This document shows, piece after piece, positions 1 to 64,000 of a DNA stretch of 64,000 nt. Every line of letters begins with the position of its first letter. Within the stretch, counting starts at the first letter, position 1. A program made the position numbers and the translations under genes. This DNA is from Actinomadura graeca. Lineage in GTDB: Bacteria > Actinomycetota > Actinomycetes > Streptosporangiales > Streptosporangiaceae. The DNA lies in the NCBI RefSeq assembly GCF_019175365.1, contig NZ_CP059572.1:8308001-8372000 (forward strand), given 5' to 3'. The notes beneath the pieces were generated by a model that made no database searches, had not been told where the DNA came from, and was given only the letters and a program-made list of their open reading frames with translations.

Positions 1-393
1 CGGCGGCACCTCACCGAGGTCATCGCTCCGGCGTTGGCGCGGGGCCGTACCGTGATCTGCGACCGCTACCTGTTGTCGTCGTATGTCTTCCACACCGCCG
101 ATGGTGTCCAGCAGAGCGTCGTCGAGCAGCTTAACCGTGGGTGCCCGCTGCCGTGCGTCAATGTGGTGCTGTGTGTGCAGGCCGCCGAGCTGGGCCGCCG
201 CCGCGCGGGCCGGGCGCGAGCGACGCGGCTGCAGCGGCAGGACCCCGCTGCGGAGACGGCCGCCTACCTCCACTACGCCGAAGTGATGCAAACGCAGGGC
301 GTGGCAAGAGTCATCGTCGATAATTCCACGATGACCGATCACTATCGCCTGCTCGACTGGCTGTGCGAATCCCACCTCGAGGGGCTGCAGTGA
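1..393 (+). CDS. Thymidylate-kinase-like P-loop kinase, 5' end outside window
   Basis: The reading frame is open from base 1, so the gene starts before the window and its P-loop is not visible. The visible 130 residues contain CDRYLLSSYVFH, matching the DRY(x)SS motif of dTMP kinases. An arginine-rich stretch follows (RRRAGRARATRLQRQDP) where the lid lies. Family members phosphorylate dTMP or related nucleotides with ATP; the substrate here is unknown. The stop codon overlaps the GTG of the next gene (GTGA), suggesting translational coupling. Its place beside an HhH-GPD protein, a radical SAM enzyme and a MazG protein suggests a specialised nucleotide role rather than housekeeping Tmk. That role is inference. 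Confidence 0.75.
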   Translation, partial: RRHLTEVIAPALARGRTVICDRYLLSSYVFHTADGVQQSVVEQLNRGCPLPCVNVVLCVQAAELGRRRAGRARATRLQRQDPAAETAAYLHYAEVMQTQGVARVIVDNSTMTDHYRLLDWLCESHLEGLQ

Positions 394-896
394 CCCTCGA
401 CCTGCCGGACATGCACGCGCCCGCCGGGGATCTGGCGTTCTTACTGGGGGTGCTGTTCAACCAGCAGATCCGCGCCGAGACCGCCTGGAAGGCCCCGGCG
501 CGGCTGGCCCAGCGGCTCACCGGTCCGGCCGGTCGGGGCGGGCTGGACCCTGCCGCGCTCGCCGCGGCAGACCCGGTCTGGCTGGCCGGGGTGATGCGGC
601 AGCGGCCTGCCGTGCACCCGTTCGCCGTCTCGATGGCCCGCCACGTCACCGGGATCTGCGGGCAGCTCGTCGACGACTACGGCGGCCGGGCCTGTAACGT
701 GTGGGCCGGCCGGCCACGCGCGGCCGTGCTGCTGGACCGGCTGACCCGTTTCCCCGGCATCGGCCGCCACAAGGCCACCGTGGCCATCGCCTTGCTGACC
801 TGCGAGTACGGCGTGCCGCTGACCGGCCCGGCCGGCACCCTCACCGACCAGGCGCTCAGCTCGTGCCCACGCCTGCGCGAGGTCCTGCTGACCTGA
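390..896 (+). CDS. HhH-GPD superfamily protein (EndoIII/AlkA-like fold)
   Basis: A 168-residue protein. The GTG start overlaps the upstream stop by 4 bp and is preferred over the ATG at 411 because of that coupling. The N-terminal half has the sequence FLLGVLFNQQIRAETAW, and a helix-hairpin-helix FPGIGRHKATVA lies near residue 120. This is the arrangement of base-excision HhH-GPD proteins. No C-terminal four-cysteine FeS cluster is visible. The protein is shorter than EndoIII (about 210 residues) and resembles the small uncharacterised actinobacterial HhH-GPD group. Whether it is an active glycosylase cannot be told from the sequence. Confidence 0.75.
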   Translation: MTLDLPDMHAPAGDLAFLLGVLFNQQIRAETAWKAPARLAQRLTGPAGRGGLDPAALAAADPVWLAGVMRQRPAVHPFAVSMARHVTGICGQLVDDYGGRACNVWAGRPRAAVLLDRLTRFPGIGRHKATVAIALLTCEYGVPLTGPAGTLTDQALSSCPRLREVLLT

Positions 897-931
897 CCCG
901 CGATGATGTGCCGACATGGAAGGGACACCCC

Positions 932-1972
932 ATGACACAGCCGTCTGCCCTCCCCGTCCCCGAGCACCCGGCAGGTGGTGTCCCCGCAACCCGGGACCTG
1001 CCGCGGCCGGCCAGTCACCGGCGCAGCGCCTACACGCCACCGGCGGGTGCGCTGCCGTCCCTGGTGTTCGACGCCGGCAGGCAGTGCTTCACCGCCCCCG
1101 GCGGCGAGGAGACCACAGATCTGGTCGAGCGGATGGACCGGCCGCTGTCGGTGACGTTCCAGCTCACCCGCGAGTGCAACTTCTCCTGCAGCTATTGCTC
1201 AGAGCCACCCGGTATCACCACGCGCACCCGTCCCGAGGTCCTGGCGATGCTCGACAAGCTCGCGGGAATGCGCCGGATCATCCTGTCGGGAGGCGAACCG
1301 ATGCGCTACAAGCACTTCTGGGAGGTCCTGGAGTACTGCCAGCCCCGGTTCGAGCAGGTCGTGCTCTCCACCAACGCCTCGATGATCACCCGGGACGGCG
1401 CCGCGCGGCTACGGGACCTGGTCGACTATGTCGACATCACCGTGGATGGCCCGCGCGGCCCGCACGACCGCATCCGCGGGAACTACGACATGGTGATCCG
1501 CGGACTGCGGCGTGTCGCCGAGGAAAGCATCCCCTTATCGGTGATCTGCGTTTACATGGGATCCAACAAGCGGAAGATCCACTACATCTGCCAGACCGGT
1601 GACATCTTCGACGCCAGGAAGGTCAAGATCCTCACCACGATCCCCAAGGGCTACTCCAGGAACCTGTTCGAGGACTTCACCACCGGCGAGGAACTCAGCG
1701 AACTGCAAGCATTCCTGAAGAGCGAGCGGCAGGCATGCGGATGGCGGTCACGCATCACCATCGCCGACTGGATGAAGATCGGCGCCGGCCACGCGATCTT
1801 GATCGAGCCGGACGGACGCGCCGTCGCCTCCCCGGTCTGGCCGAACCCCGAGTGCATCGCGCCCTTTGCCGACCTGCACACCCAGACCGTGCAGCAGTTA
1901 TGGGCCAGCTACCCCTACAAAGCGGCTCACCTGGACAAATACCTGGAAAGGACCATGATGGTCCTGGACTGA
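932..1972 (+). CDS. Radical SAM enzyme, MoaA/SPASM-like
   Basis: A 346-residue protein. The ATG at 932 has a GGAAGGG ribosome-binding site 7 bp upstream. The CxxxCxxC motif is ECNFSCSYC (Cys82, Cys86, Cys89), which binds the [4Fe-4S] cluster that cleaves S-adenosylmethionine. A GGEP motif (LSGGEPM) follows about 30 residues later. The strand pattern VDITVDGP and the C-terminal PECIAPFADLHTQTVQQLW resemble MoaA/PqqE-type proteins, but only one Cys remains in the C-terminal region, so a full SPASM cluster is unlikely. The motif surroundings differ from viperin. It follows the HhH-GPD gene by 35 bp and probably shares its operon. The substrate is unknown. Confidence 0.85.
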   Translation: MTQPSALPVPEHPAGGVPATRDLPRPASHRRSAYTPPAGALPSLVFDAGRQCFTAPGGEETTDLVERMDRPLSVTFQLTRECNFSCSYCSEPPGITTRTRPEVLAMLDKLAGMRRIILSGGEPMRYKHFWEVLEYCQPRFEQVVLSTNASMITRDGAARLRDLVDYVDITVDGPRGPHDRIRGNYDMVIRGLRRVAEESIPLSVICVYMGSNKRKIHYICQTGDIFDARKVKILTTIPKGYSRNLFEDFTTGEELSELQAFLKSERQACGWRSRITIADWMKIGAGHAILIEPDGRAVASPVWPNPECIAPFADLHTQTVQQLWASYPYKAAHLDKYLERTMMVLD

Positions 1973-2076
1973 GTGCGACCAAGTCCAAGCCGCCGCCAAC
2001 GGCAGCGGCCGCCCATGATCGGCTGCTAGCCTCGGCACCCCACTCGTCCCGCCGACCACATGGGGTGGCATTGGGC

Positions 2077-2397
2077 ATGGACCCCTTAACCCAGAACGCG
2101 TCACTGCGCGACCTGCAAAGCTACGTGGCCAAACTCGAAGCCGAACGCGGGTTCGACGGGCGTTCGGCCGAGTCGCAATGCCTCAAGCTGTGCGAGGAGG
2201 TCGGGGAACTGGCCGGCGCGGTCGGGGCACTGACCGGGCAGCCACAAGACGTGCGGCGGCGCGGCAGCGCCGACGTCGGCGATGAAGCCGCCGACGTGCT
2301 GTTGATGCTGCTGGCCGTTGTCAACCGCAGCGGCATCGACCTGGAAGAGGCACTGCGCCGCAAAGAAGCCCGCAACAACACCCGCCAATGGAGGTGA
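2077..2397 (+). CDS. MazG-like nucleotide pyrophosphohydrolase
   Basis: A 106-residue all-alpha MazG-type protein. The metal-binding motifs are CEEVGEL (Glu40, Glu41, Glu44) and, about 25 residues on, GDEAADVL (Glu70, Asp73). Together they form the EExxE...ExxD arrangement of MazG/dUTPase-like NTP pyrophosphatases, which hydrolyse (d)NTPs to NMP and pyrophosphate. The length fits a single MazG domain. A GGGGTGG stretch lies about 9 bp before the chosen ATG; TTG2071 and GTG2065 are alternatives. It follows the radical SAM gene by about 100 bp on the same strand and may complete a nucleotide-handling operon. Confidence 0.8.
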   Translation: MDPLTQNASLRDLQSYVAKLEAERGFDGRSAESQCLKLCEEVGELAGAVGALTGQPQDVRRRGSADVGDEAADVLLMLLAVVNRSGIDLEEALRRKEARNNTRQWR

Positions 2398-3682
2398 CAG
2401 GGCGAACTGTGCCCGGCGAGGGTAGATAGTGGAGCCGTTGCCGAAGGGGGAGCGCCAGTGACCAGGCGGGCGGTGCGAGCGGGCTATGGCCGCTACGCAC
2501 GGATTGCGGGTCGCGTCTCTGTTATGTTCGCAGAGGCCGGAAGACTGTCGTTGTTGTGCCTGCGGGGGCCGGGCAGAGAGAAGTCGCCGGGGGTTACGTT
2601 CCGATATCGTCTCCCCCTTTGTCTGCCAGAACACCCGGGACGGCACCTGCCTGAGACGCCGAGGTTGTGATCCGGAGCGGGATGGCGGAAACGTCAAACT
2701 GCGGCCTCTTCGCCACGAAAATAGAGCAACCCGGCGGCCTGTGCTGATCAACGTTGGCCCAGGTGGCGCCTGCAACCTTGCACGGCCTGACCGCGGCTGG
2801 CTGCAGTGGACTGCATGATCATCTCGCAGGCCTCGCACAGGTTGTCGATGTGCAGGCCGCGCAGCCGGGCAAGATTGGTGCGTCCCACCCAGGCATCTGC
2901 TGCTGGGCGCCTGGCAGCGATGTTACTTGCGGTCACAGTCCTGATGGCCTCGATCGCCTGCATGATGATCTCGGCACACCACCGGTGGTGATCGGCGGCC
3001 AAAGCCAGCGCGGCCATCGGCGTACGACACGGCCCGTGGGGAGAATGGCTGCTCGGAGCCCGGTTGCTCCGGCCAGGATGTACCCGGCCGGAGCCGCACG
3101 CGCCCGGGACGTCACCGTGTCGTGCACGAATCTATCAACCTCCACTCGGTGCCCGTCACCGCTTCACTGCAATCCGTCACAGCGTCCGTCGTGTGCGTCT
3201 ACAGGTGGTGGCGTAGGCGCCACTGCAGCCCTCATCGGAGGCTTTGCGTTGCCCTGGGCATCAGGGGCTGGGTGGACGGTCGCCGCGCGTGGCGACCGGG
3301 CACCCAGCCGGTCCAGGCTCGAGGGTCCAGACGGATCTCCGCCACCTTGGTCAGGCGCAGGTATCGCTGGTCGGCTCGACGGTGACTGACTGGCCGGCAT
3401 CCAAGACGAATGCGCCTCGCCGGGGGATGACGCCGCGCCGGTCGATGTGCGCGGGCTGATTCCCCGGAGGGTATTTGCGCGACCAGGCCTGCGGGGGACC
3501 CGCTGCGGATCGACCTGGCCACGAAGATCCGGTTCGTCGCTGTCACCGGCGGGGGAGAAGACGACTACCTGCTGATCCGAGCGGGCTGAGCGCGAGATCG
3601 CCCAGCAATGACACAAGCGCGCAGGATCCCGGTGTGCTGGGATGGGCCCGGTGCCGGGGTGCGGTGTCTGCCGTCTGTCTGA
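2398..3682. other. Intergenic stretch with degraded coding scraps
   Basis: No convincing intact gene. A GTG at 2458 has a strong GAAGGGGGAG site before it and opens 70 codons whose composition decays after about 25 residues. On the plus strand, about 3390-3590 reads as two good coding pieces in different frames: one containing QDECASPGDDAAPVDVRG, one ending in RIDLATKIRFVAVTGGGEDD and a TGA at about 3589. This suggests the frameshifted tail of a lost gene. Confidence 0.4.
2748..3017 (-). CDS. Possible small helical protein, uncharacterised
   Basis: An 89-codon frame whose composition is protein-like and mostly helical (for example EIIMQAIEAIRTVTASNIAA and LRGLHIDNLCEACEMIMQS). I do not recognise the family, and the strand and start are not supported by neighbours. 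It lies alone in a decayed stretch, so it may be a remnant. Confidence 0.3.
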   Translation of the reverse strand: MAALALAADHHRWCAEIIMQAIEAIRTVTASNIAARRPAADAWVGRTNLARLRGLHIDNLCEACEMIMQSTAASRGQAVQGCRRHLGQR

Positions 3683-4708
3683 TCATGGGTGCCACTTTCT
3701 GCGGAGCTCGTTCAAGATCTCGGTAGCTGAGCGGGGGTCGCCGGGGCCGGCGGGCGGCAGGGCCGGTGGGGTGGTGTGATCGCATTTGCGGACGAAGTCG
3801 CCGTGGTCGATGTGGCCGTGGTGGTCGCACCAGGGGCAGTCGGTGATGGTGACCTGGGGCGGGTTGCTGCTGGCCGCGGGGGAGTGGTGAGGGGTGTGGT
3901 GTCGTCGCCGGGCGGCCAGGCGGCGGGCGAAGTCCTGGTGTCCGGCGTTGCTGTTCATCCAGGCGACGGGGTTGCGGATGCCGTCGCGGGCGGCCTCGTG
4001 CAGCACGGCGCGTACCTCCTGTCCGGTGGCGTGGTAGGCGTTCATGAGCTGGGTGGTCAGGGCCGCGAGTTCGTCGTTGTTGCCCGGGTTGTCCGCGCCG
4101 CTGATGGCCGTTGCGGGTTGCGGGGGGTGCGGCGCGGGTGGGCTGGGATCGTGGGTACGGCCGGGTCGGCTGGGCGGTGTGTCCCGGCGGGTGTCTGCGG
4201 CGCTGATTGCTGTGGCGCCCGGGCTGGTGGCCATGGCGTGCGGGTCGGCGGGTGCGGGCTGCGCGGTGTGTGCTGCGTGCGCCGCTGTCGCAGGGGTGGT
4301 GTCCGGTGGTGCCGCGGTGATGGGTGTGGCCGGGCAGGTCAGCAGGTAGGGCACGGTTTTGCGCTGGTGCCGCAGCGCTTGGGCCTGCGCGGGGGTCAGC
4401 GGCATACCGGTGTCGGGCTGGAGTGGGGTCAGCCATCCTTTGGCCACCAATGACCGGCGGACGCGGCCGACGGTGCCGGCTGAGCGGATCTTGCACTGCT
4501 GCATGAGCCGCCGGTCGGTCAGCCAGGCCCGGTCGTAGGGGAATTGGTGGGCGTGGGCGGCGTAGCACAGCGCGACCGCCAGTTCGGTGATGGACAGCTG
4601 TTGGGGGCCCGCGGCCCACAGGGCGTCTTGGTAGAGCTGGTAGGGCTTGACCGGCGCGGGGCCGGGTGCTTGCGCGGGGGTGGGGGCCGGGTCGTTGTCA
4701 TCGGGCAC
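3683..4708 (-). CDS. Winged-helix protein with C-terminal zinc-finger motif
   Basis: A 341-residue protein from a GTG start. Residues about 20-110 form a helix-turn-helix/winged-helix unit (ITELAVALCYAAHAHQ, then LTDRRLMQQCKIRSAGTVGR). A long Ala/Pro/Thr-rich linker follows. The tail has CPWCDHHGHIDHGDFVRKCDH, a CxxC plus C/H set suited to zinc binding. This layout is seen in actinobacterial plasmid or integrative-element proteins that bind DNA for replication or regulation; the exact role is unknown. The excisionase-like gene lies 155 bp upstream on the same strand, so the pair is probably a mobile-element module. Confidence 0.7.
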   Translation of the reverse strand: MPDDNDPAPTPAQAPGPAPVKPYQLYQDALWAAGPQQLSITELAVALCYAAHAHQFPYDRAWLTDRRLMQQCKIRSAGTVGRVRRSLVAKGWLTPLQPDTGMPLTPAQAQALRHQRKTVPYLLTCPATPITAAPPDTTPATAAHAAHTAQPAPADPHAMATSPGATAISAADTRRDTPPSRPGRTHDPSPPAPHPPQPATAISGADNPGNNDELAALTTQLMNAYHATGQEVRAVLHEAARDGIRNPVAWMNSNAGHQDFARRLAARRRHHTPHHSPAASSNPPQVTITDCPWCDHHGHIDHGDFVRKCDHTTPPALPPAGPGDPRSATEILNELRRKWHP

Positions 4709-4863
4709 GAGGGGGTGGCTCCTGGCTGGTGCGATGACCAGGAGACCGGGTGCAGGCGTTCGCCGGGGCGGCTGCGTGCAACGCGCTCTGTCCGGCGCCC
4801 GCCTGGCCCGCAGCGCCGGACAGAGCGCTTCATGGGCTCGTCCGGGTCACCGGATGAACAAGG

Positions 4864-5244
4864 TCAGCTCGCCGTTGAGCGCACGTCACCGGGAGGAGGA
4901 GCGGTGGTGCCGGACGCGGAGCTGGCCGTGGCGGATGGCGGCGGGCCAGGGTCCTCACCCGCAGGCCCGGGGGCGTTGCGGCCGTACAGCAGGGCGACCA
5001 GCTGCGCGGTGGGGATTTTGATCTTGCGGCCCAGCCGCAGGATGGGGGTGATGTCCTTCTGCCAGTCTCCGCGGCGGATCATCGCATACGCCGTCCACTC
5101 CCCGATGCCCAGCACCGACGCGGCGGTCGGGACATCGATCACCGGCCCCTGGGCCTCCAGCGTTTCGCGGGACCATGGCGCCCGCCTCCTGGCGGGCCTC
5201 CTTGCCTCAGCGGGCGGTGTCAATGGAGGCTTCTGACCTGGCAC
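4864..5244 (-). CDS. Excisionase/AlpA-like DNA-binding protein
   Basis: A 126-residue protein from a GTG start. Residues 34-90 (VIDVPTAASVLGIGEWTAYA, then ILRLGRKIKIPTAQLVALL) form the winged helix-turn-helix of the MerR-like excisionase family (HTH_17). The flanks are Pro/Ala-rich and look disordered. These proteins bend att-site DNA and steer an integrase towards excision, or act as small transcriptional regulators. No integrase lies next to it in this window; the nearest recombinase remnants are beyond 17 kb. The box array at 5.86-6.02 kb lies upstream and could be its target, which is inference. Confidence 0.7.
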   Translation of the reverse strand: MPGQKPPLTPPAEARRPARRRAPWSRETLEAQGPVIDVPTAASVLGIGEWTAYAMIRRGDWQKDITPILRLGRKIKIPTAQLVALLYGRNAPGPAGEDPGPPPSATASSASGTTAPPPGDVRSTAS

Positions 5245-5856
5245 GGCGATTCACCGGCGCCGCTGACTCTGGCCGGCTGCTGGTGCTGCGGCGGCTGGAG
5301 GGGCCTGCGAGCAGGCCGGTGAGCGCGCTGCGGCGTGGCATCGAGGCAAGCGGTTCCAAAGGTGCCCCTGGCGTCCATGTAGGGCACCGGAGCGGTCGAG
5401 GCCACCGGGCGCGGCGGGGGCGTGGAGGCCGGCGCGTTGGCCTGCCCGGGTGCAATCCGTCATCGGGAGTTCCTCACTGGGCGGCAATGGTCGTGGCGTC
5501 GTATGGCCTGGTTTGAGTCGCCGGGATCGCAATTGACGCTGCGACGATACCCGGTGCATTGTCAGCAGAGCTGTCAGCGCAATAAGAAATATGCCTTGTT
5601 TCGAATACGCGGCGCGGACCGGACAGCCGGAATAGTGCGTCCAGGCGGGCGGTGCCCGGCGGTGTGTGAGCCCGATGCCGCGACGCGGGCGGGCCTCGGC
5701 TGTTGCGCAGTCCGGTGAGGCGCGCGACCCGATTCGATGGTCGCCGCAGGCGCCTCTCGATGTCGTTGCGCCAGGCGGCCAGTCGTGGTCTCGGTCGGCC
5801 AGGACCCGCATCGTTCGAGAGAGATGCAGAGGGTGAGAAAGAGGGTGGGCTTCGAT
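5245..5856. other. Intergenic region upstream of the excisionase-like gene
   Basis: No gene is convincingly supported. On the minus strand an ATG at about 5466 with GAGGAA before it starts a frame with good codon bias for about 28 codons, then degrades. It may be a remnant of a small Ala/Pro-rich gene. Confidence 0.3.
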
Positions 5857-6075
5857 GATCGGAGCAGTTTGATTCGGTCATCGGAGCAGCCTGCTGTGAT
5901 GAGCGGAGCAGTAACTGCTCCGATGGTCATAGCAGCGGTGCCGCCGACTGCTCCGGCTACTGCAGCAGCACTGCTTCGATAACCGGAGCAGCAGGAGGGG
6001 TGTGTGCTCTGCTGGTCGGAGCAGCCTGCGAGGTTCTCGGCGTGTTGGTCTGCTCTGCTCATCGCAGCAGCAGGC
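5857..6075. repeat. Array of CGGAGCAG boxes, including a 19-bp perfect palindrome
   Basis: CGGAGCAG or its complement CTGCTCCG occurs at 5860-5867, 5882-5889, 5904-5911, 5915-5922, 5948-5955, 5984-5991 and 6017-6024. A one-mismatch copy (CTGCTTCG) is at 5971-5978, and related GCAGCAG/CTGCTC runs extend to about 6075. Boxes 5904-5922 form the perfect palindrome CGGAGCAGTAACTGCTCCG. Mixed direct and inverted spacing suits an operator cluster or an iteron-type origin. There is no gene inside it. Confidence 0.7.
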
Positions 6076-6362
6076 GTCCGCCGCCCTTGCTGCGATGCGC
6101 ACCGCCGGGGACCAAGCTCGAAATGGTCAAGGCCGGTGCGCAGCTTGCAGCCGAGGCCAGGGATGCGTGGTAGGAGCTGGTTGAAGTTGCCCGGCCGGAA
6201 CCGAACGCGGCCGCAATCGGAACCAGCGCCTGCCCACCGGTTCGACCGGCCAGACCCGGCCGGTCGATCCAGGTGGCTGTGCGAGCGATCTCGGTGACCT
6301 TCGCGTAGGCCCGCAGGTCATGCGTTGGCCAAGGGTGGAGCGCTGGGCCGTGAGGGCGCAGG

Positions 6363-7721
6363 TCAGGCGGAGCGGCCGCGGTGGACGCACATTACCTGGT
6401 TGGTCTTCTGGTCGTGGTCGTTGGTGGTGGTTCCGTAGATCACCGCAGGGCCGGCCGCGCTGTAGCGTCCGGGGATCTGGGTGGGTTCGTCGAAGCTGAG
6501 GCCATAAGTGATGTACTGGCCGCTGGCGGTCGTGGCCATCATGAGCCTGTCCTTTTTTGTGCTGTCGGTGGTGTCGTCGCGGTATACCAGGGCGAAGTCG
6601 GTTCCCGAGGTCGTGGCGGCGACGCAGCCGAAGCCCGGCGGGTTGTCGGACGTCCTGATCCAGGAGTCACGGGTCTTGGCGTAGGTCCACTGGTCCTGGT
6701 TGGGCTTCTTGTAGTACTCCGCCGTGATGTTGTTGACGCGGCAGGCGCAGATGACGTTGTTGTCGCCGTCGACCGCCAGGGCCGGCCCGTTGAAGATGCG
6801 GGGTCCGATGTCTTGGGGGGTCCTCCATTTCAGGGTGCTGCCGGAGGACAGGTCGACCTGGGTCCATTTCAGGTCGTGGAGGTTGGGGTCGGTGTAGGTG
6901 ACGACGAGTTTGTCGCCGGCCACGGCGGCGGCCATGCGGCCGGACTGGACCCAGATGTCGTCGACTCGCGCGGGGCTGCTCCAGGAGCCGCCCGTCCCGT
7001 GGCCGGGGCGCATGGTCCAGTACACGCGGTCCTCGTACTTCTTCTGGAACAACACGATCACCCCGCGCGTGGGGTGCCAGGTCACCGCGGGTGCGTTATC
7101 GGTGGTGCAGGAGTCGGGGAGCTTTGCCTCCAGGGACCATTTGCCGTCGTGGTAGACCGTCAGGTACAGCCGGTCGTCGCCTTGGCCGCCCTTGTGCACG
7201 CAGTAGTAGGACCCGGCGCGGTCGGTGGCCAGCGCGGGCGCATGCGTGCTGCGGTGGGCCGGGATGACCCGGTCGCTGCTCCAGCCCTTGCCCCGCTCCC
7301 AGATCGACCACCACAGCGCGGTGTCGCCGGGGTCGGGTGGCGGTGGCGGTGGTTTGCCCTGCCCGTCGTCCCAGACGGTGGGCACGAACGCGCCGGGCAC
7401 CAGCCAGGGTGAGGTGAAGCGGATACCGGTGCCCTTGTCGATGGCTTTCACCCACAGCTGGCGGGAGGCGATGTACAGCTCGATCAGCCCGGCGACCTTC
7501 TTGTTCTTCTTGGCCGCCTTCTTCAGGTCGTCCTTGATCCCGCCGATGTCGGCGAGGAACTGCGCGACGGCCTGGCGGTTGAGGTAGAGGTGGAACCCCC
7601 ACCACAACGGCTCGAAGGTCACCTCGGCCTTCTTGTCGTGCACCCGGACGGCCTGCCCGGCCTCGACCTCGGCGGCCAGCTCGGCCAGCTGCCGGTCCCG
7701 GTCCTGGATCACGCTGGTCAT
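6363..7721 (-). CDS. Beta-propeller lectin-like protein with unknown N-terminal helical domain
   Basis: A 452-residue protein; its ATG is preceded by AAGAGGGGG. Residues 1-115 are a charged helical domain containing LWWGFHLYLNRQAVAQFLAD, a lysine run (KKAAKKNKKVAG) and LWVKAIDKGTGIRF. A proline run (residues about 124-129) links to about 320 residues of repeated beta blades rich in Trp/Asp/Gly, such as WSSDRVIPAHRSTHAPALA and LKWTQVDLSSGSTLKW. This pattern resembles sialidase-like or PLL/tectonin lectin propellers, which bind glycans. No signal peptide is seen. It is divergent from the secreted nuclease at 8202. Cytoplasmic glycan binding, a toxin part or a secreted lectin are all possible. 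Confidence 0.65.
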   Translation of the reverse strand: MTSVIQDRDRQLAELAAEVEAGQAVRVHDKKAEVTFEPLWWGFHLYLNRQAVAQFLADIGGIKDDLKKAAKKNKKVAGLIELYIASRQLWVKAIDKGTGIRFTSPWLVPGAFVPTVWDDGQGKPPPPPPDPGDTALWWSIWERGKGWSSDRVIPAHRSTHAPALATDRAGSYYCVHKGGQGDDRLYLTVYHDGKWSLEAKLPDSCTTDNAPAVTWHPTRGVIVLFQKKYEDRVYWTMRPGHGTGGSWSSPARVDDIWVQSGRMAAAVAGDKLVVTYTDPNLHDLKWTQVDLSSGSTLKWRTPQDIGPRIFNGPALAVDGDNNVICACRVNNITAEYYKKPNQDQWTYAKTRDSWIRTSDNPPGFGCVAATTSGTDFALVYRDDTTDSTKKDRLMMATTASGQYITYGLSFDEPTQIPGRYSAAGPAVIYGTTTNDHDQKTNQVMCVHRGRSA

Positions 7722-8201
7722 GACGTTGCCCCCTCTTGGATGTGCACTGCTGATCGGATGAGGCGCCGACGCAGCCGCCCAGCCGCGGGTGCCCGCGCAG
7801 CCCGGTCCGCGGATTCGCGCCGGGGAGACCGGGCCCGCCGCTCCAGGCCGCCGTTGTGCCCGGCGTCCCGTCCGGTCGTGTCTGATCCGTTGTCTGTGTC
7901 CTGCCCCTCACCGGCCTGCACCGCCGGTAACGCCTATTGCGGAACAAAACAGGCATTTCTGACCGTGGGGTGGTCGTCGGGCGCGGCAATCTACAGTGCC
8001 GGGCGCTGCGTTTCGCCGTCTCAAGCCACCCGGCGGGGGCCCGGAACCTGAATCCGCCGGGCCGCCGCCAGGGCGTGGTGACCGGTTCGGGCATATCCAC
8101 CCCGGTCACGCATCCGAATCATGACGAACACGGTTAGTGACGTCCCGGGGGATGGGTGCTGTCCTGGGGGTCCCCGCCACACACCCTGAAGGGTCACCCC
8201 C
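7722..8201. other. Divergent intergenic region
   Basis: 480 bp between the minus-strand propeller gene and the plus-strand nuclease, so it should hold promoters for both. I see no clear palindrome and no gene. Confidence 0.4.
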
Positions 8202-8900
8202 ATGACACTGCAGGCACCGCTCACCGCCGCTGCCGCCGCCCTCACACTGATCCCCGCGGCGGCCTTCACCATCCCCGCCCTGAACACGGCGTCGGCCTCC
8301 GATGGCCGACCGCGGCCGTCCGCCACCACCACGCCCGACCCCTGCCCCAAGTTCCTGGACAAGAAGAACGACAGCTACAGCTACACCATCAAGCCCAGCA
8401 CCTTCACCTTCCGCACCGACGCCCAGGGCCGCCCCGTCAGCGCCACCGCTGACCCGCTCAAGCACCTGGCCGCCAAGCGCGGGACCTGCCAGGGCATCGT
8501 GGGCGGATGGGGCGAGCCCAAACATGACAGCAAGGGCCACCCCATCAAGTGGGACGGCGGCCACCTGGTCGGCAACCAGTTCGGCGGCCGCGACGAACGC
8601 TACAACCTGATCCCGCAACGCCAATCGGTCAACCGCGGCGTCTACAAGAACTACGAGACCTACGCCGGGTACTGCGTCAGCAAGAAATCGGTCTCGGTCC
8701 GCGCGCTGACGGTCACCCTCACCTATCCCGCCGACGTCACCAACGTCACCCCCACCCAGTTCGCCCTCAACCTGGCCATGACCAACACCAAGACCAACAA
8801 GGACCACACCCTGACCGCCACCATCTACAACGACGACCGCGACCAGAACGCCACCACCACCTCGATCAGGCAGCAAGCCAAGAACGCCGGCTGCACCTGA
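8202..8900 (+). CDS. Secreted DNA/RNA non-specific endonuclease
   Basis: A 232-residue protein. The ATG has GAAGGG about 10 bp upstream. The N-terminus is a signal peptide (hydrophobic TAAAAALTLIPAAAFTIPAL, probable cleavage after about residue 32). The mature part contains GGHLVGNQFGGRDERYNLIP followed by QRQSVNRGVYKNYE. This matches the (D)GGHL...N...N motif of the secreted NS_2-type nuclease family, where His is the general base and Asn binds Mg2+. Six cysteines or fewer suggest possible disulphides. It probably degrades extracellular nucleic acid, or serves as a secreted antibacterial nuclease. No immunity gene is evident beside it. Confidence 0.85.
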   Translation: MTLQAPLTAAAAALTLIPAAAFTIPALNTASASDGRPRPSATTTPDPCPKFLDKKNDSYSYTIKPSTFTFRTDAQGRPVSATADPLKHLAAKRGTCQGIVGGWGEPKHDSKGHPIKWDGGHLVGNQFGGRDERYNLIPQRQSVNRGVYKNYETYAGYCVSKKSVSVRALTVTLTYPADVTNVTPTQFALNLAMTNTKTNKDHTLTATIYNDDRDQNATTTSIRQQAKNAGCT

Positions 8901-9056
8901 CCTGAAACAGGGAGAGGCGGCAGAAAATCGCCTCCGCCCCATCGAGAAGCCGACGGGCGCACCTAACTCAAAGCGCCCTGGACCCGCGGTGGGCCGCCGC
9001 CATGGTCTGGTGAACGCCCCGCCGGGCGGGGTGGCCCCGACGGCAGCGGTGAAATC

Positions 9057-9180
9057 TGTACGGTTCTCGGCTCTGTCGCGTAGTCGGTGGTGACGCCCTG
9101 GTCTCGGTAAACACGGTCGGTCATGCAGAAGATCAACAACTCTGTGGAGCTGGTGTTCTCCGGGCTGCCTGAAGGAAAGA
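9057..9180 (+). mobile_element. 5' end remnant of an ISL3-type element
   Basis: The sequence from the TGTACGGTTCTCGGCTCTGTC end to the codons for INNSVELVFSGL matches the left end and transposase start of the ISL3 copy at 41.15-41.92 kb (INNLMSVVFSGLSAL). The frame degrades straight after. It is a truncated IS scar. Confidence 0.55.
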
Positions 9181-9278
9181 CGTATGGGTCGCCCCCATCG
9201 TCGGACCCGCCGGTCCGGCGCCGTACCGGAAATCCGGTACCCCGCCACTGGCGCAGCGGGCCCGCTGCCTGACCACGG

Positions 9279-9704
9279 TCAGGGGACAGGCCCGAACCGG
9301 GTGTCCTCGTCCACCAACGCCACCGCCCGGGCTTCTGCCTCCGACACCCCTCTGACACCCCGCAGGTTCGCGTCCCGCAGGTCCGCGTCCCGCAGGATCG
9401 CGCTCCGCAGGTTCGCGTCCCGCAGGTCCGGGTCCCGCAGGTCCGCGCCCCGCAGGGTCGCGCCCCACAGGTCCGCGTCCCACAGGACCGCGTCCCGCAG
9501 GTCCGCGCGCTGCAGGTTCGCGCTTCGCAGGTCCGCGCCCCGAAGGTTCGCGCCCCGCAGAGCCGCGCGCTGCAGGTGCGCGCCCCGCAGGTGCGCGTCC
9601 CGCAGGTGCGCGTCCCGCAGGTGCGCGTCCCGCAGGTGCGCGTCCCGCAGGTGCGCGTCCCGCAGGTCCGCGTGCTGCAAGTTCGCGTCTCCTAGTCGCC
9701 GACC
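9279..9704 (-). pseudogene. Pentapeptide-repeat protein, 5' truncated
   Basis: On the minus strand about 23 consecutive A(D/N)LxX pentapeptides are readable, beginning ANLQHADLRDAHLRDAHLRD. The DNA includes a perfect 15-bp unit repeated about five times. The C-terminus is EARAVALVDEDTRFGPVP. Such repeats fold into a right-handed beta helix. Upstream of about 9704 the frame runs into antisense of the Tn3 transposase fragment, so the native N-terminus is lost. Other pentapeptide genes in the window share a starting block that is missing here. Confidence 0.65.
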
Positions 9705-10332
9705 TGGGCGACACCCGGCTGTGGCGCACCAACACCCGCACCACCACCTGCGGCCCCTGGACCACATGTCCCGCCACACCGTCCGCCTCGACAAGATCCG
9801 GGCGCACTGGGACGACATGCTGCGCGTCGCCGGCTCCCTCACCACCGGTCAGGTCCGTGCCTACGACCTGATCCGGATGCTGTCGCGCGACGGCCGCCCC
9901 ACCGGCCTGGGCGACGCGTTCGCCCACTACGGCCGGATCTTCAAGACCCTGCACCTGCTTCAGTTCCTGGCTGACAACGGCTACCGCCGCATGATCGGCA
10001 CCCAGCTCAACGTCCAGGAGGCCCGGCACCGCCTGGCGCGGCGCATCGCCTTCGGTAACCGCGGGCAGCTTCGCCAGCGGTACCGCGAAGGGATGGAGGA
10101 CCAGCTCGGCGCGCTGGGCCTGGCGCTCAACGCCGTAGTGTGGTGGAACACCCTCTACCTGGACGCCGCCGTCAAACAGATCCGCGCCGACGGGTTCCCC
10201 GCCACCGACGACATGTGCGCCCGGCTCTCCCCGATCTGCTTCGAGCACATCAACTTCCTGGGCCGCTACGCCTTCACCCGCGCCGACCCCGCCGCCGGGC
10301 TCCGTCCCTTCCACAAGGCCGAAGAGAACTAG
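9690..10332 (+). pseudogene. Tn3-family transposase, C-terminal fragment
   Basis: The conceptual protein SRLLVADLGDTRLWR, then in another frame RPLDHMSRHTVRLDKIRAHW through RVAGSLTTGQVRAYDLIRML, LHLLQFLADNGYRRMIGTQL and FEHINFLGRYAF, matches the end of Tn3-family DDE transposases (about 1000 residues when complete). Only the last about 210 residues remain. A frameshift lies near 9745 and the 5' end is fused to the pentapeptide remnant. The stop is at 10330-10332. Confidence 0.75.
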
Positions 10333-10432
10333 AATTGTTTCGCAAGGTGGGGGCCGCTCGGAATTGTCAGTGGTCAGCAATATCCTTCGGCTGCGGGAAG
10401 CAGCATCGTCTACCAACGACCAAGGGGGGTCG

Positions 10433-11506
10433 ATGAGCGCCAGTCAGTACCGCAGCCAGTTGAAGAGGAAGCGCAAGCAACGCCTGGACGCGCAGAAGAA
10501 GGCGGGCGAGTACCGCAGCAAGGAGACCAGGAAACGGTCGGAGGTGGCCAAAGCCCGATCGGCGGCGTCCAAGGCCAAGAGCGCCATGACCGCGCGCAGC
10601 AAGCTGCGCGAAGCCGAACGCAGGGAGAAAGAAGCCGAGCAGGCGGGCAAAGACGCCGACCGCTGGCAGGGCAAGGCCACCGACTACGCCGAACAGGAAG
10701 CCGACCTCCAGACCAAGCTCGACAAGGCCGAGCGTGCCGAGCTCGACGACGCCCAGCGTCGGCGCGAACGGGAGACAAAGCAGGCGGAACGCCGTCGTAC
10801 AGCGGCCGACCGGGCTCTGCATGACCGCCTCGAACAGACGGAAGCGAAAGTGGACTGGGCTATGCGCGACATCCGTGCTCCCAAGACGGAGAAGCTACGG
10901 ATTCTCCTGCTGGGCTCTTCGTCCGAGCGCGGCGAGCGCGCCCTGCGCGTCGGACGCGAGCAGAAACGCATCCGCAACGCGGTCGAATCGGCATTGTTGC
11001 GCGATTACGTCGAACTCGACGTGCGGCCGGCCGCGACGACCGAGGACCTGCTGGACGGCATCACTAAGAACCGTCCACACGTCGTGCACTTCTCCGGTCA
11101 CAGTGACGACGACCTGATCGAGTTCGAGGACGAGACCGACGACTACCACGAAGGAGTGGTAGTCACCGCCCGCGCATTCGCCTCGGCGGTCCGGGCCACC
11201 GATGATCCGCCGCTGCTGGTCCTGCTCAACTCCTGCAACTCCGCCGCGCAGATCGACCGCCTGGTCCAAGAGCAGATCGCACCGTTCGCCATCGGGATGG
11301 CCGACGAGATCGAGGACGGCGACGCCATCACCTACGCCGCGCAGTTCTACGCCGCGGTGGCCAACGGGCAATCCATCAGGTCGGCCCACCTGTCTGCCCA
11401 AGCCGCCCTTGAGTTGGCTGGGCTGGCCGGCGCCGAGCTGCCAACGCTGGCTCACGCCGACGACGTCGACCCCGCCACCGCAGTCCTGGTCAAACCGGCG
11501 GAGTGA
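10433..11506 (+). CDS. CHAT/caspase-like protease with N-terminal coiled coil
   Basis: A 357-residue protein. ATG 10433 follows AAGGGGGG by 3-4 bp. Residues 1-145 are a Lys/Arg/Glu/Ala-rich coiled coil (for example KLREAERREKEAEQAGKDAD). Residues about 155-345 are a caspase-hemoglobinase fold domain. RILLLGSSS and VELDVRPAATTEDLLDGI lead to HVVHFSGHSDD (catalytic His223) and LVLLNSCNSA (catalytic Cys268), the CHAT His-Cys dyad. CHAT proteases act as effectors or regulators in bacterial conflict and cell-death systems. Here there is no adjacent partner; the next plus-strand gene, a STAND ATPase, starts 525 bp on. The coiled coil could mediate oligomerisation or partner binding, which is inference. 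Confidence 0.85.
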   Translation: MSASQYRSQLKRKRKQRLDAQKKAGEYRSKETRKRSEVAKARSAASKAKSAMTARSKLREAERREKEAEQAGKDADRWQGKATDYAEQEADLQTKLDKAERAELDDAQRRRERETKQAERRRTAADRALHDRLEQTEAKVDWAMRDIRAPKTEKLRILLLGSSSERGERALRVGREQKRIRNAVESALLRDYVELDVRPAATTEDLLDGITKNRPHVVHFSGHSDDDLIEFEDETDDYHEGVVVTARAFASAVRATDDPPLLVLLNSCNSAAQIDRLVQEQIAPFAIGMADEIEDGDAITYAAQFYAAVANGQSIRSAHLSAQAALELAGLAGAELPTLAHADDVDPATAVLVKPAE

Positions 11507-11601
11507 CCCCGTTTCATAGGCGACCGCCTATGAAACACCCTCAGCTGTCGATGTCCGGAGTCGTGTGCACGGTGTGCCGGCCCGGGGGGCCGTGCTGGTG
11601 G

Positions 11602-11784
11602 TCAGTGATAGGCGGTGACGGCGGCGAGGTAGAGGCCGGTGGCGGTGGCTCCGGCGCCCGCGCCGGTGAGGATGGCGTTGACGGTGCCGGCGCCGGTGCT
11701 GCGGGCGAGCAGGCCGGCGGTGATCGCGATGTTGAGTGCGGTGGACAGGGCGAGCAGCAGGGCCAGGATCTGCACCGGGCTCAT
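11602..11784 (-). CDS. Small membrane protein, two TM helices
   Basis: A 60-residue protein. The ATG has GGGAG about 10 bp upstream. Almost the whole length is hydrophobic: VQILALLLALSTALNIAITA, a short GTGAG turn, then a second Gly/Ala-rich helix ending LYLAAVTAYH. Similar tiny proteins recur in actinomycetes beside XRE-type regulators. It is transcribed away from the XRE-STAND gene. Its function is unknown. Confidence 0.6.
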   Translation of the reverse strand: MSPVQILALLLALSTALNIAITAGLLARSTGAGTVNAILTGAGAGATATGLYLAAVTAYH

Positions 11785-12030
11785 CTGTGTTGGCTCCCGT
11801 CGGCTTGGTGGCGGATGGCCCCGCGTGAGAGGGGGCCGGGTGGGTGAAGCCGACGGTGCCTGTCCAGCGGGGGCGTCCAGCAGGAGTCCGATCGCAGATC
11901 GGACAGATCCGGTGAAGACCGGCCGGTGGGCGCTCTAGGGTGCCGGGCAGGGCCGGGATGCACAGCCCGGGGTGTCCGAGGGGGAGCCTGGACGCCTCTT
12001 GCCGGGCGCGGTGGACGGGAGGGCGCGGTG

Positions 12031-15000
12031 GTGGCGGGTTCGGCGGGCGGGGACGTGGAGCGGGATTTCGCGGCGTTGATCGCTGAGCTGGCGCGGTTCC
12101 GGTCAGACCGGCTGGGGCGCGAGCCGTCCGACCGTGCCCTGGCCAAGGCCGCGGAGGTTTCCCCGATGACGGTGGGGGGCTGGCTGCGCGGTGACCGGTT
12201 CCCTCAGGAACTCGACAAACTGCTCAGGGTGGTGCGGGCCGTCGGGGCGCGGGCCGGGCGGGCCGGCCTTGCGCCGGCCGACCGGGCCAGAGTCGCCGCG
12301 CTGGTGGATCCGCAGCGGTGGAAGGACGCCTACCGGGCCGAGGCGGCCCGGCGCGCCCAGGGTACGCGCGCCGCGGTGGAGGCCGGGCAGGGCCGGGCGG
12401 CGCTGGAGGGGTTGCGGCCGGGGCGGCCGCTGTCGCAGGTCACCGATCCGTTCGCCTTGGAGGTGCACCGGCCGATCGCCCTGGAGCAGGCGGGGGACCT
12501 GCCGGTGCTGCCGCGGTATGTGCGGCGGGCGCACGACCGGCGGCTCGCCGAGGCCGTCGGCCGGGCCGCCGGCGGGGGCAGTGTGATGGCGGTGCTGGTG
12601 GCCGGGTCGTCGGCGGGCAAGACCCGGGCCTGCTGGGAGGCCCTGCGGCCGTTACGCGACCGCCCCGAGCAGTGGCGGTTGTGGCATCCGCTGGATCCGG
12701 CCCGGTCCCAGGCGGCGGCAGGGGACCTGGAGCGGGTGGGCCCGTACACGGTGGTGTGGCTGAACGAGACCCAGGAGTACCTGAGCGGTGAGGGAGGGGA
12801 GCGGGTCGCGGCCAAGCTGCGCACCCTTCTGGCCGACCCGGGCCGGGCGCCGGTCCTGGTGCTGGGAACCCTGTGGCCCCGCCACCACACCGACCTGACC
12901 CGCCAACCCGGTTCGCAGGTGAGCCAGGTGCTGGACGGCACCCTCATCGAGGTACCCGGGACCTTCACCGGCGCCGACCTGGACGCCCTGCGGCAGGCCG
13001 CCGGAGATGATGCCCGGCTGGGGCAGGCGGCCGACCGCGCCGAGGACGGGCAGATTACCCAGTACCTGGCCGGCGGGCCGGCGCTGCTGGAACGGCTGGC
13101 CGCCGCGCCGCCGGAGGCCAAGGCGCTCATCTGGGCGGCGATGGACGCCCGCCGGATGGGACACCGCAACGCCCTTCCCCAGGCGCTGCTGGAGGAGGCC
13201 GCCACGGCGTACCTGACCGACATCGAGTATGAGCGGCTGGGCGACGACTGGCTGGAACAGGCCCTGGCCTACGCCTGCGAACCGTGCAAGGGCGCCCGCG
13301 GGCCGGTCACCCGCATCCGACCGCGCCGCAACGACCGGCGGGGCCGCCGTACCGCCGCGGCCCCGCTGCCCGGCACCGGGCCGGTGTACCGGCTGGCCGA
13401 CTACCTCGACCAGCACGGCCGCACCACCCGCCACCACCAGATCACGCCCATCGGCTTCTGGGCCGCCGCGGCCGCCCATGCCCACCCCGCCGACATGGGC
13501 CGGCTGGGGGACGCCGCCTGGGCCCGGGGCCTGTACCGCGACGCCACCCAGCTCCACAAGAACTCCACCCTCCACGGCGACCCGGCGGCGGCATACACGC
13601 TCATCAAGCACCTGCATGCCCTGAATACCGACGATCACCGCCCCGCCGTACACGCCGCCGCGCACGCCCCCCTCGATGACCCGTACGCCGTCGCCTCCCT
13701 GCTGCGAGGGCTGCGGGAGGTGGGGGCGGGTGAGCAGGTGGCCGCGCTGGTGGCCCGTGATCCCGCCGCGCACGCCCCCCTCGACGACCCGCGCGCCGTC
13801 GCCTCCCTGCTGCGAGGGTTGCGGGAGGTGGGGGCGGGTGAGCAGGTGGCCGCGCTGGCCGGCCGGGCCGCCGCGCAGGTCTCCCTCGACGACCCGGACG
13901 CCGTCGCCTCCCTGCTGTACCGGTTGCGGAGGGTGGGGGCGGGTGAGCAGGTGGCCGCGCTGGCCGGCCGGGCCGCCGCGCAGGTCTCCCTCGACGACCC
14001 GTACGCCGTCATCTTCCTGCTGGAGGTGTTGCGGGAGGTGGGGGCGGGTGAGCAGGTGGCCGCGCTGGTGGCCCGTGATCCCGCCGCGCACGCCCTCCTC
14101 GACGACCCGCGCGCCGTCGCCTCCCTGCTGCAAGGGTTGCGGAGGGTGGGGGCGGGTGAGCAGGTGGCCGCGCTGGCCGGCCGGGCCACCGCGCAGGTCT
14201 CCCTCGACGACCCGCACACCATCGCCTCCCTGCTGTACCGGTTGCGGAGGGTGGGGGCGGGTGAGCAGGTGGCCGCGCTGGTGGCCCGTGATCCCGCCAC
14301 GCACGCCCCCCTCGACGACCCGGACGCCGTCGCCCGCCTGCTGCAAGGGTTGCGGGAGGTGGGGGCGGGTGAGCAGGTGGCCGCGCTGGTGGCCCGTGAT
14401 CCCGCCACGCAGGTCTCCCTCGACAACCCGGACGCCGTCGCCTTCCTGCTGCGAGGGTTGCGGAGGGTGGGGGCGGGTGAGCAGGTGGCCGCGCTGGTGG
14501 CCCGTGATCCCGCCACGCAGGTCTCCCTCTACGACCCGCGCGCCGTCGCCTCCCTGCTGCGAGGGCTGCGGGAGGTGGGGGCGGGTGAGCAGGTGGTCGC
14601 GCTGGCTGGCCGGGCCGCCGCGCAGGTCTCCCTCGACAACCCGCGCGCCGTCGCCTCCCTGCTGCAAGGGTTGCGGAGGGTGGGGGCGGGTGAGCAGGTG
14701 GTCGCGCTGGCTGGCCGGGCCGCCGCGCAGGTCTCCCTCGACAACCCGGACGCCGTCGCCTCCCTGCTGCAAGGGTTGCGGAGGGTGGGGGCGGGTGAGC
14801 AGGTGGTCGCGCTGGCTGGCCGGGCCGCCGCGCAGGTCTCCCTCGACAACCCGGACGCCGTCGCCTCCCTGCTGCAAGGGTTGCGGGAGGTGGGGGCGGG
14901 TGAGCAGGTGGCCGCGCTGGTGGCCCGTGATCCCGCCGCGCAGGTCTCCCTCGACAGCCCGGACGCCGTCATCTACCTGCTGCAAGGGTTGCGGGAGGTG

Positions 15001-15483
15001 GGGGCGGGTGAGCAGGTGGCCGCGCTGGCTGGCCGGGCCGCCGCGCACGCCCCCCTCGACAACCCGGACGCCGTCGCCTCCCTGCTGGAGATGCTGCGGG
15101 GGGTTGGGGCGGGTGAGCAGGTGACCGCGCTGGTAGCCCGTGATCCCGCCGCACAGGTCCCCCTCGACGACCCGCGCGCCGTCGCCTCCCTGCTGGAGAT
15201 GCTGCGGGGGGTTGGGGCGGGTGAGCAGGTGACCGCGCTGGTAGCCCGTGATCCCGCCGCACAGGTCCCCCTCGACGACCCGCGCGCCGTCGCCTCCCTG
15301 CTGGAGATGCTGCGGAGAGTCGGGGCGGATGAGCAGGTAGCTGCACTGACCGACTTGTTGCCAGCCGCAGGCTTGTTCGAGGGGTTTCTTGAGGTTGGTG
15401 ATCGCAGGGTGCGGTATCGGTTCGGGCGGGAATCAGATGATGGGCGCCCCGCCGAGCCCTGGGGGTGGGAAGACCTGGAGTGA
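12031..15483 (+). CDS. XRE-STAND ATPase with 16 near-identical C-terminal repeats
   Basis: A 1150-residue protein from GTG 12031 (GGGAGGG 7 bp upstream; GTG12028 also possible). Residues about 30-75 form a helix-turn-helix (PSDRALAKAAEVSPMTVGGW). Residues about 188-200 give a P-loop, VLVAGSSAGKTRACWEAL, and YTVVWLNETQEYL about 50 residues later is Walker-B-like. A helical/winged region to residue about 540 is followed by 16 repeats of 35-36 residues (consensus QVSLDDPDAVASLLxGLRxV, then GAGEQVAALVARDPAA). The domain order DNA-binding, NTPase, superhelical repeats suits a STAND signalling switch that senses a ligand through the repeats. Several known STAND proteins defend against phage; a defence role here is inference. 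Confidence 0.8.
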   Translation: MAGSAGGDVERDFAALIAELARFRSDRLGREPSDRALAKAAEVSPMTVGGWLRGDRFPQELDKLLRVVRAVGARAGRAGLAPADRARVAALVDPQRWKDAYRAEAARRAQGTRAAVEAGQGRAALEGLRPGRPLSQVTDPFALEVHRPIALEQAGDLPVLPRYVRRAHDRRLAEAVGRAAGGGSVMAVLVAGSSAGKTRACWEALRPLRDRPEQWRLWHPLDPARSQAAAGDLERVGPYTVVWLNETQEYLSGEGGERVAAKLRTLLADPGRAPVLVLGTLWPRHHTDLTRQPGSQVSQVLDGTLIEVPGTFTGADLDALRQAAGDDARLGQAADRAEDGQITQYLAGGPALLERLAAAPPEAKALIWAAMDARRMGHRNALPQALLEEAATAYLTDIEYERLGDDWLEQALAYACEPCKGARGPVTRIRPRRNDRRGRRTAAAPLPGTGPVYRLADYLDQHGRTTRHHQITPIGFWAAAAAHAHPADMGRLGDAAWARGLYRDATQLHKNSTLHGDPAAAYTLIKHLHALNTDDHRPAVHAAAHAPLDDPYAVASLLRGLREVGAGEQVAALVARDPAAHAPLDDPRAVASLLRGLREVGAGEQVAALAGRAAAQVSLDDPDAVASLLYRLRRVGAGEQVAALAGRAAAQVSLDDPYAVIFLLEVLREVGAGEQVAALVARDPAAHALLDDPRAVASLLQGLRRVGAGEQVAALAGRATAQVSLDDPHTIASLLYRLRRVGAGEQVAALVARDPATHAPLDDPDAVARLLQGLREVGAGEQVAALVARDPATQVSLDNPDAVAFLLRGLRRVGAGEQVAALVARDPATQVSLYDPRAVASLLRGLREVGAGEQVVALAGRAAAQVSLDNPRAVASLLQGLRRVGAGEQVVALAGRAAAQVSLDNPDAVASLLQGLRRVGAGEQVVALAGRAAAQVSLDNPDAVASLLQGLREVGAGEQVAALVARDPAAQVSLDSPDAVIYLLQGLREVGAGEQVAALAGRAAAHAPLDNPDAVASLLEMLRGVGAGEQVTALVARDPAAQVPLDDPRAVASLLEMLRGVGAGEQVTALVARDPAAQVPLDDPRAVASLLEMLRRVGADEQVAALTDLLPAAGLFEGFLEVGDRRVRYRFGRESDDGRPAEPWGWEDLE
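13661..15372 (+). repeat. Sixteen tandem 105/108-bp coding repeats
   Basis: The repeat units encode 35 or 36 residues in frame and are almost identical in DNA, including GTGGGGGCGGGTGAGCAGGT in nearly every unit. Two alternating tail variants occur (ALVARDPAA and ALAGRAAA). Because multiples of three are conserved, unit number can change without breaking the protein. Confidence 0.9.
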
Positions 15484-15499
15484 TCGGCCAGCCCCCGTT

Positions 15500-15982
15500 C
15501 GTCCGCCACCTGAAGATCGGCCGGTCCTCGCAAGCCCCCGGCCGGGCTGCTGTCGCGCGACTACCTGTGGGACGCGATGGCGTGGCTGTTCGAGGGAGGT
15601 GAACGCGGCTTCGAGCACATCTGGTCCAGCCGCGACCAGCCGCCTGAACAGCTCCGGTTCGGGCCGTCGTGGAACACGCTGCTGAAGCTGCGCGACCGGT
15701 CCGGCGGGTCGCTGTGGGAACACCCAAACCCGACGGCGCCCCAGACTAGCAGGCCGACTACCACCGGTGCCGGCTCAGCCCGCACGGTCGCCGGCACTAC
15801 GAGACGCACGGGGCGTGCTACGCAGAGCTGTTCCCCGACGTCCAGGCGCCGCAGCCACCACGCCGCGACGGCGCCCACCAGGACCTGGCCGACCATGCCG
15901 TCCGCAAGCCGCGCGGGCTGCTCGCGATGGCGCAGTGGCGGCTGCTGGCCGCGCTGGTCCAGGTGCACCGCTCCGGGTCGTA
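15500..15982 (+). pseudogene. Decayed gene with winged-helix-like tail
   Basis: Two coding-quality pieces in different frames. The first, LLSRDYLWDAMAWLFEGGER through NTLLKLRDRSGGSLWEH, ends near 15725. The second, LSPHGRRHYETHGACYAEL through KPRGLLAMAQWRLLAAL, ends at a TAA near 15982. The second resembles the (A)GRxxYE wing end seen in some actinobacterial regulators. A frameshift near 15730-15770 separates them and no good start is visible. Confidence 0.45.
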
Positions 15983-16099
15983 ACCACCGCCATTCGGACG
16001 CCGGTGGTGCGTTCCAGGCCGAGCGTGCCTTCTCCTCGGCCGCCTGGTCGGCGTCGAAGACCGCGTGCAGATAAGTGCCGCTGGCGCTGGTTCAATTCC

Positions 16100-16459
16100 T
16101 CCCACGCCTGCGCCGGGCTCTGCCGGGGGTACCCGGCTGCCCGGCCTCAGCCATCGTCGTGGCCGGGCTGCGGTGGACGGCGGGGCCTGGCCGACCAGCT
16201 CCTGGAGCATCGCCTGTGCGCTGGCCGCGGCGTCGTCGGCGCGCTGGGCCCGGTCGCGCAGGTCGGTGATCTGGGTCTGCGTATCGGCCCGGAGGGTGTC
16301 GAGGTCGGCGCGGGCCTGCGCAGCGGCCTGCTCGGCAGCGGCGCGGGCGGCGTTCGCCTCGCCGGCCTCGGCGCGGAACCCGGTGACCTGCTCGGCCAGT
16401 TCCAGGGTGTGATCGGCGTTGTGCTGGGCCCGCTGCTCGGCCTGCTCGCCCGCTGGCAT
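16100..16459 (-). pseudogene. Coiled-coil fragment (KfrA-like composition)
   Basis: A minus-strand frame rich in Ala/Glu/Arg: EQAEQRAQHNADHTLELAEQ, then NAARAAAEQAAAQARADLDT. It predicts a long coiled coil such as the tail of KfrA-type plasmid proteins. There is no N-terminal DNA-binding domain and no clear ribosome-binding site, so I treat it as a remnant. Confidence 0.35.
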
Positions 16460-16691
16460 CGGCGCTCGTTCTACCGTTGAGGCGAGGTTCCATCCCTGGT
16501 GTTCGCTGGAGGCACGTTCAGTGTAGAAGCCCGAATGCACCCGACGGCGCAGGGACGGCTTGCCGTGCCAGCGCGACGCCGAGTGGCTAGGGCAGTGGCG
16601 GGGGTACGGACTTCCCTGCTGTGGAAGACTCTGCTGGACGCCGACCGGCCCGTCTTCTTCGATGCCGACGACTAGGACTTCCAGGACTGAC

Positions 16692-17738
16692 ATGGCGGAA
16701 CCGGCGAACGACGACGCTGCGCGGCTGGCACGACGAGCCGCGCGCGCCGCCGAGCTTCAGGCCCGTTACGGCCACCCCCGCACCCGCGTCATCGACGACC
16801 ACATGTTCGCCGTCGGCGGCGGCGTCTGGTACCCCAGCACCTTCCGCCTCCAGCTGTTCACCGCGCCCGGCGCGCGGCCGGTCGCGGTCGTCATCCAGAC
16901 CTGCGGTGAGGGCATGGGCCTGACCAACGGGCGCGAGAGGTACCTGGCCGAGATCTGGCGACGGCACTGCCCCGACGAGACCGAGCCCCCGCTGTGGATC
17001 GCGCGGCAACTGCGGCGCGGCTGGGATCAGTTCATGCTGATGAACCTGCCGGCGGGTCCCGAGCCCCACACCATCACCGCCGCCCACATCGGGCACTGCA
17101 CGCTGACCCTCGATCAGATCCGTGCCATGGTCGAATCCGACGTCGACGACGACCGCGGAGAGGGCTTCGTCCCCCGCCCACCCGAGCCCGACGCACAGAC
17201 CCGGTTCTCGACGGCGTGGGTGGCGCTGTTGCCGCGACCCGACCCGTTCCGGCAGGACGACTGCATGCCCAACGGGATCACCCCGGCCCGGCGCCTCGCC
17301 CGCCAGCTGATGCCCCGCTTCCTGCCCCGCCGAGGTCCGGCCTGCTGCTGGTACCACGAGGGGAACTGGCGGAAAGTCTCCCGCGTGGCGATCAAGCTGC
17401 TGCGGCGGGCGAACCGCGTCGGTATCGACCACGACGAACTATACGACTACTTCGAGGAGCAGTAGCTCGGCATCACCCTCACCGACTGGGAGCGCCAGGC
17501 TCTGCTCACCCTCGCCTGCAACGCGGACGCCATCATCCTGCAGCGCGACGGGCTGTGCCGTGAATACGTCAACGGCCAACACCGCGTCCAAGCGATGCTG
17601 GATGCGGGCGTCCACCGCACCATCACCGCGCGCACTGTCTACCCCGAACTAATTCGAGACCCCGACTGGCCCCACAACGCTCCCACCGCCGCCCAACTCG
17701 GTCTCTGCGTCGGCCTGGACGACGATGACGACGAATGA
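16692..17738 (+). pseudogene. Uncharacterised protein interrupted by one in-frame TAG
   Basis: ATG 16692 opens 257 codons that end ...YDYFEEQ at a TAG (17463-17465). The same frame then continues with equally good codon use for 90 codons (LGITLTDWERQALLTLACNA, later YVNGQHRVQAMLDAGVHRT) to a TGA at 17736-17738. The joined product would be about 348 residues. VNGQHRVQAMLDAGV resembles ParB/Srx-like nucleotide-binding turns, but I cannot assign the family. A GAG-to-TAG mutation is the simplest explanation, and amber readthrough is the alternative. An acidic tail (DDDDDE) ends it. Confidence 0.6.
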
Positions 17739-17821
17739 CACGACGCGGACGCTCAGGCAGAGCGTTCCGATGACGGGGTTTGACGACAGATAGGGTCCGA
17801 TCCCCGCACGGAAGGGCCCCA

Positions 17822-17975
17822 ATGGCGAACCTGATCTACAAGCGGGTCTCGGCCGACCAGCAGTCGACCGCCCGGCAGAGCCTCGTCCTGGACGAAGCCC
17901 GCATCGCCGACCTGGTCACCTTCGAGGAACAGGCCGGCACCTCCAGCCGCCGCTACCCGCTCCAGCGACCAAGTT
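17822..17975 (+). pseudogene. Serine recombinase (resolvase), N-terminal fragment
   Basis: ATG 17822 with GGAAGGG upstream starts MANLIYKRVSADQQSTARQS, the resolvase/invertase signature in which Tyr, Arg and the catalytic Ser lie in YxRVSxxxQ. Homology stops after about 45-50 residues, where the frame enters unrelated sequence. It is probably the resolvase of the Tn3-type transposon whose other pieces are at 9.7 and 19.2 kb. Confidence 0.7.
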
Positions 17976-18049
17976 GGGGCGATCCTAAGAATGGTGCTCC
18001 CTGAGGCAAACGGGTGGATAACCGTAGTAATCCACCGAGATCGTGGCGA

Positions 18050-19072
18050 TCATTTTGAGATTGGGCACCACGGTGACGGGCCGGGATGGTTCCGGGGGGT
18101 GGTCGAGTGCTCGATGGCCTCGATGCCTAACTCCCATACGTCCTGGTAGCTCATGCGGCCGGGCAGCCACTGCCCGAGGTCGAGCCTCTTGCCGCTCTGG
18201 ACACAGTTGTAGGGGGACAGCGCGAAGGGCCTTCCGTGGTTGTTGATGTCGAGGTGCTTGGGTCGGTTACCGATGCGGTAGTCGATACGGATCTCGAAGG
18301 TCACGGCCTGCCGGGTGGTGATCGACTGGATGAGGAGCGAGTCCTGCTGGCCGTCTTGCACGGTCAGGGTGCGGTTGTTGAAGAACAGGTCGCCGGGCTT
18401 GTATGGGCCCCCTTTGGGGCCGGACACCTCACGGGCGCGTGGATCGATCTGGTCAAAGTCGAACATCATCTTTATGGTCTCGCCGCCTTCTTGGGGCGGG
18501 ATGTTGACCAGACTGCCCCTGTAGGGCTTGGTGCGTTTGATGTTGACGGGGTGGACGTTATCCACGAAGAGCGGCTGGTTGCGTCGCCCCTCCAGTTTGA
18601 TCACCAGATTGAGCTTCTGCAGGTTGGCTCCGCCCGCCGAGCGCACCTCCTCGATCAGCCTGGAAAGGTTGTAGGCGTTAGCGTCCGCGTTCAGCGAGCT
18701 CCATCGCCAGGTTCTGAGGTAGTCCTGCTGCCGGGGTGTCAGGTTGATGCCCGCGGGTGTCACGATCTGGTAAGCGGGGTCGTTGAACTGGACCGTGTAG
18801 CGCATGTCCTGGTCGCCGTTGGGCCGTAACTCGGATCGCACCTTATCTTTGGCGGCAGGTGGATCGAAGCCTTGTGCCAGGACGAAGAGGATCAGGGCGC
18901 CGGTGAGTGTCCCGGCTACCCCGGTGACGACCGCGATGGCGCACCCTGTCGGCGTGTGCAGCCATTGCAACCATCCTCGCCTCGGCGGTTCGGGATGCGG
19001 GGGATGACCTCGAGGACGTCTGCGAGGCGGCCGGTGAGCTGGCCCGCGCGGTGACCAATGATGCTGGGACAC
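18050..19072 (-). CDS. Membrane-anchored protein of unknown function
   Basis: A 340-residue protein. GTG 19072 is chosen because GAAGGAG lies 6 bp upstream; ATG19087 and ATG19078 are alternatives. An Arg/Pro-rich N-terminus precedes one TM helix (CAIAVVTGVAGTLTGALILF, residues about 44-66). A large domain with mixed alpha/beta composition follows (NLSRLIEEVRSAGGANLQKL; VTFEIRIDYRIGNRPKHLDI). I do not recognise it. Codon use is less biased than in its neighbours. The N-terminus overlaps a Tn3 transposase remnant upstream. Confidence 0.6.
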   Translation of the reverse strand: MSQHHWSPRGPAHRPPRRRPRGHPPHPEPPRRGWLQWLHTPTGCAIAVVTGVAGTLTGALILFVLAQGFDPPAAKDKVRSELRPNGDQDMRYTVQFNDPAYQIVTPAGINLTPRQQDYLRTWRWSSLNADANAYNLSRLIEEVRSAGGANLQKLNLVIKLEGRRNQPLFVDNVHPVNIKRTKPYRGSLVNIPPQEGGETIKMMFDFDQIDPRAREVSGPKGGPYKPGDLFFNNRTLTVQDGQQDSLLIQSITTRQAVTFEIRIDYRIGNRPKHLDINNHGRPFALSPYNCVQSGKRLDLGQWLPGRMSYQDVWELGIEAIEHSTTPRNHPGPSPWCPISK

Positions 19073-19099
19073 GTGCATCTCCTTCATCAAAATTGGGCG

Positions 19100-19250
19100 G
19101 GGGGTTATGTCGTGGGTCCAATAGCCGGACCGGCAGCTCAGCCGTGCGCAGCGCCGACCGGACGATGCGGTCGACCCGCTTGAGCGTCGGCGGCTTAATC
19201 CGCTCGGCGCGGCACCGTGCTAGCTCATCCAGACCCATTGACCGCCCCAC
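19100..19250 (-). pseudogene. Tn3 transposase N-terminal (DUF4158-like) remnant
   Basis: The minus-strand frame reads GLDELARCRAERIKPPTLKR then VDRIVRSALRTAE. This resembles the RIEPPxxxRVxRIVxSAL stretch of the DUF4158 N-terminal domain of Tn3-family transposases. The similarity ends after about 45 residues. Confidence 0.45.
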
Positions 19251-19336
19251 GGCCGAAGATCCTTACGCCCCAGACCATCCAACGCCGGGCTTACCCGGCA
19301 GTCACCACAAACCGTTCTAGATCATCACGGTTTTCC

Positions 19337-19990
19337 TCATGGGACACCGTTCTTTAGCAGCCATAGGCCCAGCGGGTTCGCGGTGACGTCGGCCAGCGCC
19401 GCGGCCGGGTGACCGGGTGGGCGCTGGTCCGGCGGGGTGTGGCGCAGGGTGGTGAGGACGTGCTGCCAGGCCGGTCCGGGGTCGGGTGGCAGGCAGTGAG
19501 GCAGGTGGTCCGCCGCGGCCGCTGGGTTCAGGGGGCGGGGTTCCAGCACGGTGGCGGAGGTGATCACATTTGCGGCTTGGTGGACTGCGGTGGTGAACTC
19601 GGCTGTGCGGCTGGTGAGGATGAGCTGGTCATCGGCGCTCAGCGACCGGTTCAGCGCGCCGATGGCAGCCGTGTGGGCGGGTGCGGGGAGTGCGTCCAGG
19701 CCGTCCAGGACGGGCAGCAGATGGCCGCGCGGGACCAGTGCTCGCACGGTTTGTTCGCCGAGTCCGGGGGCGCGCAGTGTGGGATAGTCGGCCAGGAGCC
19801 GGTCGGTGAGCCAGTCGTGCAGCCGGGGGAAGCGTTCGGTGTCCCAGTCGGCGATCGGGAGCAGGACCGGGACCGGTTCGTCAGGGTGCGGGGGGTGGGT
19901 GGCCAGCAGGTGCAGCTGCAGCTGCAGCGTGGTCTTGCCTGCCCCTGGGCCTCCCAAGATGATCAAGCGACGTCGGCGGGTCTGGCGGAA
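19337..19990 (-). pseudogene. NACHT ATPase core fragment
   Basis: A minus-strand frame of about 210 residues. Walker A is IILGGPGAGKTTLQLQL; the sensor/Walker B is HLLPVLDGLDALPAP; a LILTSRTAEF strand and NPLGLWLL complete a NACHT NTPase core. The usual N-terminal sensor and C-terminal repeats are absent, and the frame stops right after the core at 19337. It is the same fold as the NACHT gene at 46.7 kb but a different sequence. Confidence 0.7.
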
Positions 19991-20235
19991 CCGGGTTGTG
20001 AGTGTGTTCCCTGTCCTTGGTGTGGGTTGCGGATTAGGCGGTCTGTAGAGTTTCTGATGGTCAGGAGCTCATCGAAGCATTTCGCCTCGGGTCTGGTGGG
20101 GCTGGGTGAGGTCTTCTGCGGAGCCGTTCGTGCGAGCAATGTGCAAGCACAGGGCCACGCGTGGCGAGCTTTGCCCGCAGGTCACCACTACCGCCTGAGG
20201 GGGCCCCGTGCGGGCCCGCACTCCGGTGGTTACGG

Positions 20236-20324
20236 GGGACCATCCCCGCGCGTGCGGGGAGAAGCTCAAGACCTACTTGTCCGGCTCCTGACCAGCGGAC
20301 TATCACCGCTCGCGCGGGAAGAAC
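20236..20324. CRISPR. Degenerate CRISPR-like scrap, two repeats
   Basis: A 29-bp unit at 20236-20264 has the CCCCGCGCGTGCGGGG hairpin and GGGACCAT start of actinobacterial type I-E repeats. A decayed copy lies 60 bp downstream at 20296-20324 (CGGACTATCACCGCTCGCGC...), leaving a 31-bp spacer. No cas genes or further clear units are in the window. Confidence 0.4.
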
Positions 20325-20439
20325 TGGAGGACGGGAAGTATGTCGAATCCCGGCCCTTGACACCGTGGCCGCGATCGTCCCGGCTTGGTGGAGGGTCGAT
20401 CTGTTTGACGCGGTCATCTGGGCGTCGCAGAGTTTCCCC

Positions 20440-20892
20440 GTGACCCCACCAGGTGCCTCCCCGTCCTCCCAGCCCGAGGCCTCCAACGATCTTCTGATCG
20501 CCGCGTTGAACCATGCATGGGCGGCTCATGAAGCGAGGACCAACAGAGGTTTGCAGGTAGCGAACTACTACCTGGTCTCGACTGCGATCTTGGCGACTGC
20601 CTACGTCAGTGCGATCACCGCAAACTTGAACATGATCGCCGGGGTCCTGGGCATTTATGAGGCGATCACAACCTTTTTGGCCTATCGAATCGGGCGAGGG
20701 CAGGCTGAGGGGGCCTGGCGGGAAGGCAATGCCGTCGCAGAGCTTAGAGCTAGAGTGGCCGACGATCTGAGACTGGAGAAGTTCCAGGTCAGGCAGAACA
20801 AGCCGCGCCCGAGTTGGTGGCCCTCGAAGGCGGCGTTCTCAGCGGCCACTGCCCTCGCTGTCAGCGCTGCGAGTTATGCCTTCCTCAGGTGA
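20440..20892 (+). CDS. Small membrane protein, two to three TM helices
   Basis: A 150-residue protein from GTG 20440; the start is uncertain and no strong ribosome-binding site is visible. A helical N-terminus (LLIAALNHAWAAHEARTNRG) is followed by two TM stretches (YYLVSTAILATAYVSAITAN and MIAGVLGIYEAITTFLAY), a charged helix (EGNAVAELRARVADDLRLEK) and a terminal TM. The arrangement resembles small membrane effectors of defence systems such as 2TM-type proteins, but I cannot assign a family. It stands alone in decayed DNA. Confidence 0.55.
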   Translation: MTPPGASPSSQPEASNDLLIAALNHAWAAHEARTNRGLQVANYYLVSTAILATAYVSAITANLNMIAGVLGIYEAITTFLAYRIGRGQAEGAWREGNAVAELRARVADDLRLEKFQVRQNKPRPSWWPSKAAFSAATALAVSAASYAFLR

Positions 20893-21785
20893 CATGTGCG
20901 TTTCCGGCGCAGTGACCACGAGGCTCATGTCTCGAAAATGATCGGTCACGAGATCCGCCTGGGAGGTGCCCGATCAGCCGCTGTTCATGCAGGCCGGTGA
21001 TATCGCGGAGCCCGCTTCGGATCGGTGAAGGGCACTGGCGAGCGAATGCCCCTCCAGGGACGAAGGACGGGCATTAGGCAGCGCGGAGAGGCTGCCGGGC
21101 GTCTGACAGACGTGAGCGAGCTCAATACCCCCTTGCCAACCCCGCCCGATCCGGCCGCAGGCCCGATGAGCCCGCACGCCCCAGCGCTACGCTGGCCTCG
21201 GCGACAGAGCCGGTTGATCCGGTGCCTCGGGTGAGCGCGCCGGGTTGGGCCGAGCTGGACGATCTGCCCGGCGGCTGGAGTTGCAGCGGCAACGCCGTGA
21301 CCATGAACGTGAGCGCGCCGAGGACCGCGCGGACGCTGCCCGGAATTGTGCCGGCGCCGTGCGGGAACGGCGACACGTCAGGGCCGCTATCAGTGGATCA
21401 ACAGCGGGTGTTGCTGATCGGGGCGCTCCTGGCCGACGGCAGCCTGCTGGCCACCGCGGTGACCTTACGCACCGGCCAGGACGACACGGTGACTACACCC
21501 GCCTCGCCGCTCGCGCTCGGTGAAGTCCAGACCGCTCAGGCGCGCGAACAGCAGTCCCAGCAGGTGGGCCTGATTTAGGCGCTGGTTCCGCTTCCGCTGG
21601 GCGGTTGAGGTGCCCTGGAACGCGACCTGGTGCCGAGCGGAACGCTCCGGTCTTCGGATTGGCGGGCGGCGGCCGCGGCGAACAGTGCGTTGAGCGCATC
21701 GCACAGGTCGGTGCCGGCGGGTGCGAGCGCGGGCGGGTCAGGGGCGAGCGTGGCCAGCAGCTGCGTGGCCTGGCAGCGCAGCCAC
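20893..21785. other. Low-information stretch
   Basis: No supported gene. Short plus-strand coding-like pieces appear (for example VDQQRVLLIGALLADGSLLA near 21390-21460), without a start or a continuing frame. Confidence 0.4.
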
Positions 21786-21792
21786 TCGGCGC

Positions 21793-22808
21793 CATGCCGG
21801 GCACAACCCAGCTATCCCTCGCGACCGTCGCCCGGTACGCGGCCGGGGAACGCCCGGTTTAGCTGGCCTGGGACCCACACGGCCTCGCCGAGGACCTGAC
21901 CCACTTTCCGGCCCTGGCCGCCGTCGCCCACCCGCCCCGCCGCCCCAGCGGACGCAGACGGTGCCGCCGGTGGAGCGGGCCCGCGGGCGTACCGCCGCGC
22001 CGTCTACCGCGCCGCCGCGCAGCGGGTCGCCGCGCACGCCGACCTGACACGCGGTCAGTGCCAGCTCGTGCAAACCGGCCTGGGCCGCGACGCGGTCCAC
22101 CGCCCTTCCTCGCAGATCACCCCGGAACAGGGCGAACTACTGAAGGCCGCACTCACCAACACCCAGCAGGGAGGACGAGGACCCTACGGTGCCGGGGCCC
22201 TGCTGCGCGACCTGACCGCGGTGCGCCACCTGCTGACCCGCCGCGACCGGCAGCACCGGCGAGCCGCCGCCGTCGGCGACAGCGTACCCGCCCCGCAATC
22301 CGCTGACGCTCTGACGGCGGCACTCGGGCATGCGGCCGACCGGATTGTCCAGCACTACCGCACCGTGACCGCGCTCGTCCAAGAGCACCACTGGCTGCCC
22401 GCCCGCCACCTCGACCACGGCTCCACCGCAGGGCAGGACCCCGCCGGGCACCGGCAGCCGGCCACCTCTCTGGACACGGTGTCGTGGTGGGGCCCCCGGC
22501 CTGAGGACCGCGAAGCCGTGCGGCTGCTGGCCGGCCCGTTCTTTGACCACGAACGCGCCGCCGGGATCCGCCACGGCTACGACCCCTTCGACCGCCTCGT
22601 GCTGCACTGCGCCGCAGCCCACGCGTTCGCCGTGCAGTGGCCCGCCGCCTGCGCGCCCTCACCGGACCGGCAGATCACCCCCGCCTACCGGCCCCTGCCG
22701 AACGGTCGCGTGGACCTGGAACCGCTCGGCGACCGGGCACACCCGTACCCGGAGCCCAGCGCCACACCCTCGGCCCCGATCACGAGCACAGGCCAAGACC
22801 GAAGGTAG
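21793..22808 (+). pseudogene. Uncharacterised gene with in-frame TAG and a frameshift
   Basis: Coding-quality sequence begins MPGTTQLSLATVARYAAGER, meets an in-frame TAG at 21860-21862, and continues LAWDPHGLAEDLTHFPALAA. A frameshift at about 21920-21970 moves it to the frame RAYRRAVYRAAAQRVAAHAD..., which stays open to a TAG at 22808. The last segment (246 codons from GTG 22068) has His-rich helical stretches (VQHYRTVTALVQEHHWLPAR) and a Pro-rich tail. The family is not recognised. GTG 22068 could give a residual product. Confidence 0.45.
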
Positions 22809-23354
22809 TGCGCACGAGCACGCGAATCGGGGAACCCCCGAGCCCCGTGCGGACAACCCCGCGCCGCCGGTTCGGCCCTGGAGCGGCCACGGGCCCGGTC
22901 ACGGGTCGCCGTGGTCCCGCCTCGGGTGCGGAACTGCGGAATGCGACCGGGGGTGCTCGCTAGGGTGGGGCACTGCCCATATCCCGGGTCACGGTGAATG
23001 CAGCACAGGTCACGGGATCGGGGTGATCGATGGGCCGGGCGCCGCCGGTGCCCGGGGGCGCCCGGCTGGCCGATCCCGGGCACGTCGCCCACGGCGGGGA
23101 TCTTCGGGTCCGGGGGGCGCGGGAGCAGTCGTCGGTCCTATACAGCGCCGCTGTCGGTCTCCGAGGCCGCCTGCACGGATGCGTGAAGCGCCGCGCACAA
23201 GGGGCGGTGACCGGTCTGGGGCAGGGGGTGGCGGGGCGGTGGCGCGGGTGTCGATGATGTCGGTCATGACGGGGCGAGGGCGGGCGGGCAGGGGCGCGGG
23301 TCGGCCGGGTGCGGTGCGGCCGGGTGCGGGGGAGTAGGTTCTCCCCGCGGGTTC
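22809..23354. other. Upstream region of the NB-ARC gene
   Basis: No gene seen. It contains a 36-bp element (22967-23004) repeated upstream of the 2TM operon at 52.1 kb, listed separately, and presumably the promoter for the STAND gene. Confidence 0.4.
22967..23004 (+). promoter_or_regulatory. Conserved upstream element, copy 1
   Basis: The sequence CACTGCCCATATCCCGGGTC followed by ACGGTGAATGCAGCA recurs at 52093-52128 on the opposite strand with about two differences. Each copy lies 200-350 bp upstream of, and in the same orientation as, the next gene. It may be a shared regulatory element. Confidence 0.45.
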
Positions 23355-26215
23355 ATGAGGGCCGATCGTGGTGAGGGGTGCGGGGAGGGCGGGGTCTTCC
23401 AGGAGGCCACCGCCTCTGGCGGCGGCCGGGTGTATCAGGCGGGCCGGGATCAGCACGTGCACCACCATCACCCGCACCCCGCCGGGGCCGGTGGTGGGGC
23501 CTTGCCGGGTGGGGTGGTGTCGTTACCGGCGGCGCCGCTGCTGGTGGGCCGCCGGGCCGAGACCGACGTGCTGCTCGGGGTGCTGGCCCCCGGCCCGGAC
23601 GGCCCTGCCCCCAAAGCCGCGCCCGTCCCCCCTGCGGGAGCGGTGGATCTGGATGCGGTGGATCTGGATGTGGCGGGGCTGGGTGCGGCGGGTCCGGGTG
23701 GTGTGGTGGTGGTGTCGGCGGTGCAGGGGCTGGGCAGGATCGGCAAGACCGCGCTGGCGCTGCACGCCGCGCATCAGGCGGTGGCGCGGGGCTGGTTTCC
23801 CGGTGGGGCGTTGTTCGTGGAGATGCGCGGTTACGACCCGGCCGGGGGGATGAGTGCCGAGCAGGCGGTCGAGGTGCTGCTGCGCGCCCTGGGGGTGCCC
23901 GTTGGGGATCTGCCACCCACCCCCGCGGAGCGGGCCGGGCTGTACCAGGCGGAGCTGGCGCGGCGCGCGGGGCGGGGTGAGCGGGTGCTGGTGGTGGCCG
24001 ACAACGCCTCGGAGACCGGGCAGGTGGAGCCGCTGGTCCCCGCCGGTCGGGTGCATCGGCTGCTGGTGACCTCGCGCGACACCCTGACCGGGCTGGACGC
24101 CCGGTTGCTGGACGTGGACGAGCTGGAGCCCGACGCCGCGGCCGAGCTGATCGGCTTGGTGCTGCTGCGGGCCCGGCCAGGGGATGGCCGCCCGGGTGCC
24201 GAGGCGGCGGCGGTGCGGCGGGTCGCGGCGTTGTGCGGGCGGTTGCCGCTGGCGTTGCAGATCGCCGCGGCGATCCTGGTCGCCGACCCCGGCCTGCCCG
24301 TCGCCGCGCTCGCCGGGGCGCTGGCCGATCAGCGCAAGCGGCTGGACCGGCTCACCCCGCCCGGCCCTGCGGGGCGGCCCGCCGGCGGGCGGTCGGCGCC
24401 GGTGCGGGCGGCGTTCGCGCTGTCCTACCGCCGCCTGCACCCCAGCCTGCAGCGGCTGTTTCGGTGGCTTTCGCTCAATCCCGGGCCCGACATCGCCACC
24501 GGCGCCGCCGCCGCGCTCGTCGCCGACCCCGACGGTCCCGCCGACTCGGCTGAGCCCGGTGATCGGGCCGAGCCCGGCGAGTTCGCTGGCAGGGTTCGGG
24601 CCGGGCTGGCGGGGCTGGCGGCTGCGGGGCTGCTGGCCGAGGTGCCGGTGGGGTCGGGGCGGTGGCGGATGCACGACCTTCTCAAGCTGTACGCCGCCGA
24701 ACTGGCGCGCGCCGACGGCCGCCATCCCCAGGCGCTGGAGCGGCTGATGGAGTACTACGCCGTCACTGTCGTCGCCGCGGACGGGCACGTGGTGGCGCGG
24801 CCGGAGATCGGGTTGTCCGGCCGGTTCACCGGCCGGCAGGACGCGCTTGCGTGGCTGGACGCCGAACGCCTCAACCTGGTCGCGGCCGTTGCGGTGGCCG
24901 CCGCCGTCCGTCCGGCGGCCGCCATCGCCCTCGCCGAGGCGGTGGGTGACTTCCTGCTGCTGCGCCGCCATTTCGGCGATGCCCTGGCCAACGCCCGGCG
25001 CGCCCTCGCCGTCAGCCGCCAGCTCGGCGACCGGGGCGGCGAGTGCCGCGTGCTGAACAACCTCGGCCTGGCCCTGCAGCAGGCGCGGCGGTTCGAGGAG
25101 GCCATCGACGCCCATACCAAGGCCGCCGCCATCGCCCGCGGTCTGGGCGAGCGGCAGGGCGAAGGCGCGTCGCTGGCCAACCTCGGCGCCGCCCTGCGGC
25201 AGACGCGGCGGTTCGAGGAGGCGGTCACCGTCTGCACCCAGGCCACCGCCATCTTTCGTGGCCTGGGCGACCGGCACAGCGAAGGCCAGGCACTGGCCAA
25301 CCTCGGCGTCGCCCTGCGGCAGACGCGGCGGTTCGAGGAGGCGATCGCGGCCTGCACCCAGGCCCTCGCCCTCGCCCGCGACCTGGGCGACCAGCACGGC
25401 GAAGGCCAGGCGCTGGCCAGCCTCGGCCTGGTCCTGCGGGAGGTGCAGCGCTTCCCCGAGGCGGTCACCGCCCACACCCAGACCGTGGCCATCTACCGGG
25501 ATCTGGGCGACCGGCACGGCCAGGGCCAGTCGCTGGCCAACCTCGGCGTCGCCCTATGGGAGGTGCACCAGATCGAGGACGCGATCGCCGTCTGCACCCA
25601 GGCCGCCGGCATCCTTCGCGGCCTGGGCGACCGGGCCGGCGAGGGCCAGGCATTGAACACCGTCGGCCTGGGCTTGCGGGAGTTGGCGCGGTTCGAGGAC
25701 GCGGTCACCGCCCACACCCAGGTCGCCGCCATCTACCGCGATCTGGGCGACCGGTACCGCGAAGGCGAGGCGCTGACCAACCTCGGCCTGGCCTTGCAGG
25801 ACGTGCGGCGGTTCGACGAGGCCATCGGCGCCCACACCCGGTACCTGGCCATCTCCTGCGACCTTGGCGACCCGCACGGCCAAGGCCACGCGCTGACCAA
25901 CCTGGGTGTCGCCCTGCAGCAGGCGCGGCGCTACGACGAGGCCATCACCGCCTGCACCCGGGCCGCCGGCATCTTCGGCGACCTGGGCGACAGGCACGGC
26001 CAAGGCCAGGCGTTAACAACCTCGCCCTGGCCTTGCGGGAGGTGCGGCGCTTCGACGAGGCGATCGCCGCCTGCACCCGGGCCGCCGGCATCTTCGGTGA
26101 CCTGGGCGACCGGCACGGCCAGGCCGTGACGCTGGACAATCTTGAGACGACGCGGCGGCAGATGGCGGCCCATGGCCGGCTGCGGCGCTGGTGGCGGGCG
26201 GTCACCCGCCGCTAG
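23355..26215 (+). pseudogene. NB-ARC STAND ATPase with TPR tail, broken by a 1-bp loss
   Basis: ATG 23355 opens a STAND protein. Residues 20-40 contain GGRVYQAGRDQHVHHHH, an N-terminal motif common before actinobacterial STAND domains. The P-loop is SAVQGLGRIGKTALAL (residues about 122-136); LVVADNAS and LLVTSRD are the Walker-B/RNBS-like strands; LCGRLPLALQIAAA is the GLPLA motif. From residue about 550 at least ten 40-residue TPRs follow (ALANLGVALRQTRRFEEAIA type). At about 26013 the codons GCG TTA ACA replace an expected GCG TTG AAC. Restoring one G lets the frame continue NNLALALREVRRFDEAIAAC... to TAG/TGA at 26215 (about 953 residues). As it stands the last TPR and tail are lost at 26129. 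Confidence 0.75.
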
Positions 26216-26330
26216 CAGACCCGCAGCCGAACCCCCGGGACGCACCGTCAGCCCGCCCGGCAGGCACGGCACAAAGGTGCGGCGCGCGGCCCCGGCACCA
26301 CCGAGCGGATCGAACCGATCGGGGCCGTCC

Positions 26331-26510
26331 GTGGCCGTCTGTTGCGGGATCTCGCACTCCCCGGGGCCGCCCTCGGCCGCCGGCGACGTCGAGGACACGG
26401 CCGAGAACGGGCCCTCACCGGTCGCGAAAACGGTGTGTTCGCACGCCGACGCGACTCACCGGACCGAACACGGGCACTGCGACGTCACCGCCTGCACGAA
26501 CCACCGCTGA
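26331..26510 (+). CDS. Possible small Cys/His-rich protein
   Basis: 59 codons from GTG 26331. There are two N-terminal cysteines (VAVCCGISHS) and a C-terminal cluster CSHADATHRTEHGHCDVTAC, which could bind a metal. There is no recognised family and only a weak ribosome-binding site. It may be spurious. Confidence 0.25.
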   Translation: MAVCCGISHSPGPPSAAGDVEDTAENGPSPVAKTVCSHADATHRTEHGHCDVTACTNHR

Positions 26511-26609
26511 TCGGACACCTCCCGATGGGTCTGGCATCCGAAGGTCTCCCAGACAGCACCACCAGGGCATCGACGGCCCTTTGACCGCGGGACGGGGTTG
26601 TCCGGTTGC

Positions 26610-26687
26610 GGGCTTATGCGGCGTGGTGGGCGGGGTCGCCTGCGGCCAGGTCCCGATACATCCCCACCGCCTCCCGCACCACCTGCA
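26610..26687 (-). pseudogene. TPR remnant of the third STAND family
   Basis: The minus strand reads MQVVREAVGMYRDLAAGDPA then HHAA and a stop. This closely matches the repeat unit of the STAND gene at 56.4-59.4 kb (LRVVREAVGLCRELAADN). It is a scrap just downstream of the RNase HI gene. Confidence 0.5.
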
Positions 26688-27365
26688 TCACGGCTTGGCG
26701 GTTTCCCCGGCCTGCGCGCATGCCGGGTGCCCCCATCTACCGCCCACACCTTTGACGATCTCGTCTCCGGGCTTGAAAGCCTCTCCACAACGACAGATCC
26801 CAGGAAACTTGGCCGTGATAGCAGCCGACCTCGAAACCCGGTAGGGCGCTGATAGGCGACGGGGCTGAACATCATCGGCTTCCGGGGGGACCTCGTCAGC
26901 GCTGGTGCCGCTGGCGGCCTGCTGGCTGGTCGCTGCGGCATTGGCCGCCCGGTCGGCGAGCGCGTTGAGGAAGTCCCCATCCTCCTGGTGCGCCCGGACG
27001 TGCACGAACACGACCGTGCGTCCAGTCAGCAGGTCATCGATCGCCTCGATCAGGTATCGGTTCGCGACCGGCTTCTTGGAAGCGGTCTTCCAGCCCCTGG
27101 CCTTCCAGCCGGGCAGCCACTTGGTCACCGCGTCGATCGCGTACTTGGAGTCCATGCGGATCTCCAAATCTGCGTCCTTGTCGGTGGTCAGCAACAGCTG
27201 CTGCAGGGCTGCTAACTCGGCGACATTGTTGGTCGCATCGCCGAGTGGCCCGCACGCCCATCGCACTACTCGCTCATCGGCATCGGCGATGACCCACCCC
27301 CAGCCGGCAGGACCAGGGTTGTTCTTGCAGGCTCCGTCACAAGCGGCGATGAGGCGGTTCGGCAT
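26688..27365 (-). CDS. rnhA: RNase HI with extra C-terminal zinc-binding-like domain
   Basis: A 225-residue protein from ATG 27365. Residues 1-150 are type 1 RNase H, which cleaves the RNA strand of RNA-DNA hybrids. The catalytic acidic residues are in ACDGACKNNPGPAGWG (Asp10), NNVAELAALQ (Glu48), MDSKYAIDAV (Asp70) and ALADRAA (last Asp). After a linker the tail has FPGICRCGEAFKPGDEIV and RWGHPACAQ, a CxC...HxxC set as in small treble-clef domains. This tail is not part of classic RnhA and could bind metal or nucleic acid. The gene is flanked by STAND debris, so it is probably accessory rather than the housekeeping copy. Confidence 0.85.
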   Translation of the reverse strand: MPNRLIAACDGACKNNPGPAGWGWVIADADERVVRWACGPLGDATNNVAELAALQQLLLTTDKDADLEIRMDSKYAIDAVTKWLPGWKARGWKTASKKPVANRYLIEAIDDLLTGRTVVFVHVRAHQEDGDFLNALADRAANAAATSQQAASGTSADEVPPEADDVQPRRLSAPYRVSRSAAITAKFPGICRCGEAFKPGDEIVKGVGGRWGHPACAQAGETAKP

Positions 27366-27901
27366 CCGCCCATGCTGCCAGGCCCGCGGATCAAAGTGGG
27401 GCCGATCGCGGGACGACAACAGATGGAGTACCCGGGAGCTCCCGGCACCGCGCACGGCCTCTGCTGCTAGTCATGCGGGAACCCGGACTACTTGCGCGTG
27501 CCGCGCGTGCGCCTACAAAGTGGCTACGCCGTCGTCGCTAAGCTGCGCGCTCTCGGACGCCGTCGCTGTTACCGCGACCGATCCTGCCCTGAGGACGCAC
27601 TTGGGGGCCGCCCGCGAGGTCGTCGGCAACAACGGTTCTCTCCATAGTTCGCAGGTGTTTCAGGTGAGACTCTGAGAGATCTCCGGTGGCTTTGCTGTGA
27701 TCACCCGGTTTTCCCCGCTCCGCGCCTACTCGGGGTGACGGTAACCACCGTGCCATATGCCACAATCCGGCCCCGGCTGGCAGGCAAGGTGCGTACGCGG
27801 CGACCGGCGGCCCAGGTGATTCAGGTCCGGGCAGGATGGGATAGGTCCGGCACGGTGCGCGGAAACATGTTATCCACCGATTCGGACGGTCAGCTCAGCG
27901 C
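27366..27901. other. Intergenic stretch
   Basis: No supported gene. It separates the minus-strand rnhA start from the end of the minus-strand membrane protein gene. Confidence 0.4.
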
Positions 27902-28441
27902 CTAAAGAAAACTCTTCATGGACCCGATGGACGCGAGGAGGCCGACGCCGGTGGCGAGAAAGATTAGACGGCTATCCACCTTTTGAGCCGGGTCACTGCC
28001 GGCTCGTACGGTGGTGTTGAGCAGCGGAGCCGAGCACCGGACCTTTCGCGGTCGGCCCTGTGCGAGGCAGGTGAAGACGAGCCGCTGGCGGCGGCCGAGC
28101 AGCGCCGGACCGACCAGCAGCGCCGTCCCCTCGACGCGCACCGGCGGTGGCGGTGTCGCCGAGGCCGGGTCGCTGGCCTCCACTTGGAGCAGCTCGACGA
28201 TCCGGACGCCTAGGTCGAGCCGGATCGGGTCATCGCCGTCAAAGGCGCTGCGGGGGACGTCCCGGCGCCCGCGCCCGGCGAGCACCACCTCGCGCAGGAA
28301 GGGACGCTCCTGCCTGACCCCGCGGTGGCGCACCTCAAGCTCATCGCGGACTCCGCCGGGTGCGGTGAGCAGCGGCGCGGACGTGCGCAGCCCGTACTCC
28401 AGCCGCGGCCGCGCGAACCGCGTCAGGTAGATCACCACCAC
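27902..28441 (-). CDS. Two-TM membrane protein, uncharacterised
   Basis: 179 codons from the first standard start (GTG 28441). The same frame extends 5' with coding-like QTALSAAGHALLVGVATVVV until a TGA near 28506, so the true start may be a non-standard codon or the gene may be 5' truncated. An N-terminal TM (LLVGVATVVVIYLTRF) is followed by a beta-rich domain (DELEVRHRGVRQERPFLREV; SAFDGDDPIRLDLGVRIVEL) and a C-terminal TM (RLIFLATGVGLLASIGSM). This resembles an actinobacterial hypothetical family. The function is unknown. Confidence 0.6.
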   Translation of the reverse strand: MVVIYLTRFARPRLEYGLRTSAPLLTAPGGVRDELEVRHRGVRQERPFLREVVLAGRGRRDVPRSAFDGDDPIRLDLGVRIVELLQVEASDPASATPPPPVRVEGTALLVGPALLGRRQRLVFTCLAQGRPRKVRCSAPLLNTTVRAGSDPAQKVDSRLIFLATGVGLLASIGSMKSFL

Positions 28442-28548
28442 CGTGGCGACACCGACCAGCAGCGCGTGACCGGCGGCGGACAGCGCCGTCTGCCTGGTCT
28501 CTGGTGATCACTGGCCGGTGCCGATGTTCCCCCGGGCCGAATCAGAGC

Positions 28549-29325
28549 TCAGTGCCGAGCGGGGGTGATCAGGCTCGCCAGAAGCCGGTCGGCTGCGGCT
28601 ACGTCAGGGTCGGTGCGGCTGGGCTGCCATCCAGCTCGGATCCGGGTGAGCGTGTGCTGGACCCGCGCCGAGGACACCGCGAGGTCGGTGCCCAGGCCGA
28701 GCAGGGTGCGGGCGGCGTGGTCGGGACGGTGGCGGCGCAGCTGGACGTGGGCGAGGCGGACGCCGATGAGCGCGCAGGTGCGGCGCTCGATGGGACGCCG
28801 GGAGCCGAACGAGGCGGTGAAGTGCTCCTCGGCTCTTAGGTCGCCGAGCTGGGCCAGGGCGAGGCCGGTCTGATGCTCGAACGACTCGCGGCGGTACCCT
28901 GCCTCCTGCTGCTCGGCCGCCGAGTCGGCGCGGTCCAGGTCGGCTTCGGCCCGGCGCAGCAGCGCTCTGGCGCGGTACCGGTCGGTCTCGGCGGCCGCGA
29001 GCGCCTCGGCGCACATGCCGGTGATCCAGGCGCGGGTCCGCACCGGTGACCCGGCTCTGATGCCGTCGGCGGCGGCGTCGGCCAGGTCCCGTCCGGCGCG
29101 GTCGCGCGCATCACCGGGCGCGGGCCTCATCGGCCAGCCGCCCGGCCTGGATGTAGTACCGCTGCGCAAGACCGGTGCGCAGCGCATCGGCCGCCATGTA
29201 CCCGGCCAGATACGACAGCTCGGCCGCGGCCACAAACAGCGCGGGCCTGGCCGCGCCGCTGGTACCGCGCAGCAACGGCGCCACATCGCCGACCAGGTAC
29301 GCGGCGAGCGCCGACGACCACCGCC
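28549..29325 (-). pseudogene. TPR-type regulator C-terminal half, truncated and frameshifted
   Basis: The minus-strand conceptual protein runs LAAYLVGDVAPLLRGTSGAA to YYIQAGRLADEARAR, shifts frame near 29110, then continues DLADAAADGIRAGSPVRTRA, ARALLRRAEADLDRADSAAE and ends LLASLITPARH at 28549. This matches the helical C-terminal half of Streptomyces-type XRE regulators. The N-terminal HTH half is missing; at about 29325 the sequence switches to a block of STAND repeats in the opposite strand. Confidence 0.65.
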
Positions 29326-29699
29326 CAGCGGCACACGCCGTCGCGCACGCCCCGCTCGACCACCCGGGCGCCGTCGCCTCCCTGCTGAAGGGGTTGCGGG
29401 AGGTGGGGGCGGATGAGCAGGTGGCCGCATTGGCCAGCCGGGCCGCCGCGCACGTCTCCCTCGACCACCCGTACGACGTCGCCTTCCTGCTGGAGGGGTT
29501 GCGGGAGGTGGGGGCGGTTGAGCAGGTGGCCGCGCTGGTGGCCTGTGACCCCGCCGCACACGTCTCCCTCGACAACCCGGGCGCCGTCGCCCCCCTGTTG
29601 TACGAGTTGCGGAGGGCGGAGGCGGATGAGCAGGTGGCCGCATTGGCCAGCCGGGCCGCCGCGCACGGCTACACCCTCTCGCGCGCCATGGCCGAGTAG
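29310..29699 (+). pseudogene. Orphan block of XRE-STAND repeats
   Basis: The plus strand reads DDHRPAAHAVAHAPLDHPGA then three repeats (AVASLLKGLREVGADEQVAA and variants), ending AHGYTLSRAMAE and TAG at 29697-29699. The entry sequence DDHRPA.HA.AHAPLD is the same as the entry to the repeats at 13.64 kb. It is therefore a copied 3' piece of a paralogue, with substitutions such as GADEQV/GAVEQV. It has no start of its own. Confidence 0.75.
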
Positions 29700-30202
29700 A
29701 GCTGCCGTGCTTTGTCGCCGATACCCGGCGGCAGCGACTCCAACTCGTCCTCCCCCTCACCGGAGAGGGCTCCCAGGGCATGGATGCAGGCGAGGGTCCA
29801 CTGCTGAGGGGCGTTGTCGGCTCCGCAGCCCTCGCGTGCAATCTTGCCGAGCATGTATCGGCCGCTGGCCCCGTCACGGGCGGGGCGGTCGGTGAGGCCG
29901 TCGAGGTAGTCGAAGTCTTCCTGTTGCGGTACCTGGGTGCGGGGCCTCTGCTGGTAGGTCTGCAGGTACCTCGCGATGTCGTCAGGGCTGTGGCCGGCGC
30001 GCTGAACATGCGCAGCATAGAGGCCGACGAGCATGCCGAGAGTGTCTTGGGCATCGGTGGCCCGGTAGAGCATCATCCGCGGCCATTCCCATTCAGACGG
30101 AGAACGGCCGTAGGCCAGGACCTCCTGCAGGTAGCTGACTGTCTCGGTAACCATGCGGGCGGTCGCGGCCAGGAGTTCCTTCGGCATGAACTCGTTTTCC
30201 AT
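29669..30202 (-). CDS. Uncharacterised helical protein
   Basis: A 177-residue protein from ATG 30202 (ATG30187 and GTG30226 are alternatives). It is alpha-rich and soluble, with LLAATARMVTETVSYLQEVL, SEWEWPRMMLYRATDAQDTL and a tail DKARQLYSAMARERV. No signal peptide or TM. Its 3' end overlaps the opposite-strand STAND repeat remnant by about 30 bp. The family is not recognised. Confidence 0.6.
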   Translation of the reverse strand: MENEFMPKELLAATARMVTETVSYLQEVLAYGRSPSEWEWPRMMLYRATDAQDTLGMLVGLYAAHVQRAGHSPDDIARYLQTYQQRPRTQVPQQEDFDYLDGLTDRPARDGASGRYMLGKIAREGCGADNAPQQWTLACIHALGALSGEGEDELESLPPGIGDKARQLYSAMARERV

Positions 30203-30381
30203 GATCGCAACGTTAGGGGCGGGCACGGAAAGTAGTCGATGACTCGCCCTACCAGCCCATCCCGATTCCCCCGCCCGGCCGTAAAGATTAGGTGATGGGC
30301 CCCTGCCTGGCCTTGAAACGAATCGCCTGAACGGCCACGAGGAGGCTGACGCGCAGTAGCCGGGTGATGGCGGGTGGCCGT

Positions 30382-32192
30382 GACGTCTTCGACTGGGATC
30401 TGGCCCGCTTTTTGTGATTGATGCGGCTTCGTTGGCCCGTTCAGGTGTGCTGGGCGGTGAGCAGTATCCGTTTACGGAGTAGCGGCAGGCCAGCTCGTCC
30501 GAACATCTGCCGTTTGATCATCTTGATGTGGTTGACGCGGCCCTCGACCGGGCCGGAGTTCCAGCGGCCGGTCAGCCCGGCGGTGACGGCGTCGAGGTCC
30601 TGTTCCAGGCCCTTGGCGAAGGAGGAGACCCCGGGCAGCCCGGCAGCGTGGGCGTCGCTGATCCATCGCGGGAGATCGTGGCCGCTCAGCTGGGTGAGCA
30701 TGGCGGCGAAGGCGCGAATGTGCTGGTTGGCGAGTTCCAGTTCGGGGCAGCGTTCCAGCAGGGCTTTGAGCTGGGGCCGTTCGTCCTCGGTGAGGGAGTC
30801 GGGATGGCGGGTGAGCCAGCCGGTGACCTCGCGCACGCTCGGTGCAGGCGTGGCCAGCGGCGTCTTGGCCGGACGCTGCCCGGCCAGGTGGTCACGGAGG
30901 TTGGAGTAGCTGCCGGTGTAGCCCAGCGCGCGGATCTCCCGGAACAACCCGGTGACGTTGCCGCAGCCCTCGTCCAGGCGTTGGTGCAGGTGCGGCTTGA
31001 AGGGATCCAGCATGCTGGCGCGCGGGGCCTGCCAGCGCCCCTCGGCCAGATCCTGCCAGCTGGCGGCGCGGGCGTAGCGCTGCACAGTGTGCCACCCCCA
31101 GCCCAGATGCCGCGCGATCGCCCGGATCGCATACCCCCCGGCCAGCAACTGATGGACCTGGGTGTGATGCCGCCGGGCGCGCTCGGCGAACTTCCCGGCC
31201 GGCTCCGGCGCCGCCGCCTCAAGCGGCGCAGTCGGCTGGAGTTCCCAGTCACCGCCGGGCCCCTCCAGCGCGGGCCCCTCCACTGCAGGCTCGGGCAATG
31301 CGGGCTCGGGCAGGCACGAGCGGTGCGCGGCCACGCACTTCTCCACCGCTTTGACCAGGTTGGCCCATAAATGCCAGCGATCGGCGACCTGGATCGCCTC
31401 CGGCGCTCCGCTGCGCGCGCCCTCGGCGTAGGCGCCCGAGCGGTCCCGGCAGATCACCTCGACACCTGGATGCGCGGTCAGCCCGTCCGCCAGGACAGCG
31501 GCATCCCGGCCCTGCAGTAACTCCAACGGCGCACCGGTCTCACCATCGATGAGCACGGTGCCATACCGGTGACCACGCTTGATCGCGAAGTCGTCGACAC
31601 CCAGCACCCGCGGAGTCGGGGCGGCCGGATCGGGAACCACCATGACCAGCCGTAACAGTGTGGACCTGCTGGCCACCGCGCACAGCGCGCCAGCCAGCCG
31701 TGCCCCGGCACGCCCGGCCACAGCGACCGCGATGCTGCGCAGGAACTCCACCAGCAGCGGCGTCTTGCGCCCATGCCGGACGGTCAGACCGGGCACCTGC
31801 TCGGCGAACGTCCGCCGCCTGCACGACCGCTCATCGCAAAACAGGCGGCGGACCTGCAGCACGATGGTCGCCTCCCGACCACCCATCGCGGTGCCGGCCA
31901 GGCCGGCGCCGGTACCCTATGCGTCCTGGACGAGGACGAACCGCAGCCCGGGCAGGTCACCGCCACCGGCCATGTCCGCGCCCAGATCCGCACCCCACCA
32001 GCCGCCTGCTCGACCCGCTCGACCTCAACCTCGGCCAGATGAGGCAGCAACACCCCAAGATCATGATCTCTCCACGTGACACATGCTCGCCCGCGACCAG
32101 CGGGCTACGGGCCAGTACCGCCCAGCACACCTGAACGGGCCAACGGAGCCGCATCAATCACAAAAATGGGCCAGATCCCAGTTGAAGACGTC
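30382..32192 (-). mobile_element. Complete ISL3-family element
   Basis: About 1.81 kb bounded by inverted repeats. The outer 25 bp (GACGTCTTCGACTGGGATCT...) match the reverse complement of the right end with one difference. Similarity extends inward about 75 bp on each side to GTTCAGGTGTGCTGGGCGGT. The flanks GTGGCCGT and GTAGCCAG are only partly alike, so a clean 8-bp target duplication is not seen. Confidence 0.8.
30441..32053 (-). pseudogene. ISL3-family transposase, N-terminal frameshift
   Basis: The N-terminus LPHLAEVEVERVEQAAGGVR with CPGCGSSSSRTHR is in one frame, then the frame shifts near 31900-31920. The body runs from TAMGGREATIVLQVRRLFCD to the end. The CDERSCRRRTFAEQ zinc motif, the catalytic VLGVDDFAIKRGHRYGTVLI, ICRDRSGAYAEGA, ADRWHLWANLVKAV and final WNSGPVEGRVNHIKMIKRQM are all present, so the DDE core is intact. 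The frameshift may be repaired by programmed slippage or may inactivate it. Confidence 0.75.
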
Positions 32193-32278
32193 GTAGCCAG
32201 ACCAGACAGCCCGACAACGAAATCGCCGCCTTCGGACCCCGGCTCGCCGTTGCCGCTTGACGCGCTAGAAGCATCGGA

Positions 32279-32462
32279 TGTCTAGCGGGGCCGTGCCGCT
32301 AGGACGTCCCGGCCCGCTAGAGGACGTCTCAGCGCGTCCCCGGAACGTCCCGGCCGGACGCCGGGCACGAGCACCAGAGGAGCGCGGCCGCGCGCAGCGT
32401 CCAGGTCACCGGCTGCCGAGACCGGTGCCCTGCCGTATTCGACTGGTCGTATTCGCGCGGCG
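32279..32462 (+). repeat. Long dispersed repeat, left copy (inverted partner at 63.4-63.57 kb)
   Basis: About 180 bp (CTAGCGGGGCCGTGCCGCTA..., several GGACGTC(C/T) boxes, then the CGTATTCG element) matches the reverse complement of 63393-63571. The right copy has an extra 13-bp GGACGTC unit. The two copies face each other across 31 kb. Confidence 0.8.
32418..32457 (+). repeat. CGTATTCG dispersed element, copy a
   Basis: GAGACCGGTGCCCTGCCGTA followed by TTCGACTGGTCGTATTCG. It has two CGTATTCG boxes 14 bp apart. Shares its core with copies at 54.2, 54.77, 62.66 and 63.4 kb. No small TM gene lies next to this copy. Confidence 0.75.
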
Positions 32463-32721
32463 TGCTGAGCTAGGCCCCCGGGCGCGGGGCTCTACGGTCA
32501 TGATCAGCCAGATGAAAGCTTCTCTGTGGTTCATGGGCCGGGTTCCTAACAGGACACGCGATCTCCCGGCGTTGGCCCCGCTCGTCCCACGATCAACAGG
32601 CAAGGAGCACCAGGCCCCAATCGGTCTGCAATGGTGACGAGCGGGCGCCGGTCACCCCAGATCCTCACGCCGCCGGCCGGACGAGGTGACCATCTTGGGG
32701 ACACCACCAAGTTTGAATGTC

Positions 32722-33429
32722 GGTCAGCACGCGCCGTACCGTGATGCCGGCGTCGGCGAAGTACACCTGTGCCCGCTGCCAGAACGCGGCGGCCGACTCT
32801 TTGGTCTGGTCGGGCAGGATTTCGGTGTAGGCCAGGCGGGAGTGGTCGTCGACGGCGTTGTGCAGGTAGCCGTACCCCAGGTTGGGGCGGCCGTGCATGG
32901 TGCGGGGCCGGGCGGGGTCGCGGTGGGCCGAGGAGTTGCGGCCGCCGGTGGCGCGGCCGTGCACGCGGTGCCCGCCGCCGTCGGGGATGTTGCCGGGTTT
33001 CTTGATGTCGACGTGGACCAGGTCGCCGGGCGCGTCGTGCTCGTAGCGGCGGACGGCGCGGCCGGTGGCGCGGTCCAGGTGCCGCAGGCAGGGCAGGCCG
33101 TAGCGGGTCAGTACGCGGTGGACGGTGGAGGGGTGCAGGCCCAGGAGGTAGGCGATGCGGGCCGGGCCCCACCGGCGCAGGACCCGCACTTTGATGATGC
33201 GCCGCTCGGTGCGGGTGGGGGTGCGGCGGGGGCTGCGGTGCGGGCGCGAGGAGCGGTCGGCCATCCCCGCCTCGCCCAGCTCGCGGTACCGGGACGCCCA
33301 CCGCCGGGCCGTGCTCACCGAGACCTGGAACCGTTCGGCGGCCCGCCGCAGCGGCCAGCCGTCATCCACCACGCAGCGGGCCAGGCGCAGACGTCCGGTC
33401 TCGGTCAGCGGGGCGTTACGGTGGGGCAT
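32722..33429 (-). pseudogene. IS481-family transposase, C-terminally truncated
   Basis: ATG 33429 begins MPHRNAPLTETGRLRLARCV. An HTH (RRAAERFQVSVSTARRWASR) precedes the DDE core start (GDLVHVDIKKPGNIPDGGGH; NLGYGYLHNAVDDHSRLAYT). After RRVLTD, near 32722, the frame enters unrelated sequence, so the final Glu and tail (about 80 residues) are missing. The element sits in the tyrosine recombinase gene at 33.53 kb. Confidence 0.8.
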
Positions 33430-33529
33430 GAGGGCCTCCTGGCGTCCGGTGCAGATGTCGCAATCCACACCGAACCCGGAGGCCCTCCCTCATTTCAAGA
33501 TCATCCGACCGTGCCGCCCCGTTCCCAAC

Positions 33530-33925
33530 CTCCATGGTCAGTACAGCTAGCAGGGCCTCGACGGTGCGCCGATCGATGGCGCGGGTGCGGTCGCGTTTCT
33601 CCGGCCGCCGCTCGATGAGCGCGGCCAGGTCGGTGGTGACCCAGCTGCGGTCGGCCGCCCAGGTGGTGAACCAGCGCAGCGCCGAGCGGTGACGGTTCCA
33701 GGTCCGCGGAGCCGCCTCGTTCCACGCGGCGGTGAACACCGCGTCGGCCTGGTCGGCGGTCACCTGGGCGAGCGGGGCGGTCTCGCCGAGCTCGCGGCGC
33801 AGCCGCCGCAGCATCTGGCCGTAGGAGCGCAGCGTGTCGGCGTCCAGGTCGCGGCGGACCAGGAACGCCGCGGCGGCCTCGCCCAGAGCGGTGTCGGCCA
33901 GCGGCACGACGGCACGGCCGCACAT
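33530..33925 (-). pseudogene. Tyrosine recombinase N-terminal domain, cut by IS481
   Basis: The minus-strand frame gives a SAM-like core-binding domain: LGEAAAAFLVRRDLDADTLR, SYGQMLRRLRRELG, RTWNRHRSALRWFTTWAADR. It reaches RRTVEALLAVL at the start of the catalytic domain, then meets the IS481 right end. The Arg-His-Arg-Tyr catalytic residues are absent. Recombinase C-termini of possibly the same family occur at 55.2 and 62.8 kb. Confidence 0.7.
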
Positions 33926-33969
33926 ACCACTTGCCGTCAATCGATGCCCGGTCACGCGTTCGTCTCCGT

Positions 33970-35316
33970 TCACTGCCCGCTTCGCGAAGCGCCGCCGCCA
34001 TCCGTCGAATCACCAAGGTACTCATCGAGGATTTCAACGATGGCGTCCCTGATGGCCTCCTCGATGCTGGCGGGCGCGGACCACTGCGCGTTCGCGGGGT
34101 CGTAGCACCGCGGCAACTCGCATGGCAAGAGGTCTCCTGTCGCACGGTCAGCGTCCCACATGCACTCGAAGGGGTCTTCGTCGATGAATGGAATTAGCCT
34201 TCCCGCGGCCTTCGCATTGCGTCCTTGTGAAATGCCGTACAAGGACGCGTAACAGAGTTCCATGATCCTGGAGATGGCTTGGCCGCACTGGTCGACATAG
34301 TGCAGTGTCGACGAACCATGGAGGTGTGCTATGAATTCGCGATAGAGGATCTTCCTGACGTTCAGTTGGATGATAGTTTCCAAGTGTGGGTCGATGGGCT
34401 TGGAATAGACCCATTCGCGAAATGCTGCGATATGATAGAAGATGCTGCCTAGCAAGTAGAAGCCTGGTCCGCCGAGGATTAATGCTATAGCGGCCGGTTC
34501 TGCCGAGCCGAACAATCTGTTCTGAGTACCGTGCCGTGCCGTTTGCAGAGAGATCGCAGCCCAGTCGGCGTTGACCTCCTTTATGGGCGTGGTGTCCCGT
34601 ACATCGTGTCGGTTCAGCAGGTGGGCCAGTTCATGGCCCACGATGAACGACTCCACCGCGTCGTAGGTGTACGGCATGAGGCCGGGCCCTGCCCTGAGCC
34701 TGTCCGAGATCGGGGAACCTCCGCTCGGGAACTCCTCCTCCCACACCTTGGTCGAGCGATTGAAGAACGTAATGATGGCCTTCGCTACCCCCTGTGAGTG
34801 GCTCCGGCAGATGTCCTCCAGGTTCGCCGGTCCCCACCAAGAGCGTTGACCATTTGAGGCGGGGGCTAGGTCTATGATGTCGAGCGTCATCTCCGTGAAG
34901 TACTTGAGGACATCCATGAACCCGCGCCCGATGAAGATGAAGTCCAGGTCGCGACCCGGCTGGGCGTAGGAGACGAAATCTCGGTTGATCGCCATCCGGG
35001 CGGCGACCGGATTCGCGTCAATCAGACCGGGATGGCTGGGATCGACGTCCGCGAGTAGTTCTAGGAGATGGCGTTGGAATACCACATCCATGAAAGTTCG
35101 ATAGGCGGAGCGGTCGGCTGCCCAGGCGTATCCGAGATCGTCTGCAAGGTGCGGGTACTCAGCGAGCATGTCGCTGATAGGCGAAAACAGTCTCTCGTTG
35201 TAGTCCGGGTGGTCCGGCCAGTCGAGGAGCTTTCCTTCAGGCAAGTAGTAATGATCATCTGCGGTGATGACAGCGTTGCGGGCGCGCGCGGCAACCTCAT
35301 CGGCGGTCAGTGCCAT
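33970..35316 (-). CDS. Putative zinc metallopeptidase (HELAH)
   Basis: A 448-residue protein. FIVGHELAHLLNRHD places the zinc ligands His228 and His232 and the catalytic Glu229, with KEVNADWAAISL (Glu247/Asp251) as a likely third-ligand helix. Around it are helical stretches and one weakly hydrophobic segment (IALILGGPGFYLLGSIFYHI). Length and surroundings fit none of the peptidase families I know well. Codon use is less GC-biased than in its neighbours, suggesting separate acquisition. Its ATG lies inside the end of the upstream small gene (20-bp overlap), so the two are co-translated. Confidence 0.7.
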   Translation of the reverse strand: MALTADEVAARARNAVITADDHYYLPEGKLLDWPDHPDYNERLFSPISDMLAEYPHLADDLGYAWAADRSAYRTFMDVVFQRHLLELLADVDPSHPGLIDANPVAARMAINRDFVSYAQPGRDLDFIFIGRGFMDVLKYFTEMTLDIIDLAPASNGQRSWWGPANLEDICRSHSQGVAKAIITFFNRSTKVWEEEFPSGGSPISDRLRAGPGLMPYTYDAVESFIVGHELAHLLNRHDVRDTTPIKEVNADWAAISLQTARHGTQNRLFGSAEPAAIALILGGPGFYLLGSIFYHIAAFREWVYSKPIDPHLETIIQLNVRKILYREFIAHLHGSSTLHYVDQCGQAISRIMELCYASLYGISQGRNAKAAGRLIPFIDEDPFECMWDADRATGDLLPCELPRCYDPANAQWSAPASIEEAIRDAIVEILDEYLGDSTDGGGASRSGQ

Positions 35317-35671
35317 CGCCAGCCTCGGGGCCCCAGTACGCGCTGCAGTAGTCAGTCACCCCGGATCGCACGAGCAGCACCGACACTGTCGCCGCCGGGG
35401 TGACGGCGAACTGGGTCGCCAGTAGATCTGCGATCGCTCCGGCGAGGGCGATCTTGTCGCCATCCTGCGCGATCTGCTTGATCCTGGCGTCACCGCAAAC
35501 GGCCTCCTGGGCGGCCTCGCGAAGCCGCGCGAGGACCTGCCTGCCCCTCCTCAGGGCATTCTGCGGGAACGCGGCGTGCGCGCTTGAGCCCAGCTCCGCC
35601 AAGAGCGTGTCGTCGGACAGGCTCATCAGGCGCACGATCTCGTCGCGTTCTATGGTGCCCTCGCCAGGCAT
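35297..35671 (-). CDS. Small partner protein of the HExxH peptidase
   Basis: 124 residues from ATG 35671. It is mostly helical: ERDEIVRLMSLSDDTLLAEL, RRGRQVLARLREAAQEAVCG, KIALAGAIADLLATQFAV. No TM or known domain. It overlaps the peptidase gene by 20 bp, as in two-gene toxin-antitoxin or effector-adaptor units. A half-site of the GTGACAGGGAATG palindrome lies 16 bp upstream of its start. Confidence 0.65.
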   Translation of the reverse strand: MPGEGTIERDEIVRLMSLSDDTLLAELGSSAHAAFPQNALRRGRQVLARLREAAQEAVCGDARIKQIAQDGDKIALAGAIADLLATQFAVTPAATVSVLLVRSGVTDYCSAYWGPEAGDGTDRR

Positions 35672-35686
35672 AACAGACCGCCTAAT

Positions 35687-35804
35687 GTGACAGGGAATGT
35701 GTCGGCTTTGACCGTATGGGCCGGGGAGGACGACCGAGGTGAGAACGCCTGCGCCTATGGCGGCCGGATGCGGTCGTGACAGGGAATGGGCCATTCCCTG
35801 TCAC
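35687..35804. promoter_or_regulatory. Operator-like palindrome and half-site upstream of the peptidase operon
   Basis: GTGACAGGGAATGG is repeated as a perfect inverted repeat around one central G at 35776-35804 (14-bp arms). The 13-bp half-site GTGACAGGGAATG occurs again at 35687-35699, immediately before the operon start. This is a typical repressor-binding layout. The regulator is not adjacent. Confidence 0.75.
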
Positions 35805-35962
35805 ATCAGCTTTCTGTTTCGCTCCGTGTCTGTAGTGATCTCCGAACGAGCGTGGCAGTCCCGTCTTCTCGTGGTTGGACGATCCATCCAGGGGACCAGG
35901 TGCTGGACGCGTTGCCGAGATCAGGGTCCCGGTGACAGGTGCGTCGTCCATGAGCCCTCACG

Positions 35963-35990
35963 CTCTCACATAGTCAGCATTATGTGAGAG
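35963..35990. promoter_or_regulatory. Perfect 10-bp inverted repeat CTCTCACATA...TATGTGAGAG
   Basis: Arms at 35963-35972 and 35981-35990 with an 8-bp loop. It lies between the end of the pentapeptide gene and the peptidase operon, all on the minus strand. It lacks a T-run, so an operator is as likely as a terminator. Confidence 0.55.
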
Positions 35991-36022
35991 AAAGTGACCG
36001 GGTGGTCGTTGTCGGGCCAGTG

Positions 36023-36763
36023 CTACGCGGGTCCACCGGGATCCTCGCCTACCACCTCGTACACGCCCCGCGCGACCTGCGCCGACCGCTGCCGTATCCC
36101 GGTCTCCCAGGCCGCGGGCCACCGCGTCTCCCCCCAGGACCCGGGCCGATCCTGGAGTCCCTCCGCCTCGGCCCCCGTCCAGCGCGCCCGCAGCAGCCGG
36201 GTGCCGATCAAGATCGCCTCGGTCAGATCCGCGCCGGTCAGGTCCGCGCCGGACAGGTCCGCGCCGGACAGGTCCGCGCCGGACAGGTCCGTGTCGGACA
36301 GGTCCGTGTCGGACAGGTCCGCGTGGATCAGGTCCGCGCCGGACAGGTACGCGCCGGACAGGTACGCGCCGCCCAGGTCCACGCCGTTCAGCCGCACCTG
36401 GGACAGGCGGACATCGCCCAGGAGACCGGACCAGAGAGAAGACCCGCGCCCAGACAGGTTCGCGCCGGTGAGGTCGGCACCGGTGAGGTCGGCACCGAGC
36501 AGGTTCGCGCCGGACAGGTCCGCGCCGACCAGGCGCGTGCGGATCAGACGCCCGTCGGCCAGGCCCGCGTCGGCCAGGTTCGCGCGGGTCAGATCCGCGC
36601 CGGTCAGGTCCGCGCCGGACAGGTCCGCGCCGGTGAGATCCGCGCCGAGCAGGTTCGCACCGGCCAGGTCCACGCCATACAGGTCCGCGCCGGGCAGGGC
36701 GGCGTAGGGATGGATGCGGTCCCGGGTGATGCCGGGCGCGATCTCCTCGTCGTCCTCATCCAC
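36023..36763 (-). CDS. Pentapeptide-repeat protein
   Basis: 246 residues. The N-terminal block DEDDEEIAPGITRDRIHPYA leads into about 33 pentapeptides (ADLYG VDLAG ANLLG ADLTG ...), with one non-repeat break (GRGSSLWSGLLGDVRLSQ). A non-repeat tail follows (ARWTGAEAEGLQDRPGSWGE...). Right-handed beta-helix proteins of this kind include DNA mimics such as MfpA/Qnr and conflict-associated adaptors; no function can be chosen. The same N-terminal block occurs at 55.8 kb. The frame continues upstream as GRRLV, so the real start may be a few codons earlier. Confidence 0.8.
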   Translation of the reverse strand: MDEDDEEIAPGITRDRIHPYAALPGADLYGVDLAGANLLGADLTGADLSGADLTGADLTRANLADAGLADGRLIRTRLVGADLSGANLLGADLTGADLTGANLSGRGSSLWSGLLGDVRLSQVRLNGVDLGGAYLSGAYLSGADLIHADLSDTDLSDTDLSGADLSGADLSGADLTGADLTEAILIGTRLLRARWTGAEAEGLQDRPGSWGETRWPAAWETGIRQRSAQVARGVYEVVGEDPGGPA

Positions 36764-36780
36764 CAGCCGCCGCCCGCCGC

Positions 36781-37125
36781 TGGATCTCCAACGGGAGGCG
36801 GGTCTGGGTGGATGCTTGGCTGGGCCCGAACCGGCACAAGAGCGGCCGGCTCATCGTCACCGCCTCCCGCCGCAGGGCCGCCGGTCCCAGAAGTTGGGGC
36901 CGACCCGCCTACCTCTTCCGCGGCCGTGGCCAGCGCGGATACGCCAACCTCACCGGACGCGACGGACTCGAGTACCTGGCACGTAACAACCCCCGCGCAG
37001 CGCCGACGCGCTACTTCAAGAGCATGGTGCCCAACACCCACGACCACCTGAGAGAACTCGTCCCTCCAGACGGCCATCGATGGCGGCAACCCTACCCACC
37101 AGAACTGCACATGGACCCTGCCTAG
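36781..37125 (+). pseudogene. 3' fragment of an uncharacterised gene
   Basis: A plus-strand frame with strong third-position GC: WISNGRRVWVDAWLGPNRHK, SGRLIVTASRRRAAG, FRGRGQRGYANLTGRDGLEY, then a TAG at 37123. There is no ribosome-binding site; coding-quality sequence begins exactly where the pentapeptide gene's shared block begins. It is therefore probably the 3' end of a gene cut by that insertion. Confidence 0.5.
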
Positions 37126-37622
37126 CGTCGCCTGCGGTGCTGTCGGGAAGACGTCAAGCGGGCTGCTGGCGCCAGAAACCGTCGGGATGGGTGTCGTCCT
37201 GGGTTTTGGGTTCACGGCGGCCACGTTGGCCGACGATCGTGTGGGTAAGTGCAGCGCCAGGGCATTTGTCTTGCGGCAATGACGTGTTTTTGTGTGTCCC
37301 AGTCGCGTTGTTGTGACTTTTGTGTCTGCGTTTGGTTTGCAGACTCGGATTGAGGCTATCGATTTTGCTTGGCGCCGGGCGATACAAAAGGAGTATTTTG
37401 CTCGGATCTTGGGATGGTGCCGGCGTTAGCGCCGATTTATGGGTATTTGGTCCCGTCCCCGATATGTTTGGCGCGTTCAGCCATGCTCTTGTCCGGGTAC
37501 GGGCCAGGGCAAGGGAGTCGGCGATCGGCTCGCGGTCAGGTGTTGAATGGCCGTGTGCGTAACACGAAAATGGTGCTGCCGAGCCGCTCATACATGTCGC
37601 ATGCGTTGAGGAGAGATTTTCT
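37126..37622. other. Promoter region of the glycine-rich pair
   Basis: About 500 bp of lower GC with T-rich runs (TTGTGACTTTTGTGTCTGCG near 37310). No gene is supported. It probably carries the promoter for 37623-39108. Confidence 0.4.
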
Positions 37623-38399
37623 GTGGTCGAACTACCCGAGCCGGTAACTGTCCAGGAGGCGCTCGGTGCTCCAAGCGTCGATATCGAGGTTCCGGATTCC
37701 GATGCGCGGTGGTTCGGTCCGTTCGACCGCCCCGACGGCGGCTATCACATCGTCGAGGTCCAGCGTTTCGAGGATCTCCGCGACCTGCGCATGGTCCCCG
37801 AGAACATCTCCGAGCAGGACGCCGCCGATGCCTTGCGCGCCGACGACGACGCCTTTCGGGAGCAGCAGGAGCGGCTCGCACCCGAGGGTGAATGCTCGGG
37901 CCCGAACCGCCAGGCTCGACGGAGCCACCGGAGCCTCATCGAGGTACTGCACGGCGCCCGGGGACGGTTCCTCGAACCGACAGACCCCGAGGTCGTCCAG
38001 GTGCACCACCACGTGCGGCGCTGGCTGGAGCGAAGTACCCCGTTCTATGTCGGGGTGGCCAGGGCACAGAATGTCGATGTCGGGGTCAACGCCACGTTGG
38101 TCATGGACTCGACGGTGCATGTCGTCCACGCCGACACCGTCCGGCTCGCCTCGGGAAGCAGGCTCCTTTTCATGAGCGGTTCGGTCAATGCGTCCTGCGG
38201 GACGGTCAGTGGGCCGAATGAGCCGGACTGGAACGCACCTGGTCCACCCTATAGCCCGCCCGTCGTGCCGCGTCCGCCGCTCGAGATCCCCCATGAGCCG
38301 CGCAATATCACGATCGGGAAATTCCTTCCCGGGTTCTCGAAGTCCGTCGAGTGGCATTCCGCGCACTATCCCGGGGTGCTTCCTGAGAAGGGGCATTAA
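37623..38399 (+). CDS. Uncharacterised protein, first gene of a pair
   Basis: 258 residues from GTG 37623, with GGAGAG 10 bp upstream. Acidic N-terminus (VQEALGAPSVDIEVPDSDAR). A beta-rich core VDVGVNATLVMDSTVHVVHA DTVRLAS reads like a beta-solenoid or cupin-like stretch. The tail is Pro-rich (PPVVPRPPLEIP). No signal peptide. It ends 1 bp before the next ATG, so the two genes form an operon. I do not recognise the family. Confidence 0.7.
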   Translation: MVELPEPVTVQEALGAPSVDIEVPDSDARWFGPFDRPDGGYHIVEVQRFEDLRDLRMVPENISEQDAADALRADDDAFREQQERLAPEGECSGPNRQARRSHRSLIEVLHGARGRFLEPTDPEVVQVHHHVRRWLERSTPFYVGVARAQNVDVGVNATLVMDSTVHVVHADTVRLASGSRLLFMSGSVNASCGTVSGPNEPDWNAPGPPYSPPVVPRPPLEIPHEPRNITIGKFLPGFSKSVEWHSAHYPGVLPEKGH

Positions 38400-38400
38400 G

Positions 38401-39108
38401 ATGACCGTCGCAGTGATCGATGCACGCGGTGGAGACTTTCCCGACCGGACCGACCAGCCGCCCAAGGCGTTTAGTCCCCGGCAACCACCACAAGCACAGG
38501 GCGCCAACTGCAACTGGCTGGACGACGACTGCGCGCAGATTGGCTTTCCCGGGGGCGATGGAGCCCCCGGGATTTCCGGCGGGAACGGCGGGAACGGCGG
38601 CAACGGCGGTTCGATCTCCTTCGAGATCGGTCTCCTCAACGGCAGTGTGAAGTTCACGGCGGCAGGTGGGGAGGGCGGCAACGGCGCCCCCGGTGGCGAC
38701 GGAGGTGACGGCAGCCAGGGCGGGCAGGGCGGCAACGGGAACGACTGCGAACATGGCCGGGTCGGCGGCAACGGTGGCAATGGCGGCAACGGCGGGCAGG
38801 GCGGGGCCGGTGGCCGCGGCGGCAACGGTGGAAGCGTGTTCGTCCGGGTTCGTACTGACAATTCCACGAACAACGACCCGCTGGCTGCACGGGGCGGCCT
38901 GGGCGGTGCAGGCGGCCGAGGTGGGCAGGGCGGAGCGCACGGTGCTCCAGGTCTGCAGGGCTTCACCACAGGGGAGTTCTCGGCGAGCAGCGACTGCCCC
39001 AACCCCGGCCCCAACCCCGCCTGGGGCAGGCCGGGACAACCTGGCGCCAGCGGTGCAGGTGGCCAGGCCGGGAATGCGGGATCCGTCCGGCTTGAGGTCA
39101 CTGGCTGA
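38401..39108 (+). CDS. Glycine-rich (GGNGGNGG) repeat protein
   Basis: A 235-residue protein; GAAGGGG precedes ATG 38401. The N-terminal 50 residues include two cysteine-bearing motifs (NCNWLDDDCAQIG). Then comes GGDGAPGISGGNGGNGGNGG alternating with short beta strands (SISFEIGLLNGSVKFTAAGG; GSVFVRVRTD; SVRLEVTG). The pattern of Gly-rich collar plus strands resembles PE-PGRS or collagen-like surface proteins, possibly a polyglycine-helix bundle. No signal peptide is visible. Its partner at 37623 is probably required for assembly or function, which is inference. Confidence 0.75.
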   Translation: MTVAVIDARGGDFPDRTDQPPKAFSPRQPPQAQGANCNWLDDDCAQIGFPGGDGAPGISGGNGGNGGNGGSISFEIGLLNGSVKFTAAGGEGGNGAPGGDGGDGSQGGQGGNGNDCEHGRVGGNGGNGGNGGQGGAGGRGGNGGSVFVRVRTDNSTNNDPLAARGGLGGAGGRGGQGGAHGAPGLQGFTTGEFSASSDCPNPGPNPAWGRPGQPGASGAGGQAGNAGSVRLEVTG

Positions 39109-39397
39109 CAGTTGCGAGCCTGAATTTGCGATCGTTGGCCATATTGCAGGGAACGTTCTCCGGCCATGGAGCCTGTTACTCGGCCGGTACACCGGAGGCG
39201 GGTGGTTTGGATCGCCGCGCGGTTCACGCAAATTGAGAATGAAAACCAGCGTACTGTCGAGTGAAACCGGCCTTGAGTAGGCGGACCGGTGCCTCTTTCG
39301 GTACCGGCCCTTGTATTTAGTTTTCTTCCGGGGAGGCCGGTTCCGGGTCAATAGGTTCGCCTACGGGTTTACCCGGTTCGTCTAGCCAGAGTGTCTG

Positions 39398-40081
39398 GTG
39401 GTCTTGGGTGATGGTGATGCCCCGGCAAGGCCGCTCGACGGCAGGATGCTCCTGGCGGCCGGTGCCGGCGCCGTGGCCACGCTCATCGTCGTCGCACTGG
39501 TGACCGCAGCCGTGTCCGCTGGCCCCTCCTCCGCTGGCCCCTCCTCCGCTGGCCCCTCCTCCGCTGGCCCCTCCTCCGCTGGCCCCTCCTCCGCAGGCCA
39601 AGGCGTCCCCCCGCGCGGCACTGACCCTCCGGCCACGGCCGAACCACCGGGTTCGCCCCCCGACCGGCCTGCCCAGAAGGTCTATCTGACAGATCTTGAA
39701 CCTGCCGAGGAGACCCCCAGTCTCTACCATGCTTGGAAGAATGGACCGGTAACTGTTGACGGACAGAACTATGTCCATGGCATGACGGTTTTGAGTGATT
39801 GCGGGAAAGGAGATCGTCAGTACGCCCTCAGCCGCGGCTACAGCCGCTTTCGTGCTGCCGTGGGACTCGCCGACGATACAGAAGACACCTCGCCCGTTTC
39901 GTTCAAAATAACCGGCGATGGGAAGACCATCCATTCAGGGACGGTCCAGCTGCGCCGCCCCGCGCACATCGACCTCGACATGCGCGGCCTGGTACGCCTT
40001 GGTCTCGAAACAACCAGAGACGAATGCGGAACAAGCACGTCTGTCAGCGTGGCCATCGGTGAACCCCAACTGGAGCCATGA
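39398..40081 (+). CDS. Membrane-anchored NPCBM-domain protein
   Basis: 227 residues from GTG 39398 (ATG39446 is an alternative). TM helix at residues about 17-41 (MLLAAGAGAVATLIVVALVT). Then five AGPSS repeats and a Pro-rich spacer. The C-terminal domain starts VYLTDLEPAEETPSLYHAWK, with DGQNYVHGMTVLSDCGKGDR, YSRFRAAVGLADDT, SVSFKITGDGKTIHSGTVQL-type strands and LDMRGLVRLGLETT. This is the NPCBM carbohydrate-binding fold, placed outside the membrane. It may bind cell-wall or environmental glycans. Confidence 0.8.
   Translation: MVLGDGDAPARPLDGRMLLAAGAGAVATLIVVALVTAAVSAGPSSAGPSSAGPSSAGPSSAGPSSAGQGVPPRGTDPPATAEPPGSPPDRPAQKVYLTDLEPAEETPSLYHAWKNGPVTVDGQNYVHGMTVLSDCGKGDRQYALSRGYSRFRAAVGLADDTEDTSPVSFKITGDGKTIHSGTVQLRRPAHIDLDMRGLVRLGLETTRDECGTSTSVSVAIGEPQLEP
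39512..39596 (+). repeat. 15-bp tandem repeat, five copies
   Basis: GCTGGCCCCTCCTCC repeated about five times in frame (AGPSS). It is a spacer whose length could vary by slippage. Confidence 0.9.
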
Positions 40082-40304
40082 CCGCCATAGAACTCCATAG
40101 CAGATCCGAAGGTCCCATCGTCCCGAAAGTATTTCGGCCGAAACACTTTCCGCCATGAGTTGAACGTAGAGACTGGCCACCCCCGCTGCGGGCGGCCTTA
40201 CCAATCCAGGTCGACGGTGGCCCGCACGTGCGCGGCGAGAACATTTTCGTCGGCTGCGGCAAACGGGGTGACGCTAACGCCGGCGACCTGCCAGGGTCAC
40301 GGGC

Positions 40305-41153
40305 ATGCACCTTCGACTCCTCCCGGGAGCGACCCCGGACAGCATCTTCAAGCCGCTCGAACGGGTCCGCAACGCCCTGGAAAACCTCGGCAGCCAGCAC
40401 TACTCAGCCGCCGTCGGGCGTCGAAACGACTACCTTCGCTGGGTCAACACCTCGGTCGCCGCCCTCCGGCACGTCCTGCCCCCCGGTGAGCTCGACCGTC
40501 TGCTCATGACGCCGGCGTACTGGCACATCCACGCCATCGACGCCGTGGACCTGGCGGTCAACACCGACACCATCAACAACGAGATCGACTTCCGCAAGAC
40601 CGAGCTGAGGCAGATCGAGGAGACCTTGCAGGCGCAGCGGGACCGCTGGGCGGCCGCCAGGGTCGTGGTGCCCGACACCTCGATGTTCTGCAGGCACGCG
40701 GTCAAGCTCGCAGAATGGGACCTGGCCGAGCACCTGCGAATGGCCGAGGGCGAGCCTCTGCACATCGCCGTACCGCTCGTCGTCGTTGAGGAACTGGACC
40801 GTCTCAAGGAGAGCGGCCGCAAGCACACCCGGTGGCGCGCTGGCCACGCCACCGGAGTCCTCAACGGGAAGCTGCCCAGACCGCAGGAACCCGGCATCCT
40901 GCGCGAGGCGGGCTTCAAGCCGGGGCGCGGCGCCATCACCCTGGAGATCCTGATGGACCGGCCCGGCCATGTACGCCTGCCCATCGAGGACGCCGAGATC
41001 GTCGACCAGGCATTCGCCGTCCAAGGGCTCGCCGCCCACCCGGTCACCGTGGCCACCTATGACACCGGCCAGACCATGGAAGCCCGCTCTCGCGGCTTGC
41101 AGGTGCTGAACCTGCACCTGGCACCGACGGAGCCGGAGCCCCCTCAGGAGTAG
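40305..41153 (+). CDS. PIN-domain nuclease-like protein
   Basis: 282 residues from ATG 40305. Residues 1-118 are helical, ending in a coiled coil (FRKTELRQIEETLQAQRDRW). The PIN domain follows: VVVPDTSMFC (Asp124), VPLVVVEELDRLKES (Glu163/Asp165), IEDAEIVDQAF (Asp234) and TYDTGQ (Asp253), the acidic quartet of Mg-dependent RNases. No antitoxin-like small gene lies next to it, so a stand-alone RNase is more likely than a VapC toxin. An IS fragment abuts its 3' end. Confidence 0.8.
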   Translation: MHLRLLPGATPDSIFKPLERVRNALENLGSQHYSAAVGRRNDYLRWVNTSVAALRHVLPPGELDRLLMTPAYWHIHAIDAVDLAVNTDTINNEIDFRKTELRQIEETLQAQRDRWAAARVVVPDTSMFCRHAVKLAEWDLAEHLRMAEGEPLHIAVPLVVVEELDRLKESGRKHTRWRAGHATGVLNGKLPRPQEPGILREAGFKPGRGAITLEILMDRPGHVRLPIEDAEIVDQAFAVQGLAAHPVTVATYDTGQTMEARSRGLQVLNLHLAPTEPEPPQE

Positions 41154-41880
41154 GGGCTTGATGCTGGTGGGCTCGCGTATCGCCTCGCCGTGGGCACCTG
41201 AGCCGTCCCGGCAGACGATCTCGACCCCGGGGTGGGTACGCAGCCATGCTTGGAGGGCGTCGGCACCGCGGCCGGGGAGAACGTCGATGCGCTCGCCGGT
41301 CTGGGCGTCGGTGAGGATGGTGGCGTAGCGGTGGCGGCGTTTCAAGGCGAAGTCATCGACCCCGGGCACCCGCGGGATCCGCGGCGGCGGCAGTGGCAGC
41401 CGCATGAGCAGCCGCAGCGCCGTCGACTTCGACACCACGACCTGCAGCGCCTGTGACAGGCGAGCACCCGCCCGGCCCGCCAGCTCTGTGACCACCGCGC
41501 TCAACTGGCCGGTCAGCCGGCTGGTACGGCGCTGATAGCGCTCCAGCAGTCCGGGCACCTGTTCACCGAACGTCTGCCGTGAGCATCCCTGTGCGGGGCA
41601 GACCAGCCGCCGCACCCGCACCGGCACCACCACCGGCCGCCCGTCGACCGGGACGTCGGTGACGGTCCGGCCGCACAAGCCGTGGGACCTGCCCGGTGAG
41701 CACCCCGCACATCGGGCACGGCACCAGCCCCTCCCGAGTGCGGGCCATGACCCGAATGCGATCGTTGTCGTCCGCGACATCCTCGATGACCAGCGCAGAC
41801 AGGCCCGAAAACACCACACTCATCAGATTGTTGATCTCCAGCACGCCCCAGGTTGGCAGGTGATCACTCACCGCCACCAC
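41154..41880 (-). pseudogene. ISL3-family transposase, N-terminal half with frameshift
   Basis: The minus strand starts MVAVSDHLPTWGVLEINNLM and CPMCGVLTGQVP. It shifts frame near 41690 and continues GLCGRTVTDVPVDGRPVVVP, RTFGEQ-like CSRQTFGEQVPGLL and PGVDDFALKRRHRYATILTD, reaching CRDGSGAHGEAIREPTSIKP at the junction with the PIN gene. The C-terminal half is absent. The outer end near 41925 carries GGCTCTGTCGCATTTTCGGC, shared with 9.06 kb. Confidence 0.75.
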
Positions 41881-41962
41881 CGATTACGGGACAGAGCCGA
41901 AAATGCGACAGAGCCGAAACCGTACAGTCCCATGCCGAGGGCGCGTGCCGCGAGCGCCTGTG

Positions 41963-43192
41963 TCATATGAGAGGGAACGACAGGTCGGGTGTCGTGGTGT
42001 GGGCGATGTTCTGCCGTCCGTGGGTGATGGTCAGGTGAAAGTGCTGCGGGCCTGGACGACCGGCTTGGTCCCAGGTGTCCCATGTCGTTTGGATGGCGTC
42101 CCATAGCCGAGTCGGTCCGGTTTGGTGGACGTGCCAGGTGTCGTGATGGCGGGTGAGGGTGGCGGCTGATCCGTCGGTCACGTCGATCAGGTGCAGGGTG
42201 TCTTCATCTGCGGTGAGGAGTTGGGCGTGCGGGGTCGTGAGCTGGGCCAGGAACCGGCCGAAGAACGCCTCGTCGGTGCCCTGTTCCAGCCGTGCCGGGT
42301 CGTGCCGCGTGGGTTCGGCCGGGAGGTTGCGGGTGAGGGCGTCCCAGTCGGCGGGGTTGCCGGGTGCGGGACGTTCCTGGAGGCGGGCGGCCATGAAGGA
42401 GATGGTGCCCGGCAGCAGCGGCCCATGCGCGGTACCCGGGTCGGTGACAGTGAGCAGGACCCGGGCGTAGCCGTACAACCAGCCTGACAGGGTGGTGAGG
42501 ATCTTGCCGCCGGACCGGGTCTGGGCGAGCCACGCGGCCGGGACGATGCGGACGGAGCAGGCGGCGACGATGCGGTCGTAGGGGGCGTGCGGCCAGTACC
42601 CATGCAGCCCGTCGGCGACCGCCAGGCCCACTGCGTACCCGCAGGCGTTCAGCGCGTCGGCCGCCTGGGCCAGCCGGGCGGGGTCGACCTCCAGCGACAT
42701 GACATCGCCGCGGTCCCCGAGGCGTTCGCAGACCAGGGCGGTGGAGTAGCCGGTGCCGGTCCCGATCTCCAGCACGTTGTGACCCTCGGCCACCTCGGCG
42801 TCCAGCCACATCCGCAGCACCAGTGACGGCAGCGTGGACGATGACGTCGGCGCGCCACCGGCGCGCGGGGCCGGCCGATTCCAGTCGGTTTCCGTGCCGT
42901 CGAACTGGGTGATGAGGGTGGTGTCGCTGTAGGCGCCCTCCAGCCACCGCCCGGGGTCGATGTTCTGGGTGACCGGCTCCCAGATCGGCAGACCCTCCTG
43001 GTCGTGTCGGCCGGTGTCGGTATAGAAGCCGGCCACGAACCGGTGCCGCGGTACCGTCTGCACCGCGCGCCGCCAGCCAGGATCCTCCAGCAGCCCCTGG
43101 GCATCGAGCGCGCGCGCCAGCTCGCCGCGCAGCGCGGCGGCCGAGACCTGAAGGTCGGCGGTCGTAGGCGGGTGGTCGGACACGGAGTTCAT
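41963..43192 (-). CDS. tgmC: Isoaspartyl-methyltransferase homologue of the graspetide cluster
   Basis: 409 residues. ATG 43192 overlaps the stop of the ATP-grasp gene by 4 bp. The PCMT fold is seen in VLEIGTGTGYSTALVCERLG (SAM-binding motif I), VMSLEVDPARLAQAADALNA, GLAVADGLHGYWPHAPYDRI and GGKILTTLSGW. A long C-terminal extension (about 150 residues) is typical of RiPP-associated members. In fuscimiditide-type pathways this enzyme methylates an Asp of the cyclised peptide, giving an aspartimide. The same chemistry is inferred here from context. Confidence 0.85.
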   Translation of the reverse strand: MNSVSDHPPTTADLQVSAAALRGELARALDAQGLLEDPGWRRAVQTVPRHRFVAGFYTDTGRHDQEGLPIWEPVTQNIDPGRWLEGAYSDTTLITQFDGTETDWNRPAPRAGGAPTSSSTLPSLVLRMWLDAEVAEGHNVLEIGTGTGYSTALVCERLGDRGDVMSLEVDPARLAQAADALNACGYAVGLAVADGLHGYWPHAPYDRIVAACSVRIVPAAWLAQTRSGGKILTTLSGWLYGYARVLLTVTDPGTAHGPLLPGTISFMAARLQERPAPGNPADWDALTRNLPAEPTRHDPARLEQGTDEAFFGRFLAQLTTPHAQLLTADEDTLHLIDVTDGSAATLTRHHDTWHVHQTGPTRLWDAIQTTWDTWDQAGRPGPQHFHLTITHGRQNIAHTTTPDLSFPLI

Positions 43193-44154
43193 CCTGCCTG
43201 CAAGAGGGTGGCGAACGCATCGGCGATGGCATCGGCGTCGGGAAGGAACGCCCACTGCCCGTTGGGGTTGCACTCGATAAAGATGAGATGCCCGGTGCGC
43301 CGGTCGACGGCGAAGTCGAAGCACCCGAACACCAAGCCGAACCGGTCCAAATAGGTGCACAGCATGTCGGCGAGGCCGTCGGGCAGTTCCAGCGAGGTGC
43401 ACGTCAGCTCGTCCCAGTCCCCTGACCTCCAGTCCAGGAGTCCGTCGGGCGTCTCGATCAGCGAGGCGAAGACCCGGCGGCCAACGACGGTGATCCGGGC
43501 GTCGCCGGACTTGTCGAGTTCCTGCTGGTAGAGGTGTGCGGTGACCGCGACGGACTCATCGAGGTCGGCAGGGTCGACGCGCTGAGTCCAGATTGCGCCG
43601 GTGCGGCCGTCACTAGGCGGTGCCCCACGGAAGCTCTTGTAGACGACCGGGTGGTGTTCGCGGATGAACGTGCGGGCGGCGCGCAGGTCGTTGGTGATCA
43701 GGGTTGCCGGGACCGTGAACCCGGTCTGGGCGGCGGTCTGCAACTGGGCTGGTTTGTACTCGGCCCACGCGGTCGCCTTCGGCGGGTTGACGTGCAGGAC
43801 CGGGAGGTGGTTGAGCAGACCGGCCAGGCCGTGCCGGGCCTCCCGGGCCGCGAACTCCCGGACTCGCCGGTCGGGATGGGCGAACCTCCAGGGACCGGGC
43901 CGCCGGTGGTACACCGAGCGGATCTGCTCCACCTCCAGGACGCGGCTGGCGGTGCGCAGCACACCGGCCCACCGGTCCCCGGCGCCGCCGATCTGTGCAG
44001 CAAAGGACAGCGCATCGCTGCCTGCGTCGGTCGGAACGATGTCGGCGGGGTCGACGCGGACGACCGGCACTCCCCGCTCGTTGAGCGCGGTGATCACCAG
44101 ATCGGCGGTCACGTCGTGCAGGCTGGTGACAACCAACACCGCCAGGTCGGACAC
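43189..44154 (-). CDS. tgmB: ATP-grasp ribosomal peptide maturase
   Basis: 321 residues from GTG 44154, 5 bp after the precursor's stop. N-terminal VLVVTSLHDVTADLVITALN and PVVRVDPADI, then SVYHRRPGPWRF. The ATP-grasp core has ARTFIREHHPVVYKSFRGAP, DARITVVGRRVFASLIETPD and the metal/ATP-binding end FGCFDFAVDRRTGHLIFIEC NPNGQWAF. This is the MvdD/TgmB family that makes side-chain ester or amide links between Thr/Ser/Lys and Asp/Glu of a precursor. Upstream is its likely substrate gene, downstream the methyltransferase. Confidence 0.9.
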   Translation of the reverse strand: MSDLAVLVVTSLHDVTADLVITALNERGVPVVRVDPADIVPTDAGSDALSFAAQIGGAGDRWAGVLRTASRVLEVEQIRSVYHRRPGPWRFAHPDRRVREFAAREARHGLAGLLNHLPVLHVNPPKATAWAEYKPAQLQTAAQTGFTVPATLITNDLRAARTFIREHHPVVYKSFRGAPPSDGRTGAIWTQRVDPADLDESVAVTAHLYQQELDKSGDARITVVGRRVFASLIETPDGLLDWRSGDWDELTCTSLELPDGLADMLCTYLDRFGLVFGCFDFAVDRRTGHLIFIECNPNGQWAFLPDADAIADAFATLLQAG

Positions 44155-44159
44155 CCGGG

Positions 44160-44453
44160 CTAGTCCGTTTCGTAGTCGGTGGTGTTGTCGTCTTGGACCT
44201 GTTCTTGAGGCCCCTTGCCGTCCCCGCCGCCCGACTTGGTCGCGGTGCCCCTGGTTTTGTTGGTCCCGTGTCTGCCCGCCTCGATCACCTGATCGTCGGC
44301 ATCGATGTACCGGGCGGTCTGCGTGAGCGGATCCAGCACCACACCAACGTAGTCCGAAGGTGACTCTGGTAACCGGTCGACCGCCCTGGACCATCCCCAC
44401 GGGGCTGCCCCTGCGCCGTCTTTTCGCCCGAAGGGGGTTGTCTGCGCGTCCAA
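44160..44453 (-). CDS. tgmA: Graspetide precursor peptide
   Basis: 97 residues from TTG 44453, chosen because GAAGGAG lies 8 bp upstream; GTG44471 is an alternative. The leader has TTPFG near the N-terminus, PWGWSRAVDRLPE, and YVGVVLDPLTQTARYIDADD then QVIEAGRHGTNKTRGTATKS, matching the conserved leader of ATP-grasp-modified RiPPs. The Gly-rich GGGDGKGPQ is followed by the presumed core EQVQDDNTTDYETD with two Thr and several Asp/Glu, suited to Thr-Asp/Glu macrolactone formation. An Asp-Asn or Asp-Tyr step could be the aspartimide site. Core limits are inferred. Confidence 0.85.
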   Translation of the reverse strand: MDAQTTPFGRKDGAGAAPWGWSRAVDRLPESPSDYVGVVLDPLTQTARYIDADDQVIEAGRHGTNKTRGTATKSGGGDGKGPQEQVQDDNTTDYETD

Positions 44454-45156
44454 CGGCGAGGCTCCTTCCACAGGAGGGTGTTCGTTGACGCCTATCGGAC
44501 GCCATCTAGCGCACATTGTCCACACGAACGCCGGAGCCGGAAAAAGTGTTGCCTACTGGATCTACCGATCTGTGTCCAAGCCGAGACGATCTGCCTGCGT
44601 GAACGGCGGGATGTTGCGCCGCACCCGGGTCAAACCGCTGAATCTTGGTCGAGGAGCCGCTGCCGATGGCGCACTCGGTGCCCGGGACGCGCTCGCCTGC
44701 CCCCGCCAAGCTAGCCGCACGTCGTTGTATACAGAGCTGAAAACGCCAGGTAGGCCATGGCGGCATTCAACAGCTGAGCTGGCGCCGCTTCATGACCGCG
44801 CTGCACCGCAACGGCTGGCTCACCGAGCGGGACCGCCAGGCGCACGAGCGGATCATCGTGCTGAACCTGCGGCACGGCCTGTCGGCCGCCCGCGCCACCG
44901 TCCGCGTCGCCGGGCACCCTGCAACGGCACGCCGCCGCTGACACTCGGCAGCGGTCTCCACGCCGACTTCCACCACCAGCACACCGGGCGCAGGGGATCG
45001 GTTGCGTGCTGCCGGACATCCGTTCCGGCGCAGCGGTGGCTCGCACCATCCCGGCGCTTCATGCCACCGGCTACCCCGTCGATATGGAACTCTGGTCCAC
45101 CGGTGAGACCTGCTGCCCCGAAAACCCGTGCGTGTGAGCTGACCGAGAGGGCTTCG
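44454..45156. other. Graspetide promoter region and coding scraps
   Basis: The first part must carry the minus-strand tgmA promoter. On the plus strand, WRRFMTALHRNGWLTERDRQ to GLSAARATVRVAGHP (44765-44930) and, in another frame, PDIRSGAAVARTIPALHATG to LWSTGETCCPENPCV with TGA (45010-45137) have coding-like composition. They suggest one or two decayed genes. Confidence 0.4.
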
Positions 45157-45975
45157 ATGTCGCGCAGTGCATGGAACGAACTGCCCCTGCAAGCCAGGGA
45201 CGCAGTCCAGGCACATACCGGTGAGGTGACCGGTCTTGACCCGGCTCCTTCGGGTAACCACGCTCACATCGCCGGGACGTTGCGCGCACCTTCGGGGCCA
45301 GTGTTCGTCAAGGGCGCTCGCAAGGAACCCGGCCGGGACGGCCCCGAGGTCGCGACCCTGCGCAACGAGGCCCGGATCAACCCGCACGTGCAGCCGTATG
45401 CGCCCCGCCTCCTCTGGAGTGTCGAGGAGGCGGGATGGCTGCTGCTGGGCTTTGAGCACGTCCAGGCCCGCCACGCCGACTACACACCCGGTTCCCCCGA
45501 TCTTGCCCTGCTGGCCAAGACCGTAGAGGCGCTCCAGGCGACGCCCGCACCCGACGCGGTGACACTCCGGGTCGAGCGGCGCTGGCAACCGGTCCTAGAC
45601 GACGTGTCCGCCATGGCGGGCCACACGCTGATCCACGCCGACCTGAACCCGGACAACCTGCTGATCACCGATGAGAGCCGCGCCTACGTGGTGGACTGGA
45701 CCTTCACCTCGCGTGGAGCCGCCTGGGTGGAGCTGGCCCTGCTCATCCCCTGGCTGCTCAAAGCCGGCCACCACCCCGGCCAGGTGGCGCACTGGCTGTC
45801 CCGGTTCCCCTCCTGGACCCGCACCGCTCCTGCCGACATCGACCGCCTCGCCTGGGCATTCGCCGAAACCTGGCGGCGCCGCAGCACCGCAGACCCCGGC
45901 ATCGCCTGGAAAGCCGAACTGGCCGCCCTAGGGCAGCAGTGGGCCGATCACCGTCAGCTCGGACCCGCCGTGTAG
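45157..45975 (+). CDS. APH-family small-molecule kinase
   Basis: 272 residues. GAGAGG precedes ATG 45157. Gly-rich nucleotide-binding strands (PSGNHAHIAGTLRAPSGPVF VKG) lead to the catalytic loop HTLIHADLNPDNLLI (Asp base in HxDxxxxN) and the metal-binding VVDWTF. The protein is shorter than classical aminoglycoside kinases but keeps the core. Such APH proteins in actinomycetes phosphorylate antibiotics, sugars or other small molecules; the substrate is unknown. It is divergent from the graspetide operon, so a link to it is possible but unproven. Confidence 0.8.
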   Translation: MSRSAWNELPLQARDAVQAHTGEVTGLDPAPSGNHAHIAGTLRAPSGPVFVKGARKEPGRDGPEVATLRNEARINPHVQPYAPRLLWSVEEAGWLLLGFEHVQARHADYTPGSPDLALLAKTVEALQATPAPDAVTLRVERRWQPVLDDVSAMAGHTLIHADLNPDNLLITDESRAYVVDWTFTSRGAAWVELALLIPWLLKAGHHPGQVAHWLSRFPSWTRTAPADIDRLAWAFAETWRRRSTADPGIAWKAELAALGQQWADHRQLGPAV

Positions 45976-46252
45976 GGATCTAGCAGCCCCCTGCCCCCAC
46001 CCGCCCTGGTCGAGCCGATCTGGACCGCTGTTGCTGCGCCTTGGTGGCGCCTTCGTAGCTGCCGGTGCTCGGCGGCGAGGTGGGCGTGTCCACGGTTCGG
46101 GCATCCTCAAGGAGCCGGTTCGCATGACAGGAGGTGAGGATCGCCAGAACTGGACCGACTGACCGAGTCTGCAGTAGCGCAGCCGAACACGGCCGGAGAT
46201 CGAAGACGGGTGTGGGTCCTGCGAGCCGGGGCGGGGCCGCTTGAGGCGTGTC

Positions 46253-46600
46253 TCAAGGTGGATGAGCGGCGTGTGCAGCGCTGAAAGCAGTGCGGCCTCC
46301 GGTACAGGAATCATCGACCAAGGCGGTGGCGTGGTCCAGGTCGCGGCGGCGGAGGCTGGTGAGCGCGGCGTAGACGGCGTGGTGGGCCCGCCGTACCGGC
46401 TCCCCCTCCAGGACCGGCTCGAACAGCACCCACGTGGGCGGATGATGTTCGCCGGCGCGGGCCAGCACCGCCCGGGCGAGCTCACGGCCGTCATCGGTGC
46501 CGGTGAGGTGGCTGGTGACGAACCAGTCAGTGAGCACGTCCGGGCCGATCCTCATCTGCGCGGCGACGCCGGGCGGGTACAGCGCATGAGTGTCTGGCTT
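46253..46600 (-). pseudogene. Fragment of the third STAND family
   Basis: Minus strand: QMRIGPDVLTDWFVTSHLTG TDDGRELARAV...LARAGEHHPP, then AHHAVYAALTSLRRRDLDHA. These are near-identical to residues about 425-515 of the STAND protein at 56.4 kb, with an internal deletion (the stretch LLAGLSQEQAGRVLTV is missing). Both ends are lost. Confidence 0.75.
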
Positions 46601-46694
46601 TCGCGGTTACCAGTTGATATCGAAGGCCGTCTTTGTTGGCTACGGTTCAGTGACGGCGCGGTCGCGGTGAGCGTTCGGTTCCTAGTCTGAGCCT

Positions 46695-47685
46695 ATGTCG
46701 ACTGGATTCTCCCGTTCCGGACTGAGGCGCACTTATGTCGTTATCTTGGTCGCGGCTGCGGTGTTGGCGTTGGTGGCGGTCGTTGTCGCGAATTCCGTGG
46801 CGGTGGCTGCGGTGGTGGCGACCTTCGGGTTGCTCGCGGATCTGGCGTTGGCGCTGGTGGCCTTTGTCTCCGAGCGCGGTGAGCCGGAACGTGATCCGGA
46901 GGCACTGGCCGACAGCCTGGCAGGGGAGTTGCAGGGGCAGTTGCGGGAGGAGGCACAGAACCGGGGGCTGCTGGATCAGCGGGTGCTGCCGTTGACGTGG
47001 TCGCCGGATGATCCGGAGGCCGCGGAGGCGGATGGGTGGTCCGGGAGCACACGTCTGGGGGAACGCTTCGGGGAGGCGTGCCGCGATCTGGCCGAGGTGT
47101 ATGGCCCTGTGACCGGCGGGCAGCGGTTGGTGGTGCTCGGTTCTCCCGGGTCGGGAAAGTCAGTGGTTGCCCTGCTGCTGGCGCTGGGGTTGCTGGAGGA
47201 CCGGCCGCCGGGCGGGAGGGTACCGGTCAGGCTGCCGGCGGCGTTATGGGAGCCGGCGAGGGAGCCGGTCAAGCCGCTGGACACATGGATCATCAAGTAC
47301 ATGGCGGCCACGTTCTTCTTCGGTAACGAGCACACCCCCCGGCAGCTGATGAACCATGGCCTGATCTTGCCGATCCTGGACGGCCTGGACGAGATCCCCG
47401 AGACCTCCCGCCGCCACGCGGTCGACTGCATCAACGATGCGATCGGTACCGACCGGCCCGTCGCGGTCACCTGCCGGGCGGTCGAATACGCCGAGGTGAT
47501 CAGAAACGGTGCCGACCATCTGCAGGAGGCGCGCAGGGTGAAGATAGACCCGCTCGCGGCCGAAGAGACGATCGCCTTCCTGGCGCAGGCCGCGTGGCCG
47601 GACCAGATGGACTGGGAACGGTCTACAAGCATCTGCGCGCCGAGCGGGACGGGAGTCTTGCGACCTGTCAACGGCCACTTGTTTG
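46695..47685 (+). pseudogene. Membrane-anchored NACHT ATPase, cut by ISL3
   Basis: ATG 46695. Two N-terminal TM helices (TYVVILVAAAVLALVAVVVA; VATFGLLADLALALVAFV) precede WSPDDPEAAEADGWSGSTRL and the NACHT domain. Walker A is LVVLGSPGSGKSVVALLLAL (residues about 147-160), and GLILPILDGLDEIPETS is the Walker B/acidic sensor. PVAVTCRAVEYAEVI follows. After FLAQAAWPDQMDWE the ORF runs into the ISL3 end at 47686. The C-terminal repeats are not found after the element, so the rest of the gene was deleted. Confidence 0.8.
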
Positions 47686-49396
47686 GGTTCTGATCCACTT
47701 GGTGTGAACCGGTCACGTAGCGTCGGTTGAGCCGGAAGGATCTTGGCGCGTGTGACTATGCGGCGCTATCTCCCTTGTCCGGTCACCGTGGATCTGTGGC
47801 CGTCGAGCAGGTCACGGCGGACGAGTCGGCCGTGACGATCTCCGCCCAGACGACGACGTCGGAGGCCAGGTGCCCGACCTGCGGGTCGGTGTCGCGGTAC
47901 CGGCATGGCCGGTATCGCCGCAGGCTCGACGACGTGACGGTGGGTGGTCGGCGGACGGTGATCGACCTGGCGGTGCAGCGCTTCCGCTGCGCGGCGGACG
48001 GGTGCCCGCGGCGCACGTTCACCGAGCAGATCGAGGGGCTGACCGAGCGGTTCGCCCGCCGGACCCCGCGGCTGCGGCGCGTCTTCGAACGATTCATGCA
48101 AGTGCTGGCCGGGCGCCCGGCCGCTCGACTCACCCAGTATCTGGCGATCCCGGTCAGCCAGAACACGCTGCTGCGGCTGCTGCGCCGCCGGCCCGAGCGA
48201 CCACGGGCGGCCGCGCCGCGCGTGCTGGGCGTGGACGACTTCGCCACCCGCAAAGGCCACGTCTACGCCACGATCCTGCTGGACATGCAGACCGGCGAAC
48301 GGGTGGAGGTGCTGCCCGATCGGACCGCCGCCACGTTGGCCGGCTGGCTGCGTGAGCATCCCGGGGCGGAGATCGTGTGCCGCGATCGGGGCGGGGCCTA
48401 TGCCGAGGCCGTGCGGGCCGCCGCCCCGGACGCGGTGCAGGTGGCGGACCGTTTCCATGTCTGGAGGAACCTGTGCGAGGCGGTGCACAAGTGCGTGGCG
48501 CACCACCGCGCCTGTCTCGCCGAGCCGACCGGCGACAAGTCGTCGGAGCAGGTGGCGCCAGCCTCACCGCACACCGGCTCCCCGGCCGTTCCGGCCGAGT
48601 GGGAAGGCGTGCGGGTGTCTCAGCGGCGCGAGCGGCACGCGGCGGTGCACGAACTGCGGGCCAAGGGCATCGGGATCTCTGCGATCGCCGACGCGCTCGG
48701 CCTGGACCGCAAGACCGTGCGCCGCTACGCGCACGCCGCCACTCCCGAGGACGTGACGCCCGCCCCGGCTGGCCGGCGCGGAACGCGCGTCGCCCCGTTC
48801 CTGCCCTACCTGCATGAACGCTGGAACCAGGGATGCACCGACGCCGCCCGGTTGTGCGCCGAGATCGCTGAACGCGGCTACACCGGCAGCCAGCGCACCG
48901 TCCGCCGGCATCTCCAGGCCGTGCGCGCCAGCGGAAAGCCCGCTCCGGAAGTCGCGAAGCAGCTCAGCGTCCGCCGCGCCACCCACCTGATCACCAGCCA
49001 CCCCGACCACCTGGACGACAACGCCACACTCCGGCTCAAGCAGCTGCTGGCCCGCTGCCCCGAACTCGACGCCGTCGCCGCCTGCGTGGAGTCTTTCGCC
49101 ACGATGATGGCCGACCTGGACGGACGCCGCTTACCCCACTGGCTCCAACAGGCCGAAGCCACCGGCTTCCCGCCCCTGAAAAGCCTAGTCAACGGAATCC
49201 GCCAGGACCTCGACGCAGTGACCGCAGGCCTGAGCACCCACTGGAACTCCGGCCGCGTCGAAGGCAACGTCAACCGGATCAAACGAATCAAACGAGACGG
49301 CTACGGCCGCGCGCTCTTCGACCTTCTCCGCCTCCAAATCCTCCACGCCGACTGAACACTCAACGTGCACCCCACCACACCAAGTGGATCAGAACC
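47686..49396 (+). mobile_element. Complete ISL3-family element
   Basis: 1711 bp with perfect 21-bp terminal inverted repeats (GGTTCTGATCCACTTGGTGT plus G at 47686-47706, complement at 49376-49396). Flanking 8-mers CTTGTTTG and GCTTCTCA do not match. With the missing NACHT tail, this points to a deletion after insertion. Confidence 0.9.
47727..49355 (+). CDS. ISL3-family transposase, intact
   Basis: 542 residues from a TTG start. N-terminal zinc motif CPTCGSVSRYRHGRYRRRL with FRCAADGCPRRTFTEQ. The DDE core: VLGVDDFATRKGHVYATILL, EIVCRDRGGAYAEAVR, DRFHVWRNLCEAVHKCVAHH. A central HTH insert (ISAIADALGLDRKTVRRYAH) and the final Glu in HWNSGRVEGNVNRIKRIKRD complete it. It catalyses cut-and-paste of the surrounding element. 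Confidence 0.9.
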   Translation: MSRKDLGACDYAALSPLSGHRGSVAVEQVTADESAVTISAQTTTSEARCPTCGSVSRYRHGRYRRRLDDVTVGGRRTVIDLAVQRFRCAADGCPRRTFTEQIEGLTERFARRTPRLRRVFERFMQVLAGRPAARLTQYLAIPVSQNTLLRLLRRRPERPRAAAPRVLGVDDFATRKGHVYATILLDMQTGERVEVLPDRTAATLAGWLREHPGAEIVCRDRGGAYAEAVRAAAPDAVQVADRFHVWRNLCEAVHKCVAHHRACLAEPTGDKSSEQVAPASPHTGSPAVPAEWEGVRVSQRRERHAAVHELRAKGIGISAIADALGLDRKTVRRYAHAATPEDVTPAPAGRRGTRVAPFLPYLHERWNQGCTDAARLCAEIAERGYTGSQRTVRRHLQAVRASGKPAPEVAKQLSVRRATHLITSHPDHLDDNATLRLKQLLARCPELDAVAACVESFATMMADLDGRRLPHWLQQAEATGFPPLKSLVNGIRQDLDAVTAGLSTHWNSGRVEGNVNRIKRIKRDGYGRALFDLLRLQILHAD

Positions 49397-49639
49397 GCTT
49401 CTCATGGCCGCCGTCAGGCGATGAAGGTGTCCGCCTCAACACCCTGCGGAACGGATCAACCGGCGTTCGCAGGAGGGGCGATCTGCGGTTGTCCCCTGCC
49501 TTCTGGTGCTCAGGTGGCGCGGTGCCGCAGGTTTGCCCGGGACGTCCTCGAACGCAACTTCCGACCGATATGGCGCGAGCCGCGTCGACCGCCACAGCAT
49601 CCGGCGTCTCCACCTTCCCGGCCATACCGTCGGCGCTGG

Positions 49640-50080
49640 GCTGTCCTCCTCCGATCAGGTCGGCTGCCTCGGCTCCCGGCCAGCGCACCTGTAAGAGGTC
49701 GGCGCCGTCCAGGCGCACTCTGGGCAGGGTCGCGCCGGTCAGGTCCGCGCGGTTCAAGCCGGTATCGCTCAGATCGTGCCGTTCAGGTCGGCCTCCAGCA
49801 GATCCGCGCCCGGCAGGCTCGCACCGGCCAGCCTGTGCCGGTCAGCGCCGCCGCGGATCAAACTCGCGCGCCGTCCAGCCGCGTCCTGTTGAGGAGCGCG
49901 TTGCTCAGGTCGGCGCCGTTAGGGGGCACGCCGGTCAGGGCCGCCTCGGCCGGGTCCGCGCCAGTCACGCCCGCGCCGAGCAGTTTGGCGCAGGGGGCGA
50001 TGCCGCCCCGGCGGATGCCGGGGGCGATTCTCTCCCACCGCCCGCCCCCCGCCGTTCCGCCAACGCCTGCTGCTGGTTTC
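49640..50080 (-). pseudogene. Decayed pentapeptide-repeat gene
   Basis: The minus strand shows, in three frames, RIAPGIRRGGIAPCAKLLGA through PPNGADLSNALLNRTRLDGA, then LAGASLPGADLLEADLNGTI, then LNRADLTGATLPRVRLDGAD with LLQVRWPGAEAADL. The order matches the pentapeptide gene at 36 kb, including IAPGI(T)R at the start and the RWxGAEA tail. At least two frameshifts and a stop separate the pieces. Confidence 0.65.
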
Positions 50081-50199
50081 GGCCGTAGAGCCGCGCCCTG
50101 CCCGTGCACACGGTGCGAAGAATGCAGAGAAGAGGGCCCTCATCACTGCGGTGATGATTCCGATGCTGCTGCCGAGGCCTTCTATGCCGCCGGCCGAGG

Positions 50200-50356
50200 T
50201 CGCTGGGAACGCCGCCGTGGCCAGCAGAACCCCCAGGTGGGTAACCGCGGCGGCAACGTGGGTGTCTTTATGGGTATCGAACCCGAGCACAATCTCTGGA
50301 CCGATGGTAGGCGTCTCGGTCTGCGCGGTCGCAGTCGGCTGCTGGATGCTGGGCAC
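50200..50356 (-). pseudogene. IS110-family transposase N-terminal scrap
   Basis: Minus strand: IVLGFDTHKDTHVAAAVTHL then GVLLATAAFPATSAGGIEGL. This is the start of IS110-type DEDD transposases (first catalytic Asp in GFDTHKDTH). About 50 residues remain before unrelated sequence. Confidence 0.7.
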
Positions 50357-50559
50357 GGAGATGTGAGTTCCTCGACGACGTCGAGGGGGCAGTTGGCAGT
50401 CGCCGGGCCAGCGAGGAGGTCAGGACTGTGACGACGTCCCAAACGGGCAAGCCCCTATCGGGACACCCCTCACCCAGCCCAGCGCCAGCAAGGGCCGTCC
50501 CGACCGAGGCCGACAGATCTGCACACAGGCATCGAAAGCCGATCGTTGTGCGGGTCAGA

Positions 50560-51077
50560 CCATCGGGCGGGACAGCACTAGATCATCCTCACGGTCGTTG
50601 TGGTTGCCCGGCACCGGACGCCCCACCGCGACCACCAAGCGGGTGTCGGCATCGATGACGACCTGCATGTTCACCGAGTACTGGTGGTTCTTGGACCGTG
50701 AGGTGATCGTCCGGTCATGGACGGGCACCATTGTGCCGTCCGCGATCGGCACCGTGCCGGGGCCGTGCCGGCGGGCGGCGGGGGCCGGCGCGAGCAGCGG
50801 CGCCAGGTGGTCGACGACCCGGTGCGCGGCCGACTTCGACGGACTGCAATGCGACCAGCCGCAGTGTCAGGCTGGTGCGGTAGTACACCGCGATCAGCAG
50901 CACCCGGTCGGCCAGCGGCAGGCTCCACCGTCGGCCGGTGCCGGTCTGCTCACCGCCGCGACCTGCAACGATCCGCACGAGCCTGCGGAACTGCCGCACC
51001 GGCAGGCCGGTGAACACCGGCACCCGCTCGTCCCGATCCGCACTGATCACCCGCTCCATGGCAAGATCAACGACCAA
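50560..51077 (-). pseudogene. IS5-superfamily transposase, frameshifted
   Basis: Minus strand: VFTGLPVRQFRRLVRIVAGR, RRWSLPLADRVLLIAVYYRT, SLTLRLVALQ, then in another frame VPIADGTMVPVHDRTITSRS KNHQYSVNMQVVIDADTRLV and VGRPVPGNHND. This is a DDE_4-type core missing its C-terminal third. A frameshift lies near 50830-50860. Confidence 0.65.
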
Positions 51078-51103
51078 GATCGTCCACCGTTACGGGACAG
51101 CCT

Positions 51104-51565
51104 TCAGGTTGAGTCTCCGGTATTGCTGTCCTCTATTCCCTTGACATGCCCTTTGCCGAGAAATGTTAGGGCCGCGGGTCGGAGCCCCAGGAAGAGCGCC
51201 ACCGTTGTTCCTCCGCCGATCGCATAGACCATCACCCCTTGGGATGCGTCCGCCCTGATAAATTTCTGCGCGGCGTAAGCTGTAATGATTAACGAGCAAA
51301 AGGCAAAGATGATGCGGACCGTTTGTGCCCCGTGGGCGAACCAAGACACTCGGCGCATATGCTGAGACGCTGCGCGCTCTTGGGTCATACGATGCCTCTC
51401 AGCCTGAACCTCAATGTAACGCCGATGTTTGCCCTCTTTCAGAGCTTCTGCCCAGATCTCTTCAAAGGTGCCGGGGCGAATCTTCTCCCACGCTTGGGCT
51501 TGCTTGGCGGGGGGCAACTTTCGCCACTCCGCATAGCGGGGGTCGGGGGACAGCCCATCAGTCAT
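51104..51565 (-). CDS. Two-TM membrane protein, second gene of a pair
   Basis: 153 residues from ATG 51565, which overlaps the upstream gene's end by 8 bp. The N-terminal 75 residues are helical and charged (WRKLPPAKQAQAWEKIRPGT, RRYIEVQAERHRMTQERAAS). Two TM helices follow (VRIIFAFCSLIITAYAAQKF; GVMVYAIGGGTTVALFLGLR). Base composition is lower in GC than in its neighbours. A soluble partner plus 2TM protein is a common arrangement in bacterial membrane-effector systems. The family is unassigned. Confidence 0.65.
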   Translation of the reverse strand: MTDGLSPDPRYAEWRKLPPAKQAQAWEKIRPGTFEEIWAEALKEGKHRRYIEVQAERHRMTQERAASQHMRRVSWFAHGAQTVRIIFAFCSLIITAYAAQKFIRADASQGVMVYAIGGGTTVALFLGLRPAALTFLGKGHVKGIEDSNTGDST

Positions 51566-51890
51566 CCGGACTCCAGCCCGGTGGTGGGCCCAACCTGTTG
51601 TAGATTTCGTGAAGTCGATCATTAACAGCTTTGAGGGAATCTATATGCCGAAAGTCATCCTCAGGCGGTCCCCAAGTAAATAGCTCTTCGTATCCTGCAT
51701 CTAAATCTCGTAAACCAAATATACCCACGGCTCGAAGCTCATCAGTGGGTGGCAGTAAAGATCTGTCCAGTTCTTCGAGTCTAAGCTCATACTGGTTAAT
51801 CAAACCGAGGATTCTCTGAAAATAGAAATCAGATTCTTCGCGGGATGTCGCATCCTCGTCGGGTTCGTCATCGTCTGGAGGGCTGGTCAT
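51558..51890 (-). CDS. Small acidic protein, first gene of a pair
   Basis: 110 residues from ATG 51890. Acidic N-terminus (DDDEPDEDATSREE), then ESDFYFQRILGLINQYELRL and DDFRHIDSLKAVNDRLHEIY, both helical. No known domain. It overlaps the 2TM gene and shares its lower GC, so the two probably arrived together. A conserved upstream element lies at 52093-52128. Confidence 0.6.
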   Translation of the reverse strand: MTSPPDDDEPDEDATSREESDFYFQRILGLINQYELRLEELDRSLLPPTDELRAVGIFGLRDLDAGYEELFTWGPPEDDFRHIDSLKAVNDRLHEIYNRLGPPPGWSPDD

Positions 51891-52092
51891 GCATCCGAAG
51901 GTAGGGCATGCGGCCCAGGCACGGAATATCTTGGCATCATCGGGCCAAACGATCAAATGATGATCAAAACCTCGTCTCGCTTCCCAGGCCTGTGGCTGCC
52001 GAAGGGGGTGTGGGCCACTCAAAGAGCCGATCAGGCGCCCCCATCCATGTGGAGGCGGCGCCTGTTCGACGGTTTGCCCGGTTTCAGGACAC

Positions 52093-52128
52093 TGCTGCAT
52101 TTACCGTGACCCGGGATATGAGCAGTGC
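52093..52128 (-). promoter_or_regulatory. Conserved upstream element, copy 2
   Basis: The reverse complement GCACTGCTCATATCCCGGGT then CACGGTAAATGCAGCA matches 22967-23004. It points towards the 51.9-kb operon, and the IS982 end begins 5 bp away. Confidence 0.45.
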
Positions 52129-52132
52129 ACCG

Positions 52133-53138
52133 CCCTAGATCGTTGATGGGGGTTTTCTGGGGCGGGTGCGGACGTGGTGAAGGGCGCCCATGATCAGTGT
52201 GTGAAGACAAACCTGGACGCCCTTCTGATCGCACTCTATGTCCACCTGGACGACCATGTCCTGCCGTCGGTGGTCCGGCCTGGCAGGCGCGGCCCTTCGC
52301 GGGTCCTCAACGATGCCGAGCTGACCTGTGTGGCCGTCGCGCAAGTCCTGCTCGGCTGCGATTCCGAGCGGCGGTGGCTGCGAGGCGCCCCGGCCAGGAT
52401 CGGGCACCTGTTCCCGCGGCTGCCCGGCCAGTCTCAGTACAACCGGCATCTGCGCGATGCCGCCCCCGCCCTGTTCGCCGCCGCGATGTGGCTGGTGCGG
52501 CAGATTCCGTCCTGGCACGACCGGCTGCGGCTGATGGACGGCACCCCGGTGCGCTGCGGTGCCTCACGCACCACCGTGGACCGCTCGGCCCTGGGCGAGA
52601 TCGCCGGGTACGGGATGGACAGATCGCACCACGCCTTCTACTGGGGCGCCAAGCTGATGCTGATCACCACCGCCGAGGGCGCGGTCTGCGCCTTCAGCCT
52701 GGCCCACCCCAAAGAGCTGGACGAGCGCAAGCAGGCGGTGCACCTGCTGCACGTCCGGCAGGCCGCGCCGGGACCGTGCCCGATCGTGTGCGACAAGGGA
52801 TTCGCCGGCGCCGGGGTGGAAAAGGCCGCCGCCGATCTGGGCCACATCCTGATCCGCCCGGTCCGCGACGACGAGCCCGAGCCCGCCGTGACGGTGTTCC
52901 CGGGCTGGCTGCGCCAGCGCATCGAGGCAGTGATCTGGACGCTGAAGAACCAGCTCGGGCTGGAACGCCACGCCGCACGCACCACCAAAGGGCTGTGGAC
53001 ACGCCTGTGCCAGCGCATCTGCGCACTCAACGCCGCAATCTGGCACAACTGGCTGATCAACGCAAAGGTCATACGGTCACTGACCGCCTACGACCACTAA
53101 CCAGACCACTCACAACAACCCCCATCAACGATCTAGGG
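52133..53138 (+). mobile_element. Complete IS982-family element
   Basis: 1006 bp with perfect 22-bp terminal inverted repeats (CCCTAGATCGTTGATGGGGG plus TT at 52133-52154, complement at 53117-53138). Size and single ORF are typical of IS982. Confidence 0.9.
52201..53100 (+). CDS. IS982-family transposase
   Basis: 299 residues from GTG 52201. N-terminal YVHLDDHVLPSV, then LTCVAVAQVLLGCDSERRWL. The DDE domain has RLMDGTPVRCGASRTTVDRS, YWGAKLMLITTAEGAVCAFS, PCPIVCDKGFAGAGVEKAAA and a C-terminal RQRIEAVIWTLKNQLGLERH with the catalytic Glu. The gene looks intact. Confidence 0.9.
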   Translation: MKTNLDALLIALYVHLDDHVLPSVVRPGRRGPSRVLNDAELTCVAVAQVLLGCDSERRWLRGAPARIGHLFPRLPGQSQYNRHLRDAAPALFAAAMWLVRQIPSWHDRLRLMDGTPVRCGASRTTVDRSALGEIAGYGMDRSHHAFYWGAKLMLITTAEGAVCAFSLAHPKELDERKQAVHLLHVRQAAPGPCPIVCDKGFAGAGVEKAAADLGHILIRPVRDDEPEPAVTVFPGWLRQRIEAVIWTLKNQLGLERHAARTTKGLWTRLCQRICALNAAIWHNWLINAKVIRSLTAYDH

Positions 53139-53175
53139 CCTGTTTTGCGGATCTGGATCTTTGGGTTGTGGCTTG

Positions 53176-53610
53176 ATGGTGGCCATGGTGCGGCGACATG
53201 AGCTGACCGATGCGGCCTGGGCGCGGATCGAGCCGTTGCTGCCGGTCGCTTCGGGGCCTGGTGGGCGGTGGCGTGACCACCGGCAGGTGATCAACGGGAT
53301 CTTGTGGAAGGTCCGGACCGGTGCGGACTGGCGGGACGTGCCCGAGCGCTATGGGCCGTGGCAGACGCTCTACCAGCGGTTCCGCCGCTGGAGCGCGGGC
53401 GGGACCTGGGAGCGGCTGCTGGCGCACGTCCAGGTCCACGACGATGCGATCGGAACCGTGGACTGGTCGGCGGTGTGCGTGGACTCCACCATCGTGCGCG
53501 CCCGCCAGCACGCCGCCGGCGCCCGCAAAAAGGGGAACGGCCGGGGACGAACCCGGCATCACCGGCAGGCGGGCAGGCACAGGCCGCTACAGCGGCGTCA
53601 CCTCACCTGA
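53176..53610 (+). pseudogene. IS5-family transposase N-terminal half
   Basis: MVAMVRRHELTDAAWARIEP then GGRWRDHRQVINGILWKVRT, GADWRDVPERYGPWQTLYQR and CVDSTIVRARQHAAGARKKG. This is the first-ORF half of an IS5/IS427-type transposase. Sequence after KKG is scrambled and the second half is missing. Confidence 0.75.
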
Positions 53611-53687
53611 AGCAAGATCGCTGACTGACCCGCATCGACAGACGTAAAGGAGTTGTCGTGTGAGCGAGGCGGCTTGCAGGATGGGGT

Positions 53688-54191
53688 GTGCAGATCAGAC
53701 GGGCCGGGCCGGACGATGTTGTGGTGACCGGCGAGATCTATGTTCGGGCCTGGCAAAGAGCTTTCGTGGACATCCTCCCTCAGAGCCACCTCGACTCCAT
53801 GGACGTCGGCGCGGAGGCCTCGGCTTGGGAGCCGCTGCTTCGGCCCTCGCGATGGCCCGCGGCCGGGGCGCTGCTGGCCGAGGACGATCATGCCGCGGTG
53901 GCCTTCGCGGTGTTCAGCGCCGCCGACATCCCGGGTAGCGCGGAGCTGGCGACTCTCTATGCACTGCCCGAGGTGTGGGGGGCAGGGGTCGGACGGCGGC
54001 TCCTGGCTGCCACGACCCAAGCCATGCGGCGGGCCGACTACCGGAACGCGAGCTTGTGGGTGTTGGCGGCCAACAGGCGGGCCAGGCGCTTCTATGAGGC
54101 TGCAGGCTGGCACTGGGACGGCACCGTCGTTGATGATCCGTCCGCCGGGCTCGCCCTGCCCAAGCTCCGCTACCGCTGTTCACTGTCCTGA
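53688..54191 (+). CDS. GNAT-family N-acetyltransferase
   Basis: 167 residues from GTG 53688 (GGATGGGG upstream). It has the GNAT order: MQIRRAGPDDVVVTGEIYVR at the N-terminus, AVAFAVFSAADIPGSAELAT LYALPEVWGAGVGRRLLAAT (motif A, acetyl-CoA pyrophosphate loop) and SLWVLAANRRARRFYEAAGW (motif B). The substrate is unknown. A CGTATTCG dispersed element begins right after its stop. Confidence 0.85.
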   Translation: MQIRRAGPDDVVVTGEIYVRAWQRAFVDILPQSHLDSMDVGAEASAWEPLLRPSRWPAAGALLAEDDHAAVAFAVFSAADIPGSAELATLYALPEVWGAGVGRRLLAATTQAMRRADYRNASLWVLAANRRARRFYEAAGWHWDGTVVDDPSAGLALPKLRYRCSLS

Positions 54192-54197
54192 GCACGC

Positions 54198-54239
54198 GCG
54201 GGGACCGGTGCCCTGCCGTATCGACTGTGTCGTATTCGG
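54198..54239 (+). repeat. CGTATTCG dispersed element, copy b
   Basis: GGGACCGGTGCCCTGCCGTA then TCGACTGTGTCGTATTCGGG. It lies between the GNAT stop and the end of the minus-strand TM gene at 54246, about 7 bp beyond that gene's stop. Confidence 0.75.
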
Positions 54240-54245
54240 GCAGTG

Positions 54246-54698
54246 TCAGCAGCCCTGGAGCTCAACTCGGACGACGGCTTGAAGCTGAATAGTGATCTCC
54301 GCAACCTCGCCGTCGTTCTGACCGCGGTGAGCGCCAAGCCAGGCGTCTGCACCAGCGAGCACGCGTTCGCTTCCGAACGCCCGGACAGCGATAAGTTCGT
54401 CCAACTCCATCTCGATGCGCTTGGTTCGGGGCCTCTGCTGATCGAACTGCTGGAGCTTGTCGTGTGCTCCCTTCGCCTCGTAGTCGGCCCGGCGCCCCAG
54501 CAGGTCAATGCAGCGGAGAGCGGCCAGGTAGGCATCCCGCCACTCCCGAAACAGGCGTGCTTGCTGCTCGGCTGCACGGTTCTGCTCAACCATGTGCTCG
54601 GCATGGCGGCGGCTCTGGGCACCAGCCAGCCAGGTGAAAACGACACCGAGACCACCTGAAGCCGAAGTGGCGACAGGCGCGACCCATTCCCAAGCCAT
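54246..54698 (-). CDS. Small single-TM protein in a repeat-bounded unit
   Basis: 150 residues from ATG 54698 (GTG54746 is possible). A TM helix at residues about 4-26 (EWVAPVATSASGGLGVVFTW L) is followed by a cytosolic helical/coiled part (RRHAEHMVEQNRAAEQQARL, REWRDAYLAALRCIDLL, ELDELIAVRAFGS). It is bounded by dispersed elements at 54.2 and 54.77 kb. The gene at 62886 has the same design and the same boundary elements. Confidence 0.65.
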   Translation of the reverse strand: MAWEWVAPVATSASGGLGVVFTWLAGAQSRRHAEHMVEQNRAAEQQARLFREWRDAYLAALRCIDLLGRRADYEAKGAHDKLQQFDQQRPRTKRIEMELDELIAVRAFGSERVLAGADAWLGAHRGQNDGEVAEITIQLQAVVRVELQGC

Positions 54699-54767
54699 GT
54701 ATCGATGTTCACCCACCTCGGTGCTCCAAAGCATCGTGCCGACCACGACCGCAACTGGCCCGACGGC

Positions 54768-54796
54768 TACACAGACCGGTGCCCTGTCGTATTCGG
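54768..54796 (+). repeat. CGTATTCG dispersed element, copy c
   Basis: ACACAGACCGGTGCCCTGTC then GTATTCGGG. Single box version. It lies upstream of the minus-strand TM gene and after the end of the gene at 54814. Confidence 0.7.
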
Positions 54797-54813
54797 GTGA
54801 GCTCTGGGGGGTT

Positions 54814-55197
54814 TCATGGCTTGGGGCAGTTGCAAGAGAGCGAGCTTTCGACGACCAGCGATCCGTAGGCGACCCATCCAGGCAGGCTGTTGGCCAGGGG
54901 ACCTGCGGCTAACCGGACCGTGCTGAGCCTGAATGAACAGTACAGATGCGGGCGATCATGTGATGCATGGCTGGACATGTAGTCAGACTTGGATTGTTCG
55001 TCGGCGTACTTAGCTGCGGATTGCTCTGCTTTGGCATTCAGGTCGTTAAGGGCTGCTTCCGCGGTAATTCCTTCGCCGAGGAGTAGGTCGTAAGGCTGGG
55101 CTTGGGTGGAGTGGGACATCAGCTGTAGCAGCGGACTATCGAAGGTTGTGCTGGTCAGGTGCGGCCTCACGCGGTAGGGGATTCCGGAGGTTGTCAT
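54814..55197 (-). CDS. Uncharacterised soluble protein following a recombinase C-terminus
   Basis: 127 residues. ATG 55197 has AGGAAGG 8 bp upstream. It has a helical middle (AEAALNDLNAKAEQSAAKYA DEQSKSDY) and a Ser/Leu-rich end. Not recognised. Its start lies within the end of the tyrosine recombinase remnant, so it is probably translated by coupling, as is the gene at 62886. Confidence 0.55.
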   Translation of the reverse strand: MTTSGIPYRVRPHLTSTTFDSPLLQLMSHSTQAQPYDLLLGEGITAEAALNDLNAKAEQSAAKYADEQSKSDYMSSHASHDRPHLYCSFRLSTVRLAAGPLANSLPGWVAYGSLVVESSLSCNCPKP

Positions 55198-55648
55198 GGG
55201 TGCGCCTTCCTGATCGGGGGTAGCGGTTCCAGGTTCCGCCGGCGGCGGTGCGGTGCTTGGTGGCGGTGTTGTGGTGGTAGCCGAGTGCTTGGGCGACGAC
55301 GGGCGCGGGAGCTTGGAGGACGAACTGGCGGAAGGCGGCGGTGCGGGTCTGGGCGACCGGTAGTCCGAGTGCGCGTAGCTGCTGCAGGAAGGCGCCCGCG
55401 GAGAGCGGTTGTCCGGCGCGGCCGCCGGGGAACAGCCAGTCGCTGTCGGGGTTGGTGGCGGTGTTCATGTTGGCGCGGTTGGCGGCGAGCGTGGTGAGCA
55501 TCGTGGCGAATGGTTCGGGCACCGGGGTGGGCGGATCGCCCAGGCGAAGCGATACCCGTCCATGGTGTTCGGAGACGTCTGCGATGGTCAGCCGGGTGAG
55601 TCGGCTGACCGGTTGGGCGTAGGGCAGCACCAGGCGCGTACCGTTCAA
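55136..55648 (-). pseudogene. Tyrosine recombinase-like C-terminal fragment
   Basis: Minus strand: NGTRLVLPYAQPVSRLTRLT, IADVSEHHGRVSLRLGDPPT PVPEPFA, DSDWLFPGGRAGQPLSAGAF, then RQFVLQAPAPVVAQALGYHH NTATKHRTAAGGTWNRYP. The layout matches the tail of an actinobacterial integrase/recombinase group in which an HTH-like AQALGYHxNTxxKH end replaces the usual catalytic Tyr region. The N-terminal half is missing; upstream sequence is a pentapeptide gene. A second copy of the tail lies at 62755. Confidence 0.65.
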
Positions 55649-55848
55649 GGTTCGCCGACCAGGTTTGCGCGTGTCAGGTGCGCGCCGTTCAAATCCGCGC
55701 CGGTTAGGTTCGCGCCCTTCAGGTTCGCGTCGGTCAGGTCCGCGTCGGTCAGGTCGGCGTAGGGGTGGATGCGGTCCCGAGTGATACTGGGCGCGATCTC
55801 CTCGTCGTCCTCATCCACCAGCCGCCGCCCGCCGAAGTCCGCACGCAT
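55645..55848 (-). pseudogene. Pentapeptide-repeat gene, 5' piece
   Basis: Minus strand: GGRRLVDEDDEEIAPSITRD RIHPYADLTDADLTDANLKG ANLTGADLNGAHLTRANLVG, then a stop. The first 20 residues equal those of the pentapeptide gene at 36 kb. After nine repeats the sequence joins the recombinase fragment, so the gene is 3' truncated. Confidence 0.7.
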
Positions 55849-56429
55849 CCGACCTTAGGGCCGCGCCGTCCCCGTGCGCACGGCAACCGCCAGCTCCAGG
55901 GGCCGGTCCCGGCCGCCCGGGGCGGCTTAACTGGACAGGCCGGCCGCGCGACGCCTGCTGGACGGCCTGCGGTGCGGTGACCCGAACCGGCCGGAAATGT
56001 TCTGGTCTCGGTAGACCGGAGGTTTCGTGCCCGATCGCATCCCAGCCGTGGACGCCACCGGGGCGGCCAAGCCCCAACGATGTTGATTCCTGGAGTCACG
56101 TCGGACCGGCTGGGACACACGTCTTCATGGTCACTGAGTATCCGGACTCGGGTCTGCTGCAGGGGCTGAGGAGTATCTGCGCTGCACGGCACAGCGTTCG
56201 GGGGTCGACCATACTGTGCACGGCGGATCCGGGCCGCGCTCGACGAAGGGGACGCGCGAATCCGGTAGGGCCACCTCCCCCAGGGTTCACTGGCCGCTAG
56301 CAACCCCACGGGTCTCGCATAAATGAAATGCTTCTGAGAACAGGGCGGCCGGTCGCGGACGGTAGCCGGTTGAGGTCACCTGGGTGGGTTTACCGGGGTG
56401 TGGGCTGGTTGGGGCGGGATGCTGGGGTG
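55849..56429. other. Upstream region of the 2TM-STAND gene
   Basis: About 580 bp without a supported gene. It should contain the STAND gene's promoter. No clear palindrome or repeat was seen. Confidence 0.4.
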
Positions 56430-59390
56430 ATGGTGCGGTGGGCGAAGAATCCGTGGGTGCTGGGGGTAGCGGCCAGTGTCGGCGCGGGGGTGCCGCCGCT
56501 GGTGGTCCCGGCGGGGTGGCCGCTGGTATGGCGGGCTTTGATCGCTGCGGTGGTGGCGGGGCTGGCCGGAGCGAGCGGTTCGTACTTCGGGGTGGTGCTG
56601 ACACGGACCGAGGACGCCGCCGGTGCCCGGGAGGCGCTGGAGGCGGCCCTGGAACCGCTGGATGCGCCGCGCCCCGGATGGGCCGCAGCGGAAGGCGAGG
56701 AGGCCGGGGGCGACGCGCGCAGGGTGCTGGAGGTGCTGGTGCCGCAGTGGTGCCCGACCGCGTTCTGGGGGCGGCGCGCCGAGCTGGATCGATGGTGGCA
56801 GTGGTGCCAGGACCAGGCCGCCTCGGCGCTGCTGATGCTGGAGGGACCGGGCGGGTGCGGCAAGACCCGCCTGGCGTTACGCGCCGCCGGGCAGGTCGCC
56901 GGGGACGGATGGGTGACCGGGTGGCTGGGCCAGGGCAAGGCCGCACAGGTGCTGGATGCCGCCGCATCGGTGGACGAGGGCAGGGTGCTGGTCCTGGTCG
57001 ATGACGCCGACACCCGGTCGGACCTTGGGGCGCTGTTGGAGGCGGTGGCAGGGTACCGGGGGCGGGCGCGGCTGCGTGTGATGTTGATCACCCGCAATGG
57101 CGCCGGGCTGGTTCAGGCGCTGGCCGGGCAGCTCCCCGAACGGCACAGCGCGCTGCTGACGCGCGCCGGTGTGATGTCGCTGGGGCCGCTGGGCGGGACC
57201 GGTGACCTGGTCCGCTGGTATGGGGAGGCGGTGCGCGCGTTCGCCGCCGACCGCGACGCGCCGGCACCGCCGGTGTCGGCGACGGTGGCGCCGGTGCGCG
57301 CCGGGCAGACGCTGATGCAGATGCTGGCCGAGGCACTGACCGCGGTACTGCGCGCAGCGCCCGCCGCGGCACCGTCCCCTGTCCCTTCTGCGGAGCCGAC
57401 ACCGGCCGATGAGGTCGCACGGGTGCTGTTCGAGCATGAGGCGCGCTGGTGGCGCGCGACGGCGGAGCTGCGGCGATGGGGGCTCACAGACGTCACCGAT
57501 GTGCTGCTGGCGCGGTTGATGGTCGCGTTGGTGCTGTTCGCGCCCGAGGGTGAGCAGGCGGCGGTGGAAGTAGTGCGGCGGATCCCCGACCTGGCCGACG
57601 CACCTGGCGAACGAGTGGCCAACCTGGTCCGCTGGGCCCGCACCCTGTACCCGCCCGGTGCCGCCGCAGAGGTACGGATCGGCCCGGACGTGCTGACCGA
57701 CTGGTTCGTCACCACCCACCTCACCGGCACTGACGACGGCCGTGATCTTGCCCGGGCGCTGCTGGCCGGGTTGAGCCAGGAACAGGCCGGGCGGGTATTG
57801 ACCGTGCTGGCCCGCGCCGGCGAAGACCACCCGCCCGCGCGGACCCTGTTCGAGCAGGTCCTGGATCGGGACCCGGTAAGGCTGGCCCACCACGCCGTCC
57901 ACGCCGCGCTCACCAGCCTGCGCCGCCGCGACCTGGACCACGCCACCGCCACCGCCCTAGCCCGCGCCGACCTCGACCCCGACACCACCGCCCGCCTCAC
58001 CGCCCTGATCCCCGCCTACGTCTTACCCCGCTGCGCCGTGGCATTGGCCCGCCGCCACCTGCACCACACCCGCACCACCGCGAACCCACCCGCCCTCGCC
58101 CGCGCCCTGACCGGCCTCACGTCTGCCCTGTTCGGTGTAGGTGAGCATGACGAGCAACTGCGGGTGGCGGAGGAGGCGGTCGGGTTGTGCCGGGAGCTGG
58201 CCGCCGACGACTCCGCCCACCGACCCGCCCTCGCCCGCGCCCTGACCGGCCTCACGTCTGCCCTGTTCGGTGTAGGTGAGCATGACGAGCAACTGCGGGT
58301 GGCGGAGGAGGCGGTCGGGTTGTGCCGGGAGCTGGCCGCCGACGACTCCGCCCACCGACCCGCCCTCGCCCGCGCCCTGACCGGCCTCACGTCTGCCCTG
58401 GGCTATGTGGGTGAGCATGACGAGCAACTGCGGGTGGCGCGGGAGGCGGTCGGGTTGTTTCGGGAGCTGGCCGCCGACAACCCCGCCCACCGACCCGACC
58501 TCGCTCATACCCTGACCGGCCTCGCGGCCGCCCTGGACAGGCTGGGTGAGCTTGACGAGCAACTGCGGGTGGCGGAGGAGGCGGTCGGGTTGTGCCGGGA
58601 GCTGGCCGCCGACGACTCCGCCCACCGTCCCGCCCTCGCCCGCGCCCTGACCGGCCTCGCGGCCGCCCTGGATCAGCTGGGTGAGCATGACGAGGCACGG
58701 CGGGTGGCCCGGGAGGCGGTCGGTTTGTGCCGGGAGCTGGCCGCCGACAACCCCGCCCACCGACCCGCCCTCGCCCACGCCCTGACCGGCCTCGCGGCCG
58801 CCCTGGACTATGTAGGTGAGCGCGAGGAACTACTGCGGGTGGTGCGGGAGGCGGTCGGTTTGTGCCGGGAGCTGGCCGCCGACAACCGCGCCCACCGTCC
58901 CCGGCTCGCCCACGCCTTGACCAATCTCGCGGTCATCCCGGACCAGGCGGGTGAGCATGACGAGCAACTGCGGGTGGCGGAGGAGGCGGTCGGGTTGTTC
59001 CGGGAGCTGGCCGCCGACAACTCCACCTACCAACCCGTCCTCGCTCATGCCCTGACCAATCTCGCGGCCGTCCTGGACCAGGCGGGTGAGCATGACGAGT
59101 TTCTGCGGGTGGCGCGGGAGGCGGTCGGGTTGTTCCGGGAGCTGGCCGCCGACAACCCCGCCCACCGTCCCCGGCTCGCCCACGCCCTGATCGGCCTCAC
59201 GTCCGCTCTAGACCGGGTGGGTGGGTATGACGAGGCACTGCGGGTAGACCGGGAGGCGGTCGAGCTGTATCGAGACCTGGCCGCCCGCTATCCGAAACGG
59301 TTCCACCAGCTCTATATCGAGACCCGAGGCGACCTGCAGCGACGGTTGGTCCGACGCGGCGACGACGACGCCATCGCCCTCGACATGTAA
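56430..59390 (+). CDS. Membrane-anchored STAND ATPase with nine TPR-like repeats
   Basis: About 986 residues; ATG 56430 is favoured over ATG56328 because the coding pattern starts with MVRWAKNPWVLGVAASVGAG. Two N-terminal TM helices (residues about 8-28 and 31-58), a linker, and TAFWGRRAELDRWWQW precede the P-loop LLMLEGPGGCGKTRLALRAA (residues about 132-150). RVLVLVDDADTRSD is Walker B, and LRVMLITRN follows. A helical middle contains IGPDVLTDWFVTTHLTGTDD. Nine 45-residue repeats (AHRPALAHALTGLAAALDxx GExDExLRVAxEAVGLxREL) form the tail. The two first repeats are almost identical in DNA. Fragments of this family lie at 26.6 and 46.3 kb. Confidence 0.85.
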   Translation: MVRWAKNPWVLGVAASVGAGVPPLVVPAGWPLVWRALIAAVVAGLAGASGSYFGVVLTRTEDAAGAREALEAALEPLDAPRPGWAAAEGEEAGGDARRVLEVLVPQWCPTAFWGRRAELDRWWQWCQDQAASALLMLEGPGGCGKTRLALRAAGQVAGDGWVTGWLGQGKAAQVLDAAASVDEGRVLVLVDDADTRSDLGALLEAVAGYRGRARLRVMLITRNGAGLVQALAGQLPERHSALLTRAGVMSLGPLGGTGDLVRWYGEAVRAFAADRDAPAPPVSATVAPVRAGQTLMQMLAEALTAVLRAAPAAAPSPVPSAEPTPADEVARVLFEHEARWWRATAELRRWGLTDVTDVLLARLMVALVLFAPEGEQAAVEVVRRIPDLADAPGERVANLVRWARTLYPPGAAAEVRIGPDVLTDWFVTTHLTGTDDGRDLARALLAGLSQEQAGRVLTVLARAGEDHPPARTLFEQVLDRDPVRLAHHAVHAALTSLRRRDLDHATATALARADLDPDTTARLTALIPAYVLPRCAVALARRHLHHTRTTANPPALARALTGLTSALFGVGEHDEQLRVAEEAVGLCRELAADDSAHRPALARALTGLTSALFGVGEHDEQLRVAEEAVGLCRELAADDSAHRPALARALTGLTSALGYVGEHDEQLRVAREAVGLFRELAADNPAHRPDLAHTLTGLAAALDRLGELDEQLRVAEEAVGLCRELAADDSAHRPALARALTGLAAALDQLGEHDEARRVAREAVGLCRELAADNPAHRPALAHALTGLAAALDYVGEREELLRVVREAVGLCRELAADNRAHRPRLAHALTNLAVIPDQAGEHDEQLRVAEEAVGLFRELAADNSTYQPVLAHALTNLAAVLDQAGEHDEFLRVAREAVGLFRELAADNPAHRPRLAHALIGLTSALDRVGGYDEALRVDREAVELYRDLAARYPKRFHQLYIETRGDLQRRLVRRGDDDAIALDM

Positions 59391-59568
59391 CAACCCGGGT
59401 CCTGTGCACACGACTTCGGGCATCTGTGCAGTCGGCTTCGGAAATCGACACGGAAGTCGTCGGCACTCACCCCTCCCGAGGGTTTCATGAGTCCGTTTCA
59501 ACTGCCATCCGTTCGCAACAGGGACCGTACGGTTTTCGGTGTAACTCCTGATCAAGGAGTTGCTCCTG

Positions 59569-60120
59569 ATGACGACAACTGAAGCGAAGGCGGACGCCGC
59601 GGTGGCCATGTCCGATCAGCCGGCCGAGGGCCAGGCGGACCAGGATCTGATCGGCCAGCTGGTGGCCCAGGCCCGCGAGCAGGGCTTGGAACTGGCCGGT
59701 GAGGGCGGGCTGCTGGCCCAGTTGACCAAGCGGGTGCTGGAGTCGGCACTGGACGGTGAGATCACCGACCATCTCGGCTATGACAAGCACCAGCGGGCGG
59801 CCAAGACCGGCACCAACGCCCGTAACGGGCACCGGGCCAAGACGGTGACCACCCAGGCCGGCCCGGTCGAGATCGAGGTTCCCCGCGACCGGGAGGGCAG
59901 CTCCGAACCAAAGGACGTGGCCAAGCGGCAGCGGCGGCTGACCGGGGTGGATGAGATGGTGCTGTCGCTGAGCGCCAAGGGCCTCACCCACGGCGAGATC
60001 TCCGCGCACCTGGCCGAGGTCTATGGAGCGTCGGTGTTCAAGCAGACCATCTCCACCAGCACCGACAAGGTGCTGGAGGGGATGGCCGAGTGGCAGAACC
60101 GGCCGCTGGACCCGGGGCGG
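59569..60120 (+). pseudogene. IS256-family transposase N-terminal half
   Basis: ATG 59569: MTTTEAKADAAVAMSDQPAE, then LTKRVLESALDGEITDHLGY, NARNGHRAKTVTTQAGPVEI EVPRDREGS and ISAHLAEVYGASVFKQTIST. This is the Mutator-like/IS256 N-terminus. It stops at WQNRPLDP (about 60120), just before the DDE core, where IS30 sequence begins. Confidence 0.85.
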
Positions 60121-60163
60121 TTTCCAACGATGGTTGCGAACGCCCCGGAGAGAGAGCGTTCGG

Positions 60164-60875
60164 ATGCCGAGGTACGTCCCGAACAAGATGCCGCTGTCGG
60201 TGAAGAAGAGGTACTTCGAACTGCTGAGGGAGGGATGCAAAGGTGCGGCGGCCGCGCGAGTGGTCGGCGTGTCGGCCAGTTGTGGCTCCAACTGGTTCCT
60301 CGACGCTGGCGGAATGATCGTTGCTGACCGGCCGGTCTCGTCGCGGTTTCTCTGCCAGGACGACCGGATCGCCATCGCCGACGGGCTTCACGCCGGCCGC
60401 AATGCCAAGGAGATTGCCGCCTCCATCGGCAAGAGCTTCCAGACCGTCTACCGCGAGATCAAGCGAGGCGGCAAGCCCGACGGCCGGTACGAGCCGTTCT
60501 GGGCGCACAACCAGGCCCTGCTGCGTCGCAGACGTCCCAAGGACACCAAGATCGCCGCCAGCGCATCGTTGCGTGTGCTGGTGCGAAACAAGCTCACCGA
60601 CCGGTGGTCGCCCCAGCAGGTCTCCCGGTTCTTGGCCCGCGCCTACACCGAGAACCCGGCGATGCGAGCGTGCCCGGAGACCATCTACCGAGCCCTGTTC
60701 GCCGGGCTGCTCGGCCGTCCGGCCAGCATGCTGCGCACTCGCCGGACCCGCCGCCGACGGCAACGCCGCGGCGTCCCCAACCCTAGCAAGATCAAGAATA
60801 TGAAGCTGATCCACCAGCGTCCGCTGGAGGTCAACGAGCGATGCACCATCGGTCACTGGGAAGGCGACCTCGAGC
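60164..60875 (+). pseudogene. IS30-family transposase, truncated
   Basis: ATG 60164 with GGAGAGAG upstream. MPRYVPNKMPLSVKKRYFEL LREG, then the IS30 HTH (DRIAIADGLHAGRNAKEIAA SIGKSFQTVYREIKRGG), RWSPQQVSRFLAR and the DDE start IGHWEGDL (first Asp). After GDLE at about 60875 the sequence becomes unrelated, so the last about 150 residues are gone. Confidence 0.8.
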
Positions 60876-61110
60876 GCCACGAGGCGCCATGCAACCGAGC
60901 GGAGGTGAAAGGACTCCGCCGCTGCGCTGTCGCAGCAGCGTAACGAAGCTGGGGGCAGGCCGATCCGGGAAACGCCGGTTCCGTGGAACGGGGGGAACCT
61001 CAGCTGGGGATTAAGGCTGGCGGTGTGACCCGCACGGAGACGACAGAACGAACAAGAGCCCGGCCGGCCGTAAGTCGGACCAGGCCCCTGTTCGCCTGTG
61101 GGTGGTCGGT
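60872..61110 (+). ncRNA. Possible 5' relic of a group II intron
   Basis: Immediately after the IS30 codons for GHWEGDL the sequence reads GAGCGCCACGAGGCGCCATG and CAACCGAGCGGAGGTGAAAG. It then has several self-complementary arms (CTCCGCCGCTGCGCTGTCGC; GGGAAACGCCGGTTCCGTGG). This looks like domain I of a bacterial group II intron inserted in the transposase gene. No reverse transcriptase follows, so it would be truncated. Recognition is by eye only. Confidence 0.3.
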
Positions 61111-61526
61111 GGCTAGACCGGTGCACCCGTGCGCCTCTTCCTGCTGTCGGGTCTGACACCGAGCGAGAGCGGGCGCAGGTTCCTTCCTGTCCGAGTTGGG
61201 CAAGAAGTGTTGGCCTAAGGATGCTGAGGTATCCAGATGAATACAAATCCCTCTGTCGATCGCTGACAGACTTTTACACTCTTGTACGGCGTGTGACGTG
61301 GGCATACATAGTCCTTCGAAAATGAAACAAATTGGCGATGAGTACCCCTGGCACCCTCTCCTGGATCAGGATTTCACTCCATTCTGTTCGGCTTTCCTGG
61401 TTTGCGGTTCTAGGGCATAATGAGCGCACGCGCGGCGGGAGAAGCGTTGCTTTCGGTTGGCTAGGACCGGGGCGAGGCATCTCTCCTGATCTGCCGCGCG
61501 AGGGTCTGACACCGAGCGGAGAGAGC
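61111..61526. other. Lower-GC upstream region with a 17-bp direct repeat
   Basis: AT-rich for this window. GGGTCTGACACCGAGCG occurs at 61149-61165 and again at 61502-61518, just before the ribosome-binding site of the next gene. This suggests partial duplication of a leader. No other gene is seen. Confidence 0.45.
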
Positions 61527-61724
61527 ATGATCAAAATCAACGGCGCCATGGAGCTGGACGGGCGTCAACTGGCTGCCATGGCGGTGGCGGTCGCGGTCGC
61601 GGTGCTGTTGTACCGCGGCGACACCATCGAGCACGCCGAGGCGCTGCTCAACGCCGCAATGCTGGCCACAGGTCTGCTGATGGGCCGGGGCGCGCACGGG
61701 CCGGGCCCGGCTGGCCTGGCCTGA
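61527..61724 (+). CDS. Small membrane protein
   Basis: 65 residues. GGAGAGAG lies directly before ATG 61527. One or two hydrophobic helices (LAAMAVAVAVAVLLY and EALLNAAMLATGLLMG) separated by RGDTIEHA. It is followed 12 bp later by the XRE gene. This mirrors the small TM gene beside the XRE-STAND gene at 11.6 kb. The function is unknown. Confidence 0.6.
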   Translation: MIKINGAMELDGRQLAAMAVAVAVAVLLYRGDTIEHAEALLNAAMLATGLLMGRGAHGPGPAGLA

Positions 61725-61735
61725 CACCGGCGGAC

Positions 61736-62635
61736 ATGATGAGCGCCGAAGCGAATTCCAAGCGCATGGAGTTCACGCGTCGCCTCAGGGCCGAAATGGG
61801 CGACCGAACTCTGGATCAGCTGAGCAGAGCCACGGGCATGTCTCGATCGACTTTGCAGGGAGTCTTGAATGGGGCTGTTCTCCCGAGGCGCACCATGTTG
61901 GACAGCTTGATCCAGGGCCTCGGTTTTTCCTTGGATCAGAAAGGAGACCTCCGTCGTCTCTATCTGGAGGCAGAGCGTGAAGCCCGTGCCGAACGTGAGC
62001 GTAGTGGCCGTCCGAGCAAAGGCACGCAGGGCAAGGAGGACGGCAGCCATACGGGGCTGCCGGTCACCGTGGTCAACAACGGTGGTGGCGGTGACGTGCA
62101 CATTCATCAGCCTCCGCCGACCGAGGCGCCGAGGCAGGCGGGAGCACCACCGCTGGTGGACGATGCCGCGGGGCACGGCGCCCGACCGGATCCGTTACGG
62201 GCCTGCACTCGTGAGGAGTTCGTGACCACACTGCGGGCCTTTTGGCTCTGGGCAGGCGCCTACTCCCCGCGCCAACTCAGTGCCTGGTCTCGCGGGGGGC
62301 CGCACGGCAAGGTCTCGCACACCACGCTGAACGCGCTGCTGGCCGAGGCGCCGCACAAAAGGCCACCGATGACGCTGAAGTACGTGCAGACCATCATCCA
62401 CTGCTGCGGTGGCGGCGAAGCCGACCTCCAGCACTGGACCACCGCCTGGCGGCGCATCTATGCCGGCATCCCGTACGTCGGCATCCCAGACGGCCAACCG
62501 AAGGGACAGCCGGAGAAGTTGGCAGAGGGACAGACTGGTGGACGGGTGGTCCGCCTGCCCACCAGAACCTCAGGTCGTAGCCCGGGGAAGCTGCCGCCTC
62601 AGCCTCCTATGGGCCCACCATCACCGTCCCCGTAG
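61736..62635 (+). CDS. XRE-family regulator with second HTH-like region
   Basis: 299 residues from ATG 61736 (ATG61739 is possible). N-terminal HTH: EFTRRLRAEMGDRTLDQLSR ATGMSRSTLQGVLNGAVLPR. A charged helix and the linker VVNNGGGGDVHIHQPPP follow. The middle CTREEFVTTLRAFWLWAGAY SPRQLSAW to MTLKYVQTIIHCCGGGEADL QHWTTAWRRI is a second degenerate HTH/C-terminal regulator module common in actinomycetes. The tail is Pro/Gly-rich. It probably controls itself and the small membrane gene. Confidence 0.75.
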   Translation: MMSAEANSKRMEFTRRLRAEMGDRTLDQLSRATGMSRSTLQGVLNGAVLPRRTMLDSLIQGLGFSLDQKGDLRRLYLEAEREARAERERSGRPSKGTQGKEDGSHTGLPVTVVNNGGGGDVHIHQPPPTEAPRQAGAPPLVDDAAGHGARPDPLRACTREEFVTTLRAFWLWAGAYSPRQLSAWSRGGPHGKVSHTTLNALLAEAPHKRPPMTLKYVQTIIHCCGGGEADLQHWTTAWRRIYAGIPYVGIPDGQPKGQPEKLAEGQTGGRVVRLPTRTSGRSPGKLPPQPPMGPPSPSP

Positions 62636-62656
62636 GGCTGCAGATCACCTTCGACA

Positions 62657-62706
62657 CGCCGACCGAATACGACCCATACGAATACGGCAGGACACCGGTC
62701 GACCAC
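62657..62706 (-). repeat. CGTATTCG dispersed element, copy d
   Basis: Reverse complement: GTCGACCGGTGTCCTGCCGT then ATTCGTATGGGTCGTATTCG GTCGG. Two boxes, in the same orientation relative to the TM gene at 62886 as copy c has to its gene. Confidence 0.75.
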
Positions 62707-62735
62707 GTCGTATTGCATCCGGCGCGAACATGACA

Positions 62736-62889
62736 CGGTCGGCAACTCGTCCCCCAAGCCCCCGCGCCCGTCGTCGCTCAAGCCCTCGGCTACCACCACG
62801 GAACCGTGCCCAAGCACCGCACCGCCGCCGGCGGAACCTGGGACCGCTATCCCACGACACGCACGCCGAAATCGAGGAAACGCCCATGA
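62736..62889 (+). pseudogene. Tyrosine recombinase C-terminal scrap
   Basis: Plus strand: RQLVPQAPAPVVAQALGYHH GTVPKHRTAAGGTWDRYPTT RTPKSRKRP and a TGA at 62887-62889, overlapping the ATG of the next gene (ATGA). Over the first 40 residues it is nearly identical to the tail at 55.2 kb. Confidence 0.7.
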
Positions 62890-63368
62890 ATTGGTCCGTC
62901 GTCGGCCCCGCCGTCTTCTCACTCATCGGTGTCACACTCGGAACCAGCGGAACACTCATCGGTCAGTACCTCACGACACGCACGACCAAGGCGCAGGCCC
63001 TCGCCGAGCGCCGGACCGCCCTCCGCGCCGAGCGAAAGACTGCGATCCTTGAGTTCATGGAGACCGCCAAGCAGGTCGAGCGGTTCATCGAACAACGTGT
63101 CCACTCGGGCGAGCGGCCGGAGGGCTCCGTCGAGCTCACCAACCGCATGTGGTTCCTCCAGCAGTGCGTGGACCTCGTGTCGACCGCCCCTGTGCGTAAC
63201 ACCGTCACCGACTACGCCGAGGGCCTTCACAGCCTCCTCTACCAAGAGCTCCCTACCGAGCGCCACGTCTGGGCGCTGATGAGTGAGAAGCGGCAACCGT
63301 TCGTCGATTCAGCCCGCGTAGAACTCGGCACCGCCACCAAGGAACTCGGGACTCCCGAACGCCCGTAG
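62886..63368 (+). CDS. Small single-TM protein in a repeat-bounded unit
   Basis: 160 residues; ATG 62886 follows GAGGAAACGCCC and overlaps the recombinase scrap's stop. A TM helix at residues about 6-28 (VGPAVFSLIGVTLGTSGTLI GQYL) is followed by a charged helical region (ALAERRTALRAERKTAILEF METAKQVERFIEQ) and NRMWFLQQCVDLVSTAPVRN. The design matches the gene at 54246, and it is also bounded by dispersed elements. No function is recognised. Confidence 0.65.
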   Translation: MNWSVVGPAVFSLIGVTLGTSGTLIGQYLTTRTTKAQALAERRTALRAERKTAILEFMETAKQVERFIEQRVHSGERPEGSVELTNRMWFLQQCVDLVSTAPVRNTVTDYAEGLHSLLYQELPTERHVWALMSEKRQPFVDSARVELGTATKELGTPERP

Positions 63369-63392
63369 GCGGAGGCCCTTCATCGGCCGATA

Positions 63393-63571
63393 CGCCGAAC
63401 CGATACGACACAGGCGAATACGACAGGGCGCCGGTCTCGGCAACCGGTGCCTGGCACGCTGCCCGTGCCCGACGTCCGGCCGCGACGTCCGGCCGGGACG
63501 TCCCGGGGAAGCGCTGAGACGTCCTCTAGCGGACCGGGACGTCCTAGCGGCACGCCCCCGCTAGACCTAGG
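63393..63571 (-). repeat. Long dispersed repeat, right copy, containing CGTATTCG element copy e
   Basis: Inverted match to 32279-32462. It includes the element GAGACCGGCGCCCTGTCGTA TTCGCCTGTGTCGTATCGG (about 63400-63445) followed by several GGACGTCC-type boxes. It lies 25 bp beyond the TM gene. Confidence 0.8.
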
Positions 63572-64000
63572 CCGTGTGTCGAAGTAGGTGGAGCCATTCG
63601 TTGATGGCAGTGATCTCAAGGACGGCCTGGTAGCGGACGCAGAGTTTGTCGTATCTGGTGGCCATGGCCCGGTGCCGCTTGAGACGGTTGATGCCGCACT
63701 CGACGGCGTGGCGGCCGTGGTAGTCGACCGGGTCGAAGGACGGCGGGCGGCCGCCGCGGCTGCCCCGCCGCTTCCGGTGACCGGACTGGTCGGCCGGCTC
63801 CGGAATGGTGCAGGCGATACCACGGCCGCGCAGGTGAGCGCGGATCGCCCGCGACGAGCAGGCCTTATCGGCCCGAACCCGATCCGGGCGGGTGCGGGGA
63901 CGGCCCCGTCCTGGCCGGGCGACCCTGATCTGGGCCATCACCGCCTCGAACTGCGGGGCGGCCCCGCGCTGCCCGGCCGTCACCACCATCGATAAAGGCC
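63567..64000 (-). CDS. IS5-family transposase C-terminal part, runs off the window
   Basis: The minus-strand frame is open to the window edge ([20 protein letters not shown]). It continues [29 protein letters not shown], then [40 protein letters not shown] and ends [10 protein letters not shown]. The catalytic Asp in ADKA and Glu in ECGINRLK are present. This is the second-ORF half of an IS5/IS427-type transposase. The rest lies outside the window. Confidence 0.8.

Follow-up and report, generated by a model that had tools for sequence, protein, structure and literature searches.

The 38-bp element bracketing small genes in Actinomadura graeca is probably the right end of an actinobacterial transposon family moved by tyrosine recombinases

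Transposons of the Tn554 type have a third gene related to tnpC, and their joined ends are separated by a spacer of 6-7 nt. In integrons, one-gene units are arranged in arrays, each site lying 3' of its gene and all in the same orientation. The Tn554 group, as described in part in PMC12486829, has an operon in which tyrosine recombinase genes are accompanied by a small third gene, and it inserts site specifically. In the same description, the circle ends of Tn552-II of Staphylococcus are joined via a 7-bp spacer, and extra internal att copies occur in the group, perhaps remnants of an ancestral form. The actinobacterial transposons related to Tn554 that are set out in PMC3414803 possess one abnormally long recombinase of 611-828 aa. 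In GInts, a recombinase operon occupies the 5' end, variable cargo follows from the last stop of the operon, the 3' end is short and a partner of the HLH type is present (PMC5385486); SE elements have two integrases with further core genes and a circular form (PMC10214605).

The window analysed here, a 64,000-nt stretch of the 8.98-Mb genome of Actinomadura graeca, contains a 38-bp element that is probably the right end (RE) of an actinobacterial transposon family moved by tyrosine recombinases. The family is likely to consist of transposons with the gene order int1-HTH-int2 and with cargo between int2 and the RE, of which the window would hold decayed units. The original prediction had taken the element for a free-standing cassette site; this reading gave way to that of a transposon right end whose machinery is of a known type, comprising two tyrosine-recombinase-type proteins and an HTH protein.

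The likeness to the Tn554 group is one of description. Two tyrosine-recombinase genes in one operon are found here as well, whereas the int1-HTH-int2 order, the XRE-type HTH, the two-box RE, a cargo of mostly about one gene and the tandem REs differ. The nearest published statement is that on the Tn554-related class in PMC3414803, which, in the part of that source concerned, is likewise mostly actinobacterial, both plasmid-borne and chromosomal, with one short and one longer recombinase-type protein. Its long partner is larger, however, at 611-828 aa as against 450 aa (L042) and 503 aa (L230) for int2, and here an HTH gene lies between. Membership of that class was rejected on these int2 lengths and on BLASTP comparisons of int2 and int1 with an 819-aa protein of L234, which revealed no meaningful similarity (best E values 0.036 and 0.079). 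The gene for this protein follows a tyrosine recombinase gene in L234:1-3640, beside a relative of the methyltransferase cargo of L214 and L230, and the protein is presumably of the general kind described in PMC3414803. GInts, as far as PMC5385486 describes them, share the 5' recombinase operon, the cargo after the last stop, the short 3' end and the small HLH-type partner, but they have three integrases plus ginD, cargo of 2.5 to at least 70 kb and flanking imperfect direct repeats of 10-11 nt; the assignment was rejected as the complete operon here is int1, HTH and int2. A RIT element, with three adjacent tyrosine recombinases, was rejected because the middle gene encodes an XRE-type HTH. 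SE elements resemble the present family by description in their two integrases, further core genes and, if the circle proposed below is formed, circular form, but their core is intA-tfp-intB plus srap, and in the relevant part of PMC10214605 the tfp-srap synteny is reported for Gammaproteobacteria only. The present family appears to work like Tn554-type elements and GInts, and it superficially resembles the integron, with one-gene cassettes and a site 3' of the gene as judged from gap sizes and order. Among the matches listed, no title or abstract of an openly licensed paper mentioned a transposon of the int1-HTH-int2 kind that has arrays of REs or carries a single cargo gene, which is weak evidence of absence.

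The major data for the window are the copies of the element itself. The core pattern (≤3 mismatches) was found at 32420+, 54203+, 54774+, 62700- and 63436-, and the largest count in 100 shuffles of the window was 0. The same pattern matched just these five copies in the entire genome, as did a sequence model of the element at E≤0.1, which was built partly from four of them. The dispersed repeat of the original prediction is thus real, with coordinates that deviate by 2-22 bp according to the minus-strand end meant. At each of two loci, as had been predicted, two copies in the same orientation bracket a small gene, of 166 and 160 aa, respectively, and the element is antisense to that gene both times; the single transmembrane segment ascribed to both products corresponds to one hydrophobic segment each, judged by eye. 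The features of both loci are collected in Table 1.

Table 1. Features of the putative transposon units in the window (LE, left end; RE, right end; strand in transposon direction for the ends)
Feature	Position	Strand	Remarks
RE	32420..32457	-	1-bp deletion between boxes; adjoins dispersed repeat R2 (32280-32419)
RE downstream of 166-aa gene	54203..54240	-	inner box with 1-bp deletion
Cargo gene, 166 aa	54246..54746	-	one hydrophobic segment (by eye); matched neither in Pfam nor in PADLOC
Half RE (one box + core)	54774..54799	-	
Cargo gene, 127 aa	54814..55197	-	after int2 tail; no family match
Truncated int2, C-terminal part	55136..55648	-	88% identity to int2 residues 295-440, Actinomadura sp. 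6K520
XRE-type HTH gene, 299 aa	61736..62635	+	stop 65 bp ahead of RE outer end
RE of HTH unit	62655..62699	+	full length
Spacer, 7 nt, RE to next LE	62700..62706	.	
LE	62707..62743	+	32/37 identical to LE of Actinomadura sp. 6K520 element
int2 tail remnant, about last 45 residues	62744..62889	+	stop overlaps next start as ATGA
Cargo gene, 160 aa	62886..63368	+	one hydrophobic segment (by eye)
RE closing 62707-63435 unit	63390..63435	+	full length; adjoins R2 (63437-63566)

The element occurs in further Actinomadura as well. A model of 16 copies gave 20 matches at E<1e-6 in 12 of 65 genus genomes, 16 of the 20 being the training copies. Exact matches among genome contigs numbered nine, two of them in alphaproteobacterial MAGs. 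The exact 18-bp core in G025 and G040:C48 had neither a second box nor int2 in the stretch fetched, and these matches look like chance or scraps. Core-only matches of this kind, with neither a second box nor int2, include L036 and L038.

The machinery was deduced from Actinomadura sp. 6K520 (L042), where int1 (403 aa), an HTH protein (109 aa) and int2 (450 aa) are encoded on one strand and int2 ends in the tail found in the window. Next come a 170-aa gene, an element, an ankyrin-repeat gene, an element and a third element, the elements being antisense and downstream, and the overall order is LE-[IS]-int1-HTH-int2-gene-RE-gene-RE-RE. The cognate Actinomadura LE was located by the LE matrix upstream of int1, with the IS in between; an IS-type transposase gene lies there at L042:6266-7180 in an element that is otherwise complete. 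No LE was recognisable between the REs of the pair at the ankyrin gene. The same operon is present in other Actinomadura and in other genera. Int1 matched the Pfam phage integrase family and the middle gene an XRE-type HTH (HTH_26, E=4e-17). Int2 fell below the Pfam cut-off, and a PDB sequence profile search with it returned nothing up to E=0.1, but its predicted model (mean pLDDT 87, pTM 0.63) matched Xer, Cre, lambda Int and Tn1549 Int, mostly over residues 168-446 and with modest, low whole-chain TM-scores. Int2 is accordingly modelled as a divergent recombinase that matches the tyrosine-recombinase fold. Residues R398 and Y439 were invariant in 40 sequences, so int2 may still be able to cut, although which protein cuts is something that we infer. 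Many int2 relatives carry a cysteine-rich N-terminal stretch, in one case with zinc-ribbon matches under the cut-offs.

The assignment of the element as a right end is supported by its placement relative to int2. In other loci, a related but different sequence was often observed about 50 bp past the int2 stop. Set side by side, the lineages have a common plan, consisting of a GAATACG-like box, a second box 15 bp on and CCRGT 15 bp further, and the window element is this plan read backwards. No hit of the RE matrix was obtained in 307 kb of base-shuffled sequence. Placement was determined in 54 loci picked by recombinase (20 from the genus, 20 from the family and 14 from plasmids), leaving out L200 (int2 replaced by an IS), L223, L229, L233 and L234 (plasmid loci matched by cargo), L196 and every locus picked for the element. 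The int2 C terminus was visible in 51 of the 54, and counting was confined to the 39 in which 340 or more int2 residues were aligned. An RE within 5 kb downstream on the same strand was observed in 31 of 39, as against 0/39 on the opposite strand and 1/39 for the upstream control. Thirteen of the 39 had also fed the matrix; outside matrix building, the figure was 18/26, rising to 17/20 at int2 identities of at least 42%. That the repeats are boundaries and belong with the recombinase, as had been proposed, is borne out. The data are comparative throughout, and the loci are a sample in which some served both to build and to count and some are near-copies of one another: L214-L216 are one element, and L235 and L238 are 99% alike over the whole stretch.

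The distance from int2 to the first RE was 48-73 bp in 15 loci and 411-3750 bp in 16. For the gaps exceeding 120 bp from int2 or an RE to the next RE (n=24, not all independent), the median was 884 bp, or about one gene. Two or more REs were present in eight loci, three of which are the one element L214-L216 with its decayed inner RE. None was found by the matrix in 8 of the 39 loci, namely, L203, L213, L237 and five of the six loci of a divergent branch (<42% identity); the matrix detected an RE in the sixth, and related-looking sequences were seen in this branch by eye. In L204, one RE lies on the opposite strand, about 12 kb downstream.

At the 54-kb locus, the order is truncated int2, 127-aa gene, half RE, 166-aa gene and RE. 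LE searches at this RE pair and in L041 gave nothing over background. The recombinase tail APAPVVAQALGYHH was found at both loci, 88% and 75% identical to the int2 protein of Actinomadura sp. 6K520, and the two tails are the same sequence, as had been claimed. The layout differs in one respect: the tail at 54 kb lies outside the element pair, ahead of the 127-aa gene, while that at 62.7 kb is enclosed by the pair and overlaps the start of the gene. The recombinase sequence at both loci consists of decayed remnants, with no complete recombinase. A 42-residue int1 fragment, 83% identical, lies about 50 kb left of the window (G000:C1:8257376-8257501) and is a further remnant of the family. Mutually similar repeats were noted at 9358-9690, 36168-36705 and 55635-55760, the last of which reads as pentapeptide repeats and adjoins the truncated int2. 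The distant stretches 13645-15350 and 29337-29670 share tandem repeats with a unit of about 105 bp and a likeness of roughly 79-88%.

At the 62-kb locus, the 299-aa HTH gene is the probable cargo of a neighbouring unit, whose RE ends at 62699, 7 nt from the LE starting at 62707. In G062 (L195), a similar RE-LE junction was observed with 6 nt between. The spacer length is that of joined Tn552-II ends. The simplest reading of these RE-spacer-LE junctions would be insertion beside an RE. The window LE scored 14.9 with the first LE matrix, near the best shuffled score of 14.6, and was singled out because of its likeness to the L042 LE rather than by this score. The LE pattern (≤3 mismatches) had one match each in 7 of 65 genomes, that in A. 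graeca being the 62707 site, and the reversed control had 0/65. Since the LE at 62707 matches and an RE closes at 63435, the stretch 62707-63435 is, as read from its sequence, a unit with both ends, an int2 tail and one gene, without a recombinase. Of the two bracketed genes, only this one (62.9-63.4 kb) has both LE and RE. A protein search with the 160-aa product at E≤0.001 returned just itself, so movement of its gene is not traceable. Comparable units were found elsewhere: that after the junction in L195 has just an antisense gene and a degenerate RE seen by eye and missed by the matrix, and G040 has an LE-gene-RE unit with weak ends around an alpha/beta hydrolase gene, its LE with 3 mismatches and its half RE caught by the element model (E=0.0002) and missed by the matrix.

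The limits of the transposon were deduced from a 4.1-kb element in three genera (G276, G068 and G202), which is 99.0-99.6% identical with different flanks. The identity stops on the left at an end that includes CGCCAATTGCATCGGATGCG and on the right at an RE whose last bases are CACCAGTA. Between two species (L040 and G037), the outer flank and RE are 90% identical and the inner content differs. Direct-repeat searches downstream of int2 were useful for the RE pairs of L042 and L085; what they yielded otherwise was mostly long internal repeats or unrelated pairs. At 32.4 and 63.4 kb, the RE adjoins the same dispersed repeat, R2. Besides the two window copies, R2 was observed in A. graeca at C2:3469-3577 and C3:14634-14741 and also in G059, with the motifs GGGACGTCC and CTAGCGG. 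The C2 and C3 copies lack an RE, and similarity begins at about the base adjoining the RE and extends outwards. R2 is a possible insertion target of the element, and the two junctions may represent two insertions at one preferred site or one duplicated insertion.

We propose that int1, int2 and the HTH protein would circularise the element by joining LE to RE across a spacer of 6-7 nt and that the circle would insert at a preferred site, sometimes beside a resident RE, with head-to-tail accumulation of units as the result. Cargo, usually about one gene, would lie between int2 and the RE. New cargo would probably be captured when a distal RE is used in place of the int2-adjacent one, the inner RE decaying after capture. 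Internally deleted LE-gene-RE units, some with an int2 tail, could be mobilised in trans. The comparative sequence data showed neither excision nor a circle nor a fresh insertion. A stronger proposal, which we put forward tentatively, is an actinobacterial cassette system built on transposon ends, in which single-gene LE-gene-RE units lacking recombinase genes are excised and inserted in trans by int1-HTH-int2, preferentially beside an RE already present, to give head-to-tail arrays, and alternative right ends permit cargo change. If true, this would be a functional counterpart of the integron, with double-stranded transposon ends in place of folded attC sites.

Exchange of cargo was deduced from mosaic elements. 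In the 4.1-kb element (L214-L216), a decayed RE directly after int2 is followed by the gene for a methyltransferase, a relic of the int2 tail and an RE in good condition. The same methyltransferase-tail-RE block is present in S. globosus, where the block is 87% and the recombinase module 67% identical (L214 against L230), and in S. hirsutus with no int2 in the stretch read. NBC_01001 likewise has a cargo-plus-RE block without int2. The recombinase modules of L214 and L235 are 90% identical and their cargo gave no match, and in two Streptomyces plasmid groups with related operons, this position is occupied by a NUDIX gene, a GNAT gene or various hypothetical genes. The inner RE was found at three stages of loss after capture: intact in L232, decayed in L214 and, by matrix, gone in L230 and L237. 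A GNAT acetyltransferase gene follows int2 in L232:4381-4890, between two intact REs, and in L237:6006-6515. Some cargo genes are antisense (L214, L230 and L195). About a dozen 147-bp tandem repeats underlie tetratricopeptide-repeat genes in L201:824-2756 (plasmid pSGE). Eight cargo and recombinase proteins gave no convincing defence match in PADLOC, an ankyrin protein having one candidate family at E=0.002. In keeping with the original prediction, cargo differs by place at fixed element orientation. Of the predicted cassette-like mobility, decayed transposon units with exchangeable cargo stand, and autonomous movement of cassettes is suggested by the mosaics and tandem junctions. The bracketed small genes look like interchangeable one-gene transposon cargo in shortened, partly head-to-tail copies.

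The mosaics can also be produced by homologous recombination across shared int2-tail and RE stretches, with the recombinases moving whole elements only. This somewhat unlikely explanation is consistent with int2 tails and REs being the shared parts of the mosaics and with similarity stopping near the last bases of int2 or the RE. It does not account for the RE-spacer-LE junctions (window 62700 and L195), which are as site-specific joining would give, or for units with no recognisable int2 (L195, and L048 with weak ends).

The bracketed genes might instead be bystanders, with repeated same-site insertion, IS activity and deletions having left scraps round host genes. Such ordinary decay is unlikely, although much in the window fits it: three of the five REs are damaged, the 54-kb pair lacks an LE, both loci have IS-like transposase sequence beside them, and the searches of this genome detected int1 and int2 as fragments only, together with two unrelated-looking integrases at 34-36%. 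For the last reason, the window units are probably immobile now unless a helper arrives. Decay does not explain gaps that are mostly of about one gene, the occurrence of the methyltransferase/int2-tail/RE junction behind two diverged modules and, in S. hirsutus, away from int2, or a cargo-bearing unit that is whole in three genera.

A true integron, with an IntI-type integrase and attC-bearing cassettes, is very improbable: about one gene per site, sites 3' of genes in the same orientation and the three REs after int2 in L042 would suit it, but int1 scored 34.2 bits against a cut-off of 265 for the integron integrase (TIGR02249), the RE has no attC-like hairpin (z of +0.26 to +0.95 for five of six REs, not more stable than shuffles, and -1.89 for the sixth), and the RE, as a transposon end, has an LE as its counterpart. 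A reading unconnected with mobility, as a common promoter, terminator or REP-like repeat, is suggested by a short, intergenic element often soon after a stop codon but is scarcely credible given that the five copies in 9 Mb all lie inside 31 kb rather than scattered at random, that REs follow int2 on the same strand and that matching structure is present in plasmid transposons of other genera.

Transposons of the preferred kind, with int1-HTH-int2 and cargo ahead of an RE, are not uncommon. Int2 matches at E≤1e-30 were obtained in 58 of 298 family genomes and in 11 of 396 phylum genomes, A. graeca included; at E≤1e-5, 268 of 72,556 plasmid records matched, and in 196 of these the match covered 80% of the query or more. 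Among the plasmid matches listed, the matched feature was named 'hypothetical protein' in 23 of 40, and such elements are therefore easily overlooked. To our knowledge, the pickup and swap of cargo by tyrosine-recombinase transposons are poorly understood. This family keeps readable traces, in the form of decayed inner REs, intact outer REs, int2 tails and RE-spacer-LE junctions, so that cargo capture may be traced step by step, and the RE and LE motifs would locate the small cargo genes of these transposons.
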